Shown one piece after another: positions 1-64,000 of a stretch of DNA of 64,000 bases (its first letter is position 1; the number at the start of each line of letters is the position of its first letter). A program made the position numbers and the translations under genes. The DNA comes from Cladopsammia gracilis (Eukaryota > Cnidaria > Anthozoa > Scleractinia > Dendrophylliidae): NCBI GenBank assembly GCA_022457155.1, contig JAJGOT010000508.1, forward strand, positions 415,501-479,500. The letters are read 5' to 3'. The notes beneath the pieces were generated by a model. The model saw nothing but the letters and a program-made list of their open reading frames with translations. It was not told where the DNA came from and did not search any database.

Positions 1-243
1 TGTGACATTATTGACAAACAACAAAATCTTTTCAACGGAAAACCTTCAAGTGTTTTGGGCAGGTTAGATATCAAAGGTAAACCATACGAGAAAATTAACT
101 ATCAATCAACACAACAGCATGTCTTACGTGACACCTCCTCTGGAGATCATGTAAACAGCATAACACTGTCTGTCAAAGACGTAGACAATAACCTCTTTGA
201 CTTCCATGGACTTTCATTAGAATTTGAAATTGAGATAAATTAA
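1..243 (+). CDS. C-terminal fragment of a probable virion protein (left element)
   Basis: The frame is open from the first base of the window to the stop at 243, so the gene begins outside. The last ~35 residues alternate polar and hydrophobic residues as in beta strands and end in an acidic FEIEIN tail. The ending resembles in style the end of the penton-like protein of the neighbouring provirus (13,190-13,993), but I cannot show homology by eye. Twenty bases downstream lies a membrane protein gene that has a counterpart in the provirus, and then a VLTF3-like gene, so the context is viral. A minor capsid or fibre protein is the most likely identity; this is inference. Confidence 0.4.
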   Translation, partial: CDIIDKQQNLFNGKPSSVLGRLDIKGKPYEKINYQSTQQHVLRDTSSGDHVNSITLSVKDVDNNLFDFHGLSLEFEIEIN

Positions 244-262
244 AATATAATATAGACAAACC

Positions 263-924
263 ATGAGCTCGCCTAACGTGTTGCCATCAGCTCCTGAATA
301 CAGCGAGACTGAATCACTTTACCCAGTCTTGCCCAACGGTGAAGACTTCAGACTCAAGAAAATCTCTGACATGCAAAAGGAGCTTGAGTCACAGGCTGAC
401 CACTATAGACAGGTCGCAAAGAAATACAAGCGAACACACACCATTGTTCCCGGAACAGCAGTAAGCCTTGCTTTCATTTCTACAGGCTTGTCTTCAGCCA
501 CAATCGCCACAGCTCTGACCGGAGTCGGGTTCGTCGCCAGCCCTGGTATTGCCAGTGTTGCGGCTATGACAGGTTTTTCATCAGCAAGCCTCACTGTATT
601 TAGCAAGCGGCTCAAGAAAAAATTACTAAACATGAGAAAATATACACACTCGCCCTTGCAAAACGAAACTCTGTCTGTGAGCTGGTTTCAAAAGCTCTAA
701 CTGACAAGAGTATCAGCGATTCAGAGTTCAAAATCATCCTCCGGGAAGTTGAAAAGTATCACGAACTAAAGAACGAAATCCGTTCTGGCAAAACAAAGCC
801 TTCACAAGACAAACAAACTCAAACTCAAGATCTTGAAAAACTCAGAGGCGAGCTTCGCAAAGAAGTCAAAGAAAAGTTTCAAAAAAACTCAATCGTCTTG
901 CCGCAGCGTCCAAGTCAGATTTGA
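263..924 (+). pseudogene. Small membrane protein with central hydrophobic hairpin, frameshifted (left element)
   Basis: The start at 263 gives an N-terminal polar region, a basic YHR/KRTH stretch near residues 47-60, then about 60 hydrophobic, Gly/Ala/Ser-rich residues that look like one or two membrane segments. A basic KRLKKK follows. The frame then shifts in the A-run near 614-625. In the +2 frame a charged helical tail continues to a stop at 922-924. The architecture (helix, basic patch, hydrophobic hairpin, basic patch, helical tail) matches the intact 162-residue protein at 18,330-18,818 in the neighbouring provirus. Both lie next to a VLTF3-like gene, so I treat them as the same family. 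Function is unknown; membrane remodelling or entry is speculation. Confidence 0.6.
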
Positions 925-993
925 AAGAGTAAACTCGGGTTTCTCGCTTTATCTAACAAAAGAACGCATTGTGTGACATGACGTGACATTGTG

Positions 994-1166
994 CGTGACA
1001 ACTGTGCCGTGACGTCACATCGTTCGGTAGAAATAAACGTGAACATTGTGAAGCACTTAATTATTTAGGTAGGCCGGCACAGCTGTGCCGTGACGTCATA
1101 CATTTATACTTTAAAGTAAGTTTTGCTTCGTTTTTGAGACCGGCACAGCTGTGCCGTGACGTAATG
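994..1166. promoter_or_regulatory. Three copies of a palindrome plus CRE-like motif
   Basis: The 14-bp palindrome GGCACAGCTGTGCC directly followed by GTGACGT(C/A)A occurs in full at 1076-1098 and 1141-1163, and as a degenerate copy at about 998-1018. The unit combines an E-box core (CAGCTG) with a CRE-like TGACGTCA. The copies lie between the membrane protein gene and the VLTF3-like gene of the left element. They could be promoter or replication-origin sites; the role is inferred from position only. Confidence 0.5.
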
Positions 1167-1248
1167 ACTTCTTTGGATTTTAGTGGCAGTCACATAAAAG
1201 GAAGTCACGAGAACACCCAATTGAAAAAAACAATTGTATTGTATAAGC

Positions 1249-1917
1249 ATGACTGACTTCGTCGTACGGCTCAATGAACTTGACAAACAACACAGATTTG
1301 CCATCCTTCGTTCGCTATACGGCAGCGATTACAGAAAAGAAATACACCGCTTGTGCCTGCCGGAAAAACTTTATCATATCTACGAAGATATGGGGCAGGC
1401 AGAGGAGGGGAAGAAATATCTACAAAAACATTATAACAACATGCAGCGTGAACGTTGGGACCGAAGATTTCTGTCTTGTTATTCTTGCGGTGGCTCATTT
1501 TTGCGATCAATCGATTCTTGTGAACTTTATTGCAAAAAATGCGGTCGTGTGGAAGTTCTAGAGGATTATGCTCCGGCATATACGGATCAAAACATTTTTT
1601 ACAAGCCAAGGCAAAGTCAGTCGGCGCGATGTTATGCATTTGGTTATGCTTTGAACCGGCTTATCAAGAAGCTCGAATTTCTGCCTATGAAATTGACTAT
1701 AGATCAAATCGATGAGACGAAACGCATCTTCAAATATATAGAAGCTCGGCTTCCGAGAATCTCTCATACGTTTGTGATCTACAAAATCCTGGACATTACA
1801 ACGCCGCTTGAGGCCCCGCAACGAGCGATTGTAAATTGCCTGAGACAACAGATGTCAAACAATATGATAATTAAAAACGAACATTTATGGGACAATGCTT
1901 TCCGAGATCTGGAGTAA
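1249..1917 (+). CDS. Poxvirus VLTF3-like late transcription factor (left element)
   Basis: The gene encodes about 222 residues from the ATG at 1249. A zinc ribbon is visible as CYSCGG and, 21 residues later, CKKCG. After it comes an all-helical region with a conserved-looking pattern: Tyr/Phe-rich segment, an aliphatic helix ending in LPR, then a VIYKIL helix. The same layout (CxxC ribbon, helices, hydrophobic I-F-V-I-K helix) is seen in the clearer VLTF3-like gene at 18,941-19,515. In nucleocytoplasmic and Polinton-type viruses VLTF3 homologues activate late genes. This copy is intact, while its 3' end overlaps the exonuclease pseudogene on the other strand by 47 bp. Assignment rests on pattern, not on a search. 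Confidence 0.6.
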   Translation: MTDFVVRLNELDKQHRFAILRSLYGSDYRKEIHRLCLPEKLYHIYEDMGQAEEGKKYLQKHYNNMQRERWDRRFLSCYSCGGSFLRSIDSCELYCKKCGRVEVLEDYAPAYTDQNIFYKPRQSQSARCYAFGYALNRLIKKLEFLPMKLTIDQIDETKRIFKYIEARLPRISHTFVIYKILDITTPLEAPQRAIVNCLRQQMSNNMIIKNEHLWDNAFRDLE

Positions 1918-3009
1918 GCGTTGCCGCTTTCTCAATTAGAAAGGCTTCCAACATGACACTGTCATCGCCGATGTTGTCTTCAAAAGTTTCACCAGGTATG
2001 GTTTTGTTAAGTTGTTTTTGGTTTGATAATTTTTCATGAAAACGGTTGACCGATTCGTGAATATTTTCTAAGAAATTTAGTCGTTTTGTTTCCCAAATTG
2101 CTGTTATGTCTACAAGCTTCCATGAAAAGAAGGCAACCGTCTTATAACAGTTTGGGGGCCAATATTCACTGAATGTCCTTGTATTTATTTCCTTCAAAAA
2201 ATCTAAATCGCTTCGTTTCTGATACTCATCATATCTCATATAAAACCAATCACCGCTACACACGAAATCTCCAGATGAAATTCCTCTCATAATTTTTTCA
2301 AACATTGCGTTTGATTTTGTTGCGCCGAGGTCAAGTAATTTTGTCTGACCCGGAAATAATTTTTGTTTGGAAGATAGAAGATAAATACCACATGCGCGTG
2401 CTGATGGTGTTTTTTGTTTTGTGTACGACCCCTTTGTTTGGAAAGGAATTATGTTCAAGACTAAGGCCAAGCTGCTTCAAAGAACACATTCTGAAATAGG
2501 CATCTACAAACAAGCCTTTGTTAACTCTCTCCCCGCTGAGAGCAAGGCCGGTTTGTAATTGATCACGATACTGTTTTGGAATTTTTTTTGCATGCAATCT
2601 TTCAGGTGTAAGGCCACTTAAACTCTAACAAGACAATTGTCTCGTCGTTGTGTGAGAAATATCCGTCTGGGCTGAAAGTAACCTTTCCAAAAAGAGGGTG
2701 ATCCTTTGCAAGATTTAGAGAACCCTTATATCCGAAAACTTTGACAGAATGTTTCTTCTCAAAATATTCACGGACTAGAAACTCAAACAATGTGCAACAA
2801 GCGCAGGCCACATTTTTGCTCATGTCGATAGATTTTGCTTTTTTGCGAATTAGACTTGACTGACTCTCAAATGGCGAAGACCCTGTCAAGGCAGAGATCT
2901 CCGATGCCCCGATTGTATTTTGTCTGGCTTTGACCCATTCTTCGCTCCTTTGAATGAAACCAGTCTCGCGTGATTTCAGGAAGGCCTTGAAAGTTTGCAC
3001 GTTCGCCAT
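1871..3009 (-). pseudogene. YqaJ/lambda-type 5'-3' exonuclease, frameshifted (left element)
   Basis: The N-terminal part reads RSEEWVKARQNTIGASEIS, then TGSSPF, FEFLVREYFEKKH, a TFSPDGYF segment and LLEFKWPY. These are the signature blocks of the YqaJ viral recombinase/lambda exonuclease fold, with the catalytic Asp in SPDG and the ExK motif in EFK. Such enzymes resect DNA ends for single-strand annealing in viruses with linear DNA. The frame breaks near 2605-2612, just after EFKWPY, and again near 2440-2465; the remaining C-terminal third is open to the stop at 1871. I chose the Met at 3009 because it precedes the conserved block closely; an in-frame Met at 3045 is also possible. No counterpart was seen in the provirus at 3,210-20,514. 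Confidence 0.75.
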
Positions 3010-3045
3010 GTGGGTGTGTATATACAGGGGGTGTGATTTCTCCAA

Positions 3046-3209
3046 TTGGTGATAACCCCTGTTGAGGTGATCTCATGTCGGATCAGCATTCACAAACACT
3101 GTGCCACAAGTTGTTGTGGAGTCAATCTTTGCGCAGCTTCGATTATATATTGCGGTACAATAGATGGAGGGGGTAGAGGGGCAGAAGATATTTGACCTAG
3201 AGTTTTTGG
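3046..3209. other. Junction between the two viral elements
   Basis: This short stretch links the left element to the first base of the Polinton terminal repeat. A minus-strand reading frame from 3200 to 3111 is rich in Pro and Gln and looks coding, but it is too short to name. The six bases before the provirus (TTTTGG, 3204-3209) do not match the six after it (ATCTTT, 20,515-20,520), so no Polinton-type 6-bp target duplication is evident. Confidence 0.4.
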
Positions 3210-3282
3210 AGTAGTTAAGGACTTGGCGGCACCAGATCAGTTTTGCAAAACTGATCTGATGCCAAGCCAAGTCTTAACTACT
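3210..3282. repeat. Palindromic terminal hairpin (left tip)
   Basis: The outermost 73 bp read almost the same on both strands. Two ~31-base arms meet at the central CAGTTTTGCAAAACTG (3238-3253), with a one-base indel and a few mismatches in the arms. As single-stranded DNA it would fold into one long hairpin. Confidence 0.9.
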
Positions 3283-3450
3283 TCCCATCTGTTGGATTAA
3301 AAAATATAGAAAAATCAAATGAAACTATATGTTAATAAAAACAAATGGTGCGTTTATTCCATTGCGTGATTTCCTTTGCGTTTATTCCATTGCGTGATTC
3401 CACATAATAGAATCCTTTGCGTGACACAATTCTCGGAAACACAGGAAGTC
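3210..3450 (+). repeat. Left terminal inverted repeat of the Polinton
   Basis: It aligns with the reverse complement of 20,314-20,514. The left copy is ~40 bp longer because the GCGTTTATTCCATTGCGTGA segment at 3351-3400 is present twice. Outside the tip, the match includes an A/T-rich block (about 3292-3345) and a block ending in a TCTCGGAAACACAGGAAGTC motif. Confidence 0.92.
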
Positions 3451-3588
3451 TTTGATTCTTAGAAAAGTTTATGACGTGGAAATATTTTTCAATTTTATAG
3501 TCGTCATAAAAAAGATCCTTGTAACAAATAACAATATATCTTCTCCAATCTAATTATAATGGATACCAATATTTGATAAAAGAGTGAT

Positions 3589-6500
3589 TTATTTTGTTTT
3601 ATAATGTCCGTATGCATAACTATTAATTCCATCTTCTAATAAATATATTTTATCATCAAAACAAGAGAGTGATACCTTGTTAATCTCATAACTATGAAGT
3701 TTATGGTTTTGACTTCTTATAGTTTTCATCTTATGATACATCTGTTTATTTTCAAATAGTGTTTGTTTATAATTTTTATGTTTGATATTATTTTTTTATA
3801 ACATTCTTTTTAATCCCTTTAGCAGTCTTACCTCCTGATTGGTTGTCTTTTCTATAGCTATACATTTTTTATCTCAATCCGACGAATTCGGTTATTGGTA
3901 TACCTGCTGCCTCATCTTTGAATTTACCAATTACATTTTTATTTGTCTTGTCAAAATATTGTGAATCTTGAGCATAATCACTGTTATCGAATCTATTTTT
4001 ATCCTTCCAGAAGTCTGAGTAGACATCTTCAGCTTCGATTTCATATGTAAGACTATCGGTGTCGGTAAATAGCAGCTTAGCTTTGTCTCCATACTTCTTT
4101 TTGATGTAGTTATAATGAAAATCATACATTAATGTCTTACTAAGATCTAAGATACACATACCCACATAAGCCGGCCTGTTTAGGGTTAGTGTTTCTTTAA
4201 TCTTATGAACAGCTACAAGGTTTTCATTGAAGATCTTACTACTTACATATGTTGGTTTAGCAGCCATTTTTAATAGTTTCTTTTCATCAGTTACTAATCT
4301 GACATCTACTCTCTTTCTGATATTTTCCATTGTTTTTCCAAATACTGAATTATTCATAAGTTTGAAGAAATCTTTCTCAAAAGCATTTTTTGCATTAGTT
4401 CTTTTCTGTGTGTTGAAATCAATATATTGCTTCAACCATGCAGACTGATCAAATTCTAATACTCGATGAACTTTTGTTATTTTTAATCCAAGATCTGTAT
4501 ATAATTGAAGGTTTCTATAGTGTAGAACATATTTTTCTTTGTTTATTAATGTTGGAATCAGTTTTTGTACTATACCTGTTGATATATTATATTTGGTAGC
4601 TATTTTTTTACAATACCCAGATAGCATATCTTTATTTACACAAACCCTCTCAGCAGCTAGTGGATAGTCGTTATGAAGGTCATGCAACTCTTTGGGGTAT
4701 TCTAAATCAACTTCTAATATTAAACCTTTTTTGCTGTTTTCATTGTATTTAGCTAAATCTATGTTGTTAATCTGTTTATCTGTCATCCATCTAAAACCAC
4801 CAGTTGGTAGGTATTGTGACATAGCCCAACCATATAAATTATTTGCGTCTAGATACATGATATACTTTGAGGGCGCCTTCTCATCGTATGTATTTTCATG
4901 TATTTATTGTTAGCTTTACCGTATCGATTGGCTATATATGATATACCACCCCTCATACCTTTTTCAATAAATTGAAACATATCAATGTCAGTCATTAGTT
5001 CCAATTTGATATCAGTCATTTTTAGCATAGCATCCCATGACAAACCAGGAGATGTGAAATAATGACATGGATCAAGTTTATAGTATTCTAAGCATGTTCT
5101 CCTAAAGTTTTCAAACACATCAGCTAATAGAAGGATGTCAGATTTCAAATACAAGTCATGATACTCACCCATTGTTTAGAGCATGAATGTTTCCCATACA
5201 GTCTGAGCATGTTGATAATCTTTATTGCTTATATGCTCATTATTCATGATACTAAAAAGTCTTCTTTTGTTGGTAGTTGTTCATTGAATTTATCAAAATT
5301 GTCCATATAATCATAAGGGTAGACCCCCTTTTGTGCCATTAAATCAAGCTTTTTACCTTTGAATTTTTGAGAGGTATATTTTAATGATTCTTTTGGTAGA
5401 TTACTTACTAGTTTTTCTAAACTGGAACTCATGAATTGGAAACTGTCAATAAATGTTAGATGATTACCAAGCATGAACGCCATATATTTTTCCATGTTGT
5501 TAGGAATTGCATTGACGTTCATTTGACACTTTTCACCTTTCTTATTTGTATATGTATGCTTCTTGACTATTTCACCAATCTCTTGCATTATAAAATGACT
5601 GTCATATCCACGGAGATTGTGAAATATAACCGGTATCTTATCAGTTAATCGGAAGTTAATATTACAATCTTGATGAGCTGATCCTCTATACTGACCAGTA
5701 ATATGACAGTGATCTCGAACTCGAATATCTTTCTCTGTATACTTTTTATCACATATATGACATTTATCAGCTTTTTGGAATTCTTCTTCATCCTTTTTTG
5801 TCATTTTTAATGGTTTGTTAAAATATCTTTTATTCATATTACGACAATATTTAACTTCTTCTAACATAGCTTCCATAAATTTGTTAACAGCTTCTTCACC
5901 TCTATAGATCTGTACTGGTTTACTATATTTATCATCATAACAGCATACAACCTTATAACCATAACCACAATCAGTATGTTTTTGATACGATTCAGTATAG
6001 GATTTGTCACTGTATGGTCTGCATCCTTCTATTTTTTCTACAATAGCTTCAAAATCTGCATAGATGACAAATGGTACAGGCAACTGCTTATGGAAGTTGT
6101 TGAATTTCAATATGTTATTATCCTTTGACGGCATTTTTATGGCTTGTTTTCCATTAATTATGATGCAATTTTCTTTATGATTTAATAATACTCTTTCACT
6201 ACTGAAACATTGTAAACAATACATACAAAAATGCTTTCTATGTTCATGTTTTGTTTGATTGTACATAAATTTATTGAAGTATTTTATTAATACATAATGT
6301 TTGTTTTCACCTTCTGTGATCAATAGTAAATGCATTTGATCTTCAAATTTTTCTTGGGATATGTAAATAGGAAATGGTTGCTTTTCTTCATATCCAAATA
6401 CATTGATATTGATATTATTCTGTTTCTCAATTTTATTATACTGTTTTTGATTGACTGGAAATTCAATTCCTGAGTAATTCAACTTTTCAATAAATTCTTT

Positions 6501-7337
6501 ATCACTTTTTTTAATTCTCTGTGGGTATTTTTCTTGGGGATTCAAATGTCTGATGTGACACCACCTAAAGCATTCATTATCCTCATTTTTCATATTTATC
6601 AATCCCTTTGCACTGTTTCTGAGTTCTTGTGGTAGTTTAATGTATGAAGAGCCTCTCATTGGTTGATATTTTACTATGTTAATATAATGATTATCAACCG
6701 ATTTAACAGTCCAACCAGACCCTTCAGATATCCATTGAGCTATCTTATTCAAGATTTGCTGTTTTGACAATTGTAGTGATTTAGTAATTTCTAGATTATT
6801 TATGATTGTTTGAGCTAGACTGTTGAAATATGCGGTCTTATACACTATTTCTCCGTCTGACATTTTTGTAAATGTTACCTTAAGCGTTTCAACAAATTTC
6901 AGTCCGTTCATCGATGTTAATATGTTTATAAGCTGGTATTCAATACCCTTTCTAGTGTTTTGTGGTTGAACTAATAGGTCTTTATCGTTTTTAATTGTGA
7001 TTTCATAGGATTTAGTATAACCTTTTAGAGCTTTGTCTGTTTGCTCTATTTTAGTTCTTGGAGCAGGAACTGGTTTTTCTGCAACTGACTTTTTAGTTCT
7101 AGGTGCTGGAACTGGTTTAGCCCTGAATTCCAATGGTGGAAGAATTATATTGTTTTCATAATCTTGAACCATTTGATTTACACTCTTATGAGGTGCTGGC
7201 ACTGGTTTGTAAGTTCTTGGTGTTGGAACTGGTTTGGTATCATCTACCACAATAATTTTAGGCTTCTTATTCTGTTGCTTTAAAAGCAATTTGATGAGTT
7301 CTGATTTACTAAGTTTCTCAAGATCACTCTTGTTCAT
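3589..7337 (-). pseudogene. Protein-primed family B DNA polymerase (Polinton PolB), multiply broken
   Basis: The product would be ~1,240 residues. The N-terminus has a SAP-like helix and three to four PxPxPRT motifs (residues 35-100). A C2HC finger lies near residues 370-390, Exo I as YADFEAI near 425, an endonuclease VII-like zinc motif (CHIC...DHCHITG..RG...C) near 525-560, and Exo II as FHNLRGYDSHF near 572. The palm holds motif A DANNLYGWAM, motif B NNSVFGKTMEN and motif C FTDTDS. Breaks: frameshift near 5245-5252, stop at 5176-5178, frameshift near 4885-4895, stop at 3869-3871 and frameshift near 3800-3810. The true end is the stop at 3589-3591. It would replicate the linear genome from terminal protein primers. 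A TAGATA-type promoter motif lies 16 bp upstream of the ATG. Confidence 0.95.
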
Positions 7338-7445
7338 TTTATATACTATAGTATAGATAATTCTTTATATGTATTCAGTTGGTGCGTTTAAGTATGGTTG
7401 AGAATTTAAGTGATCCAATCATGGATCCATTAAACTATATGTTTC

Positions 7446-7695
7446 TTAGTTTTCATGGTGTGTTTCAATGATCAAATCATGGATCCTCCTATTAATATTA
7501 TCTATATGTTTATTCGTTTTCAAATGACAGAATTTTCCAGCAAGCGAGTAGTTGATATTGTTATTGCATACACGGCAATACCACTCTTTATTTAACATAT
7601 AACGAGTTTTGGATCTTTTAATAGCTTCTTTTTTGGCTACGGGTGTGGTATATAGGCGGTCGTCCTCTACCTCTTTTTATTACTTCTTTTTCCAT
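7446..7695 (-). pseudogene. Small AT-hook plus single zinc-finger protein, frameshifted
   Basis: From the ATG at 7695 the product begins MEKEVIKRGRGRPP, which contains an AT-hook-like GRGRPP. One base shift near 7650-7660 opens a frame that contains a Lys-rich linker and one finger of the form CRVC, then H and H separated by five residues. It ends at 7446; total about 83 residues. The promoter-like TAGATA motif lies at 7711. The combination suggests a small DNA-binding protein. It is too short for automatic gene calls. Confidence 0.6.
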
Positions 7696-7916
7696 TTCTA
7701 TATAATACTATAGATATTCTTTTAAATAGTTTGCATTGATGCGTTTACATATAGCCAGAAACATTAATATTTTTGGCTACCAATGAATAGCGAATGCAAA
7801 GATATAAATATCTCAGAAATTTCTGGGATACTTGTAAATAGTAACATCTCTTTAAAACAATTTTGTATATCCCTTTAAATCCCTGATTAGTGTTCTAATG
7901 TTACTGATTGTATTTT

Positions 7917-8303
7917 TTAAACCCATGTGCCCTGAATCAGATGAATATTTCTACATCTTTCCAAATCTGCGTTGCTGCTTGTTTTTGTTGTGCCAGATAT
8001 ACTATTTTCTTGTTTGAGATATTTAATATTATCCATTTTGGTGGTTTTTAAAACGTCATATGAATTGTCATATCGATCAAGTTCCACGTCATTTATAATG
8101 CATTTTATTAGATCTTTCAATGTGATATCATCATCCATTTCTTCTATCTTACGCGTGTATAAATTCATCAATCGTCTTTTATGAGATAACCAATTGATTC
8201 GTTTATTATGTGTTTCTATTTGCTCCTCTAAAATAGCTATCTCTTTTTCATGGTAGATTATTTTTTCTAATATTTCAGATGAATAACTTTTGAAGTTTTC
8301 CAT
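7917..8303 (-). CDS. Coiled-coil protein of unknown function
   Basis: The gene encodes 128 residues from an ATG at 8303. The first ~60 residues form a strongly charged heptad-like helix (EILEKIIYHEKEIAILEEQ), followed by an acidic MDDDI segment and a polar tail. It lies 14 bp downstream of the integrase gene on the same strand. A GTTAGATA motif at 8316-8323 provides the same promoter-like sequence seen at other genes of the element and overlaps the integrase stop. I do not recognise a family. Confidence 0.6.
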   Translation of the reverse strand: MENFKSYSSEILEKIIYHEKEIAILEEQIETHNKRINWLSHKRRLMNLYTRKIEEMDDDITLKDLIKCIINDVELDRYDNSYDVLKTTKMDNIKYLKQENSISGTTKTSSNADLERCRNIHLIQGTWV

Positions 8304-8316
8304 ATTTGTATATATG

Positions 8317-9264
8317 TTAGATATTTTTAACGTCCTTTAGAGGTACCCATGAATTGAACTCTTTTGGATAACCAGACCATGATACCAAAGCTTGTTTTTT
8401 CTTATAGTCTCGTTTGATGACCTTATCTATACGAAAAACATCTTGTTTAGCATTCAATAACTCCTGTTGATAGAAAGATCCTTCTATTGATTCATCATTG
8501 AGATCTTTTAATTTGTAAGTTATAGGATTAGTGTATTGTATCTTATCGACTGTAAACACTTCTTCAGTCCAGTTTGGTGTATAACCCTTGTCGAACACAT
8601 TCCGTTTATACTTAGATATTCGAATTTTATCACCAACTTTGAATTTTGGTTTATATGATAATAGTTCCGTATCATAGAGATTGAAATAAACAGTTCCTTC
8701 ATTCTTTTTCATAGATGCTTCAATAGGTTTCATTTTGATACTTGAATGCTTTGTACTGTTGTATTCATTTAATAGTTTTGGTAACATGTCTAAATATTGT
8801 GTTGTATTTTGAGCTGTAAATTGTTTCCACATTTTAGATTTTAATGTTCTGTTAAATCTCTCAATAACAACAGCTTTACCTTCATTGAAAGTAGAATACA
8901 TCTCAATATTATTTTTCTTTAGCCAGTCTTTGAAAGTTTTATTATAGAATTCAGACCCTTGGTCTACCCAAATAAATTTAGGTTTCCGTTTGGATTTTTT
9001 AATAACATCATCAAATGATTCAGTAATTGTATTACCTGTTTTATTTTTAATAGGGATGCTCCAAGCAAATTTTGAAAACACATCAATGATGTTTAACAAA
9101 TATCTATAACCTTTATTCCATTTTGAAAACTTCTGCATTTCTACAAGATCAGCGCTCCAAATATCATCTATTCCATTGACAATAACTCTTCTAGTTCTGA
9201 ATTTTCGTTTGATTGGCTTATGTAATTCATCGGCTAATTGTTGAGCCCAATCATTTTTACTCAA
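8317..9264 (-). CDS. Retroviral-type integrase with C-terminal chromodomain
   Basis: About 315 residues. The DDE core is visible: Asp in WSADLVEM (~residue 40), Asp in WVDQGSEFYN (~100) and Glu in VIERFNRT (~135). An SH3-like basic segment follows (KVGDKIRISKYKRNVF), and the last ~45 residues are a chromodomain ending in VSWSGYPKEFNSWVPL. It would insert the element into host chromatin. The frame has no ATG before the first catalytic Asp: it opens after a stop at 9298-9300, reads through a TTG at 9264, and overlaps the end of the phospholipase gene. This raises the possibility that it is made by frameshifting from that gene (see 9276-9282). The core looks undamaged. Confidence 0.92.
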   Translation of the reverse strand: MSKNDWAQQLADELHKPIKRKFRTRRVIVNGIDDIWSADLVEMQKFSKWNKGYRYLLNIIDVFSKFAWSIPIKNKTGNTITESFDDVIKKSKRKPKFIWVDQGSEFYNKTFKDWLKKNNIEMYSTFNEGKAVVIERFNRTLKSKMWKQFTAQNTTQYLDMLPKLLNEYNSTKHSSIKMKPIEASMKKNEGTVYFNLYDTELLSYKPKFKVGDKIRISKYKRNVFDKGYTPNWTEEVFTVDKIQYTNPITYKLKDLNDESIEGSFYQQELLNAKQDVFRIDKVIKRDYKKKQALVSWSGYPKEFNSWVPLKDVKNI

Positions 9265-10066
9265 CGCCGCTTCCCGTTTTTTGACTTCCTTTTTTGTTTA
9301 ACACCAAGGCCTAATTTTTGTTTAGTGTTTATCATATTTCTAGCTAACCAACGACCCCATTGTCTTTCATTATAAGGTACATCATCCAGTGACTTAACCA
9401 TTTTTCGATCTGCTTTATTTTTACATTTGACTTGATCACTTTTTGTTTTATTTCCACAAACACTGTAATCAACATCATGCTGCATACTGACAGCATCTGT
9501 TTTACCCGTTGGTTGCTGATAGATCTCAAGTATTTGACCAGTGTTTGGTTCATATTTCAATTGCTCATCAAGGGGATTCCCAGGTCCTGTATAATGATGT
9601 CCAGGTAGTACAAAGCCCTTCTTGGGTGCTATCTTTAATATAGCTTTATGAATATCAATCCCACTACCTTTATGTAATGGATCTAGTTTCTTACTAATAT
9701 CTGAAGTTAAACTATCTAAGGCTTGATCCAAATATTTATCAGCCATTCCTTTTAATTTTTGTTTATTATAACCAGATTTGATTACTTTTGATGCTCCGAT
9801 TCTGCCTAAATTATAAAAACCTTTTAAAGCACTTTTAGCTGCAATTTCGCCAAGACTGTGACTACCTTCTATATTTAAAAAGCCCCCATCTTGTGAGGGC
9901 TCAATTAGTTTCCCTGTTTTTGTTTTTTAAATTTGGTTTTTGTTATACTACATTCAGCGCAAGTGCATTTCAACATAGTTCGACCATTTTTAGTTTTCAC
10001 ATATCGTTCGCTTCCTGGAACACATTCAGTGACTTTCTTCTGTCTAACACAATATGATTTTACCAT
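9261..10066 (-). pseudogene. Zinc-ribbon plus parvovirus-type phospholipase A2 virion protein, frameshifted
   Basis: The ATG at 10,066 starts a ~53-residue basic, Cys-containing module (YCVRQ... CTCAEC) that stops at 9905 in its own frame. A shift in the A-rich stretch near 9910-9930 continues as TGKLIEPSQDGG and runs open to the stop at 9261. The PLA2 domain shows the calcium loop LPGHHYTGPGNPLD and the catalytic MQHDVDYS (His-Asp). This is the layout of the parvovirus VP1-unique PLA2 used to breach endosomal membranes. The zinc module lacks one expected Cys (CVRQ instead of CVxC). The two parts could also be separate genes, in which case the second lacks a clear ATG before position 9746. 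Confidence 0.8.
9276..9282 (-). promoter_or_regulatory. Candidate -1 ribosomal frameshift site between PLA2 and integrase
   Basis: On the minus strand the heptamer A AAA AAC lies in the zero frame of the phospholipase gene, five codons before its stop. The integrase frame is exactly the -1 frame. A hairpin with 6-bp arms (GTTGAG/CTCAAC) starts ten bases after the heptamer (9265 down to about 9240). All three elements of a classical programmed -1 site are therefore present. Function is inferred. Confidence 0.45.
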
Positions 10067-10078
10067 TATATATATAAG

Positions 10079-10620
10079 TTAGATATTTCTGAAATAATGT
10101 TCGAGGAATCTCTCATTCTTCATTGTGTTATATATGTCAAATACTTGCAATAAATTATAATACGAATTCCCCTTATTCATTTCGTTCAGAAAGTATAAAC
10201 AGAAGTAGCCACATGTAGACGTTTTTATGTTTTGGATTTGGTTGTTTTGGTGAAGCAGTGTCAAATTCCTTCTTTTCGCATGATTTACGATCTCTTGAAA
10301 TGGAGGCATACCAAAACTGTCAAAATAATTTATCACGTTGTCTTTTACATAAGTTGTAACCCAATGAGATCCTGCCATATAACTAGGTTCTAGATTGTAA
10401 ATAAATAATGCTTGGCTATGATTATGTGGAACTGTTTCATCCCTTGACAGCACATCATTTACTGGGATGTTTAAATATCTGCACCATTTTATTAGATCGT
10501 GATTACTTAACGGGATGTCTTTGTCGAATTTGGGGTTTAGAATATTGTCCCTATAAGTGGGATGCTGTTGAATGGGCTGTTTCTTCCGAATAGCAAGCCT
10601 TTGCCTCTTTTCCCTGTCTT
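10079..10620 (-). pseudogene. Adenain-like (Ulp1-fold) maturation cysteine protease
   Basis: The catalytic order His-Asp-Gln/Cys is visible: GSHWVTTY, then NYFDSFGMPP, then TSTCGYFCLYF. The conserved PLSNHDLIKW block lies upstream, and the C-terminus is FLEHYFRNI. The frame has no ATG before this block. It is open back to an A10 run near 10,617-10,626, where a one- or two-base shift joins it to the preceding hydrophobic protein. So it is either fused to that protein, or its own start has been lost. In adenoviruses and Polintons this enzyme cleaves capsid precursors at (M/I/L)xGx-G sites, several of which occur in neighbouring proteins. Confidence 0.85.
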
Positions 10621-11327
10621 TTTTTTTTGGTTGTTTTTTTTATGCCCATACCAGTTAGATTATCCCATCTACCTATAAATGGAGGTGGTCTATATATACC
10701 TAGTCTTGGAGCTCCCGTACCCTTTTTTCTCCCACCAATTCGGGGCGCACCACTACCAGTTCTACTTGTTAAAGCATTTAGAAGAAGTGAGACACCAATG
10801 CTTGCCAGTAGAGTTCCAAGGAATCCACCTGATTGTGTTTTTGTGGGTCGTACATGAACACCTGATCCTGACTGAAGAGCATTCAATATATCCTGTTTTT
10901 GTTTAGTTGTTAAAAGATGCTTATATTCTATCAGCTTATTAATTTTATCTTGGGGTATAAGAAAACCACCCGACTGTATACCTCTTCCAGATATTGCTTT
11001 AACCACTTGAGAAGCACCTTCAGAAGCCAAGCCGGCTAGAGCTGATAGACCAAGGGTTTTACCAATAGTAGGTAAAGCTGCACGTCCAAGGGTTAGAATG
11101 GTAGTTAACAAACTTCCACCGACTTGTTTTCCAATATTTGTTTTCGCAAGCTTAATGTCCATACCCTTACCCAATGCCCGATTCTTCTCCAACCTTTTTT
11201 TTACCATTGCTGGGACATATAGAGTATCATTCCCATGAAGAGAGTCGTTTAAAAGCCTGAGAACGATCGTTTCCCTTTTATGGAAAGCATTGCTAAGATT
11301 TTTCTTTTGATTGTCAGACAATTTCAC
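10551..11327 (-). CDS. Hydrophobic, Gly-rich pVI/pX-like minor virion protein
   Basis: 258 residues. Residues 70-110 and 168-190 are hydrophobic and could be amphipathic or membrane-active helices; the C-terminus is Lys-rich. Two adenain-type consensus sites are visible: ISGRG at residues 112-116 and LTGMG at 224-228. The frame begins with GTG at 11,327 just inside an out-of-frame ATG, so a small indel may have hit the start. The last ~20 residues probably reflect a frameshift in the A10 run near 10,620 leading into the protease. The family is common in Polintons; the comparison with adenovirus pVI is by analogy of composition, position and cleavage sites. Confidence 0.6.
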   Translation of the reverse strand: MKLSDNQKKNLSNAFHKRETIVLRLLNDSLHGNDTLYVPAMVKKRLEKNRALGKGMDIKLAKTNIGKQVGGSLLTTILTLGRAALPTIGKTLGLSALAGLASEGASQVVKAISGRGIQSGGFLIPQDKINKLIEYKHLLTTKQKQDILNALQSGSGVHVRPTKTQSGGFLGTLLASIGVSLLLNALTSRTGSGAPRIGGRKKGTGAPRLGIYRPPPFIGRWDNLTGMGIKKTTKKKRQGKEAKACYSEETAHSTASHL

Positions 11328-11439
11328 ATTAATCTCATAAAGTTAAGTCATTTGTTGTATATAATATATGTTATATAATTTTCTGGTTATAAAACATATA
11401 TGAAATAATGATATTATTTGATTAGTAATTTATTACTTT

Positions 11440-12691
11440 TTACACTATAACCAATTCATTTCCCACTTTGTCAATGACAACTGTCTCTTCATATAGGACT
11501 ATAGCATGTTTGCTGAAATCGAAAGGACTATTCCCAGCACTATTGGCGTTCAGTTTATACCTGAAGATCAACTGCTTTGGGTCTCTTATTACTTTCTCTG
11601 TTTGATATGATAGATCGAAATAGATTAGTGGATAGAGACCATTGTAATTCGATAGGTTAAGCTGTGTACCGCTGTTGTAATCATTCTTTCTCATACCATA
11701 GGACATTAAATCATTGAACATCCTTACTTTTGATTCTGAATCGTATTCAGTCTCTGGGTAGAATACTCCATTACCGTATTCCAATCGGCATGTTGTCAGA
11801 CTGCAAGCATTATCACCTGAATTTACTTTAAAAGTGTCAAACAGGTACGGATTCGCCTCTGCATTGTTTGTTTTAGCTCTTTGTAGATATACAAATATAG
11901 CCTTAACATTATCAATACTGGATGAGATTTGGAAGAATCCACTACTATGTGTTGGTGCGGACACCTCATACATTTCTCTCAGATATGTCCATTTATCATC
12001 TTTCAAAAAAGAACTAACAAACTTATCATATAGACTGTCCTTAGGTGTCAATTTTGGTACCCAAAGTAGTAATCTATCAATAACAACTCGTCCGTCATCT
12101 GCTGCACCTGCCTTAAATATTAATTCATTGTCATTCTGCAACTGTATATTAAACTGAAGTTGCATTGGGACTAACATTCGACCCTCTAGCTCTTCGAAGA
12201 AACTGTAACGATTAAGAGGTATGACTACATTGACATCATGGTTACCTGTCGTTAAAAGACGTCTTGACTCAAACCCTGTATTAGTATTGGCTGTAGTGCC
12301 ATCTGTGTCCAAATACCATAAAGAGTTTTTAGCAACACTACGAGCAAAATCGTCACTAGGTTCTTGACATAAGTCACTTTATGGAGATTATCAGTATCAT
12401 ACACGATCTTTCCTGCTGATTTTATCATCATGTGACTAATCAAACTATGGGCTCCATTAATAATTGTTATACGATCTGCACCATAGGCTGTACCATCAGC
12501 CAATTTTTGTACCTGGAGCTGGACCTCAAAATAGCATTGTACCAATCGAAAAAGCTCGATCGATCATTAATTGTAAATTTATACCCATTTTTGTCTTGGT
12601 GTTGATTGTTAGCTGGGGCTCTGATTACATCATCAAGTTTGAATCGTACCAACTCATATCTTTGTAGAAATTCACTTGTTCTGAAAGACAT
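11440..12691 (-). pseudogene. Double-jelly-roll major capsid protein, two frameshifts
   Basis: The ATG at 12,691 starts MSFRTSEFLQRYELVRFK. The frame shifts near 12,531-12,537 (after DWYNA) and again near 12,355-12,362 (after VTYVKNL); the last and longest part is open to 11,440. Total about 417 residues. Blocks such as IPLNRYSFFEELEGRML and the beta-rich C-terminus match the Polinton/adintovirus hexon-like capsid as I know it. It would form the pseudo-hexameric capsomers. A GTTAGATA motif lies at 12,713-12,720, 21 bp upstream of the start. Both indels lie outside long homopolymers. Confidence 0.85.
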
Positions 12692-12770
12692 TATATTATT
12701 ATGTTAGATAATTTTACAATTATATACCATATTTTGTAATATATAGATGTTTTCAATCATTTTATTGATT

Positions 12771-13169
12771 CTATACTACTCTTACTCTACGCCTTCTTTT
12801 CACACCAGATCCAGATATCAATCTATTGAGTATCATATCAGTACTTTCATCTTGCTGTTGCTGTTTAATGGGTGAGGATGGAACATTTGCCGTTTGTCTT
12901 GTAGCTCCTTTTCTCAAATTTGCCAATCTTTTCATTATTAGGTCTCCTGACTTCTGTGATACCGCCTTACCCAGTCGCTCACCTGCATGCGATATCCCCG
13001 ATTCTAGTGCCTTCTTTGCTTTTGGCTTAGCAAATTTCTTAAAAACAGCTGATGCCACACTCTTTAATGGTTTGAAAATATTACCAACGATAAGCCCAGA
13101 CCCTTTGTGTTGATATACAAATTTACCACGTTTTGGATGGTAAAATCTTTTGAATTCATATGGTTTCAT
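12771..13169 (-). CDS. Basic core-like virion protein with predicted protease site
   Basis: 132 residues, intact. Lys-rich N-terminal half, a short Gln run (near residue 104), and an Arg-rich C-terminus (KRRRRVRVV). An adenain-type site ISGSG stands at residues 118-122, just before the Arg-rich tail. It lies between the capsid and penton-like genes on the same strand. The features suit a DNA-condensing or internal capsid protein such as adenovirus pVII/pX, but homology is not established. Confidence 0.6.
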   Translation of the reverse strand: MKPYEFKRFYHPKRGKFVYQHKGSGLIVGNIFKPLKSVASAVFKKFAKPKAKKALESGISHAGERLGKAVSQKSGDLIMKRLANLRKGATRQTANVPSSPIKQQQQDESTDMILNRLISGSGVKRRRRVRVV

Positions 13170-13189
13170 TTTTATACTATTATGTTATA

Positions 13190-13993
13190 TTATTCTATCC
13201 TTTTCAAAATCAATGAAAAAGATGTATCTGCTCCATTCAGGTTAACTAATCTTCTTTTTCCATCGGTTATATAAATCCTTATACTAGAAATCGTTATCTT
13301 ATTCACAGGATTGTAGGTGACTCTCTGGGGTTCTAAGGTGAATGAATAACTAGGTTGGAGAACACTGGTTGAGAAGGAATAAATGATGTCGGTATCTTGA
13401 CCATCCACCAGGCTAGCATTAATCAGATCACAATGAACATTGAGGACATCTGTATCTTGAGATAGATTTGGAACCCTTGGTCCAATGTTTGTCCCACTTG
13501 TCAATACTATTTTATCGAAACCGATTAGATCATTAAAATTGGAATGTGTTAAATCAAGCCGATAATTCTGAGCTAATGTAACCGTGACCCTAAATGTTGT
13601 ATTATCGAATTCAAGAGTTATCGGATACGTATCACCAGTCTTCGTTATGTTCTTGATATATGTTATGTTATTGATATATATATTATATGGGAATACCGAA
13701 ATAAATTGTTGTTGTTGTTGTATTGAAGTCTGTATAATTCCATACTCCGGCTGGAAAGGTGATGTTGTTAAATGTTGAACCACTATCGGAGCTATATCTG
13801 ATTAATTGATTTCCATAAAATGAATTTACATTAAACCATGTAAAAGACATGTTAACGATTCGGTTAAGGCCGACCACATATTGAGAATTGCGATCCAATA
13901 TTATAGGCCTGTTAAATTTGTTGTAAAATCCTCTGGTTTATTATTCCATTGATTTTTTACACTATAAGATGATAAAACTATCTCTCGATCCAT
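13190..13993 (-). pseudogene. Penton-like (single jelly-roll) minor capsid protein, two frameshifts
   Basis: From the ATG at 13,993 the product starts MDREIVLSSYSVKNQW. Frameshifts lie near 13,905-13,920 and in the GTTGTT microrepeat near 13,705-13,720. Afterwards the frame is open to 13,190. The sequence is beta-rich with blocks VVGLNRIVNMSFTWFN, FPAGVWNYTD, DLTHSNFNDLIGF and NVHCDLINASLVDG, typical of the vertex protein encoded next to the capsid gene in Polintons. It would occupy the five-fold vertices. Confidence 0.75.
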
Positions 13994-14013
13994 ATATAAT
14001 ACCGTTACATAAA

Positions 14014-15073
14014 TTATATTTTGAAGTACTTATTATACAATTTATTATATTGTGGTCTATTTATTTCTGCAGCCTTTTGTAAAATATCCAGGATAGCTGC
14101 TCATCTCAAGGCTGGTATTCCCTGCCAATCTTTCACCAATAATCAATTCCAATTTCTTGAGAAGCTGCTTTATATCATTATAAAACATATTTCCACCTCT
14201 TGTTTTCTTCCTCGGCCTTTGATCCCGGAACCTTTTTTTGTTTTCAATTTTTTCTCATAGTGGTTTATGTATTCATTTAAAATCATTCTCCCGTCATCTA
14301 TTCTTTTATTGTATTCATCTCTTTGCTTTTCTGAATATTCCCCCCGTCTTAAATCGTTTTGTAACAGTTGCTTTATGGCCACTTAATTGCGCCCTTTTTG
14401 CTTTAGCATCTTTCACAATCTTTGTAAGAAAACTTTTAGTTTTTTTGTCTGTTATTTGTTCTTGATTCAATATTTTTGACACATTTTCATAAGTCATAAC
14501 TCCCATATCATCTAATATCGTATCATCAATATCATGATTTTCTAACATTTCATCAATCTCAGCCAAAGTATGTCCCTTTTCCTGTTCTTCTTCCTCTTGT
14601 TGTTTCATTATATCAGTATCATATTCGAATTCGGGCAATGTTTCATATTTTGGCTTAAAGTACGTAGGATCCACATAAATCTCCTTGTTTCCTTCAAAAA
14701 TATCTTTTAAAGATTCTTCATATGTTCGAGGTGCTGGAACAAGCTGTTTATCGTGCTGTGGTAGTACATAATCACCAAAATCAATCAGACCTTCTACATC
14801 CATTTCTTCATATGGATCAACATCGGGCATATAGTCAATACCAGGCTCGCCTTTCTTGCGTAGTTGCCTTTTTCTCAGAGGTAACCTTAAATCTATATTC
14901 CTATCAATAACATCATCTAATCTTGTAGTCACTGGTTTGAATACCTTCGCCAATGACTGTTGGCTGGTCTGCTGACTAATATCATGTTTCGTAATTCTAT
15001 CATGAACATAATTAATCTTATTCCCTAATTCAGATTTACTCTTTGCGAGTTCTTTCCACTTAAGTAAACTCAT
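14014..15073 (-). pseudogene. Acidic/basic virion-associated protein with PxPAPRT and cleavage motifs, frameshifted
   Basis: The ATG at 15,073 gives 252 residues: a basic N-terminus, a Tyr/Asp-rich middle with LVPAPRTYEE at about residue 110, an acidic QQEEEEQE stretch, and a Lys-rich end. The frame shifts near 14,375-14,395, again near 14,165-14,180 and near 14,090-14,100; the last stop is at 14,014-14,016. The segment after the first shift contains IKGRG, an adenain-type site. The VPAPRT motif recurs in the PolB N-terminus. I do not recognise the family beyond its frequent presence in cnidarian Polintons. Confidence 0.55.
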
Positions 15074-15131
15074 TTATTGTTATATTATTACATTACATAA
15101 AAATGGGAAATTATATATAAAAATAACGTTT

Positions 15132-15190
15132 AACATGGTGTTATACACCGTGTTATACACCGTGTTGTACACCGTGTTATACACCATGTT
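15132..15190. repeat. 12-bp direct repeats in the divergent promoter region
   Basis: Four tandem 12-bp units of the form GTTATACACCGT (third unit GTTGTACACCGT, fourth ending CAT) lie between the minus-strand gene ending its promoter at 15,073 and the plus-strand ATPase at 15,221. The array starts AACATGGTGT and ends ACACCATGTT, so it is also an imperfect palindrome. It is the only divergent gene pair in the element, which suggests an operator, enhancer or origin. Confidence 0.7.
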
Positions 15191-15220
15191 ATATTGAAAT
15201 AATATATCCATATAATATAA

Positions 15221-15857
15221 ATGAAAATACCAAATTATGACGTTGAAGACGATGTTGCCTCAAACTTTAAACAGTTATATGAATTCATGCCTGATCGATC
15301 ATTTCGGATGTTGGTTTGCGGAACCAAGCGGTTCGGGGAAAACTAATGCACTAATGCATATGATCATCCATCTGTTGTATTTTGATAAAGTATATCTTTA
15401 TGCTAAAAACTTAGAGCAGTCTAAGTACCAGTATCTTATGGATATGGTCCGACCAATAAGTGATGAAGTTGGCTATGAAGTTATCGAAGCAAACAACGAT
15501 GAGATTATTCCCGTTGAAGACATTGACTGTGACTCACAGAAATTAGTAGTATTTGACGATTTCGTATGTAATAAAAACCAAAAACCATTGGTCGACTATT
15601 TTATACGAGGAAGACACAAAAATTGCAGTGTGATTTATCTGAGTCAAAGCTACTATAAGACACCAAAAGACATAAGATTGAACTGTTCACATTTCTCTAT
15701 TTACGAATTCCCAAGTGCTAATGAGAAGAGTCTAATTTGCCGTGAAAACAGTATTCCAAAAGAATTATATGAGAAAGCAACTAAAGAACCATATTCCTTC
15801 GTATATATTGATAAGCCACGGAAATTCACAACTAAGAATTTCAATGGAAAAATATAA
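15221..15857 (+). pseudogene. FtsK/HerA-type (A32-like) genome-packaging ATPase, one frameshift
   Basis: The ATG at 15,221 follows a TATAATATAA box. A single extra base near 15,321-15,325 interrupts the Walker A motif. Downstream the frame shows SGSGKTNAL, Walker B KLVVFDDF at about residue 108, a sensor-like IYLSQSYYKTP, and a C-terminus RKFTTKNF. Length about 212 residues, as usual for Polinton ATPases. It would pump the genome into the capsid. The one-base lesion sits exactly in the P-loop. Confidence 0.88.
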
Positions 15858-15873
15858 TATAACTCAATTATAT

Positions 15874-17628
15874 ATGAGTTACTCAAATGGAATTTTACCA
15901 TCGTCAACATCAACGGCGACACCACAACGTGGATTACCTGGCGTAGGGTTCAAATTGACAGATGATGGTAATTATGATATGCAAAACAAGAAATTAGTTA
16001 ATGTCAAGGATCCTAAAAATTTTAAAGATGTTGTCAACAAAGAGTATGGAGACACACATTATTTAAAGTTAGATGGAACAACTCATATGACTGCAGATTT
16101 GGATCACAAATATGGATACGGATGAAAACAATGATTTCAGTGCCGTCAATATGATCACTTTAAAAAAGTATCATCCTGATGCTCCAGCTCACACTCATGA
16201 AGTGACTAAAGATATTGATTTGAAGGAGATGTACAATATTGTCCAATCAAAACAACAAACATGGCATGATTTGGGAGCACATTATAACAATCTAGTTTCT
16301 TACAATGATGTCAAAAATATATTCTTATCCCGCAAAGAGACGTTTCCAATGGAGACTAGTTTGGATATGGGAAATCACACTATTTTTAATGTGAAAGACC
16401 CAACCATTGCCGACCAAGGCGCAAACAAAAGATATGTGGACGACCAATCCGCTAAAAAGCTTTCTTTGGAAGGTGGAACAATGACTGGAAACCTGGATAT
16501 GAATTCACAACAAATTAACAATGTTGCAGCGCCAACTCTTGAACATCAACCCACGCCAAAATCTTATGTGGATAGTGGCGATAAAAATCTTGATCTCAAG
16601 ATAGGAAATGTGGTAGTCCACACGATAGAATTAGAAGAGAAGCTCAAAAAATATGTAAATGAATCACATATCACGTCAACCTCGCGTCCGAAAGATGAAT
16701 TCCGGTATCTGATGGAAGACATTGATGAATCCAGCTCTGAACATAATATGACAGTGACTGGAATAACTGATTTTTGAAGTTCTCCACATCATTTCAATAA
16801 GAAGGCGTACGATTTGAAAATAACAAAAGATCTTTTTAATGAATACTCTGGGAGACTTGGATTCAATATGTACAAATTACCAGAAGGAGAATACACTATT
16901 TGCATTGAATTCTTCCCCGCGTCAATGGATGGTGTTAGTGTCAATGTCGTGAGCACAAGTCTGAATATCAATCAACAATCAACAAAGAAGTTTTCGAATC
17001 CAATTGGTGGCTCCGCCGGTTATACAAGATCCATCATCCACATGCATAAATGGCAGATTTCTCCACCTGAATTCATTTTCCTGGATTTGAACTGGAATGG
17101 AACCGCTGAATCAGCTGCAAAAGGAGATGCAAATCTGATCATATATGGTGTCAAAGGTTCTCAACCTGATGTTGAAAGCAGCGTCTTCGATGCACCTTTC
17201 ATTTTTGAAAACCAAAAGATGGTCATGGAGGCTGATTTGGATATGAATGGTCATAGAATATTAAATCCTTCATTAACATCAAAAACATTCATTACGGCTT
17301 ACTTCGAAAAATCACGGCATCCAAGTCGCTTTTTTTGAATTTTGCAAATCCATTTCAAATTATACCTTATGATTGTATTTTAAAAGGCATCAATTGTTAC
17401 TTTGGCTCATTAACTAATTCTGATTTTCTTATTTCTTTAAAAGTCAGAGTCAGTGGAACCAATAGACAAAATCAAAGCTTTAACTCAACAGAAAATGAAA
17501 GGCGACAGGAATTTAACATAAATATGAACCTATCAAAACATGATATAATATGGATTGAAATTTGCAAAAAAAATACAACTGAACAGATCACGCATGATGA
17601 CGTTGTATTTGCTATTGAATTTAATTAA
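15874..17628 (+). pseudogene. Tail-fibre-like attachment protein with phage-type repeats, broken
   Basis: The product starts MSYSNGILPSS at 15,874, 16 bases after the ATPase stop. Three repeats of the type (M)xGxLDMNxxxIxNVxxP...YVD occur: YDMQNKKLVNVKDP, TSLDMGNHTIFNVKDP and MTGNLDMNSQQINNVAAP. They resemble shaft repeats of phage tail fibres. A beta-rich C-terminal half could be a knob. Lesions: frameshift near 16,105-16,120, stop at 16,775-16,777, frameshift near 17,325-17,340. Total about 585 residues. The position suits a receptor-binding fibre; this role is inferred. Confidence 0.65.
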
Positions 17629-17663
17629 GCCGTAGCGTTTGAAATTTAATTTCCCCAACTAAA

Positions 17664-17880
17664 ATGGCCTTTGAAATCAAAATAAATTCTGAAAAACTGA
17701 AAGAAATTATACAAGCAATGAAGAGATTGAAACTTTGTTCCTGCATAAAAAATGCAAAATCACCCACTTAATTACAAACCGCCGTGGCGGTTTGATTTCA
17801 ATCATATTGATCTGAATGGTAGAAACCTTATTGGTTTACCCAAACAGATTCAAAAATTCATTCAGAGTTTTAATATATAA
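17664..17880 (+). pseudogene. Small unknown protein, probably one frameshifted ORF
   Basis: An ATG at 17,664 opens MAFEIKINSEKLKEIIQ and stops at 17,771. A second frame starting at 17,751 continues to 17,880 with NYKPPWRFDFNHIDLNG. A shift in the A6 run near 17,746-17,751 would join them into about 72 residues. No family recognised. It lies between the fibre-like gene and the next unknown. Confidence 0.35.
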
Positions 17881-17907
17881 TTATCTAATATATTGATATA
17901 TATATAA

Positions 17908-18309
17908 ATGGCAATTCTCACACAGTCAATTAATTTTTGTAATAAACTTTTCACAACCCAAAAAAACTTACATCCAAATACTAAAGATGAAATATTAAAA
18001 TCGGCTTGAATATATCAATTTTTGTACGTTAACTATTTGAATGAGCCAGTATCATTTAACCAAATATTAGAAAAACACCCTGACATTGGATTAATAGGAC
18101 CAGGTTCTTGTACTATAAACACCAAATACCAATTTTTAATTAAACATGCTATTTTTCATGATGCATTTGGAAGATTTTACATTGACTATGAAAAGGGGCC
18201 TGGGTACACATATTGCTGCCTTTCATTGCCTAAGAAAATAAAAAGATCTCCAATAATGGGTCAAATAAGTGGTGTATTACATTGTCTTCTTTCAAATCCT
18301 AAAATATAA
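17908..18309 (+). pseudogene. Unknown 133-residue protein with one internal stop
   Basis: The ATG at 17,908 is preceded by TATCTAATATA and TATATATAA, the promoter-like pattern of the element. The frame is interrupted only by a TGA at 18,007-18,009. The second part has blocks GLIGPGSC, HAIFHDAFGRFYIDY and CCLSLPKKIKRSP. I do not recognise the family. Confidence 0.5.
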
Positions 18310-18329
18310 TTATCCAAATATATAATATA

Positions 18330-18818
18330 ATGACTAAAACAGATATATTCAATTTTAATCACATAGATAAAAACATCAGCCAAGAAAAATTATCTGAAAT
18401 CAAAGCATTGTATAAATTTTATCATAAACGCTTTTGGTGCTATACGAAGGCTTTCAAATATTTCAAGAGATTAAATTTGGCTATGAATTTAACATCAGTT
18501 TCTTTAGTAGCCGCTGGTACAATAGCTGGTTCAATTACATTAAACCCTATTATTTTAGGAGTAATTAGTGGTAGTGGTTTATTGCTTAATACATACAGTG
18601 AACTTAAGAATTATAAAAAGAAAATCGAATTGTCTCATTTTACATTCACAACATATCAAAAAGTATTAGTTGATTTACGCTCATGTCTCAGAGGAAATCA
18701 ATTCAACCATACCGCATTTATAAATGAAATGAGACAGTTAGATGAAATAATCATCGATCTTTGTCCTCTTGCCGATAAATTTGAGAAACAGTATGATAAA
18801 AAATTCACTTCCGAGTAA
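18330..18818 (+). CDS. Small membrane protein with central hydrophobic hairpin
   Basis: 162 residues, intact. Order: polar N-terminus, YHKRFWCYTKAFKYF helix, a ~45-residue hydrophobic Gly/Ala/Ser/Val/Ile region (residues 52-92) able to form two membrane passes, then a basic, helical C-terminal half. It is the counterpart of 263-924 in the left element. A TATCCAAATA motif and TATAATATAA lie directly upstream. A role in viral membranes is a guess. Confidence 0.7.
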   Translation: MTKTDIFNFNHIDKNISQEKLSEIKALYKFYHKRFWCYTKAFKYFKRLNLAMNLTSVSLVAAGTIAGSITLNPIILGVISGSGLLLNTYSELKNYKKKIELSHFTFTTYQKVLVDLRSCLRGNQFNHTAFINEMRQLDEIIIDLCPLADKFEKQYDKKFTSE

Positions 18819-18940
18819 ACTTTTACGATAAACTTTACTAACAAACTTTACCATAAATTTTTATTTTGTTACTCATTCAAAGGGGTTTTTCCCTTTACAT
18901 GACATATGACTTCCTGTTTTTCTGAGAATCACGCAACAGG

Positions 18941-19515
18941 TCACCTTTTAATAATTTTGCTGACATCATTCTTTATGTATAGTTTATAAACCTGTTTTCA
19001 CCAAGTCTCATTGAATTTTAATGTCTTCATTGACTTCGTTACTTTAATACTCTTGTATGGAAGCTCAAGCATCCTAAATAATTGCTTGATAACAAATTTA
19101 ATACTAATCATCCGTTTACGGTTATTGTTAACCTGCGATAATACTTCATTAATCAAAAAGCGAATATTCTCAGGATTTTCTCTCTATTATCATTACTGAT
19201 TTGTACATGATTCTGTTGTGCTATATCATTGACAACGTTTAAAATATGATATTTTCTTATATACACACTCTTTCTCGACATTTTATATTTGTTATCATGG
19301 AAATCAACGTACTCTTTAACATAATCATAACCATAAACGGTACCGCAATTTAGACAGACGCTCATACCATCTATATTATTCACATCTTGTTCACTACAGC
19401 ATGACTCGACCACTCTCGCACTATTATCAACTTCTGCTAATTGCTGATCACAAAAGGGACATATAGGCTCTTCCATATTCTCCAATTCATTGTGAATTAC
19501 TGAATTACAATTCAT
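18941..19515 (-). pseudogene. Poxvirus VLTF3-like late transcription factor, broken
   Basis: The N-terminus has CPFCDQQ and then a CLNCGTVYGYDY zinc ribbon. It is followed by KYKMSRKSVYIRKYHI and a helical domain, the hallmark arrangement of VLTF3-like factors in large DNA viruses and Polinton relatives. The frame shifts near 19,150-19,160 and meets a TGA at 18,998-19,000; the natural stop appears to be 18,941-18,943. The gene lies at the right end, opposite in strand to its neighbour. A TAATATCTC motif lies upstream of the ATG. Confidence 0.75.
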
Positions 19516-19628
19516 TCTATACTATTATATGAGATATTATTTTTATGCTACTACATATTACGTCACGACACCACAGTCTTGGTCTACTTACAAATGTCAC
19601 GCAATAGTAAACATAGTAGAGTCCCATT

Positions 19629-20012
19629 TCAATGTCCAATCGAATCCTGTGATCGTAATGGGTATGGTGTTGCTTTACTTAAAAGCGACCTCCTCCTCCT
19701 CTTGAGTTTAAATGTTTGTTTCTGTACTGTTTTCTTGGTATTTATGTCAGTCTTGCGCTGAATCTCACTCGCCAACAAACGTCGAGACTGTTTATTTCTA
19801 ACGGCCACTCGACACTGACGAATGGTTTCCTCAATAATCTCCAACTCTGTATCACATTCCTCCAAGTTTCGAGCATCAAGAGTATTGAAAAAATCTTGAA
19901 GGTTCATCTGAATTGTGGTTTTTAAATGTTGCATTGTGTACTCCTTGGCATCGTTTATGTTATTGCAAATATTCTGATAGCGCTGGTCCAATTGCTTCAG
20001 AGAGTAAGGCAT
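19629..20012 (-). CDS. Coiled-coil, C-terminally basic protein of unknown function
   Basis: 127 residues. The first ~80 are helical with heptad spacing; residues 90-115 are strongly basic (KLKRRRRS). It is the last gene before the right terminal repeat. No family recognised. Intact frame and codon pattern like its neighbours suggest that it is real. Confidence 0.5.
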   Translation of the reverse strand: MPYSLKQLDQRYQNICNNINDAKEYTMQHLKTTIQMNLQDFFNTLDARNLEECDTELEIIEETIRQCRVAVRNKQSRRLLASEIQRKTDINTKKTVQKQTFKLKRRRRSLLSKATPYPLRSQDSIGH

Positions 20013-20313
20013 CTTCTCTAAACTTCACAAATGACTTTCACTGAAAAGTTACACAAATTAATAACTTTTCACTGAAACGTTTCACGATTGTGTAGTGAAA
20101 ATGTGAGCTTTTCATTGGTTGAAAAAATCATACGACCGTCTCGTGATCTGAAACAATAGGCTATACGTGATGACTCATTTCCTGTTCACAAGCGGAAAAT
20201 TCTTAGACAATGAGATCATCGACTTCCCATGTTTCCGAGAAAGTCACGCAATGTGACCATCCGTGTCGTAATGACTAATTTTCCTGGGGAACCCCCTATT
20301 GTATGACATCATC

Positions 20314-20514
20314 GACTTCCTGTGTTTCCGAGAATTATACCACGCAAAGGAAATCACGCAATGGAATAAACGCACCATTTTGTTTTTATTAACATATAGT
20401 TTCATTTGATTTTTCTATATTTTTTAATCCAACAGATGGGAAGTAGTTAAGACTTGGCTTGGTATCAGATCAGTTTTGCAAAACTGATCTGGTACCGCCA
20501 AGTCCTTAACTACT
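20314..20514 (-). repeat. Right terminal inverted repeat of the Polinton
   Basis: It is the inverted partner of 3210-3450 and ends at the terminal dinucleotide complementary to AG. The inner edge is the motif GACTTCCTGTGTTTCCGAGA at 20,314. Variants of that motif also occur at about 18,909 and 20,221. Confidence 0.92.
20442..20514. repeat. Palindromic terminal hairpin (right tip)
   Basis: It has the same structure as the left tip: two arms around the central CAGTTTTGCAAAACTG (20,471-20,486). Both tips keep the same arm asymmetry in inverted orientation, so the hairpin is an inherited part of the element rather than a chance palindrome. Confidence 0.9.
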
Positions 20515-20700
20515 ATCTTTAGATCATCGTAGAATTGCCTGTAAATTGATATTTTTAGATTATTGTAACCCAGTCCCTGTTCACAAATGCTTGCATGTAA
20601 TTTTAAATTTTCCGTTTGTAACAACATTGTAATTCATTAATTTGCAATGATGTTGAAATTAAACTTTACTTTACTTTATATTTTTGCCATGAATACTCCC
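20515..20700 (+). repeat. Non-LTR-like 3' tail next to the provirus
   Basis: The AT-rich stretch ends in AAACTTTACTTTACTTTAT near 20,661-20,680, a short (TTTAC)n tail of the sort left by CR1/L2-type retrotransposons. No coding part is recognisable. Confidence 0.3.
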
Positions 20701-22080
20701 GCTGTTCCGTGTCGAGTAAATACGGTTTTTAGTGTTGTCAAACATTGCTATCAACATTGGGAAGAAGCACCAAAACGAGCGTTTGAGCAATGGCTTCTGG
20801 GCTTGTAGTTTAACGAGAATTTTATCATTATGTGTTCCTTAGAAATTCATCGACAGCTCAACACGGTTGTGAACACTTAATGACAGGTTAATTTTTTATG
20901 ATACAACAACTATTCGCTTAGATTTACGTCAGGTATTACCTTTTACGACATCATTTCAATTTACGCACGCTTTACAGACACTGAAATAAAAAAGACCTTG
21001 TCATCTTTTTGATCTCTTAACCCTGTGTTGAACGCTTTCATTTGTCCGTCTATTAAAATAATAGGAAGAGTATAAATATTACTTGGGCGTGAGTCTTTTT
21101 ATCTCGTTAAAGCGCATGCGCGCATAACGAGATATAGGAGTCACTAGAATATGGGGACAAAAGTTGTTAACAAATTTTTGTGGACTTTTGTCCGGGGGGG
21201 GTTAGTTGTTTCTTCTTTATAGAAGCTATATTAGGGCATTGAGGATATGGTTGGTTAAACCGGTTAGGATTTCAAGAAGGGCATCACATACTGCTCCTTA
21301 AATTGTTGGGGAGCACCCCCGGACCTATTGTTAATTTCCCTTGGGTATCGGGATGTCAAAACTTGTGACGAACTTGTCATATCTTACATTACGTTACCGC
21401 AAAGGTATTAAGTTCTTAAGTTTCGATATCTCACGTTACCTATCAGTTTCAATCATTTGTCGTAAAGCCATTAAAGCTGCATTGCGTTTTTTTTTTGGCA
21501 AACGCAGTTTGAGAATTTCACGGTGTATTTTTACGAATGGAGACGTTTTAAGAAAGTTAAATGGGACGGGAAAGTTTGTGTTTTAATATGAGCGACATGG
21601 CAGAGCAAAATTGCGTTTGTTCTATTTTGATTCATTGCTATTACGGTTTGATTATGCAATAGTATGGGAACGACGTCATAGTTTTGTTTATTTAGCTACC
21701 GTGCACAAGGATATTATGCGGATTGTGCGACTGAATTTGTTTTGCGGGAGGATATTTTTGCGGGTCGCGGAGACAGCTAAAATTTGCTGGAAGGAAATGC
21801 TTGCGGATTTCTGGGCAAGTATAAATAAAATCCAAGGCATCGGTATTAAACTGCAATTTTACTTCCTGACCGGAGGTTTGTATAGTTCCCATAGTTATGG
21901 TTGCTGTTCTGGCGCCAATATGAACATAAACAACGAGAAAACTAGTGAGTGAATTATTGTACGTTGTTGTAAAAACGTATCAGTATTATGATAACAGTCT
22001 CTGGTCCGTTTGAGGACGTGTCTGGAGTTGAATCAGGAATACAAATGACTGTTGTGCCGGTCGTCTCGGAGTTCACTGTT
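20701..22080. repeat. Duplicated host block, copy 1 (paired with 58,190-59,170)
   Basis: The first part (20,720-21,080) matches GPCR upstream flanks at 41,680, 51,700 and 63,355. The part from 21,160 to about 22,080 matches 58,265-59,170, including a G8 run after TTTTGTCC, the phrase AGAAGCTATATTAGGGCATT and a shared unnamed reading frame (WERRHSF...NKIQGIGIK). The reading frame is not intact in both copies, so I do not call a gene. Confidence 0.6.
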
Positions 22081-22638
22081 ATGAGAATTATGAGTTATGA
22101 GAGTTCACCGTTCTGTAAAACGCGGACCGGATGGCGGCAGATGGCGGATGGCAGACGGCGGACGGCGGATAATAAAATGCGGATAACAAAATGCGGATGA
22201 TAAAATGCGGATGAAAAAAAAAACAGAAAAATAATTCCTTACGATTTTTACAAAAAAAAAACAAAGAAAGAAAAGCAGATTTCTGAAATAACTTTAAAAT
22301 GGCACGAAACAAAAACACGAAACAGTAACTTTATTGTCCAAACTGTCTTCAAGTTCCACTTCATGCCTCACTCAACCCTAGTTGGAAAATATATGAATGT
22401 TGCGTTTCGAGCCCCTCCCCTAGGTTTGACCGATTGTGCAGTCTGCACGTGTTTGAGGATGGAGTCCGACGAGTGTGACGATTACGGGCTTTTAAAATCT
22501 GTGTTTAGGAAACGGTAAGTTAGTAGATTTCTTAAATTCGATTTAACTTCACCTGTTACTTTGCTTCACAAACAATCTTTGCTGACTTTTTATTCGTGTT
22601 TGTATCTGGTTCGTTGAAGAGTCAGGAAGGTGATGCAG
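22081..22638. other. No gene seen; short GCGGAT-rich repeats
   Basis: Around 22,125-22,215 there are imperfect tandem repeats built on ATGGCGGATG and AAAATGCGGATGA. The rest shows no gene or named repeat. Confidence 0.4.
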
Positions 22639-22774
22639 TTGAGTGTTTTTATCATAGATATGTTAAAAGGGTTAATTACTACACTAGTTTCCGTTATGGA
22701 TATCTTTGGAATGCATGTATTCAGATAAGACCTTTTGAGTGTTCCACTGTCACGATCATTCATTCCTGTGTTAT
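22639..22774 (+). repeat. Left direct repeat flanking the DIRS/LINE complex
   Basis: It is nearly identical to 27,799-27,942 (same orientation) with a few small indels. The sequences diverge immediately after CTGTGTTAT in both. Confidence 0.75.
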
Positions 22775-22775
22775 C

Positions 22776-23015
22776 CTTTGTGAAAGCAAGAGCAACACTA
22801 CAATGGTGTCTCAGTGATTCCGATTGGCATGTGATGCTTGTCTTGATGCTTGTTGTGCAGTGTGTTTTGGGACTCTTTTGGGGAATTCTTCCATGCCAAG
22901 TTTCCTCCTTTTATTGCTAGTCAACATTTGAACATTAAACAGCTCGAACTGCTTACAATCAGGTCAGTGTATACGCACTGAACAATCAACGTTCAACGAA
23001 CGCCTTCATGCAGCG
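22776..23015 (+). pseudogene. DIRS RNase H, 5' part
   Basis: Frames show CDACLDACCAVCFG and QHLNIKQLELLTI, the two RNase H landmarks of DIRS elements. They are followed by SVYALNNQRS and NAFMQ at the insertion point. Frameshifts and an internal deletion separate the blocks. Confidence 0.6.
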
Positions 23016-23053
23016 GGTGGGTACAAAACGAAGACCGAAGACCTAAGACCCAA

Positions 23054-23640
23054 AAACGAAGACCCCTTCAAAATCGTTTTGAAATCACTTGAAAAAGGCG
23101 GGAACATGATTCTCGACCGAAGTAGAAACAAGGAACAACAAAATTTGCGGTTATCAACGAATTTTACCAGAGTCTTCGTTTTGTACATAACCCTACCAAA
23201 AGTACAAAACGAAGACCCCTTCAAAATCGTCTTGAAATCACTTGAAAAAAAGGCTGGAACATCATTCTTGACCGAAGCAGAAACAAGGAGTAACAAAATG
23301 TGCGGTTATTAACGAATTTGACCAGGGTCTTCGTTTTGTACAAAACCCCACCAAAAGTACAAAACGAAGACCCCTTCAAAATCGTCTTGAAATCATTTGA
23401 AAAAGGCTGGAACATCATTCTTGACCGAAGCAGAAACAAGGAACAACAAAATGTGCGGTTATCAACGAATTTGACCAGGGTCTTCGTTTTGTACAAAACC
23501 CTACCAAAAGTACAAAACGAAGACCCCTTCAAGATCGTCTTGAAATCATTTGAAAAAGGCTGGAACATCATTCTTGACCGAAGCAGAAATAAGGAACAGC
23601 AAGATTTCCGGTTATAAACGAATCTAACCAGGGTCTTCGT
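23054..23640 (+). repeat. Tandem 153-bp repeats, left array
   Basis: Four units begin GAAGACCCCTTCAAAATCGT at about 23,058, 23,211, 23,366 and 23,519. The period is divisible by three, so both strands appear as open reading frames; the repeated peptides are artefacts. Confidence 0.85.
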
Positions 23641-24072
23641 TCATAAAAAAATTTAAGTTTAACGCCGTAAAAAGTGTTAAAAATGAAACTAGACGTTTCG
23701 GCAATGCTGCCTTCATCAGTAGTAAAAATGTGTTCGTTGCTGAGGTTGTGGTTTGGTCTCGTGAAATGTTCAGGCACTGGCAGCGCATTTTTCTTTTTGA
23801 TCACATCCAATCGGTGTTCACGGAAGCGGTCTCCAAGACGACGGCCCGTCTCTCCAATGTAGACAATTGCAGGGCATTTACGGCATGAAATGCAGTAGAC
23901 CAATTGGCTTGTGATGCACGTATAACGGTCCCGAGATCTTGATGTGTCCATTTGTAGATCTAATACTGTCACTGAAATTGATGAAAGGACAGGTTCGGCA
24001 GTCACGTCGGTTGCATGGAAACGTACCCGCCTGACCTTGGAGATCTGATGGCAAACTGCTATGGACTAGCAA
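23640..24072 (-). pseudogene. Penelope-like GIY-YIG endonuclease fragment
   Basis: The minus strand shows FPCNRRDCRTCPFI, then a CIS..KCPAIVYIGETGRRLGDR segment, the GIY-YIG core (VYIG..G) with the Arg/His that follow (RFREHR). The Cys pairs ahead of the core are characteristic of the endonuclease of Penelope-like retroelements. The frame shifts once near 23,925. The reverse transcriptase is not present. Confidence 0.7.
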
Positions 24073-24109
24073 ATCTTTCAGATTCTTTGCGCGTCGGAAA
24101 GCTTTTAGC

Positions 24110-24210
24110 GGCGGCTTGTTCTAAATGCCCTGCAATTGTCTACATTGGAGAGACGGGCCGTCGTCTTGGAGACCGCTTCCGTGAACACCGATTGGATGTG
24201 ATCAAATCGG
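24110..24210 (+). pseudogene. Inverted second copy of the GIY-YIG core
   Basis: The plus strand repeats KCPAIVYIGETGRRLGD and EHRLDVIK, so it is an inverted duplicate of about 23,800-23,880 on the minus strand. It is too short to be functional. Confidence 0.7.
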
Positions 24211-25104
24211 AGAGAAATAAAAAAAAACATTTCGCGTCTCTGGTGCTCTCTTTCAAGCCCCCCACTTGAAAATACGCTCCGCCGTCCTTTTAGCAATGAC
24301 ACATCAGAAAATGCCTAGGAACGCCCCTGAAGTCTATGTACTTATCAGAAAGGACAATATCCTACATAGTTCAAGTACTGACTAAAAATCTTTCTAAAGA
24401 AACACAACTGTATGCCGGATCAAAATTTGCACAAGACTTACCTAATTGGCCAGAATCTCTGAACCCGGCAATAGAAATATAGGCGCGCATTTTCGATCTG
24501 ATAAAGCGATATACAACAGCTAAAACTTTTGAACGTTACCAATATCCATGAGATATACCTCTAGCAACTGACGAGATTCACGAGTAGAATCGAAACTGCA
24601 GTCTTGCTTTAGCTTAAACATCTACATACGGAGAGAAGAATATACTAGCATCCGTGAGATTTACAAAACAGCAACCATGCTGCAGATTATCTGTTGGATG
24701 CCAAATTAAACGCTATTACAAAACAACGGAGGTTTATCCTAGCTCCACTGACACACTACTCGACTACAGAACTAAGGAGCTAAAAATTATTGGAAGAATT
24801 CATTATTCCATTGCAGTGGAATTGTAGACTACGGCTTTTTGAGACTTGGATCTAAGTTGCCTGATATCCGTGATGGGAAACACTTTCTCACAAGTCTTGC
24901 ACACCACAGACTTTCGACACTAAATTACTAAATCTACTCTAAATCGACACTAAGCCTGAAAATTTAACGATCCTTGCATTTTCAAATCGATAACAACCTT
25001 TAGCCGATTAGTATTTATCTTGCAACAAAAGTGAGCCAAAGAATCCGCAATGTGTGCCAATAGAGCTAGCACCAAACCACGGCATAAAGAAATATAATAC
25101 CCAT
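24211..25104. other. Core of the 2.68-kb element; no gene seen
   Basis: All six frames are short here. I see no named domain, and nothing that could be the transposase of the flanking repeat arrays. Confidence 0.4.
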
Positions 25105-25690
25105 AAATCTTGTTGTTCCTTGTTTCTTGCTTCGGTCAAGAATCATGTTCCAGCCTTTTTCAAGTGATTTCAAGACGATTTTGACGGGGTCTTCGTTTTG
25201 TACTTTTGTTGGGGTTATGTACAAAACGAAGACCCTGGTAAAATTCGTTAATAACCGCAAATTTTGTTGCTCCTTGTTTCTGCTTCGGTCGAGAATCATG
25301 TTCCAGCCTTTTTCAAGTGATTTCAAAACGATTTTGACGGGGTCTTCGTTTTGTACTTTTGGTAGGGTTATGTACAAAACGAAGACCCTGGTAAAATTCG
25401 TTAATAACCGCAAATTTTGTTGCTCCTTGTTTCTGCTTCGGTCGAGAATCATGTTCCAGCCTTTTTCAAGTGATTTCAAAACGATTTTGAAGGGGTCTTC
25501 GTTTTGTACTTTTGGTAGGGTTATGTACAAAACGAAGACCCTGGTAAAATTCGTTAATAACCGCAAATTTTGTTGCTCCTTGTTTCTGCTTCGGTCGAGA
25601 ATCATGTTCCCGCCTTTTTCAAGTGATTTCAAAACGATTTTGACGGGGTCTTCGTTTTTGGGTCTTAGGTCTTCGGTCTTCGTTTTGTAC
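25105..25690 (-). repeat. Tandem 153-bp repeats, right array (inverted)
   Basis: The same unit as at 23,054-23,640 but reverse-complemented, again about four copies. The outermost part of each array carries the extra GACCGAAGACCTAAGACCC segment, so the two ends are true mirror images. Confidence 0.85.
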
Positions 25691-25707
25691 CCACCCTTCA
25701 TGCAGCG

Positions 25708-25881
25708 TTGTCTACGTGAACTTTGGTTGTTGCTGTCTCTTAACAATATCCGTTTATCTGCGCGTTACATTAGCGGGAAGTCTAACGTTTTAGCGGATGC
25801 GTTGAGTCGTTCTCTCGTACTCAGACTATGTGCAGCATGCCGTGCCAACAGCGACTCTAAGTTCGTTTTTAATGTATATTA
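25708..25881 (+). pseudogene. DIRS RNase H, 3' part
   Basis: The frame continues CLRELWLLLSLNNIRLSARY and GKSNVLADALSRS, the C-terminal RNase H landmark, and ends at 25,881. It is continuous with 22,776-23,015 once the inserted element and one target copy are ignored. Confidence 0.75.
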
Positions 25882-26144
25882 AGTAGCTACTTCCATTTAT
25901 TTTCATAAATCCTTATTAAGTTTATTGATTTTTTTTCTTTCTGTTTTTCAATTTAATCTCGCAGATCACATCGACGCTTTGCAGCGCTAGCAGTATTTAG
26001 GAACTATTCAGGTCCATGCTTTTTGCGACTACACAAAGCGCTCTATGAGATGCTATATGCGAACATATTTATTGTTTTGCCAATATTTCGATTTCTTACC
26101 TTTTCCAGTTTCCAAATCCGTTTATTTGCTTTATTTAGTTTTTT

Positions 26145-26953
26145 TTGTCACGTTCTTTAACGTCATACCGTTCGATCGTTAATTATTTGAGCATTATTTC
26201 ACATATTAACCGCTCGTGTGGTGCCAGTTTTGCCTTTCTTCACGATTATGACGTTTATCTTGCCAAACGAGCGGTGCGTCGGATCTTGGGTGATTGTGTC
26301 GCACGAAAAAAACCGATCACTGTTGAGATCCTTTTACAATTGTCCCGTATTTTCGATTTAGATAATCATTTGCACGTCTGCATGCGTGCTTTATTTTTAG
26401 TAGCCTTATTTTTTTTTACGTATCTCTAATTTAGTACCGTATAAGTTGTCTGAAATTGGCGATTCCCAGGCGTATTTTTTGACGCTATCTAGCGTGACTT
26501 TCACACCGCAAGGGGTTTTGTTGCGCATCACGCGCACGGAGACACTCCAGTTTCGGGAGCGGGTTTTAGAAATTCCCTTGCCGTTTATTCCCGGTTCGCC
26601 CCTTTGTCCTGTCACCGCGCTTAGGCAGTATTTAGCTAGTGTACAATTGTCGCCCTCCACCATTATTCGTTTGTCAATCTCGGGGATCGAACAAGCCTAT
26701 CTTGGCTCACCAGTATAACGCTTTTATTAAGAAGTCACTTTCAGTCATTGGGTTTAATCCCGCACAGTATTCCTCGCACAGTTTTCGTCGCGGGGGCGCT
26801 ACATTTGCTTTTTGTAATCGAGCGCCTACAGCTTTTATTAAATCGCATGGCGATTGGAAGAGTGACGCATATTTAGTCTATCTCACTCTTTCCAACGAAA
26901 ATAAGTTTAAAATTCTCCATTCTATCACAACCAGACTCTCTCCCACATCGTAA
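26145..26953 (+). pseudogene. DIRS tyrosine recombinase, frameshifted
   Basis: The N-terminal part has the SAM-like helices (DYDVYLAKRAVRRILGD). The catalytic part shows the second-box HSFRRGGATFAF and the Tyr region DWKSDAYLVYL. At least two frameshifts lie near 26,405-26,430 and 26,665-26,700. The enzyme would integrate a circular intermediate without target duplication, as in DIRS and Ngaro elements. Confidence 0.8.
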
Positions 26954-27126
26954 CTTCTTCTTCTCAAACCCTTATTTCATTCTTTTTTCCCCTTTGGGTT
27001 TGGCGGTCTAGGGTGTTGTCTCTTGTGCAGTATCAATTTTGAATAAACATCCGTTTAACCCCATTACTGAGTCTGTTTGTAGTAGTAATTGCAAAACAGT
27101 GTCTATCCATATCAAATACCCTTGCA

Positions 27127-27797
27127 TTGCATGACATTCCGAGTTTTATGACCTCAATAAACAAAATTTTAGAAACCTTCCAAGGTATATCAGATACAAA
27201 TTCTCTTTTCGTGGAAAATAGTCAGAAATCCATGAAAATTTTCTTAAATAGAATTATTAATAATATAGAATCAGAATCTAAGGTACATCAGATGAAGCTT
27301 GTTCAACTAAACATCAAGCTTAATTTTTATTCTAAATTCACAAATGACACAGGAAGTTCTAGTAACTGTTATGACGTAATAAAAAATATGAAACACAGAC
27401 GAACACTGGCTAAGTTTCGAACAGAAAATCATTGCCTACGTGTTGAAACGGGTAGACATGCAAAACCAAAAATTCCAAGAGATTTGAGGCACTGCGAATG
27501 CTGCTTACCAAATGACGTTGAAGAAGAAATTCATTTCTTTTTCGACTGTGTTTCATATTCTGACCTAAGAAATTCACTACATTGTAAAAGTTTTTTGAAC
27601 CTACAAAATACATATAGAATTAATTTCTTTTTTAACAATGTTGACACAGGTGGGTCACTTTATATATGAAGCTTCAGAGAGACTAAACACTCTGTTAGCA
27701 AGGACTGCAATCACTATATTCTAGTTTAATCTGTTAGTGTAATAGGCAATACCATGTATGTAAATGGGAATGCTAATAAACTTTTGATTTGATTTGT
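27127..27797 (+). pseudogene. LINE 3' end: RT C-terminal domain and tail
   Basis: The 180-residue frame contains KFRTENHCLRVETGRH, then CECCLPNDVEEEIHFFFDC, the Cys/His motif that ends many animal LINE reverse transcriptases. The stop is at 27,667-27,669. The 3' tail ends in TTTTGATTTGATTTG. The 5' part is missing. Confidence 0.7.
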
Positions 27798-27798
27798 A

Positions 27799-27942
27799 AT
27801 TGAGTGTTTTTATCATAGATATGTTAAAAGGGTTAATTACTACACTAGTTTCCGTTATGGATATCTTTGGAATGCATGTGTATTCAGATATTAAAGACCT
27901 TTTTGAGTGTTCCACTGGCACGATCATTCATTCCTGTGTTAT
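27799..27942 (+). repeat. Right direct repeat flanking the DIRS/LINE complex
   Basis: It is the partner of 22,639-22,774. It begins directly after a LINE tail (TTTGATTTGATTTG). Confidence 0.75.
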
Positions 27943-29417
27943 TTATAATCGCCAAAACGGGAATCTGAATAACTGGTTATATATATTTAAAGTTAACTTC
28001 GTCAGGGGTGAAAGAGTTTTGTTTCCTAAGTACTAGAAAATCATACTTTTCATACTTTTCACGTTTTTTAAATTTGGCTTTCTTTACATGTAGTATTTTA
28101 TCTATTAAACATACGATACATATATTAATTTGAGAATATCAGTATTATAAAAGTGACAGGCCAAACACGACTCCCGCTAGTTGCAAAATGTATAAAGAAA
28201 CCTCTAGAATAGCTTTGACAAATGCTCGATGTATTGTATGACTCTTTGATCTTTGGGATATAAATCTCTTTAATGACAGGAGGTCAGTTTACATGCTGTG
28301 CACACTCACTGCCATTTATAGAATTATTGTTTCTCTATGCCTTCGTTATGCTAGTTCTCTTGGCATATGTTGGGGCGTCTTTGGCTAACTTTTGTTGCAA
28401 GATAAGTAGTGATCGGCTGCAGTTTTTGTTAATTTTTATGAATATGCTTGGATCAGTCAATTTCTCAGCCGGTGATTTAGTGTCTAAGTCTGCGGTGTGC
28501 AAGACTTGTGAGAAAGTGGATCTTTATCACGGATGTAAGTGTCTAAGATCAAAGTCTGAAGCTGCCGTATCTCTACTGGAATAATGACTTCTTGCAGTTT
28601 ATGTTTTAGCTCCTTGTTTTATTCTGTTTTTGAGTAGTGTTTCTTGTAGCTTGAAGAACCTCCTGATCCGTTGTTTCATAATGGCGTTCGGGATTGCATC
28701 CCGACAATGGCTTGTACAGATGTAGTAATAGGAAAGGGAAGGGAAGCCACGCCGTTGAAGCATAAAAAAGGTAGGGAAAACTGCCATTTAACTATTATAA
28801 AAATGGCCTTTCAAAATATCTCAAACAGACACACTTAAATGCTCTCAAAGGGGTACCATTTTTATTGAAAGGTATATGAAAGGGGTACCATTTTCAATGA
28901 AAGGTATATGAAAGGGGTACCTTTTCTGTCAAAATCGGTATATGAAAGGGTAAGGGTTTGAACCTCGGGGCGGAGCATCCCCGTACGAAACTTTGTTGAG
29001 TAACCCCCCGGGATGAATATTGACTTATTGTGACCCGTACGAACTTTTTACGACTGATACCATAAGTTATGTAAGGCAATGTAAAAACAAGGAGTAACGG
29101 TAATCAATGTATTTTAAAGTTAATGTTTGCACGCTTACGTGAGTTCGAGCCAGTTGATTACGCGGCTTTGCTGGTCATGAATGTGTGTGTGTGTGTTGAT
29201 GTGTGTGGGAAATGGGATTTGTGATCCCGAGTTATGGACCCTTCACGCTCAGTAACTAGTATAGGGTGAAGTAGAAAATGCTTTATCTGAGAACATGAAA
29301 GGCGAATGCAAGTTGAAATTTAATTCTTCATTACTTGTTAAATACTTTAAGACATGCAGTTTCAACAATAACTATTTCTTTTTTTTTGTAAAAGTCATAA
29401 GAAGGGTCGCACGGAGG
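27943..29417. other. No gene seen; short tandem repeat
   Basis: A ~37-bp unit containing GAAAGGTATATGAAAGGGG occurs about three times at 28,845-28,950. A (TG)n run lies at 29,180-29,200. The open frame at 28,273-28,584 shows no recognisable domain. Confidence 0.4.
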
Positions 29418-29556
29418 TTCATTTTTTATTTTGTAGTGCAAATTAGGGCCTTTGTTATTTAAACCTCACTGGGATTACAAAATTTAAATAAGAAAGGAAA
29501 AACGAAATGAGTTCTGGTAGTTGTAGTCAAATGACGCTATCGTGCAAATGGCCTAT
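29418..29556. mobile_element. Partial MITE, same family as 39,362-39,547
   Basis: The right terminal repeat (CTGGTAGTTGTAGTCAAATG and following bases to GGCCTA) and the body with AAACCTCACTGGGATTACAA match the complete copy at 39,362-39,547 in reverse. The left end is lost. Confidence 0.65.
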
Positions 29557-29774
29557 TGTGGTTACAGGGGGAGTGTCGTTGCTGGTTGCCTGGGGCCTCT
29601 GGTGTCCACCCCCCCCCCCCCCCCCACCTTCGGGCGCTGGAGCCTCGCGGTTCGCCTCGCGGCGTTTCGCCTTCGGGGAGTCTTTAACAACGAGCTCGGA
29701 GGACTGGCACCGGTAGCATAGTATTGGCTGGCCCGTGTACTTAAAAAATAACTCGAGCCCTTGAGTGACTATTA
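29557..29774. other. Poly-C tract and GC-rich spacer
   Basis: A C16-C17 run is at about 29,608-29,625, next to a CG-rich stretch. No gene. Confidence 0.4.
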
Positions 29775-30290
29775 TTATTTGCGTGACACTGCCTTTTGTA
29801 AACGTGTGAATTCTACGACACGGATGCTGTTCTCGATGTGCTTGTAGCCCGTGGCTTTGAAGCAAAGCCGGCAGACTGCTCGAGCTTTGAGGTCGCCGTA
29901 TTGTTCCACGAGTTGTAGCAGGTTTTCATCGGGGAATTCAACGGGAATGAAGCATGACACGTGTAGTGCTTTTTGCCCTAAAAGGCGTAAAGGGATAACG
30001 CGGCTTTCGCAGTCAAAGCCCGATGCCGCGAACCGCGTGGCCGATTCTGTAGATCGGAGGCTGATGTCGAAGCACTTTCCTCCGTAGAGGGGTACAATCC
30101 CAACGATTTCTTCCTTAAAGTTCGGTAACGACTGCGCTATACTGAGCGAGTCAAGATCCAGGTTTTCCTCCGCTATCAAGCGGACAGTAAGAACGGCTGG
30201 TGTGCGGGACTCGCGGCCATCTCCACGTAACGCGAGGGCGAGAAAACTCGTGAGACCAAAACCAAAACCACAAAATTGAAAAGCACGCAC
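29775..30290 (-). pseudogene. Retrotransposon ORF1 (gag-like) fragment
   Basis: The 171-residue frame contains VVEFTRLQKAV at the C-terminus and IVPLYGGKCFDISLRS in the middle, a pattern I associate with ORF1 proteins of Tx1/L1-type LINEs, normally followed by CCHC zinc knuckles. Here the knuckles are absent. Assignment is tentative. Confidence 0.4.
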
Positions 30291-30518
30291 TCACCAAAGC
30301 GAAGACAGATAGTTACCAGACGCTTTCTTGCTTGTGGTGAAAAAACGGCACCAAATCTTGTGATAAAAAGCTCTCCTTAGTCGTCGAAGTTTAGGACTAT
30401 TCTGGCTTTTGGTCTTGAAAAAGTGGGGCACTGATGAGAACAGATCCCCCAATGCTGTACAGAGAAGTTGTTAGCAGAGGGGCACGGGTTCCCTCCTTTT
30501 GCAAAAAAAAAATAAATA

Positions 30519-30568
<50 letters not shown>

Positions 30569-31160
30569 TAAGGCCCAGCCTATAACATTTTCTAAACACG
30601 TCTATTGTATAACCAAATAATAGGACCCCATTTTAGTCACTAGCGTGAAAATGTAAATAACTTCTGTAAAAATGCAAGGACCACTAGAACAAACAGTAGC
30701 AATATATAGTTGGACCGTTACTTGTTTATTAGCCTATCGTGTGCCAGCAATTTATCTTAGCCCATTTTAAATATTGTAACCGTTTGTTTCCATCTTCACT
30801 AAGCTTTCCTAGCCCCTGATGAAGGTTAGTTTTGTCTAACCGAAATATCGGGCATATCTTATTAAAATAAATCGAACAAATTTGCTGTCTGATCAGCCTT
30901 GCATGTTAAAGTTGTTTTTTTTTTTTGAAAATGTAAACTACGCCCATTTCGTGAACATAAATTTCTATTGGCTGATTTGCATCATGTGATGTTTTCATGT
31001 ACGTATTTTAAGTAGACTTATTCTAAAGGTCTGTACAACGGCATCTTTACCATATTCACTATCAATTCTTCTATTTTGTTTTTATTAACCTCACGTTCTA
31101 ACGCTTTAACGAGATGGCTTTAAGAGCCCTTTGATTTATTTTAAAAATTATATATTTAAA
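30291..31160. other. No gene; microsatellite and 3'-end motif
   Basis: An (AAT)n tract is at 30,519-30,565. A CTGATGA...GAAA motif is at 30,812-30,853 (separate entry). From 31,085 the sequence matches a GPCR upstream block at 63,300-63,355. Confidence 0.4.
30812..30853 (+). ncRNA. Hammerhead-like motif
   Basis: GCCC, CTGATGA, a stem GGTTAG/CTAACC, GAAA, TATC, GGGC occur in this order. This resembles a minimal hammerhead with a very short stem III, but one extra A precedes stem II. Confidence 0.3.
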
Positions 31161-31539
31161 GCAACATTCTTTACCGTCAAGATTTATTTAGCTACTCAAG
31201 GACACATAAACCAAGTTCAAGCTCTGCAAGTACAACAAGTACCTCAGAATGGTGAGATGGCGAACATTGCAAGGGTAAGAAAATTTGCATGCTATTACAG
31301 CAATTTACATATATCTCGTTTGATTTGTTTGTTATTTGCCAAACATTTGCCGGCTTTTATATGTTGACACTGTAACGTCAGGATCAGTTACCGATATTGT
31401 AAATGTTATATCACATTATACTTTGACGTTGATGTTTCTCAATTTAACTCTCGATCCGCTGATTTATTGCTGGAAGATGCGACACATTCGCAACAGTGTT
31501 ACAAACATACTGCGAAGTGTATATGCTACCACCTTATAA
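31161..31539 (+). pseudogene. Truncated rhodopsin-family GPCR (TM5-TM7 part)
   Basis: It is homologous to the last ~125 codons of the GPCR gene at 53,035, from TFFTVKIYLA to VYATT, and shows the TM7 end (LDPLIYCWKM, NPxxY altered to DPxxY). One frameshift lies near 31,290-31,340. The 5' part was lost, and the sequence directly upstream is a GPCR upstream block, so a deletion joined the two. Confidence 0.85.
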
Positions 31540-31777
31540 GCAAGATTAAAACTATAAAACTATACTGAAGTAAAGCTTTTTAACTAGAGTAATACAAGTT
31601 GAGGACAGGCCATTTTAGAAATTCAGGGTAACCCAACCAGGAACTTTTAGGAAAACGCCGTGGAATGTCGTTGTACTGTTTTTCCATGTCATTTTACTGC
31701 CCTTAAAGGAAACTGTGTGAAAGCTAATACAGTTTGATCTTTTCGGTTCTTTTAGCTGAATATTTCAGTTGTAGAAA

Positions 31778-32020
31778 ATGTTAGGAAAGGAATCTTATCC
31801 CCCGAATTTACTGGCCGCTTTCTCCTTTCCGAAAATTGACCAATCACAGCGCGCGTACTAACTAAGAGATATAATAAAGGAATCTTATCCCCCGAATTTA
31901 CTGGCTGCTTTCTCCTTTCCGAAAATTGACCAATCACAGCGCGCGTACTAACTAAGAGATATAATAAAGGAATCTTATCCCCCGAATTTACTGACTGCTT
32001 TCTCCTTTTCCAAAATCCTA
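31778..32020. repeat. 90-bp satellite, ~2.7 copies
   Basis: The unit contains CCCGAATTTACTGGCTGC, TTTCTCCTTTCCGAAAATTG, ACCAATCACAGCGCGCGTAC and TAACTAAGAGATATAATAAA. It lies downstream of the truncated GPCR. Confidence 0.9.
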
Positions 32021-32084
32021 GCTGACTTTATTTTGTACCCAAAACGACATTTTTATTCTTGAGAATACAAAAGTCGTTAAATTT

Positions 32085-32345
32085 TCCGATGTTAGGAAAG
32101 CGGTATCTTACAAAAGAAAACTCTAGTTTTAGGTCTAATTCGTAACGAATTTTTAAGGCGACTAAGGCCTTCCTGGTTATTCGCAGTGATGGACTCATGC
32201 CCTTTGCGAATTACCAATTCAGATTTAGATTCATCGGTGATTGCTCTGTCACCGGAAAGGCACATTGTACATAGTTCAGTAACCAAATAAGAGCAGAAGG
32301 GATCCACACGCTTTGCCGCTGCCAGCATTTCTCAGTAGTCTTATT
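32085..32345. repeat. Conserved block downstream of GPCR copies
   Basis: Homologous to 35,470-35,760, 39,600-39,860 and 54,640-54,990, and weakly to 44,920-45,110. It ends with TTTTCTGTAGTTTATGTATG. No coding potential is shared. Confidence 0.75.
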
Positions 32346-35300
32346 TTCTGTAGTTTATGTATGATGATAACGGAGCACTGGCCTGGCCGAAGGCCAGGCT
32401 GCGCAGCCCCATACCCATAGAACCTAAGCCCGCATTTTTCATGGTCATGACCAGCGGAATGTTACGCGGGCGCGTGTCTGCAACATGTGTGTCGCGCAAG
32501 GCTAGCTAGCTCGCGGGCGCGTATGACGTCGCAAAAGATGCGCGTATAACGCCACACGCGCGGCTACACAGCCGTCAGCTCGGTAAACACTTTTTAAAGC
32601 TTTAAAAAAGGTTCGATCTTTCGCAGTGTTATTAGGCGGAGCAGTAAAGTCGTTATTTCCCTGGATTTTTTTCGCGGTTTGCTACTCAAGACAGGGATAC
32701 TAATTAAGGAATACTCAGAAGCCGCTTTAGTGGGAAAAGAAGAGCTTTCAGGGATAAAATCTTGCTTCGAGGAACTTCATCAAAGCAGGAGCAATGCGGG
32801 GAGATGCCTTGTTTTTATTACGGATTTCAGAACCGAAGAAGCGGAGTTTTAACGAATTTTCAAGCAGTCTAGTGCTTTAAAGGTAAAATAAATCACACTT
32901 TTCGATGGGAATTTATGTTGATATGAATTTTTGATTGACTTTTCCTCTGTGTTCTCTTAAGGTTTGGAGACATGTTTATGAAACGTTCAAATTAAGTCGT
33001 GTTGTTATCTTGAATTTGAACGAGGACAGCTCTGCCTTGATGCACAATAAATGGTACGTGTTCTGCTTTTAACATAAATTAATGGAGATTTGAATAAAAT
33101 TTTTCGAAAGAAGATTGTGTTGTCCGTTTTCATGTCTTTGTTTATTCATTACATAGATTAAAAAGCGATTTTATGTAAACAAAACAAGACTTAGATTTTC
33201 TGTCTTCACTCCCGTCGCCTTATGCAAATATGTTTGTGTATTTTTGCAATTTTTATTTCCAAATCAGTTTCACAAACAAAAACTGTATTTTATTCGGAAA
33301 GTAATCGTACTAGTTATTCTAGACAGAGAAAAGTTGTTTTTGTGAACTTTTGTACGGTCTAAATGTACTGTGCAGACGGTCGGGTAATAGTGTTTTTGAG
33401 AATTGCTAAAATTGAAAATAGCCCGTTCGTCAATCTTAATTATTGTGCTTCCAACCTTTCACCTTAGTTAAGTTTCACCTTAGTTAAGCTTGTTCAAAGT
33501 GCTACGCTGTTAGGCTTGGCCTACCTATATATATTAAGGTACATTTGTTTCTTAACCCTTTCACTCCTAGAGTCAATAATGAAGACATGTAGTGTAGTTC
33601 TAACTGTTGCTGAAAACCTGTAGTGTGACCACTGTGCAGTACTTGTAATTGGTACTATTTGTGTTAAATAATTCACAAAATGTAATATTGAATTTTTCTA
33701 GAATTTTGAATATTGACACTTGGGAGTTGAAGGTGAATTGGTTCTTCAAAGAATGGCTACTGCATAGATCACTGACCGTCTTCATAAGCTGCATCTACAC
33801 TGCAACCTATTCCAAGGCTTTGGTTGTGATTCGCTCGCTTCAATGTCGGTTCAAACTTCCTTGTGCTAATAATTTTCTGCAGCACTCTTAAATTTATGTT
33901 AGAAACACACATTTTGCAATCAAGTAAAAATTCTTCTCTTAGAGCCAACTATCCACTGGACAGCACCTTTCTATTATCGTGGAAGTAAACTTGAGAACTC
34001 TCTGAGCCTTGAGTTGAAGTCTGCTGTAAATGTCTAAGTTTTTAAGGGCGTTGGTTCTGATTCAGGTTTTGTGTGACCCGTAGACATTTGCTAACTTAAA
34101 TACTTACATAAGTTTACTCCCAAAATAATTTTGACTAATACTGGCAGTGTAGTAATCTAAACCAGAAAACGGCAAACTGATCCTTACGGCAAGGCGATGA
34201 AGGAGTAAATAAAAGAATAAAACAAAATTTATATATATATTAAAACGAATTTGCCCAATATTTCGGTTTGAAAACAAACCTTCTTCAGGGGCTAACAGAA
34301 AAATGAGAAATGAAGTTAAAACTAAAAGTTCTTTACAAATAAGAGTTTGAAATTATGAAAATAATTTTATATTTTAGTAATCTAAACACTGCGCAAGTGA
34401 ATAGACACTTGAAGTGCTCTAACTGCAGGCCGAGCGACTGCTCTTCATAAGAGATGCAGTCAATGTATATATTACTTTACTATGATTATATATAATTTAA
34501 CCAGCTAAGATATTACATGCTGTTCTAAAACCCAACGCACGGAAAAAGACGACCAAGCTGCCAGCGTATGACATACTCTTTGTTGTGTTTGTCGTTGTAC
34601 TGCTGATATAGGTTGAAATTATGAGGTAGAGGTTGAGTTAAACTGTCTCCGATCTACAGAGTAGTTTAAAGAGCACGTCTCTGAGAAAAAAAACGAAAAA
34701 TTTCAAATAGTAACTTTAAATATTATAAGAAAATCTAAACAAAATTTTTCTTCATTAATGCGTTATTTGAGGAGGCTCGACTTAGTTTTTTTTTTTTTTG
34801 TCGTGGGGTGTAATTTGCATAAAAAAATTTCCAAAATGCCCTAAATAAAAATAAAATAAATCACTTTATTTAGGTGTCAAAGGTATTTAGCACGCGAGTG
34901 CTAGTTGGAATTTGGAAGTGTTGGTTTTTGAGAAGAGGGAAAAACCGGAGTACCCAGAGAAAAACCTCTCGGAGCAAGGAGAATTAACAACCCACATATA
35001 GCACCAAGGCCGGGAATCAAAGGCCATTGTTTAAAACAAAGGGCAATACGCTGGCGTTGCTTTAGTAACCGCTGTCGCTTGGAAACCAGTAACATATAGA
35101 GTCGAGCCTCCTTAAAACAATATAACTTAAAATAACAATTCAATATATATATATATATATATATGTATGCCAATTGCAATTTGTGTGTCGATTATAGCGG
35201 TAGATTAACAATAGAGTTCTTCATGGCTGTCTCAGTACAATATAACGCCAATTATAGCGGAATATTGGCGATCAGTGATTTCACGTTAAAATACACTTGT

Positions 35301-35469
35301 TTGTTGCCGTCAAGCTTTTGTGCTGTCCTGGTAGCGCTAATAAAGTTCTTTTGTTTACAATTCTTGCCTCATTAGTATGTGTGCCTCATTCTCGATATAA
35401 AGCAAGCTACAAAATTAAAAAATCAACACCAAAAATATTGAAAATGCATAGCAGAATTAGCTATTTTAG
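32346..35469. other. Intergenic; no gene seen
   Basis: A CpG-containing stretch with a GGCCTGGCCGAAGGCCAGGC palindrome is at 32,380-32,570. A repeat block starting CTTAACCCTTTCACTCC at 33,553 recurs at 35,770 and, in variant form, at 40,655 and 55,425. An (AT)n run is at 35,145-35,164. Open frames are short and unconvincing. Confidence 0.4.
34253..34292 (-). ncRNA. Hammerhead-like motif, second copy
   Basis: On the minus strand: GCCC, CTGAAGA, stem GGTTTG/CAAACC, GAAA, TATT, GGGC. Same layout and same extra A as 30,812-30,853. Confidence 0.3.
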
Positions 35470-36600
35470 GTCTAATTTGTAAGGAATTTTTAAGGCGACT
35501 AAGGCCTTCCGAACAACTTTTCAACCGAAACGATTCGTGGGGTGTTCCTGATTATTCGTAGTGATGGAGTCACGCCCTTTACGAATTATCAATTCAGGTT
35601 TAGATTCAGATTAAGATTTATCGGTCATTTCTCTCACAGAAAAGACACATTGGATATAGTTCAGTAAGCAAATAAGAGTGGAAGGGATCCGCACGCTTTG
35701 CTGCTGCCAGCGTTTCTCAGTAGTCTTATTTTCTGTAGTTTATGTATGATGATAAGGTGCATTTGTTTCTTAACCCTTTCACTCCCAGAGTCAACAATGA
35801 AGACGTGTAGTGTATTTTAACTTTTGAGTTTGTTGATGAGAACCTATGGTGTGACCACTCAAATAAAAACCTCTTTCGCAGTACTTTTGCATGGTATCAA
35901 CTTTATTGGTCTCATAAATTGTAAATGGTACCATTTGTTTTTCAATATTTTACAAAATGTAATATGGGACGTTTTCTTGAATGTTGATTTTTGGCACTCT
36001 TGTTTGTTGTCGTCAAGTATTTGTGCTGTCCTGATAGCGCCAATAAAGTTCTTTTGTGTATAATTCTTGCCTCATTAGCATATGTGCCTCATTCTTGATA
36101 TAAAGCAAGCTACAAACTTAAAAAATCAACTCCAAATATATTGAAAGTGCATAGCACAATTAGCTTTCTCTGAACATTTAATCCCGATATACTAGATACT
36201 TTGAAAACTCAAATACAAAGAATGTATGGCTCATTAGCACTTTTGGCAACCAACAATCTTGCAGCCCAGTTTTTGACTTTTGATGTCAATTCGTATTTAT
36301 AGCACGGTGTTCTCTACGTAAATTCGTATGTAATGATACAAAATGAACAGTTTATAGTTTGTTCGGTCGAGAATTTTTTATGTCATATGCAAGATAGGTT
36401 GTCAAAAATATATTTTTGTTTACACCCAACCGATGATAAATTCTCGACCTACAGATAAAAAATTATTTATTCGACAGAAAAAAATTTTCAATCGATAAAA
36501 ATGTGTCAACTTATGAAAATAGTCTCGACCTATCCAAATTTTTCGACCGGTGGCACATTGTTCTCTGGTACCCAACGACAATTCTAGAAGAGTGAATTTG
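35470..36600. repeat. Second copy of the GPCR downstream block, without a gene
   Basis: 35,470-35,760 matches 32,085-32,345, followed by the CTTTCACTCC block. No satellite or GPCR precedes it here. Confidence 0.6.
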
Positions 36601-37226
36601 CATCTTTCTAGGTGGAATAACATCAAGTGGATTTTAGTGTTGAAACGAAGCGTTTATGGATGGCACAAACAAATGTTTTATCTGAAAAAAAAAACAGCAA
36701 TCAAAAACTATTGTAATTTTTCACAGGAGGAGAAAAAAGGTGACTGAACAAGAGTTTATTCCAATCCCGCGACGTTTTATAATTTTAAAAGACATCTGTG
36801 AAACATAAGGGCTTGATGAACAGGACTTCTAAAGTCTTGTCCTGCCCGTCATTTTCTTATCATTTTCTTATCTTCGAAGTGGTCTACTGATTTCCACACA
36901 AAAAACGAGAATTCCTTTTTTAGACACAGAGAGTGACACGGTATTGGCTTGGACCGTTAATGGTTGAAATGAATATTGTTGAACTCGAGACAACGAAACT
37001 GAACATCTGTACGTTTACAATTGAAGATAACAGTCAATGATTTAGAATTCCTTCTACGTTGGAACAAAATTGGTGAAAATGACGGCTTGATCATCCGGGT
37101 TTTTCAAAGAACTTTTCACAGGACACCCAGATAAAAGAAAAAGAAGTTTTATCCAGCCTCGCGTGCAAACTTGAAATATCTCTTGGGCATACGGAATTGT
37201 TGCGTCTCAACGTTAAGATCCAAATT
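36601..37226 (+). other. Upstream flank of the first GPCR gene
   Basis: It matches 42,380-42,961 and 52,440-53,034, including GACACGGTATTGGCTTGGAC and the phrase CTTTTCACAGGACACCCA about 110 bp before the start. It probably holds promoter and 5' UTR. Confidence 0.6.
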
Positions 37227-38138
37227 ATGAAAGGAACTGAAGAATTGTTTGCGTCGTACATCGCTGTTTGTGCCATAAACGCGCTATTGTCTTATATCAT
37301 CATCACGTTGAACGTTATAACAATCCATGCTATAAGAAAAACTACGTCGTTACCAAAGACTCTGAAAACATTGCTCCTGAGTCTGGCTGTTTCTGATCTC
37401 GGAGTTGGTTTACTGGTGCAACCTTTGTTTATTACAGTTTGTGTCATGGAATTGAAGCAAAACCCTAATAACGACCCAACATATAATACCACATACTTCG
37501 TTTTTCTCATCCCCGTAAATCTATTTTTTTGCGCTTCGTTCTTTGGTGTCATGGCTCTGAGTGCAGACAGATTCTTGGCCATCCATCTGCATCTTAGATA
37601 CAAGGAACTTGTCACTCACAAGCGTGTTGTTGCTTTTGTCATCTCAGTTTGGGTGTTCAGTGCATTTCTTTCGTTGATTAGGTTGTGGATCCCGGTAAAT
37701 ATTATTTACGTAATTTTTGTCATTATTGATGGTGCTTGTATCATTTCCACAACATTCTTTACCGTCAAGATTTATGTGATCGGACGACGCCACATAAACG
37801 AAATTCAAGCTCAGCAACTACAACACGCATCTCAGAATGGTGAGATGGCGAACGTTGTAAGGATGAGAAAACTTGCTATTGCAGCAATTTACGTATATCT
37901 CGTTTTCTTGGTTTGTTATTTGCCAAACATTTGCCGGCTTTTATATGTTGGCACGGTAACGTCGGGATCAGTTACCGATACTTTAAAAGTTTTATCACGT
38001 TATACTGGGACGCTGGTGTTTCTCAATTCAACTCTGAATCCGCTGATTTATTGCTGGAGGATGAGACACATTCGTAAAGCTGTTATAAACATACTGCGAA
38101 GTGTATATGCTACCACCTTCCAAGTAAGGCAAGATTAA
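37227..38138 (+). CDS. Rhodopsin-family (class A) GPCR, intact
   Basis: 303 residues in a single exon. I chose the Met at 37,227 because the paralogues start there (M(K/N)GTE). Seven hydrophobic segments are visible. Class-A landmarks: TM1 LN, TM2 SLAVSDLGVG, TM3 SADRFLAIH (DRF in place of DRY), TM4 VWVFSAFLSL, TM6 FLVCYLP (no Trp in CWxP), TM7 LNPLIYCW. NTT and NGT/KGT give possible N-glycosylation in paralogues. The overall style (short termini, few extracellular Cys) resembles cnidarian melanocortin/adenosine-like receptors. The ligand is unknown. It has paralogues at 42,962 and 53,035. Confidence 0.9.
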   Translation: MKGTEELFASYIAVCAINALLSYIIITLNVITIHAIRKTTSLPKTLKTLLLSLAVSDLGVGLLVQPLFITVCVMELKQNPNNDPTYNTTYFVFLIPVNLFFCASFFGVMALSADRFLAIHLHLRYKELVTHKRVVAFVISVWVFSAFLSLIRLWIPVNIIYVIFVIIDGACIISTTFFTVKIYVIGRRHINEIQAQQLQHASQNGEMANVVRMRKLAIAAIYVYLVFLVCYLPNICRLLYVGTVTSGSVTDTLKVLSRYTGTLVFLNSTLNPLIYCWRMRHIRKAVINILRSVYATTFQVRQD

Positions 38139-38449
38139 AACTAAAAACTATACGTGACTACCGTCACGAATATAAAACACTACTTGTATTGCTGTGAGTA
38201 GTATTTAAACCTAAAGTAAAGCTTTTTAACTAGAGTAATACAAGTTGTTGACAGGCCGTTGTAGAGCTTTTTAGATATTCAGGGGAACACAACCAGGATT
38301 ATTTGGAAAACGCCGTGGAATGGCGTAGTACTGTTTATCCATATCATTTTACTGCCCTTAAAGGAAACTATGTGAAAGCTAATATAGTTTGATTTTTTTC
38401 GGTTCTTTTAGCAGAATATTTCAGTAGTAGAAAATGTTAGAGAAAGAAA
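38139..38449. other. 3' flank of GPCR gene
   Basis: It matches 31,545-31,777 and 53,944-54,175 and ends at the 90-bp satellite in each case. No gene. Confidence 0.7.
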
Positions 38450-39361
38450 TCTTACCCCCGAATTTACTGGCTGCTTTCTCCTTTCCGAAAATTGACCAAT
38501 CACAGCGCGCGTACTAACTAAGAGATATAATAAAGGAATCTTACCCCCCGAATTTACTGGCTGCTTTCTCCTTTCCGAAAATTGACCAATCACAGCGCGC
38601 GTACTAACTAAGAGATATAATAAAGGAATCTTATCCTACGAACTTACTGGCTGCTTTCTCCTTTCCGAAAATTGACCAATCACAGCGCGCGTACTAACTA
38701 AGAGATATAATAAAGAAATCTTATCACCCGAATTTACTGGCTGCTTTCTCCTTTCCGAAAATTAACCAATCACAGCGCGCGTACTAACTAAGAGATATAA
38801 TAAAGGAATCTTACCGCCCGAATTTACTGGCTGCTTTCTCCTTTCCGAAATTGACCAATCACAGCGCGCGTACTAACTAAGAGATATAATAAAGGAATCT
38901 TACCCCCCGAATTTACTGGCTGCTTTCTCCTTTCCGAAAATTAACCAATCACAGCGCGCGTACTAACTAAGAGATATAATAAAGAAATCTTATCACCCGA
39001 ATTTACTGGCTGCTTTCTCCTTTCCGAAAATTAACCAATCACAGCGCGCGTACTAACTAAGAGATGTAATAAAGGAATCTTATCACCCGAATTTAATGGC
39101 TGCTTTCTCCTTTCTGAAAATCGACCAATCACAGCGCGCGTACTAACTAAGAGATATAATAAAGGAATCTTATCCCCCGAATTTACTGGCTGCTTTCTCC
39201 TTTCCGAGAATTGACCAATCACAGCGCGCGTACTAACTAAGAGATTTTATAAAGGAATCTTATCCCCCGAATTTACTGGCTGCTTTTTCCTTTCCGAAAA
39301 TTGACCAATCACAGCCCGCATACTAACTAAGAGATATAATAAAGGAATCTTATCACCCGAA
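38450..39361. repeat. 90-bp satellite, ~10 copies
   Basis: The largest array in the window. Units differ by a few substitutions; one unit near 38,850 lacks a base. Each has an ACCAATCA (CCAAT-type) core. Because 90 is divisible by three, the minus strand shows long spurious open frames. Confidence 0.95.
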
Positions 39362-39547
39362 TAGGCGATTTGCAGGATGGCGTCATTTGACTACAACTAC
39401 CAGAATTCATTTCGTTTTTCCTTTCTTATTTAAATTTTGTAATCCCAGTGAGGTTTAAATAACAATAGCCCTAATTTGCACTACAAAACAAAAAACTGAA
39501 GGATTCTGGTAGTTGTAGTCTTATGACGTCATCGTGCAAATGGCCTA
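39362..39547. mobile_element. 186-bp MITE inserted in the satellite
   Basis: Termini TAGGC.ATTTGCA / inverted partner ending TGCAAATGGCCTA, with inverted repeats of about 48 bp. It interrupts a satellite unit exactly between CCCGAA and TTTACTGG, so no target duplication is obvious. Confidence 0.8.
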
Positions 39548-39599
39548 TTTACTGGCTGCTTTCTCCTTTCCCAAAATCCTCGCCGACCTTATTTCGTAC

Positions 39600-39860
39600 A
39601 CAATATGACATTTTTATTCTTGAGAATACAAAAGGCGACTCGTTTGGTCTTCTTGGTTATTCGCAGTGATGGGCTCATGTCTTTTGCGAATTATCAATTC
39701 AGGTTTAAATTTAGATTTAGATTTATCGGTGATTGCTCTACCACCGAAAGAGCACATTGTTTATAGTTCAGCACCCAAATAAGAGCGGAAGGGATCCACA
39801 CGCTTTACCGCTGCCAGCATTTTTCAGTAGTCTTATTTTCTGTAGTTTATGTATGATGAT
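39600..39860. repeat. Conserved GPCR downstream block
   Basis: Homologous to 32,085-32,345, ending TGTAGTTTATGTATGATGAT. Confidence 0.7.
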
Positions 39861-39862
39861 TT

Positions 39863-40640
39863 AACAATTATTGAATGAGGTTGAGCATGATAGCGATAAT
39901 TATCAGGGCCAAAGTTTGTGTTATCTGCCGAAGCCGAAGGCTGAGGCGGATAACACAAACTGAGGCCTTGATAATTATCGCTATCATGCGAAAACCGAAT
40001 CCAATAATTCTTTTATTATGCATATTCCTGAGCTGCACTTGTCAAGACAAGAGCGCGCACAAAAAAGTGATCAATGCACAGCAGTCAACTTGTAAGTAAA
40101 CAACTTACGTCACTTCTGCATGCATAAAACTATTGTCTGTAGGTATGACGTCACTTCTGCATGCATAAAACTATTGTTTGTAGGTATGACGTAACAGAAA
40201 CAGCAAGTAATAATTAGCTGCGTGCTTATAGCAAATCAAAATCGAGCTAGTGACATCAATGTATAATAATAACAATTATTGGATGAGGTTGAGCATGATA
40301 GCGATAATTATCAAGGCCAAAGTTTGTGTTATCTGCCGAAGCCGAAGGCTGAGGCGGAAAACATAAACTGAGACCTTGATAATTATTGCTATCATGCGAA
40401 AACCGAAAGCAATAATTGTTTTATTGTGCATATTCCTGAGCTGCACTTGTAAAGACAAGAGCGCGCACAAAAAAGTGATCAATGCACAGCAGACAAACCA
40501 TTGTCTGTAGGTATGACGTCACTTCTACATATATAAAATTCATTGTCTGTAGGTATGACGTAACAGAAACAAAAAGCAATAATTAGCTGCGTGCTTATAG
40601 CCAATCAAAATCGAGCTAGTGACACCAATGTATAATAATA
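39863..40640. mobile_element. Two tandem ~390-bp copies with a foldback core
   Basis: Each copy has a near-perfect ~105-bp inverted repeat (39,883-39,990 and 40,291-40,398) starting GAGCATGATAGCGATAATTA and ending with its complement. A shared tail follows with TATGACGTCACTTCT. Probably a foldback transposon that was tandemly duplicated. Confidence 0.75.
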
Positions 40641-42961
40641 AGGTATGTTTGTATCTTAACACTTTCACTTCCAGAGTCAATTATGAAGACATGTAGTGTA
40701 GTCTAACTTTTGAGTTTGTTGATGAAAACCTATGGTCGGACCACTCAAATGAAACCTCTTAGGCAGTACTTTTGCATGGTGTCATTTCTTTTTCAATATT
40801 TTACAATATTTTTCTCTCTGGCTCGGGAGACTTGGGCAACCACTTCCCACGTTTTCCACGTTAAATAAAGTTACTATTACTATTCACTCACAGGGTCAAT
40901 TATGAAGACATGTAATGTGGTTCTAACTGAGGTCGAAATCCTATGGTATCACCATTCAAATTTGTTTTAAAATAATTTACAAAATGACATTTTACGATTT
41001 TTCTTGAAATTTTAATTTTGGCACTTTTGGAAGTTAATGGTTGAAAAGCCAACGCATGGAAAACGATGACCAGTAGTGGTAGTCGGTACTGTAGGTAACG
41101 CACTGTAATATGAGAGATGCATTCAGTTCTGTGGTTAGTTTAGAAATGGTGCTTAGCAATATGCTCATGTGGAGAGCACATCACTTTTCCGTGCAACTAT
41201 TTGTTGTGTTTACCCTTGTACTGCAAATATAGGTTGAAGTAATGCAGAGATTAAGTCCATGATACATACACCTCCTTTAATTAAAACGTCTCGGATCTAC
41301 AGAGTAGCTGAAAGAGCTAATATCTTCGACAACAAACAAAAAACTGAAATAAAAGTATCGCGCTTGCACTCGTGTCGATCCACGCGAGGTAAACAAACAC
41401 ACGATCGATTTCGCTTTTAAATTCCTCCCCAACTTCCACCACTACCTGAAGACATCGAATTTTTTGAAGGTACGACTAACAAATCGCAGAAATAATTTAA
41501 CAAAAATCTAGCCAAGTAAATACTCTAACTAATTTGTAAACTTGAGATCTATCCTTACACGCAATACGACGGGATGGAACGGATTGCAGCGAATTCGACA
41601 GTAATGGCCGCCAAACAAGTTGTTAGTACCCAGTACTCACCCGCCATCCTCGCGACATAGCCCCTTTAATAAGAATTTTATTATTATGTGTTCCTTAGAA
41701 ATTCATCGAGAGCTCAGCACGGTTGTGAAAAATTAATGACAGGTTTTTAATGATACGACAACTATTCGTTTAGATTTATGTCAGGTATTACCTTTTGCGA
41801 CATCATTTCAATTTACGGCACGCTTTGATATCTGAATTCAGTGTTGCTTTTAGTAATCAAACGCTTCCATTTGTCCGTCTATTTAAATAATAACTGATAA
41901 TAGAAAGAGTATAAATATTACTTGGGCGCGAGTCTTATTTTTTTTTTTTAAAAAATTTAAATCAGCCAATTTGACGAGGTACGAAGCGTCTCTTTTGATT
42001 TAGACAATTGGAAACTGCCAAAACGTACCTAAATGCAAAGATCAGAATACAATTCTATTTCAAAAGGCTGGTTTTTTTTTTACTTCAAACGATGGATTTA
42101 TGCAAACTTGATGATTTTATTTTAATGATCACAGAATAGTAGAGACAAAATTACATATTAGTCAAATGAATTTGGGTTGTGTGAAATATATAAACAAAAT
42201 CTTAAGAAATGCTGATTATTATTTTTGTTAAACAATATTTTCCACTTCTAACTTGATAAGGTTTAATTTTAGTTAAGAGCTTGAGCTTTCATGTGCCCGC
42301 ATAGGTTTGTTTAGAAACAAGACATGTGTTTCGTAAGTCAAAATTAGACCTGACAACTTGATCCAAAATATTAAAGAACGATTTTAAAGTGGATTTTAGT
42401 GTTGTAACGAAACATTTATGGATGGCTCAAACAAATATTTTAACTGGAAAATACAACAATGAAAAACTGTTGTAAGTTTTCACGGGTGGAGAGATCGAAA
42501 AGGTAACTGAACAAGAATTTATTCTAATCCCGCGACGTTTTAAAGACATCTGTGAAACATTATGGCTTCATGAACAGGACTTCTGAAGACTTGTCTTGCC
42601 CGTCATTTTCTTATCAGAAAAATATTCGAAGTGCACGTGGTTTCCACACAAAAAAAACTAGAGCTCTTTTTTAGGCACAAAGTGACACGGTATTGGCTTG
42701 GACCACAAGTGCGTCAAACGAATATTTTTAAACTCGAGGCGACGAAAAACAGCTGTTCATTTTTAAGCGAGGAGAAACAGTTGATGATTTAGAATTCATT
42801 CCACATTGGAAAAAATTTTGTGAAAATGACGACTTGATCATCCGCGTTTTTCAAAGAACTTTTCACAGGACACCCATATAAAACAAAAAGGAGTTTTATC
42901 CAGCCTCACGTACAAACTTGAAACATTTCCTTCGCGCAGACCGACTTTTAAGATCATAATT
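40641..42961. other. Intergenic; GPCR flank modules
   Basis: 40,655-40,780 is a CTTTCACT block; 40,815-40,875 is a CTCTGGCTCGGGAGA tail module also found at 48,450 and 56,450. 41,080-41,290 matches 47,800 and 55,795. 41,680-42,961 is the GPCR upstream flank matching 51,780-53,034. No gene. Confidence 0.5.
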
Positions 42962-44740
42962 ATGAACGGAACTGAAGAATTGTTTGCGTCGTTCGCCGCT
43001 GTTTGTGTCACAAACGCGTTATTGTCTTATATCGCTATTACGTTGAACGTTATAACAATCCACGCAATAAGAAAAACTCGGTCGTTACCGAAGACTTTGA
43101 AAATATTGCTCCTGAGTCTGGCTATTTCTGATCTCGGAGTTGGTTTACTGGTACAACCTTTGTTTATTGCACTTTGTGTCATGGAATCGAAGCAAAGCAC
43201 TGATAACAACCCAGCTTACAATACCACATACACCGTTTTTCTCGAGCCGGCAAATATATTTTCATACGCTTCGTTCTTTGGTGTCATGGCTCTGAGTGCA
43301 GACAGATTCTTGGCCATCCATCTATATCTAAGGTACAAGGAACTTGTCACTCACAAGCGTGTTGTTGCTTTTGTCATCTCAGTTTGGGTGTTCAGTGCAT
43401 TTATTTCGTTGATTAGGTTGTGGATCCTTGTGAATATTAGCGATAAGCTTCATAATTTTTTTCATTATTCAAGGTGCTTGTATCATAGCTGCAACATTCT
43501 TTACCGTCAAGATTTATTTGGCCGCACGAGGCCACGTAAACCAAGTTCAAGATTTGCAAGTACAACAAGTATCTCAGAATGGTGAGATGGCGAACGTTTC
43601 AAGGGTGAGAAAATTTGCTATTACATAGAGGTTACTTCACGGTTGGTGAGCGCGTACGATTTTTATTCACGAGTTGGGAAGAATCACAAACGAACGAGCG
43701 AGGCTTTGCGAGCGAGTGAGTTTGTGATTCTTTCCAACGAGTGAATAAAAATCGTACAAGCAAACGAACCGTGAAGTAATTTGTTTATTATATGCATACT
43801 GAGATTTACACAACAGAAAAACAAGACGAAACGATTAAATTATCAACAATTCATTAGAAGAGTTCTTGGTTTATTGTCAGACTCAACTTTCAAGTGGAAA
43901 AATTCACCGAATTCACACATCTAACAAAAATAACCACGACAATAATTTTTTCCAAAACTATAACGAGACTATACATAATAAGACACTTTACGACAAAAAC
44001 AAAGCAGTTTGCGTACCTGTGTTTTGAAGTTTTTGCCGCTTTGATAACAACAACAAATGGCGAGAGTTCAAACTTGCTTGCACGTTTGGCGATTTAATTG
44101 CTTTTTTTATAGCTTCTTTTAGCCTTATTCTTTCTCCCGTTAAACGTATATTTTCCCTTTCAGCAAAATCTGTTAAAGTCCTTTTCTTTAGGTCCGCAGA
44201 AATCCTCATTTTGCATTGAAGTGATGGAACTTTAAACCCGTTTGTCGCCATGAATGAATTTCTTCGAGGCCTTCAAGGAGGGCGAAGGCACACTGAATGG
44301 CGGGAATTCCCGCGTACGATTTTTGTCACTAGTGCAAAATGTCGTATCGCGATTCTGATTGGTCATACGATATTTTTCACTAGTGAGGAAAATCGTATGA
44401 CCAATAGGATGGCTTGTCATACGTGAAGGGACGATTTTTATCTCATAGTTTTCTGGTGTGTAAATCTCAGTATGTATATAATAAAGCAATTTACGTATGT
44501 CTCGTTTTGTTGGTTTGTTATTTGCCAAACATTTGCCGGCTTTTTTATGTTAGCACCGTAACGTCAGGATCAGTTACCGATACTGTAAAAGTTATATCAC
44601 GTTATACTCTGACGCTGGTGTTTCTCAATTCATCTCTCAATCCGCTGATTTATTGCTGGAAGACGAGATACATTCGTAACACTGTTATAAACATACTGCG
44701 GAGTGTATATGCTTCCATCTTTCAACTGAGGCAAGATTAA
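42962..44740 (+). pseudogene. Rhodopsin-family GPCR, frameshifted and split by an insertion
   Basis: The first part (from MNGTEELF at 42,962) matches the intact paralogues through TM4, then shifts frame near 43,435-43,465 (T7 run). The rest continues in another frame to 43,625. An 860-bp insertion (43,626-44,485) separates it from the TM6-TM7 part, which resumes at GCAATTTACG and ends at 44,740 (CYLP, LNPLIYCW). Paralogues show the uninterrupted junction ATTACAGCAATTTA, which fixes the insertion point. Confidence 0.9.
43626..44485. mobile_element. 860-bp insertion: transposon with 38-bp TIRs plus adjoining foldback
   Basis: 43,784-43,825 and 44,448-44,485 are inverted repeats that start TTTATTATAT and contain ACTGAGATTTACACA. 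Left of it, 43,630-43,783 is a separate ~150-bp palindrome (GTTACTTCACGGTT... to its complement). An 87-residue minus-strand frame (44,251-43,988) is Lys/Arg-rich and unidentified. No transposase domain seen. Confidence 0.75.
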
Positions 44741-46065
44741 AACTAACAGCTTTACTTAAGAATAGCTTTTTAGCTAAAGTGATATCGGACTGGAACTCTT
44801 TACCAGGCAGCATTATTGATTAGCCCGCTATGTACATCTTTAAGGCAAGCCTTGCTTATACTTTTCATGAGAACAGTTATTTTTCGTTTTCTTTCTTATT
44901 TTACACTTTGAGCTATTTGTAGTGTTGGGCGCATGCCTTTGCAAATTATCACTTTAGGTTTAGATTTAGACTTAGATTTTATCGGTGATTTCTCCATCCG
45001 CTGAAGAGGCACATTGTACATACAGTGTCCAAATAAGAGCGGAAGAGATTCAAATACGTGAACGCTGTCAAAACATTTCTAGTCTTAATTTCCTGGTTTA
45101 TGCACATTGTACAATTGTTTCTTTATTGGTCCTTCAGAAACCATAACCCTCTTCACAAGGCCCGGCATCTTAACTGACCTACACCAGCACCTATTCCAAG
45201 TCATTGGTTGGGATTGGCTGGTTTAAATGTCAGCTCAGATTAACTTTTCGATAAGTTTGTGAAGCGAACTCCGATTCATGTTAGAAACAAGTGAACACAC
45301 CCTGTAATCGACATTCTTTGTTCAATTTCACGTTGAATTGTCCACTGGACACTGGTACTCCTTCTATTATCTGTTCAAATTAATCAATAGAACCTTCTCC
45401 TTCACTTGCTTCTGAATGTACACCTGTGGAATAGCATGTAAATTTGTTTGGCTTGTCAGATCGAATTTAGTTAAGAAAACCTCTTTTCTTAATTGACGGT
45501 GTTAACAATGCAGAACATAGAATTTCTAGTATGAATTCGATAAGCTTTTCACTTCAACTAAAAAGGATGAACATTAACGCACCGTTAAAGTTAATGATCT
45601 CTTTCAACGTTCATTAGAATTATATTTGACTAACATCAATTAGGACATACTCTATGAGAACCTGAGTTTTAAAAGTGGACACCCTGTATTGAGGCGAACA
45701 TAAAACGTCCCCGAGGGTGTCCTCTTAATACAGGTTTGACTGTAGATACTTTTTCGAGTTAATATATATAGCAGGTCTCTTTTAGTCGTGATTAGTGGCT
45801 GTTATTTATTCATTTCAAATGATAAGTATTGTAATTATGATAGATATTATTGCCATTATTATTATATCATTATTGTAACATGTATTATCATATATTTCTT
45901 GGTACTATTATAGTCATTGTAAACTCACTTGTCTGATGTGAAGTCCTATTAAGTAACTACGCCCTCGAGTACGCTACGAGAGGAATATATCACATATCCC
46001 CAAGGGACAGGTTAGTAACATGTAGCTCTTTAAAACAAAGAAATTGTGAGAACGTGTAGAATTTA
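44741..46065. other. Intergenic; no gene seen
   Basis: 44,920-45,110 is a diverged copy of the GPCR downstream block. Nothing else is recognisable. Confidence 0.4.
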
Positions 46066-46248
46066 TTCTAAGAATTCGCACCTATATAGGGAGGGGGTGC
46101 GTACGTGATATGCGCGCATAGTCAACCTAGTCCGCGCATTTAAAAACATTGCACCCCATGGAAACTTCTCATGGAGCATACCTCCCTTCCTGGGGTAACT
46201 GGCGCGCATATTACGTTCGCCACCCTTACAAGGTGCGAATTCTTAGAA
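46066..46248. mobile_element. 183-bp MITE with TA target duplication
   Basis: Imperfect ~50-bp inverted ends begin TTCTAAGAATTCGCACCT. The dinucleotide TA flanks both sides (46,064-46,065 and 46,249-46,250). Confidence 0.7.
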
Positions 46249-47565
46249 TACATTCCACACGTGCTCATTTCGTATTCATAAACAAAATTCTGAAAACTGC
46301 TTATTCGTCTGAGTTCAGATGCGGAGTAGCAAGCAATGGGACGGCTTCTCCCAAAAATTCGGGTTCGTGGATTGTTCTGTCAAAGAGCATCAAGTATTTG
46401 AAATTTCAAAACAATTTTAGGGTTAAATTTTCATGGCCTTAATACTTCCGCACTTCTGCTCCTTTTGCTGAAACTTGGTAACGATATGTATTAATTAATG
46501 TAAGCTGATTCCTGAAATGTAACACAAATCAACGGCAAAATTTTTCACTGGGTGCGATTTTGTTCAAAAAGTGTGGTTCACTTAACCTCGATTATCACTT
46601 AAAATATTTTTCCCAGTTAAATCGAATTCTATCATATTATTGCTTAATGATTTCTCAAAGTTTTATAGGCATCGCTTTGGGGCCGAAAAACTTATGACCC
46701 AAAGTTTGTCACAGACAAGTGCATCCGAAATAACAACAGAGGCACCGGACCTTTGCTGAAACTCTGAAATAAATTAAACCTTTTTATTTCATTGATTCTT
46801 AACTCTGTGTTTAACGCTTGCATTTGTAGATTAAATAAAAGGAAGTTCTTAAATATTACTTGGGCCCCAGACTTCAGCCAATTTGACGGGGTACGAGACA
46901 TCTGTTTTAAACAATTGCAAACAGGAAAGATGTACCTAAATGCAAAGATCAGAATACAATTATGCTTCAGTAGTGAATACTGTAATGAATAGTGAATAGT
47001 TTATTTTGATAAATACATCTGCAGCCCGAAGGTTGAACTAAGGATGTTATCTACTTCAAGCGATGAAATTTCAGTATAGCAAGGGCCATATTGCTAATAA
47101 GTTGAATGAATTTGGATTAACTGAAATATTGATTAAAACCATTCTAAATTTAAGTGGCCGTCATTATTTCCGTTAAACAATATTTCCCACTTCTAACTGG
47201 ATGAGGTTTCATTCTAATTTGGAACCGGCCATTCATTTTCGTGAAAAGTTTTGTTACGAAACAAGACATCTGTTTTGTAAGTCAAAATGAGACACGACAA
47301 CATGATTCAAAATATCAGAGAACGATTCTGAAGTGGATTTTGGTGTTGAAACGAGAGAGAAAAACGGGAGCATAAAAAAGGTAACTGAACAAGAATTTAT
47401 TCTTCATAAATCCCGCGATGTTTCAAAGACATCTGTGAAACATTATGGCTTGATGAATAGCACTTCAAAGGCCTTGTCATGCCTGTCATCTTCTTATCAG
47501 ACTATAAATATACAGTATTCAAATCGCTTTACGCTTTCACAAAAAAACAAGATTTCTTTTTATGA
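46249..47565. other. Relic of a GPCR upstream flank without its gene
   Basis: 46,790-47,560 matches GPCR upstream flanks (e.g. AAGGAAGTTCTTAAATATTAC, then TTTTGTAAGTCAAAATGAGA) but ends at an ACAAAAAAACAAGA stretch that in paralogues lies ~290 bp before the ATG. It then passes straight into the 90-bp satellite, so the gene was deleted. Confidence 0.6.
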
Positions 47566-47757
47566 CTAACTAAGAGATATAATAAAGGACTCTTATCCCA
47601 CCAATTTACTGGCTGCTTTCTCCTTTCCGAAAATTGACCAATCACAGCGCGCGTACTAACTAAGAGATATAATAAAGGAATCTTACCCCCCGAATTTACT
47701 GACTGCTTTCTCCTTTCCGAAAATTGACCAATCACAGCGCGCGTACTAACTAAGAGA
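47566..47757. repeat. 90-bp satellite, ~2 copies
   Basis: Same unit as 38,450-39,361. It lies directly after a GPCR upstream relic. Confidence 0.9.
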
Positions 47758-47769
47758 TAAAGAAAGCAA

Positions 47770-48678
47770 ACCACCTTTCTAGAGTGAGTCGCTTGTAGTT
47801 GTCGGTACTGTAGGTAACACACTTTGATATGAGAGATGCATTATGTTCCCTGGTTAGTTTGGAAATGGTGCTCAGCAATGTGTTCATGTGGAGAACACAT
47901 CGCTGCTTCCGTGTAACTATTTGTTGTGTTTACCATTGTACTAAAAATATAGGTTGAAGTAAAGCAAGATTGAGTAAGTTCATGATACATACATCACCTT
48001 TAATTAAAACGTCTTGGATATACAGAGTAGCTAAAAGAGAACGAACAAAAAACTCAAATAAAAGTAATCTTTGATGCTATAAGAAAATCTAATACAAGCG
48101 TTTCGATCCTCGTTAATTATTTAACTACACTGACATAATTTCGATCACTAATTAAGGGCGCCAAATTTACCACCTGTCAGTGTGGCAAATGCGTCTAAGA
48201 CCTGGACTTCCTAATCTACATGTATTCGCTAATTTTAGCTTTTTATTATTAACACAATACATTCAACATTCACTTTTTTTATAACTTTTTAATATAGCTA
48301 TAGACGTATTTTTTAAACATTAGCCTTACTTTTTTGTATAGTATATTGAAGTACTAGTTAGATTAGTTATTTGTTTTGTTTTGTCTTATAACTTAAATTG
48401 CATTTTAACTTAATTGTAATTTTGTTGAGCGTTTTTTACATTAGTCTCTGGCTCGGGAGATTGGGTGACCACTCCCTACGTTATCGACCTTAAATAAATT
48501 CTTACTAATTATTATTATTTAGTAACACTTTTATGATATTTTATGGATTGTAATTATGAATATTTTTAGCATTCTAGTAGATTAATAATTGTAAACGTGA
48601 AATTATTTGAGAATTTTTTTTAATTAATTGTAAACGTAAGATTGTTTGAGAATTTTTTAATAAGGATTATTGTGATTA

Positions 48679-48724
<46 letters not shown>

Positions 48725-49640
48725 GTTGAGCGTTTTTTACATGAGCCTCTGGCTCGGGAGATTGGGTGACCACTCCCCGCGTTATCGACTTTAAATAAAT
48801 TATTTCTTACTTACTTACAATTACAATTGAATACGTCTGCCAATTTCAATTCGCCAGTCGGTAGCGGTGTTTAAGTAATGATCCGCATAAGAATGATAGT
48901 GCTGAACGGCAATGCACGATGGAATGTCAACTTTTTTCATTGTTACAACTAGTGATCTCATTGGCCAAGACTCAACAACTGCTAAAAAGTTAAGGTTCAA
49001 GGTGCATTTTGTCTAATTTTTTAAGGTTTCAAGTAATTCGAGACCAAATCGCACAACATGCAAGTTTTAAAAGACAATGTATTTGGGGAACTTCATCAAA
49101 GAAGCAAAATTATTAGGTATTGTCTTTTGCTATTCTGATTGGTTAAGCACGAACATTTCCAAAAATTTATTTGACGCAAATGGATTTTCGTTATTTTTAT
49201 AATGAAATATAATTATGATATGAACCATCAGATCTTCCCCTATTCTTGAAATCAAAGATATTCTATGTGCGAAAGAGCCAATGCCGCAGAACAATGAAGT
49301 TTACTATAGTTCTTATGTGGAGCATTACTTAACAATCGAGTTCTTGCTGTATAATTTAACACCAGTTCAAGTGCAATATTGGTGATCAACGATTTCACGT
49401 TAAAAACACTAGTTTCTAGTCTAGTTTGTAGTCGTCAGGTATTTGTACTGTCTTGATAGCGTCAATAAATAAAGTTTTCAGCGGATTTGAAATTTGTGTC
49501 TAAATTCGTCTGTCAAGGGTTGCAGTATAGTGGTCACCAACAATACACGGATCAAAACTAACCAATCACTGACAGCAACAGCCAATGACATCATACCTTA
49601 TCTGACCTATGACAGCAACAGCCAGAGATATTAATATCAT
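47770..49640. repeat. Segmental duplication, copy 1
   Basis: Near-identical to 55,767-57,450 over most of its length, including an (ATT)n tract (48,681-48,723) flanked by two CTCTGGCTCGG tail modules. No gene. The phrase GTTTTCAGCGGATT and the CAATCACTGACAGCAACAGC segment are shared. Confidence 0.8.
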
Positions 49641-50395
49641 CTACTGCTGGGGCGTTCCTAGGCTTTTTCTGATTGTAAGCCTTGATGGTTGTGAGTGTCA
49701 TTGTTAGTCAGGGACTTGAGCGCCGTAGGCGCAAACATGATTAACGAAGACAAGAACGTTTAGAAGGGTCCGGGGGCATGCCCCCGTCCCCTGGGAAAGT
49801 TTTGAAATTGGACTCTCTGAATCGCCATTTCATGCGTTACCTGGACTGGAAGTGGTTAACCGGGAAGGTCTTATAACGCATATAAAATACTAACAAAATA
49901 TTACATATTTGAATTGGCAATTATTATTATCATCAGTCTGCAGGTGTCCGTTTTCAGTAGGTTCCAATGGAACATAGTGTTTAGTGAGCATAATGGGGCT
50001 CAACTCTATCTTTGATAAACAAATACAAAACCATCTGATCTCTTTACACTTAAGAAAATAATTATTTCGCGTGAAAGTACCAAACCTTACACGTCAAACG
50101 ATGGAGAGTTACGTCCGGCCTTCGGGCATAGAGGGAGTTGTGATCGAGTAATGCTCTTGTAAATATGCCTTTCAAAAAGTCTACACTAAGTCTACAGTTG
50201 GATCACTGCTTAGTCGAGCAGCCGAGCTTTGTAAATCGCTTAAATGTATACTATAATAATACTGTCTGAACGGCCTGTAAGCCCGTGCTTATTTGTTTAA
50301 CGGCAGGTACGCGCCTGGACTGATTCCTGAGGCTGACTTCTGCTCAGGTAGTTAAACGTTAGTCAATGTAAAAAGGTCGTTCTTTTCAGAACTTA
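49641..50395. other. Intergenic; no gene seen
   Basis: Contains a GGGTCCGGGGGCATGCCCCC palindrome near 49,767-49,790. No supported gene. Confidence 0.35.
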
Positions 50396-50840
50396 GGTAA
50401 TCTTTAATCTTTAATCTTTAATCGTTATTTATACACGGTAAAAATATTCAGGTACAATAAATTCCTATACAATGACTAACATACGAAAACCTTAAAATCC
50501 TAATCTTAACATTAAACATTAACTTACAACAATATGCCACGTAAAAACCTGATTTCCATGAATGCCGTGTTTAAAAATTATAAAAGAGAAGGCGTTTAAA
50601 TTCACTTAACGAACAAGACTCTCTAATGTTACAGGGCAAGCTGTTCCAAACGGTTGCCCCGCTGTAACTTAAACTATTTTTCATGTAGTTAGTTCTTGGA
50701 AAGGGGACAACAAGTTTGTTTACCGAGTTCCTCAAAGAATGGTTTGATTCATTTCGCTTTATAAATTTACATGTGAGATATTCAGGTACCAGACCGTTTA
50801 ATAACATGAGGAATTTTAAATTCAAATTTCCACCAAAGGT
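50396..50840 (-). pseudogene. LINE reverse transcriptase C-terminal fragment with 3' tail
   Basis: The minus-strand frame (50,825-50,571) contains VPFPRTNYMKNSLSYSG and ATVWNSLP, a C-terminal signature of many animal LINEs. The 3' side ends in (AATCTTTA)n-like tail repeats at 50,398-50,425. The rest of the element is absent. Confidence 0.7.
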
Positions 50841-53034
50841 TGCGTTTTACACTGCCGTCAATCATCTTAGCTTACCTCTCAGGAAACAGATCTTCACTTC
50901 AATGAGGTCAAAAGGTCACGTCCGTGCATTATGATTGGTAGATTTCGATCCATTTTGTTTGTTTCTTTTTTACATGGTCCGTTGGCTTTCGTATTAATTA
51001 TGATTGACGGCAGGGAATAACGCAACAGTTGGTGGAAATTTCGATTTCAAATTCCGCATGTTATTGAAAGGCGCAGTAAAGACTTGAAGACCATTAAGGC
51101 GTTCTGAATTTGACGTTGAGAATACAAGTCTTTCCAGTTGAGTTTGTGAAACAAGGAACAAACATCTACGTCATAGTTTGACGAAGTTATTACTCGTGCA
51201 GCACGATTTTGTAATTTTTGAAACTTGTTCGTGAAACTTGTTTTTGAAACTTGTTTTTGAAACTAGTTCGTGTAGTATCATATTGTAATTGTAGTGATGT
51301 ATTAAATAATGTATTGTTTAAAATAAAGTTGTTTAATAAAAAAAAATGACCTTATACAAAATATGCAAAATTTCATTCGCTCGATCAGCTGTAAACATTG
51401 AGCCCGCGATATGTAAAGTTCACCTGCCGTACCTATGTTGACGGCGTTGGTGGGAGGGGAGGGTGGGGAGTTGGTTGCAGTGGGTGGGGAGTCGGCGGAA
51501 CAAAACGCCTAGGACTGGGGAGGGTCCGAAGTTTGTTTCGTATTCACGAGTTGGCTCACAGGAGCCTTTGATTTGGGATGGAAACTCTTCTCAAAACAGA
51601 AATATAGAGTTCTTAGCGCGCGGAGCGCGAGTCAATCAGGGTGAGTGGAAATTACTTCCGCCCTCGCGTGACTCGCGATCCGTGTTCCGCGTTGAGTCAA
51701 TACGGGTTTTAGTGTTGTAAAATATTGCTATCAACATCAAAAACAGAGTTCGAGACATTGCTTCTGGGATTGTAGTTCAATAAGGATTTTATTCTTATTA
51801 TGTGTCTCTTATAAATTCATCGACAGCTCAGCACGGTTGTGAACAATTAATGACAGGTTTTTAATGATACGACAACTATTCGTTTAGATTTATGTCAAGT
51901 ATTACCTTTTGCGGCATCATTTCAATTTACGGCACGCTTTGATATTTTAACTCAGTGTTGCTTTTAGCCATCAAACGCTTTCATTTATCTGTCTATTTAA
52001 ATAATAGGAAGAGTGTAAATGTTACTTGTTAAATCAGCATTTTGACAAGGTACAAGGTATCAGTTTTGTTTTAGACAATTGGAAACAGGCAAGGCGTACC
52101 TAAATACAAAGATCAGAATACAATTCTACCTCAAAAGGGTGATTTTTACTTCAAACGATGGATTTGTGTAAACTTGATGAATTATTTTCATCACAGAATA
52201 GTAGAGACAAAATTGCAAATTAGTCAAATGAATTTGGGTTGTGTGAAGTATACATTAAAAAATTATACTTTAAATGCCAATTATTATTTTTGTTAAACAA
52301 TATTTCCCACTTCTAACTGGATAAGGTTTAATTTTAATTTAGAGCCTGACCTTTCATGTGCAGGCAAAGGCTTGTTAAGAAACAAGACATGTGTTTTGTA
52401 AGTCAAAATGAGACACAACAACTTGATCCAAAATATCAGAGAACGATTTTCAAGAGGATTTTGGTGTTGAAACTAAGCGTTTATGGATGGCCCAAACAAA
52501 CAACCTGGAAAAACAGCAATGAAAAACTGATGTAAGTTTTCCCAGGAGAAAAAAGGTAACTGAACAAAAATTTATTGTAATTCCGCGAGGTTTTAAAGAC
52601 ATCTGGAAACATTATGGCTTAATGAACAGGACTCCTAAAGCCTTGTCTTGCCCGTCATTGTCTTATCAGAAAAATATCTTCGAAGTGGTTTACTGATTTA
52701 CACACAAAAAAACGAGAATTCCTTATTTGCCACAGAGAGTGACACGGTATTGGCTTGGACCATTGGCGGTTCAAACGAATATTTTTAAACTCGAGACAAG
52801 GAAACTGAACATCTGTGCGTTTACAAGCGAAGAGAAACAGTTAATGATTTAGAATTCGTTCCACATTGGAACAAAATTTGTGAAAATGACGGCTTGATCA
52901 TCCGAGTTCTCAAAGAACTTTTCACAGGACACCCAGATAAAACAAAATGGAGTTTTATCCAGCCTCCCGTACAAACTTGAAATATTTCTTGCACAGAGGG
53001 AATTGTTGCGTCTGAGTGTTTAAATATACCAATC
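50841..53034. other. Intergenic and upstream flank of the third GPCR
   Basis: 51,370-51,720 matches 57,880-58,200 and contains a G-quadruplex-type tract at 51,452-51,469. 51,690-53,034 is the GPCR upstream flank. No gene. Confidence 0.5.
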
Positions 53035-53943
53035 ATGAATGGAACTGAACAATTGTTTGCAGCGTACGTCGCTGTTTGTGTCATAAACGCGGTATTGTCT
53101 TATATCGTCATTGCGTTGAACGTTACAATAATCCACGCAATAAGAAAAACTTTGTCGTTACCAAAGACTTTAAAAACATTTCTCCTGAGTCTGGCTGTTT
53201 CTGATCTCGGTGTTGGTTTACTGGTACAACCTTTGTACATTGTACTTCTTATCATGGAATTGAAGCAAAACACTAATAACAACCCAACTTACAATGCCAC
53301 ATACATCGCGTATCTCATCGTCGTAAATCTATTTTGTTTCGCTTCCTTCTTTGGTGTCATGGCTCTGACTGCAGACAGATTCTTGGCCATCCATCTGTAT
53401 CTTAGATACAAGGAACTTGTAACTCACAAGCGAGTTGTTGCTGTTGTCATTTCAGTTTGGGTGTTCTGTGCATTTCTTTCGTTGATTAGGTTGTGGATCC
53501 CGGTAAATATTATGTACATAATGTTTGTCATTATTGAAGGAGCTTGTATCATTACTGCAACATTCTTTACCGTCAAGATTTATTTGGCCGCACGACGCCA
53601 CATAAACCAAGTTCAAGTCCTACAAGTACAACACGCATCTCAGAATGGCGAGATGGTGAACGTTGCAAGGGTGAGAAAATTTGCTATTACAGCAATTTAT
53701 GTATGTCTCGTTTTGTTGGTTTGTTATTTGCCAAACATTTGCGTGTTATATGTTGGAACTCTAACATCACGATCAGTTACCGATACTGTAAACGTTATAT
53801 CAAATTATACTTTGACGCTGGTGTTTCTCAATTCATCTCTCAATCCGCTGATTTATTGCTGGAAGATGAGACACATTCGTAACACTGTTATAAACATACT
53901 GCGAAGTGTATATGCTACCACCTTCCAAGTGAGGCAAAATTAA
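53035..53943 (+). CDS. Rhodopsin-family (class A) GPCR, intact
   Basis: 302 residues, single exon, start MNGTEQLF. Landmarks: TM2 SLAVSDLGVG, TM3 TADRFLAIH, TM4 VWVFCAFLSL, TM6 LLVCYLP, TM7 LNPLIYCW. It is close to the gene at 37,227 throughout; the two differ mainly in TM1, extracellular loop 1 and the TM6-loop region (one residue shorter near CVLYVG). An NGT sequon stands at residue 2. The ligand is unknown; a melanocortin/adenosine-like grouping is by overall style only. Confidence 0.9.
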   Translation: MNGTEQLFAAYVAVCVINAVLSYIVIALNVTIIHAIRKTLSLPKTLKTFLLSLAVSDLGVGLLVQPLYIVLLIMELKQNTNNNPTYNATYIAYLIVVNLFCFASFFGVMALTADRFLAIHLYLRYKELVTHKRVVAVVISVWVFCAFLSLIRLWIPVNIMYIMFVIIEGACIITATFFTVKIYLAARRHINQVQVLQVQHASQNGEMVNVARVRKFAITAIYVCLVLLVCYLPNICVLYVGTLTSRSVTDTVNVISNYTLTLVFLNSSLNPLIYCWKMRHIRNTVINILRSVYATTFQVRQN

Positions 53944-54179
53944 AACTAACAACTATACTGAAGTCAAGCATTTTAACTAGAGTAATACAAGTTGAGAACA
54001 GGCCATTTTAGCTATCTAGGGGAACCCAACCAGGAATATTTAGGAAAATGCTTTGGAATGTCGTTGTACTGTTTTTCCATATCATTTTACTGCCCTTAAA
54101 GGAAACTATGTGAAAGCTAATACAGTTTGATCTTTTCGGTTCTTTTAGCTGAATATTTCAGTAGTAGAAAATGTTAGGG
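53944..54179. other. 3' flank of GPCR gene
   Basis: Matches 38,139-38,449 and 31,545-31,777. Nothing else is present. Confidence 0.65.
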
Positions 54180-54590
54180 AAGGAATCTTATCACCCGAAT
54201 TTACTGACTCCTTTCTCCTTTCCGAAAATTGACCAATCACAGCGCGCGTACTAACTAAGAGATATAATAAAGGAATCTTATCCCCCGAATTTACTGACTG
54301 CTTTCTCCTTTCCGAAAATTGACCAATCACAGCGCGCGTACTAACTAAGAGATATAATAAAGGAATCTTATCACCCGAATTTACTGGCTGCTTTCTCCTT
54401 TCCGAAAATTGACCAATCGCAGCGCGCGTACTAACTAAGAGATATAATAAAGGAATCTTATCACCAGAATTTACTGGCTGCTTTCTCCTTTTCGAAAATT
54501 GACCAATCACAGCGCGCGTACTAACTAAGAGATATAATAAAGGAATCTTATCACCCGAATTTACTGACTGCTTTCTCCTTTTCCAAAATC
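54180..54590. repeat. 90-bp satellite, ~4.6 copies
   Basis: Same unit and same orientation as the other arrays, located at the same distance from the GPCR stop. Confidence 0.92.
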
Positions 54591-55766
54591 CTAGGTGATC
54601 TTATTTCGTACCCAATACGACATTTTTATTCTTGAGAATACAAAAGGCGTTAAATTTTCCAATGTTACGAAAGCGGTATCTTACAAAAGAAAACTCTGTT
54701 TTAGGTCTAATTCATAAGGAATTTTTAAGGCGACTAAGGCCTTCCAAAGAGCTTTTCAACCGAAACGATTCGTTTGGTGTTCTTGGTTATTCGTAGTGAT
54801 GGACTCATGCCTTTTGCGAATTATCAATTCAAGTTTAGATTCAGATTAAGATTTATCGATGATTTCTCTGTCACCGAAAAGGCACATTGTATATAGTTTA
54901 GTACCCAAATTAGAGTGGAAGGGATCCGCACGCTTTGCTGCTGCCAGCGTTTCTCAGTAGTGTTATTTTCTGTAGTTTATGTATGATGATAAGGTACATT
55001 TTCACTCCCTAAGTCAATAATGAAGACATGTAGTGTATTCTAACATTTGAGTTTGTTGATGTAAACCTCTTGTGTGGCCACTCAAATGAAACCTGTTTGG
55101 CGGTACTTTTGCATAGTGCCATTTCTTTTACAATATTTTACAAATTTTAACATGGAATTTTTTTTTAATTTTGGTATTTTGGCTCTCTTGGGAGTTAAAT
55201 GGTTAATTGGTTCTTCAAAGAACAGCTACTGCATAGACCACAACCATCTTTATAAGCTTCTGTGTGACCCATAGATCTAAATCCTGCGCAAGTGACTAGG
55301 CACTTGAAGTGCTCTCACTACAAGCTGAGCGTCTGTATTTCATAAGGGATGAAGTCAATGTATGTACTATTACTTTATTATGATTGTATATAATTTAACC
55401 AGCTAAGATATCACAAGTCCTTTACCCTTTCACTCTAAGGGTCAATTATGAAGACATGTAATGGGTGGTTTTAACTGTGGACGAAATCCTATGGTGTGGC
55501 CATTCAAATGAATTTACATCGGTTGCAATACTTTTGCATGGTACTGTGTGCTTCAAAATAATTTACAAAATGAATTTTACAATTTTTCTTGAAATTTGAA
55601 TTTTGACACTCTTGGGAGATAAAAGGTGAAAACCTAACACACGGAAAAAGATGACCAGGCCACCTGTCATAGATTCAAAATCTACTGGGTGACAGGGACA
55701 GACTCCTTGGGCCAAAACAGATTGAGGCCATGTCAGATCAGTGGTGTTCGCACTAAGTTAGTAAAC
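54591..55766. repeat. GPCR downstream block and following repeats
   Basis: 54,640-54,990 matches 32,085-32,345. CTTTCACTCC-type blocks follow at 55,000 and 55,425. No gene. Confidence 0.6.
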
Positions 55767-56516
55767 GACCTTTCTAGAGTGAGTCGCTTGTAGTTGTCGG
55801 TACTGTAGGTAACACACTTTGATATGAGAGATGCATTATGTTCCCTGGTTAGTTTGGAAATGGTGCTCAGCAATGTGCTCATGTGGAGATCACATCGCTG
55901 CTTCCGTGTTACTATTTGTTGTGTTTACCCTTGTACTAAAAATATAGGTTGAAGTAAAGCAAGATTGAGTAAGTTCATGATACATACATCACCTTTAATT
56001 ATATAAAACGTCTCAGATATACAGAGTAGCTAAAAGAGCTAATGTCTCCGAGGACAAACAAAAAATTCAAATAAAAGTAATCTTAGATGTTATAAGAAAA
56101 TCTAATACAAACGTTTAGATCCTCGTTAATTATTTAACTACACTGAAATAATTTCGATCACTAATTAAGGGCGCCAAATTTACCACTTGTCAGTGTAGAA
56201 AATGCGTCTAAGACCTGGACTTCCTAATCTACATGTATTCACTAATTTTAGCTTTCTATTATTAACACAATAATTCAACATTCACTTGTTTATAACTCTT
56301 TAATAGCTATAGATGTATTTTTTAAACATTAGTCTTACGTTTTTGTATAGTATATTGAAGTGCGAGTTAGATTAGTTATTTGTTTTGTTTTGTTTTATAA
56401 CTTAAATTGCATTTTAACTTAATTGTATTTTTGTCGAGCGTTTTTTACATGAGCCTCTGGCTCGGATGATTGGGTGACCACTCCCTACGTTATCGACCTT
56501 AAATAAATTATTACTA

Positions 56517-56578
<62 letters not shown>

Positions 56579-57450
56579 GTTGAGCGTTTTTTACATGAGC
56601 CTCTGGCTCCCACGTTATCGACTTTAAATAAATTTTTTCTTACTTACTTACAATTACAATTGAATACGTCTGCCAATACAATTCGCCAGTAGGTAGCGGT
56701 GTTTAAGTAATGATCCGCATAAGAAGGATAGTACTAAACGGCAATGCACGATGGAATGTCAACTTTTTTCATTGTTACAACTACTGATCTCATTGGCCAA
56801 GACTCAACAACTGCTAAAAATTAAGGTTCAAGGTGCATTTTGTCTAATTTCTTTTAAGGTTTCAAGTAATTCGAAAGCCAATCGCACAACATGCAAGTTT
56901 TAAAAGATATTGTATTTGGGGAACTTCACCAAAGAAGCAAAATTATTAGGTATTGTCTTTTGCTATTCTGATTGGTTAAGCACGAATATTTCCAAAAATT
57001 TATTTGACACAAATGGATTTTCGTTATTTTTATAATGAAATATAATTATGAACCATCAGATCTTCCCGTATTCTTGAAATCAAATATATTTTACGTGGGA
57101 AAGAGCCAATGCCGCAGAACAATGAAGTTTACTATAGTTCTTATGTGGAGCATTACTTAACAATCGAGTTCTTGCTGTATAATTTAACACCAGTTCAATG
57201 CAATATTGGTGATCAACGATTTCACGTTAAAATACACTAGTTTCTAGTCTAGTTTGTAGTCATCAGGTATTTGTACTGTCTTGATAGAGTCAATAAATAA
57301 AGTTTTCAGCGGATTCGAAGTTTGTGTCTAAATTCGTCTGTCAAGGGTTGCAGTATAGTGGTCACCAACAATACACGGATCAAAACTAACCAATCACTGA
57401 CAGCAACAGCCAATGACATCATAGACCTATGACAGCAACCGCCAGAGATA
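55767..57450. repeat. Segmental duplication, copy 2
   Basis: Partner of 47,770-49,640. It contains the longer (ATT)n tract (56,515-56,577) and the same tail modules; the second tail module lacks part of the CTCTGGCTC unit. Confidence 0.8.
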
Positions 57451-58189
57451 TTAATATCATCGACTGATTCTGAGGCTGACTTCTGCTCAGGTAGTTGAAA
57501 CGTTAGTCAATGTCAAAACGTCATTCTTTTCAGAACTAAAGTAATCTGGAAGATCACACTTGAAAGAGTACTATTTATATGGATATGAAAGAACCTGCTT
57601 CTTTTTTACTCAAAAGTATGAATTATTGACTACAGGGCCACCGGACCCGGCTTCATTCTGGGTTGACTACGTGGTTTGCTAACAGCTGAATTAAGCAGTC
57701 ATCACATACACATACACAAGTCTTAAGGAACCTTGTACTCAGATATGAAACTTTAACACTGTTCCAAAAGAATTGCGGTTTCCAGGCTAAGATGAGCATG
57801 CGCTAAACTAAAATGGCATTCGGCTTTGAGTGTTCGCTGATGCAGGTGGTGTTTTTAACTACTAAATACGCGAAGCGTAAAACGGTCGATCAGTGTAAAC
57901 GTTGAGCCAACGATATGTAAAGGACAGCTGCCTTACCCATTGGGGACGGCGTTGGAGGGAGGGGAGGGTGGGGAGTTTGACAGAGGGGGTGGCTCACAGG
58001 GCCTTTGATTTGGGTTGGATACTCTTCTCAAAGCAGATATAAAGAATTCTTAGCCTGCGTAACATACGTTTTTACGGTGAGCCGAGCTCGAAGGCCGATC
58101 AACGAGCGTGGAGTGCTAGTCAGTCTTGGCGAGTGGAACTTTCTCCCGCCCTCGCGTGACTCACGATCCGCGTTCCGCGTTCCGCGTCG
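57451..58189. other. No gene; G-rich tract
   Basis: Homologous in part to 51,370-51,720. A G-quadruplex-type tract is at 57,954-57,973. Confidence 0.4.
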
Positions 58190-59170
58190 AGTCATTACGG
58201 TTTTTATCTCGTTAATGCGCATGCGCATTAAGCGAGATTTCGAAATTACGAGATAAAAAAGGGGCAAAAGCTGTTAACAAATTTTTGTGGACTTTTTTCC
58301 GGGGGGGGAGTTTCTTCTTTCTTCTTCATAGAAGCTATATTAGGGCATTGAGGATATGGTTGGTTAAAGCGGTTAGGATTTCAAGAAGGGCGTCACACAC
58401 CGTCACTAAAATATTTGAGGAACACCCCCGGTCCTATTGTTAATTTCCCTAGGGTATTGGGATGTCAGAACTTGTGATGAACTTGTCATATTTCACATTA
58501 CGTCACCGCAAAGATATTAAAGTTCTTAGTTTCGATATCTCACGTTACGTATCAATATATCAAATTTTCAATCATTTGTCGTAAAGCCATTCAAGCTGCT
58601 TTCGAGAATGGTAAAAATAGGTCAAATACGTTTTCTTGGGAAACGTAGTTTGAGAATTTCACGGTCTATTTTTACGAATGGAGACGTTATTGGATGGGAA
58701 AGTTTGTGTTTTAATATGAGCGATATGGCAGAGCAAAATAGCATGAACTTTGCGTTTGTATGCAATAGTATGGGAAAGACGTCATAGTTTTATTGGTTTA
58801 GCTACCGTGCACAAGGAAATTTTGACTGAATTTGTTTTGCGGGAGGAAATTTTTGTGCGCGATCGGGACAGCTTAAATTTCTGCTGGGAGGAAATGTTTG
58901 CGGATTTCTGGTCAAGTATAAATAAAATCCAAGGCATCGGTATTAAATAATTTCACTTCCTGACCGGAGGTTTTTATAGTTCTCCTAGTTATATGGTTGC
59001 TGTTCTGGCGCCAATATGAACATAAACAACCAGAAAACTAGTGAGTGAATTATTGTACGTTGTTGTAAAAATGTATCAGTATTATGATAACAGTCTCTGG
59101 TTCTTTTGAGGACGTGTGTGGAGTTGAATCGGGAATACAGATGACTGTTGTGCCGGTCGCCTCGGAGTTA
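58190..59170. repeat. Duplicated host block, copy 2
   Basis: Partner of 21,160-22,080 in the transposon-rich region 37 kb away. A palindromic ATCTCGTTAATGCGCATGCG core at 58,205-58,240 marks its left end in both copies (near 21,100 in copy 1). Confidence 0.65.
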
Positions 59171-62100
59171 TGATAGCAATATATTCACTGTTGAAAAGTT
59201 CTTGTTAAGCCGATATACATCATTAAAACAAGTAATTTTTTCTGCGCGAGTATATTTCTGCGGTGGAAAATTTAATACAAAATAAAGTAATACTGCATAA
59301 TAATGCAACAACGGACAACCTTGCCTGTATCTCCGGCAGATCAGAAAAAGGTTTTGAAAAATACTGCGGTCAGGAATCCCGCATGTTTGATTACTTTAGT
59401 ACAAATGTTATAATTTGAGAAATTGGGGCGCTAAGTTTCATGATGTCACTTTCCGGGAAACTTGATTAAAGTGTACAGCTATCATGATGGAGATTCAAAT
59501 ATTTAAAACCGTATGTAATGATGCTATACTTCTGACAATGGAGATACTGCCTAACTCCGAGAAACACATTACACTTACACGCGAAATAAACTCTGAGGAG
59601 CTATTGCAAGATCCCACTATTCCAATATATGACTATCGCATAAGACTTGGATCTTAATAGAATATTTTACGAAATTTTACTGCGGTCGTGACCCCGGGGG
59701 TCGTCAAGAAGACACTGTCAACACTACATTATGTTATCTTTGTGGAATGTCCGGTTTCCGGAAGATAATAAAAGAACAGGAATGAGCGAATCTCAAAACT
59801 GTAAAAATGAAATTAACGTTGGAAAAATATATATTTGCTCAATTCTTTCTTTGAGGAATAGAGGAATTCTAAGGATATGCACTTTTTTGTCTTGACTTCC
59901 TGACTGAATTTAAGTCTTAAAATAGCAATGAATATGCGTGAACGGACTCTGATCGATCAATGACAGACATTGTAGCGACCATAGGTCATGGATCAGTTCT
60001 TTTCTTCTTTAAAATCTCCGTAAAATTCTTAGATGTTTATATCTTTTTTTTATATATAAAGATCTTCAAACGCGGATAAGCGTAAACATTTATCCGATGC
60101 GTTGTGGCACACATCAAAGATTTAAATTGGATGATCCCACAGGCAGATGATCGGGATGTGAGTGACATCAAGTTACAGATTCGAAGCCAGTGCACTGAAA
60201 TATACTAGGTAATAATACGATTTGTCACGGAATTGATAAGCGATAGAAAAATCGAAAATATTACACACTACACATTACACAAAGTCTTCTCACCTTTACT
60301 TTATTGTCTCTTGATGTATCCTGACCGGTTTAAATGCAATTTTACAACTTTTGTCACTCGCCCCACTATCCACTATAAAAGAAGGGAAGGCTGGAGACCT
60401 CTGAGCGAACCCTCGCCACGCGAAAGCCAATAAATTCTAAACAATTCAACTCAAGCTCCCCGAATTGCCACCAGTGAGGCCGCAGGTTAAATGTCTACCC
60501 GTGCGATTCGTGCTAGCTTCCAAATTCCCTTTCACGGTCTCTAAAAGGGCTCCGTTTTGGAGCGATTCTGGCCATCTTTTTGTACCACGAAATTCGAATA
60601 CTAAAGCTTAGCGACCGCGTCACAGAGACAAAATGACATTCACCCGAGGGGAGGGTCGTTACTTTTGCCCTCGCGCAAATTGACACCGTCGGGGGAGCCG
60701 GTGCGTGTAATTCGAACGGAAACCACACGCGTGACCTGTCACTTTTTTGTCTTTATTTGATAAAGTGCAATTTTTCATCAAGATAAAACGAAAAGTCTCT
60801 TTTTAAAATAAAAATGCTCGAAGGAAAATTATTAAGCTTGTTAAAACCAATTTGCGCCAAAAAATCAAAAATCAAAGGTCACGGATATGTATGTGTATAC
60901 CGGGAGTCTAGGGTGTACTCTAACTGCACGTCCGATCCAAGAGAGAGGAAGATAGGGGCCTTGGGAACGAGGTTGGTAGACGTTTCAATAACAAATTGAT
61001 CATTACATGTAAAAGACCGTTGGCCGTCGGGTGTTGATATGAACGATATGGTCAATAATGTTTAATTTTATTGGTAAATTGCACAACCTTCTAAAGTCGC
61101 TGTCGTAATTTGTCGTATTTTTGAAGCGGAATCGAGCCGCTTCTCGCTGTTCAGAACGTCTCATGTCGGCAATTTTCGGGGCCACGTCGCTTGTCGTTTT
61201 TACCAAGGCTTCTTTAAGCCGAGATGTTTTGAAAACAGCTTCGGCTATAAAAGGAAACGAAATCTAATCACCAGCTCTATTCCCACAAGAGACACCATTC
61301 TGCCCGAAGGTACACAATTTTTTAGTTGACGGAAAAAGCGACAAGTAAAATATTTTCATTTGCCTTTTTTACAATAGTCTAACTTAGTGAAGTATTTAGA
61401 TAAAACATTCCTTTTTTACTGAAGTCTTTTTACTGAACTTATTCACATGCACAAAGTTCTTGTTTTGTCTCATACATCCACATATACACTGCACATATTA
61501 ATTGGCTGTTTAAAAACATTGCTAGTAAATCAATTTAAATCCCAAATGAAAATCGTTGCAATATGTTTTAGTTTTGTTTAAATATCAATAAATAAAGATA
61601 GTAAATATTTTTTAACCTTCGAACATCTTTCCCAAATTTCGATTGATAGGAAAATCGCCATTGTAGTGCCATACAAGTCATTGCTACTAAAATACTGTAA
61701 CTGATACAAAACATAGAAAATTAACTAAGTAAAAGGGCTCTCTAAAGATAGATTGAATCTAAGTAGTTTTGCCACCCCCATCCCTCCTCATAATTTCCCC
61801 CCGTAGCAACCAAATTGGCCTCGGCTCATTACTCGTGGCGAAGCACACGAGTTGTAAATCCGGCGTTGACTTTTCTTGTTTTTCTTTTTTTCGTGTCACA
61901 TTAGCGCATGCAAATTTATGCACGCATATTTAAGTCTATATCGACGACTATATGGCTTTCGGCCATGAGATACATACCGTAAAATCTCTCCGTGTGTGTA
62001 CTCGAGAAGCAAGATAAAGAACTACTGCGTACAACTGCACACTTTCAAGACAATTCAAGGCGTTCATGGATGGATAGGCCGTTTAATATTGTGTTCGCTG

Positions 62101-63112
62101 CTTATTCCTGTGGGATTTTTGCTCTGGCAAGTTCTGTGTTTTGTATATTAAACTTGCCATTTGCTTAGGACGCTTAGCGATCAAGCTCCGGGTCGAGTTT
62201 AAGTGTCAGCTACTGAATCTAGTGAATGCAGTGTGGTCTTACTTTTAAACCCGTGTATACGTGAAAGCATGATGAACAGGCTATCGGCAAGGGTGTTTAA
62301 ATAAAATTCACTCTCTCACTCACTCACTCACTCCTTCCATCAGCTGTAAACTTAGTGAGCAAATGCTTTGTTACGAACACGTTTCGTAACAGGAATTCAA
62401 CGTGAATCCAACGATAACAATAATTAATTTGATGTAAACGAATATAGACAACAATAAGGTTACAGATGTTTCGCATTTGGAGTTTTTAGTGCAACATTAA
62501 AATCGATCTAAAAGGATTTTGCAACCTAAACACGCGTTCTGATGCGTATCTAGATTAAAATAATAAAATTTAGTCCGTAGGCAGTATGTGCTCTTGGACA
62601 GCGCAGTGATTGAGTTTGTGGCTCAGTCCCGGACGGCTCGAGTTCGATTCTCCAGAGAGTCCTTTTTTTTTTTCTTTTCTTTTTTTTGCTTTTTTCGAAC
62701 TGGACATTATGAAAGTGATGTACTTTATTTTTCGTTCGTCAAAAATCCTTACGTTTTATTAAAAAAAATATATATCGAACTGTGTCAGTGTGAAAACGTA
62801 AGCGTACGGCAATATTGCGTTACGCGTTAGCATTTTTTCTTCTCGGGTTGGCTCTTAGGAGCCTTTGATTAGACATAATTTCAAGCTTATGTTTCTCTGT
62901 AAAAGCACTCAAATCACTTGGCAATCAATGCTGCAATAAGTTAAAGGCGCCACGAGTTCAAGCTGTGTACAGCTTCTTGTTCGCTTAATATAATCAAGTT
63001 GAAGTTTCCCCTCAGCTGTAAAATGAAGACTATTTTGAACAAAATAAATACGCTAAATTAACATGAAAATTATTTACATTCATACTCGTGATTATTTTGT
63101 TGCTCATGACTT
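59171..63112. other. Largely unique DNA; no supported gene
   Basis: A TATA-like GGCTATAAAAGG at 61,242-61,253 is followed ~65 bp later by CCGAAGGTAC, which could be a first exon end, but no coding exon follows that I can support. A (CACT)n run is at 62,310-62,335. A pyrimidine-rich T tract is at 62,662-62,690. Confidence 0.35.
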
Positions 63113-63442
63113 TTATTGAAATAGAGCCCTTAAGTCCTCTATGACTGCAATGTCTAACTCTTCGATTAGACCTACAGGTATTTTCAATCTTTCAACTTCA
63201 ATAAACCATTTAGCAGCTTTACACATATTACCTATCACGTCTTTACTACATTTACCTATCAAAGGCACCCAACTTTTCCAATTCTTGTTGTTGTTGTTGT
63301 TTTTTATTAACCTTACATTCTCTCGCATTAACGAGATGGCTTTAAGAGCCCTTTGATTAGTGTTGTCAAACATTGCTATCAACATCGGAGAGAAGCACCA
63401 AAACGAACAAACGAACGAACCGCTTTTGGGATTGTAGTTCAA
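63113..63442 (-). CDS. Unidentified open frame overlapping a repeat
   Basis: 109 residues. The last 50 (WKSWVPLIGK... EELDIAVIEDLRALFQ) look protein-like, with helices, and may be the 3' end of a host or repeat gene. The 5' half lies in the GPCR upstream repeat and an AAC microrepeat (NNNNN), so it is probably not coding. Confidence 0.25.
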   Translation of the reverse strand: MNYNPKSGSFVCSFWCFSPMLIAMFDNTNQRALKAISLMRENVRLIKNNNNNKNWKSWVPLIGKCSKDVIGNMCKAAKWFIEVERLKIPVGLIEELDIAVIEDLRALFQ

Positions 63443-64000
63443 TAATAATTTTATGATTATGTGTCTCTTAGAAATTCATCGACAGCTCGTCACGGCTGTG
63501 AACAATTAATGACAGGTTTTTAATGATACGACAACTATAATTATTATTATTTATTATCTTTTGCGACATCATTTCAATTTACGCACGTTTTACATACACT
63601 CTGAAATAAACCTTGTCATCTCTTTGATCTCTTAACTCTGTGTTGAACGCTTCCATTTGTCCGTCTGTTAAAATAATAGGAAGAGTATAAATATTACTTG
63701 GGCGTGAGTGTTTTTATTTTACAAATTATATATTTAAATCAGCTAATTTGACGAGGTTCGAGACATCTGTTTTAGCCAATTGGAAACAGGCAAGGCGTAC
63801 CTAAATGCAAACATCGGAATACAACTCTGCAAGAGGATGTTTTGTACTTCAAACGATGGATTTATGCAAACTTTACATTTTTAATTAACAGAATAGTAGA
63901 GACAACTTTGTTGTAAATACAATGAATGAATTTGGATTGTGTGAAATATATACTAAAAAAATTCTTATTTAAATGCCAATTATTATTTTCGTTAAACAAT
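63300..64000. repeat. Upstream flank of a further GPCR copy
   Basis: Matches 20,740-21,080 and 51,700-52,310, including AATTCATCGACAGCTC and ATAGTAGAGACAA. By comparison with other copies, a GPCR start would lie roughly 700 bp beyond the window. Confidence 0.6.

Follow-up and report, generated by a model that had tools for sequence, protein, structure and literature searches.

How Polintons copy their ends has been inferred from their adenovirus and phage relatives. A Polinton in the genome of Cladopsammia gracilis (Scleractinia, Dendrophylliidae; GCA_022457155.1, contig JAJGOT010000508.1, positions 415,501-479,500, forward strand) raises the question of what a self-complementary hairpin might do at each tip of such an element. 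The window, that is, the whole stretch of DNA that was analyzed, is 64,000 nt long, and the Polinton occupies window positions 3210..20514. Its features, in window coordinates, are the following.

3210..3282, no strand: left tip hairpin, 73 nt, with outer arm 3210-3245 and inner arm 3246-3282 (fold, palindrome scan)
3210..3215, plus strand: end motif AGTAGT, or (AGT)2; the inner arm ends at 3277-3282 in the mirrored motif, ACTACT
3210..3399, no strand: left terminal inverted repeat, made up of the hairpin and a sub-terminal repeat (inverted-repeat comparison)
3869..7337, minus strand: DNA polymerase B region, three ORFs, frame broken (Pfam)
8317..9264, minus strand: retrovirus-like integrase (rve) with chromodomain (PF00665, E 1.9e-13)
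10079..10453, minus strand: adenovirus-type protease-like ORF (PF00770, E 0.0032, under the curated cut-off)
15237..15857, plus strand: A32-like packaging ATPase (PF04665, E 6.3e-10)
20342..20514, no strand: right terminal inverted repeat (inverted-repeat comparison)
20442..20514, no strand: right tip hairpin, 73 nt, mirroring the left tip (fold, palindrome scan)

A Polinton with a hairpin at each tip

The element carries the Polinton hallmarks of a family B DNA polymerase, a retrovirus-like integrase and a packaging ATPase, as determined by Pfam, and the end hallmark of inverted repeats with AG...CT ends, accompanied by a 6-bp target duplication in six of seven other copies. The arms of its terminal inverted repeat measure 136 nt and are 99% complementary. 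Within the polymerase region, one of the three broken ORFs contains a DNA_pol_B_2 match (PF03175, within 4849-5172), an Endonuclease_7-like stretch was matched within 5244-7337, and the ORF at 3869-4858 had no Pfam match. Nor was there a Pfam match for ORFs 11440-12545 and 13190-13783, which had been considered for a jelly-roll capsid. The Pfam scan took in 20 of the 24 ORFs of 80 aa or more in the element, and in these 20 it found no Rep/NS1 HUH nickase-helicase domain. No relatives were found in IMG/VR viral contigs using the integrase as a single protein, an integrase alignment or the tip pattern.

Both tips are near-palindromes centred on CAGTTTTGCAAAACTG and lie at the outer ends of the terminal inverted repeat, confirming a sequence-only reading of this DNA, which had described a 73-bp near-palindrome at the start of each repeat. 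When the window was scanned for palindromes, the two tips ranked first and second with a score of 23 each, as compared to 13 for the next, and ten order-1 Markov sequences of window length gave maxima of 9-11. Folding with DNA parameters yielded -28.2 for the left tip and -26.5 for the right, while the left tip, shuffled 300 times by mononucleotide, gave a mean of -5.6 (sd 2.07, minimum -12.3). A chance palindrome was ruled out by the random-sequence maxima, together with the reversed-pattern controls given below. The near-palindromic hairpin at both tips is real and structurally constrained. The same reading had also noted one arm asymmetry, mirrored at the two ends, and this holds with a correction. 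The left tip has GGCGGCACC in its outer arm versus CTTGGCATC in its inner arm (the inner read as complement), the right tip has GGCGGTACC / CTTGGTATC, and one base pair is C:G at the left tip but T:A at the right, differing in both arms. At its margins the hairpin carries the mirrored motif AGTAGT...ACTACT.

Compensatory change between tip types

Tips were read in one host genome, from copies with integrases of 90% identity or more. Twenty integrase copies were chosen, one of which (L065) ended at a contig end, leaving 19 sampled. The tip core matched the genome 482 times (reversed-pattern control, 0). A second tip type (type II, or L070-type) was read in four copies and aligned by hand with the window-type tip (type I). 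Between the two types, 10 pairs had changed on both arms with pairing kept, 22 pairs were identical, 3 columns were unpaired in both and 4 were paired in one only. Tips combining the arms of both types were absent genome-wide (0 and 0), as compared to 201 matched I/I tips (reversed-pattern control, 0). Thus, the palindrome is preserved by covariation among related tips, a check that the sequence-only reading had proposed. Tips that had lost pairing, which it had named as contrary evidence, were absent among the readable tips; the tip palindrome was, however, not found in the ~5.6 kb read around 9 of the 19 sampled integrase copies. Among the matches listed, 5 of 27 integrases had no tip within 22 kb.

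Since the two halves of the fold have changed in concert, the folded shape of the tip probably plays a part in end copying. Most copies are near-identical, and the compensatory changes therefore trace to a small number of evolutionary events. The same compensation could also arise if one arm were copied into the other by fold-back.

An alternative that we consider unlikely is that the palindrome is bound as duplex DNA by a symmetric complex, for instance dimers of integrase or of a terminal protein synapsing the ends, with no hairpin extruded. This would fit with the chromodomain-bearing integrase encoded in the element, with the target duplications directly beside the tip, and with AGATCA/TGATCT beside the apex, which is common to both tip types except in the outer arm of L094. 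However, the apex itself changed from GTTTTGCAAAAC to AAAAAAATATTTTTTT or AAAAATAATTATTTTT and was palindromic each time, unlike a sequence-specific site; the third form, AAAAATAATTATTTTT, is again self-complementary at C75 and C84, and pairing is imperfect in the apex at C86:29130. Since the apex was wholly changed and yet stayed palindromic, structure is favored there over a sequence-specific site. In addition, 73 nt is long for a single dimer site, and the asymmetries of the arms are conserved.

Conserved asymmetry and fixed arm order

The asymmetry was tabulated in 42 rows, representing 41 tips (L032 and L034 being one tip) and 15 distinct sequences. L092, which has a window-type tip, was left out of these rows as its inner junction (TCCCGT) missed the cutting pattern. 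All 15 distinct sequences keep the mismatch; 14 have the extra base of the outer arm, and 14 have the two extra bases of the inner arm.

These counts bear on the proposal that the hairpin is a mutational by-product, in which the tip once copied itself by fold-back and hairpin-templated repair has since kept the arms alike without selection. Partial arm conversions do occur: the outer arm of L028 gained the inner-arm TT, the foot of the inner arm in L031 carries outer-arm sequence, and at one pair four copies show a C.A intermediate. Conversion should nevertheless erase the asymmetries, which are retained at the frequencies given above, and the polarity of the arms is fixed. We regard this explanation as rather unlikely.

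The asymmetry of the arms also made it possible to examine their order. The sequence-only reading had likened them to flip/flop states, with an orientation that might vary between copies, as in ordinary AAV-like hairpin transfer, where a population contains both arm orders. This was not borne out. Arm order was identical in the 30 tips of a first sample, which includes the window's own and is biased, having been chosen by similarity. Genome-wide, 461 inner junctions ran one way and 2 were candidates for the other (reversed-pattern controls, 0); both candidates, at C84 and C1193, matched the flop pattern, but neither read as a true flop, the flop spacing being absent. One pattern search gave 2 matches, versus 1 forward and 0 reverse for its reversed-pattern control. 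Of the tips nearest integrases, 39 of 40 had the expected polarity. A truncated tip in L031, with outer-arm sequence at the inner position, would be in line with flip/flop, which we nonetheless reject for integrated copies and consider extremely improbable as an explanation of the hairpin.

Fixed polarity by itself is compatible with an asymmetric scheme like that of the MVM left end. In a parvovirus-like rolling hairpin of this kind, the 3' hairpin would prime synthesis and a nickase would resolve it asymmetrically, leaving one orientation. According to the available text of PMC1185569, the parvovirus hairpins of MVM and of the LuIII left end are foldback ends with an asymmetric mismatch; resolution is asymmetric in MVM, and the LuIII left end is reported to occur in one orientation. 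The present tips likewise have a 3' end that is complementary to itself and in which a mismatch and bulges are conserved. In contrast to these viruses, the Polinton has an integrase and a B-family polymerase, its polarity is fixed at both tips rather than one, and the ORFs scanned lack a Rep/NS1-like domain. The parvovirus likeness suggested by the sequence-only reading is thus supported as to a genuine hairpin in each repeat but not as to flip/flop, the enzyme of a parvovirus-like mechanism is missing from the 20 of 24 ORFs scanned, and we view a rolling hairpin as very unlikely. It is also doubtful that this lineage joins protein priming to hairpin ends of the parvovirus kind that are always resolved in the same orientation. 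Such a hybrid end-replication system, if true, could illuminate the exchange of replication strategies among Polintons, bidnaviruses and parvoviruses.

A possible replication origin at each tip

The explanation that we tentatively prefer, at somewhat less than an even chance, is that folding of the tip converts a single-stranded 3' end to a duplex one, providing a mini-panhandle origin for protein-primed replication in the manner of Streptomyces telomeres. Polinton replication by the family-B polymerase is described as protein-primed in the available parts of the literature. An (AGT)2//(ACT)2 end motif is reported for vertebrate Mavericks in the portions of PMC8097293 available, which tie end-motif repeats to jumping-back during protein-primed replication.

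Each tip in this Polinton lineage would then be a structural cis-element. As the family-B polymerase replicates, the end would become single-stranded and its outer 73 nt would fold on themselves. At the 3' end of the displaced strand, the inner arm (AGTAGT...) would pair with the terminal ...ACTACT-3', restoring a parental-like duplex end that bears the (AGT)2 priming motif. This would constitute a built-in mini-panhandle origin, for which pairing with the opposite end is unnecessary. The conserved asymmetry (outer extra base, two inner extra bases, mismatch) distinguishes the outer from the inner arm, and we propose that the true end could therefore be told from its folded copy. A replication-origin function for the hairpin is plausible; the sequence-only reading put forward packaging and protection of a linear genome as further candidate roles. 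A compensated, asymmetric hairpin in hundreds of copies points to a particular end structure amenable to assay.

Comparison with known systems

Like other Polintons/Mavericks (polintoviruses, adintoviruses), the element has PolB, integrase, an A32-like ATPase and a candidate adenovirus-type protease (a weak match), as well as inverted repeats, 6-bp target duplications in other copies and an (AGT)2//(ACT)2 end motif, the last as in the available text of PMC8097293. In contrast, the outer 73 nt of each repeat here form a hairpin with a conserved asymmetry. Hairpin tips on Polinton/Maverick ends were unreported among the literature matches listed (titles and abstract openings; few subscription papers), and an asymmetric Polinton tip hairpin is not described in the available portions of PMC4061559, PMC6431247, PMC12220804, PMC8097293, PMC11071296, PMC8363768, PMC1185569, PMC4513846 and PMC4046053. 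Within the matches listed, the hairpin tip would appear to be a previously unreported variant of the Polinton end.

With these tips, the comparison to Streptomyces telomeres, parvoviruses and bidnaviruses becomes concrete. Streptomyces telomeres, which belong to terminal-protein-capped linear replicons, carry palindromes at their very ends, which can fold when single-stranded, and their ends are synthesized by protein priming, according to the available parts of PMC4513846; for the present Polinton, protein priming is suggested by analogy. Their origin is internal, with patching of a 3' overhang and several palindromes, whereas the Polinton has one hairpin and, putatively, terminal origins. 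Bidnaviruses have PolB and inverted repeats proposed to be Polinton-derived, but these repeats are said not to fold into hairpins of the kind typical of parvoviruses (PMC4061559, available text). Casposons are also PolB-encoding transposons, and some of their inverted repeats contain internal palindromes; they differ in being prokaryotic with a Cas1 integrase, and a conserved asymmetric tip hairpin is not mentioned in the accessible portion of PMC4046053.

Integration and exchange of tips

No target-site duplication flanks the window copy (TTTTGG versus ATCTTT). In other copies read at both ends, the target duplications adjoin the outer arm directly, with 6 of 7 pairs perfect and the seventh matching at 5 of 6 bases, placing integration at the outer end of the hairpin. 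The hairpin itself behaves as a cassette, making the extreme tip exchangeable: in L067, a window-type hairpin (100%) is joined to an L070-type sub-terminal repeat (97.1%, as compared to 56.6% to the window). This hairpin/sub-terminal junction has 13 exact occurrences in the genome.

Hairpins at the tips of the Polinton

Pfam domains and flanking inverted repeats identify positions 3210-20514 of the window as a Polinton. Its polymerase region is broken up into three ORFs, indicating that the window copy is degraded.

Features of the Polinton and its tips
3210-3282 and 20442-20514: tips, each with an outer and an inner arm
Within 3210-20514: retrovirus-like integrase with chromodomain (Pfam)
Within 3210-20514: family-B polymerase fragment (Pfam)
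Within 3210-20514: A32-like packaging ATPase (Pfam)
Within 3210-20514: adenovirus-type protease (Pfam match below cut-off)
9261-9746, minus strand: ORF with phospholipase A2-like domain, adjoining the integrase (PF08398, E 2.3e-8)
15131-15191: imperfect 30-nt inverted repeat between ORFs 14315-15073 (minus strand) and 15237-15857 (plus strand)
19153-19515, minus strand: small ORF with CxxC pairs, TFIIB-type zinc ribbon-like by eye; Pfam matches weak

Several listed integrase homologues (e.g. P0010, P0013) carry the integrase and phospholipase A2-like domains in one protein.

The sequence-only reading had placed a 73-nt near-palindrome at the start of each terminal repeat, and both are present at exactly those coordinates. 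In a palindrome scan of the window, the two tips ranked highest (23 each; next best, 13), as compared to 9-11 in ten Markov control sequences, and folding with DNA parameters gave -28.2 and -26.5. AGTAGT opens the tip and ACTACT closes the hairpin.

Tip palindromes that have been compared with parvovirus ends occur together with a terminal protein in Streptomyces telomeres (PMC4513846). Palindromes are found in some casposon repeats (PMC4046053), and bidnavirus repeats, proposed to be Polinton-derived, are said to form no hairpins (PMC4061559). A vertebrate Maverick paper (PMC8097293) makes no use of the word hairpin, and a cryptophyte Polinton-like virus paper none of the word palindrome, its sole stem-loop being an RNA. 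The Maverick paper gives (AGT)2//(ACT)2 as the commonest end motif of vertebrate Mavericks and ties end-motif repeats to jumping-back in protein-primed replication (PMC8097293). Were a single-stranded 3' end of the present element to fold, the inner AGTAGT would lie opposite the terminal ACTACT-3', and the folded end would imitate the parental duplex end. In adenovirus, a parental-like duplex end is made by pairing its two ends. Formation of such a mini-panhandle is tentatively regarded as the likeliest role of the tip hairpin, ahead of a double-stranded binding site, a by-product of fold-back copying and rolling-hairpin replication, in that order.

Arm order and polarity of the tips

When the left repeat was compared as DNA with the host genome (G000, 878 Mb), the best 40 of 658 candidates were scored, and the match covered the tip in all 40. 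Arm order was identical in 30 of 30 tips read from copies cut out of the genome, a sample that included the window's own left tip and was picked for similarity to the window. Perfect 6-bp target duplications adjoined the outer arm in six of the seven copies read at both ends (window copy excluded) and matched at 5/6 bases in the seventh; in four of these seven, both tips were identical. The window copy showed no target duplication beside the outer arm. One tip (L074, a stretch cut from the genome) has a third AGT in front; this could reflect an extended end motif or a target site whose own last bases are AGT.

The tip core pattern had 245 + 237 matches genome-wide (reversed-pattern controls, 0 and 0); among the matches listed, 14 core-match texts were shown, of which 5 belong to the window type and the other 9 have A/T at the apex. 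Inner junctions occurred 231 + 230 times in the observed orientation and 1 + 1 times in the opposite one, with controls of 0 in both cases, which speaks against the suggestion that arm orientation varies between copies in a flip/flop manner. Of the two opposite matches, that on contig C84 has a spacing of 13 bases, as in an ordinary inner arm, where the opposite arm order (flop) would have 12, and is read as a point change by this spacing rather than from its letters; that on C1193 has a spacing of 8 and, as its letters show, lacks the outer-arm extra bases. A flop search restricted to window-type (type I) tips with up to two mismatches gave two places against a control count of 1: one tip proved to be in the usual order, and the other had lost its outer arm and had a mosaic inner arm with outer-arm sequence at the base. 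Use of the hairpin in rolling-hairpin replication appears improbable. The tip from the flop search that had lost its outer arm, on C1189 at about 255330 (L031/L033), is a rearranged end: the loss reaches close to the hairpin apex, and sub-terminal-repeat-like sequence lies ~200 nt outside.

From the matches listed for the tip core and inner junction, 110 distinct tips were taken. The 27 integrase matches on their contigs had tips within 22 kb on both sides (18), one side (4) or neither (5). Among the matches listed, 39 of the 40 tips nearest to integrases had the expected polarity; the exception, on C277, may be where an adjacent element begins. Of the adjacent listed tips 12-24 kb apart, 32 pairs were +/-, two were -/-, one was +/+ and none was -/+. 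On C169, three of the listed tips (184260, 201487 and 218751) share one polarity and follow each other at intervals of 17.2 kb, which would fit a head-to-tail arrangement of elements.

Compensatory change in a second tip type

An integrase search, with the best 126 of 4791 candidates scored (90-100% identical), provided 20 copies whose expected tip stretches were read; one ended at a contig end, leaving 19. A tip palindrome was seen in 10 of these; in four of the ten (L070, L079, L090 and L094) it is of another kind, 75-78 nt long (type II). In the other nine copies, none was seen within the ~5.6 kb read. Among these nine, C61 has core matches farther out on both sides, C341 has a tip match on the other side, 11.6 kb off, C273 has no tip within 22 kb among the matches listed, and the rest lie outside the matches listed.

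In a column-by-column hand alignment of the L070 and window tips, 10 pairs were changed on both arms and 22 were unchanged; two pairs were specific to the window type and two to the L070 type, including one added at the apex, and three columns were unpaired in both (the inner-arm TT and a C/T mismatch). In the tips that could be read, the 10 doubly changed pairs bear out that covariation keeps the palindrome; 9/19 copies showed no tip in the stretch read. The comparison covers one host genome and close relatives, and independent compensatory events are few despite many copies. Type I and type II arms were combined within one tip 0 and 0 times genome-wide, versus 201 type I/type I; such linkage could also be explained by descent, and the weight of the argument lies in both arms having changed in step.

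The outer arm of each type has one extra base at positions 8-10. All 15 distinct tips keep the mismatch; the outer extra base is missing from L032 alone and the two inner extra bases from L028 alone, leaving 14 tips with each. The palindrome as a by-product of fold-back copying is quite doubtful, as this conserved asymmetry of the arms disfavours simple arm-copying. A third apex, at C75 and C84, is self-complementary too, and a shortened version (C86:29130) pairs only imperfectly. A double-stranded binding site is an unlikely explanation; an apex that is altered yet palindromic argues against a sequence-specific site there.

The hairpin as a cassette

In L067, a hairpin 100% identical to the window type directly abuts a type II sub-terminal repeat, which over 70 nt is 97.1% identical to L070 and 56.6% to the window. 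This hybrid junction occurs genome-wide at 13 places exactly (L067 included) and at 8 with one or two mismatches, at least one of which, C1234 (= L019), is simply a tip of the window type. Three pairs of exact junctions (C328, C654 and C1018) lie in opposite orientation 16.8-17.9 kb apart, an arrangement expected of paired ends of single elements. The reverse hybrid has three candidate places, each with two mismatches. The junctions indicate that the tip hairpin behaves as a unit, and tip hairpins are swapped as a cassette between sub-terminal repeat types. At 485-550 of L104, amid repeated TACG motifs, there is a 66-nt palindrome that is perfect and does not resemble the tips.
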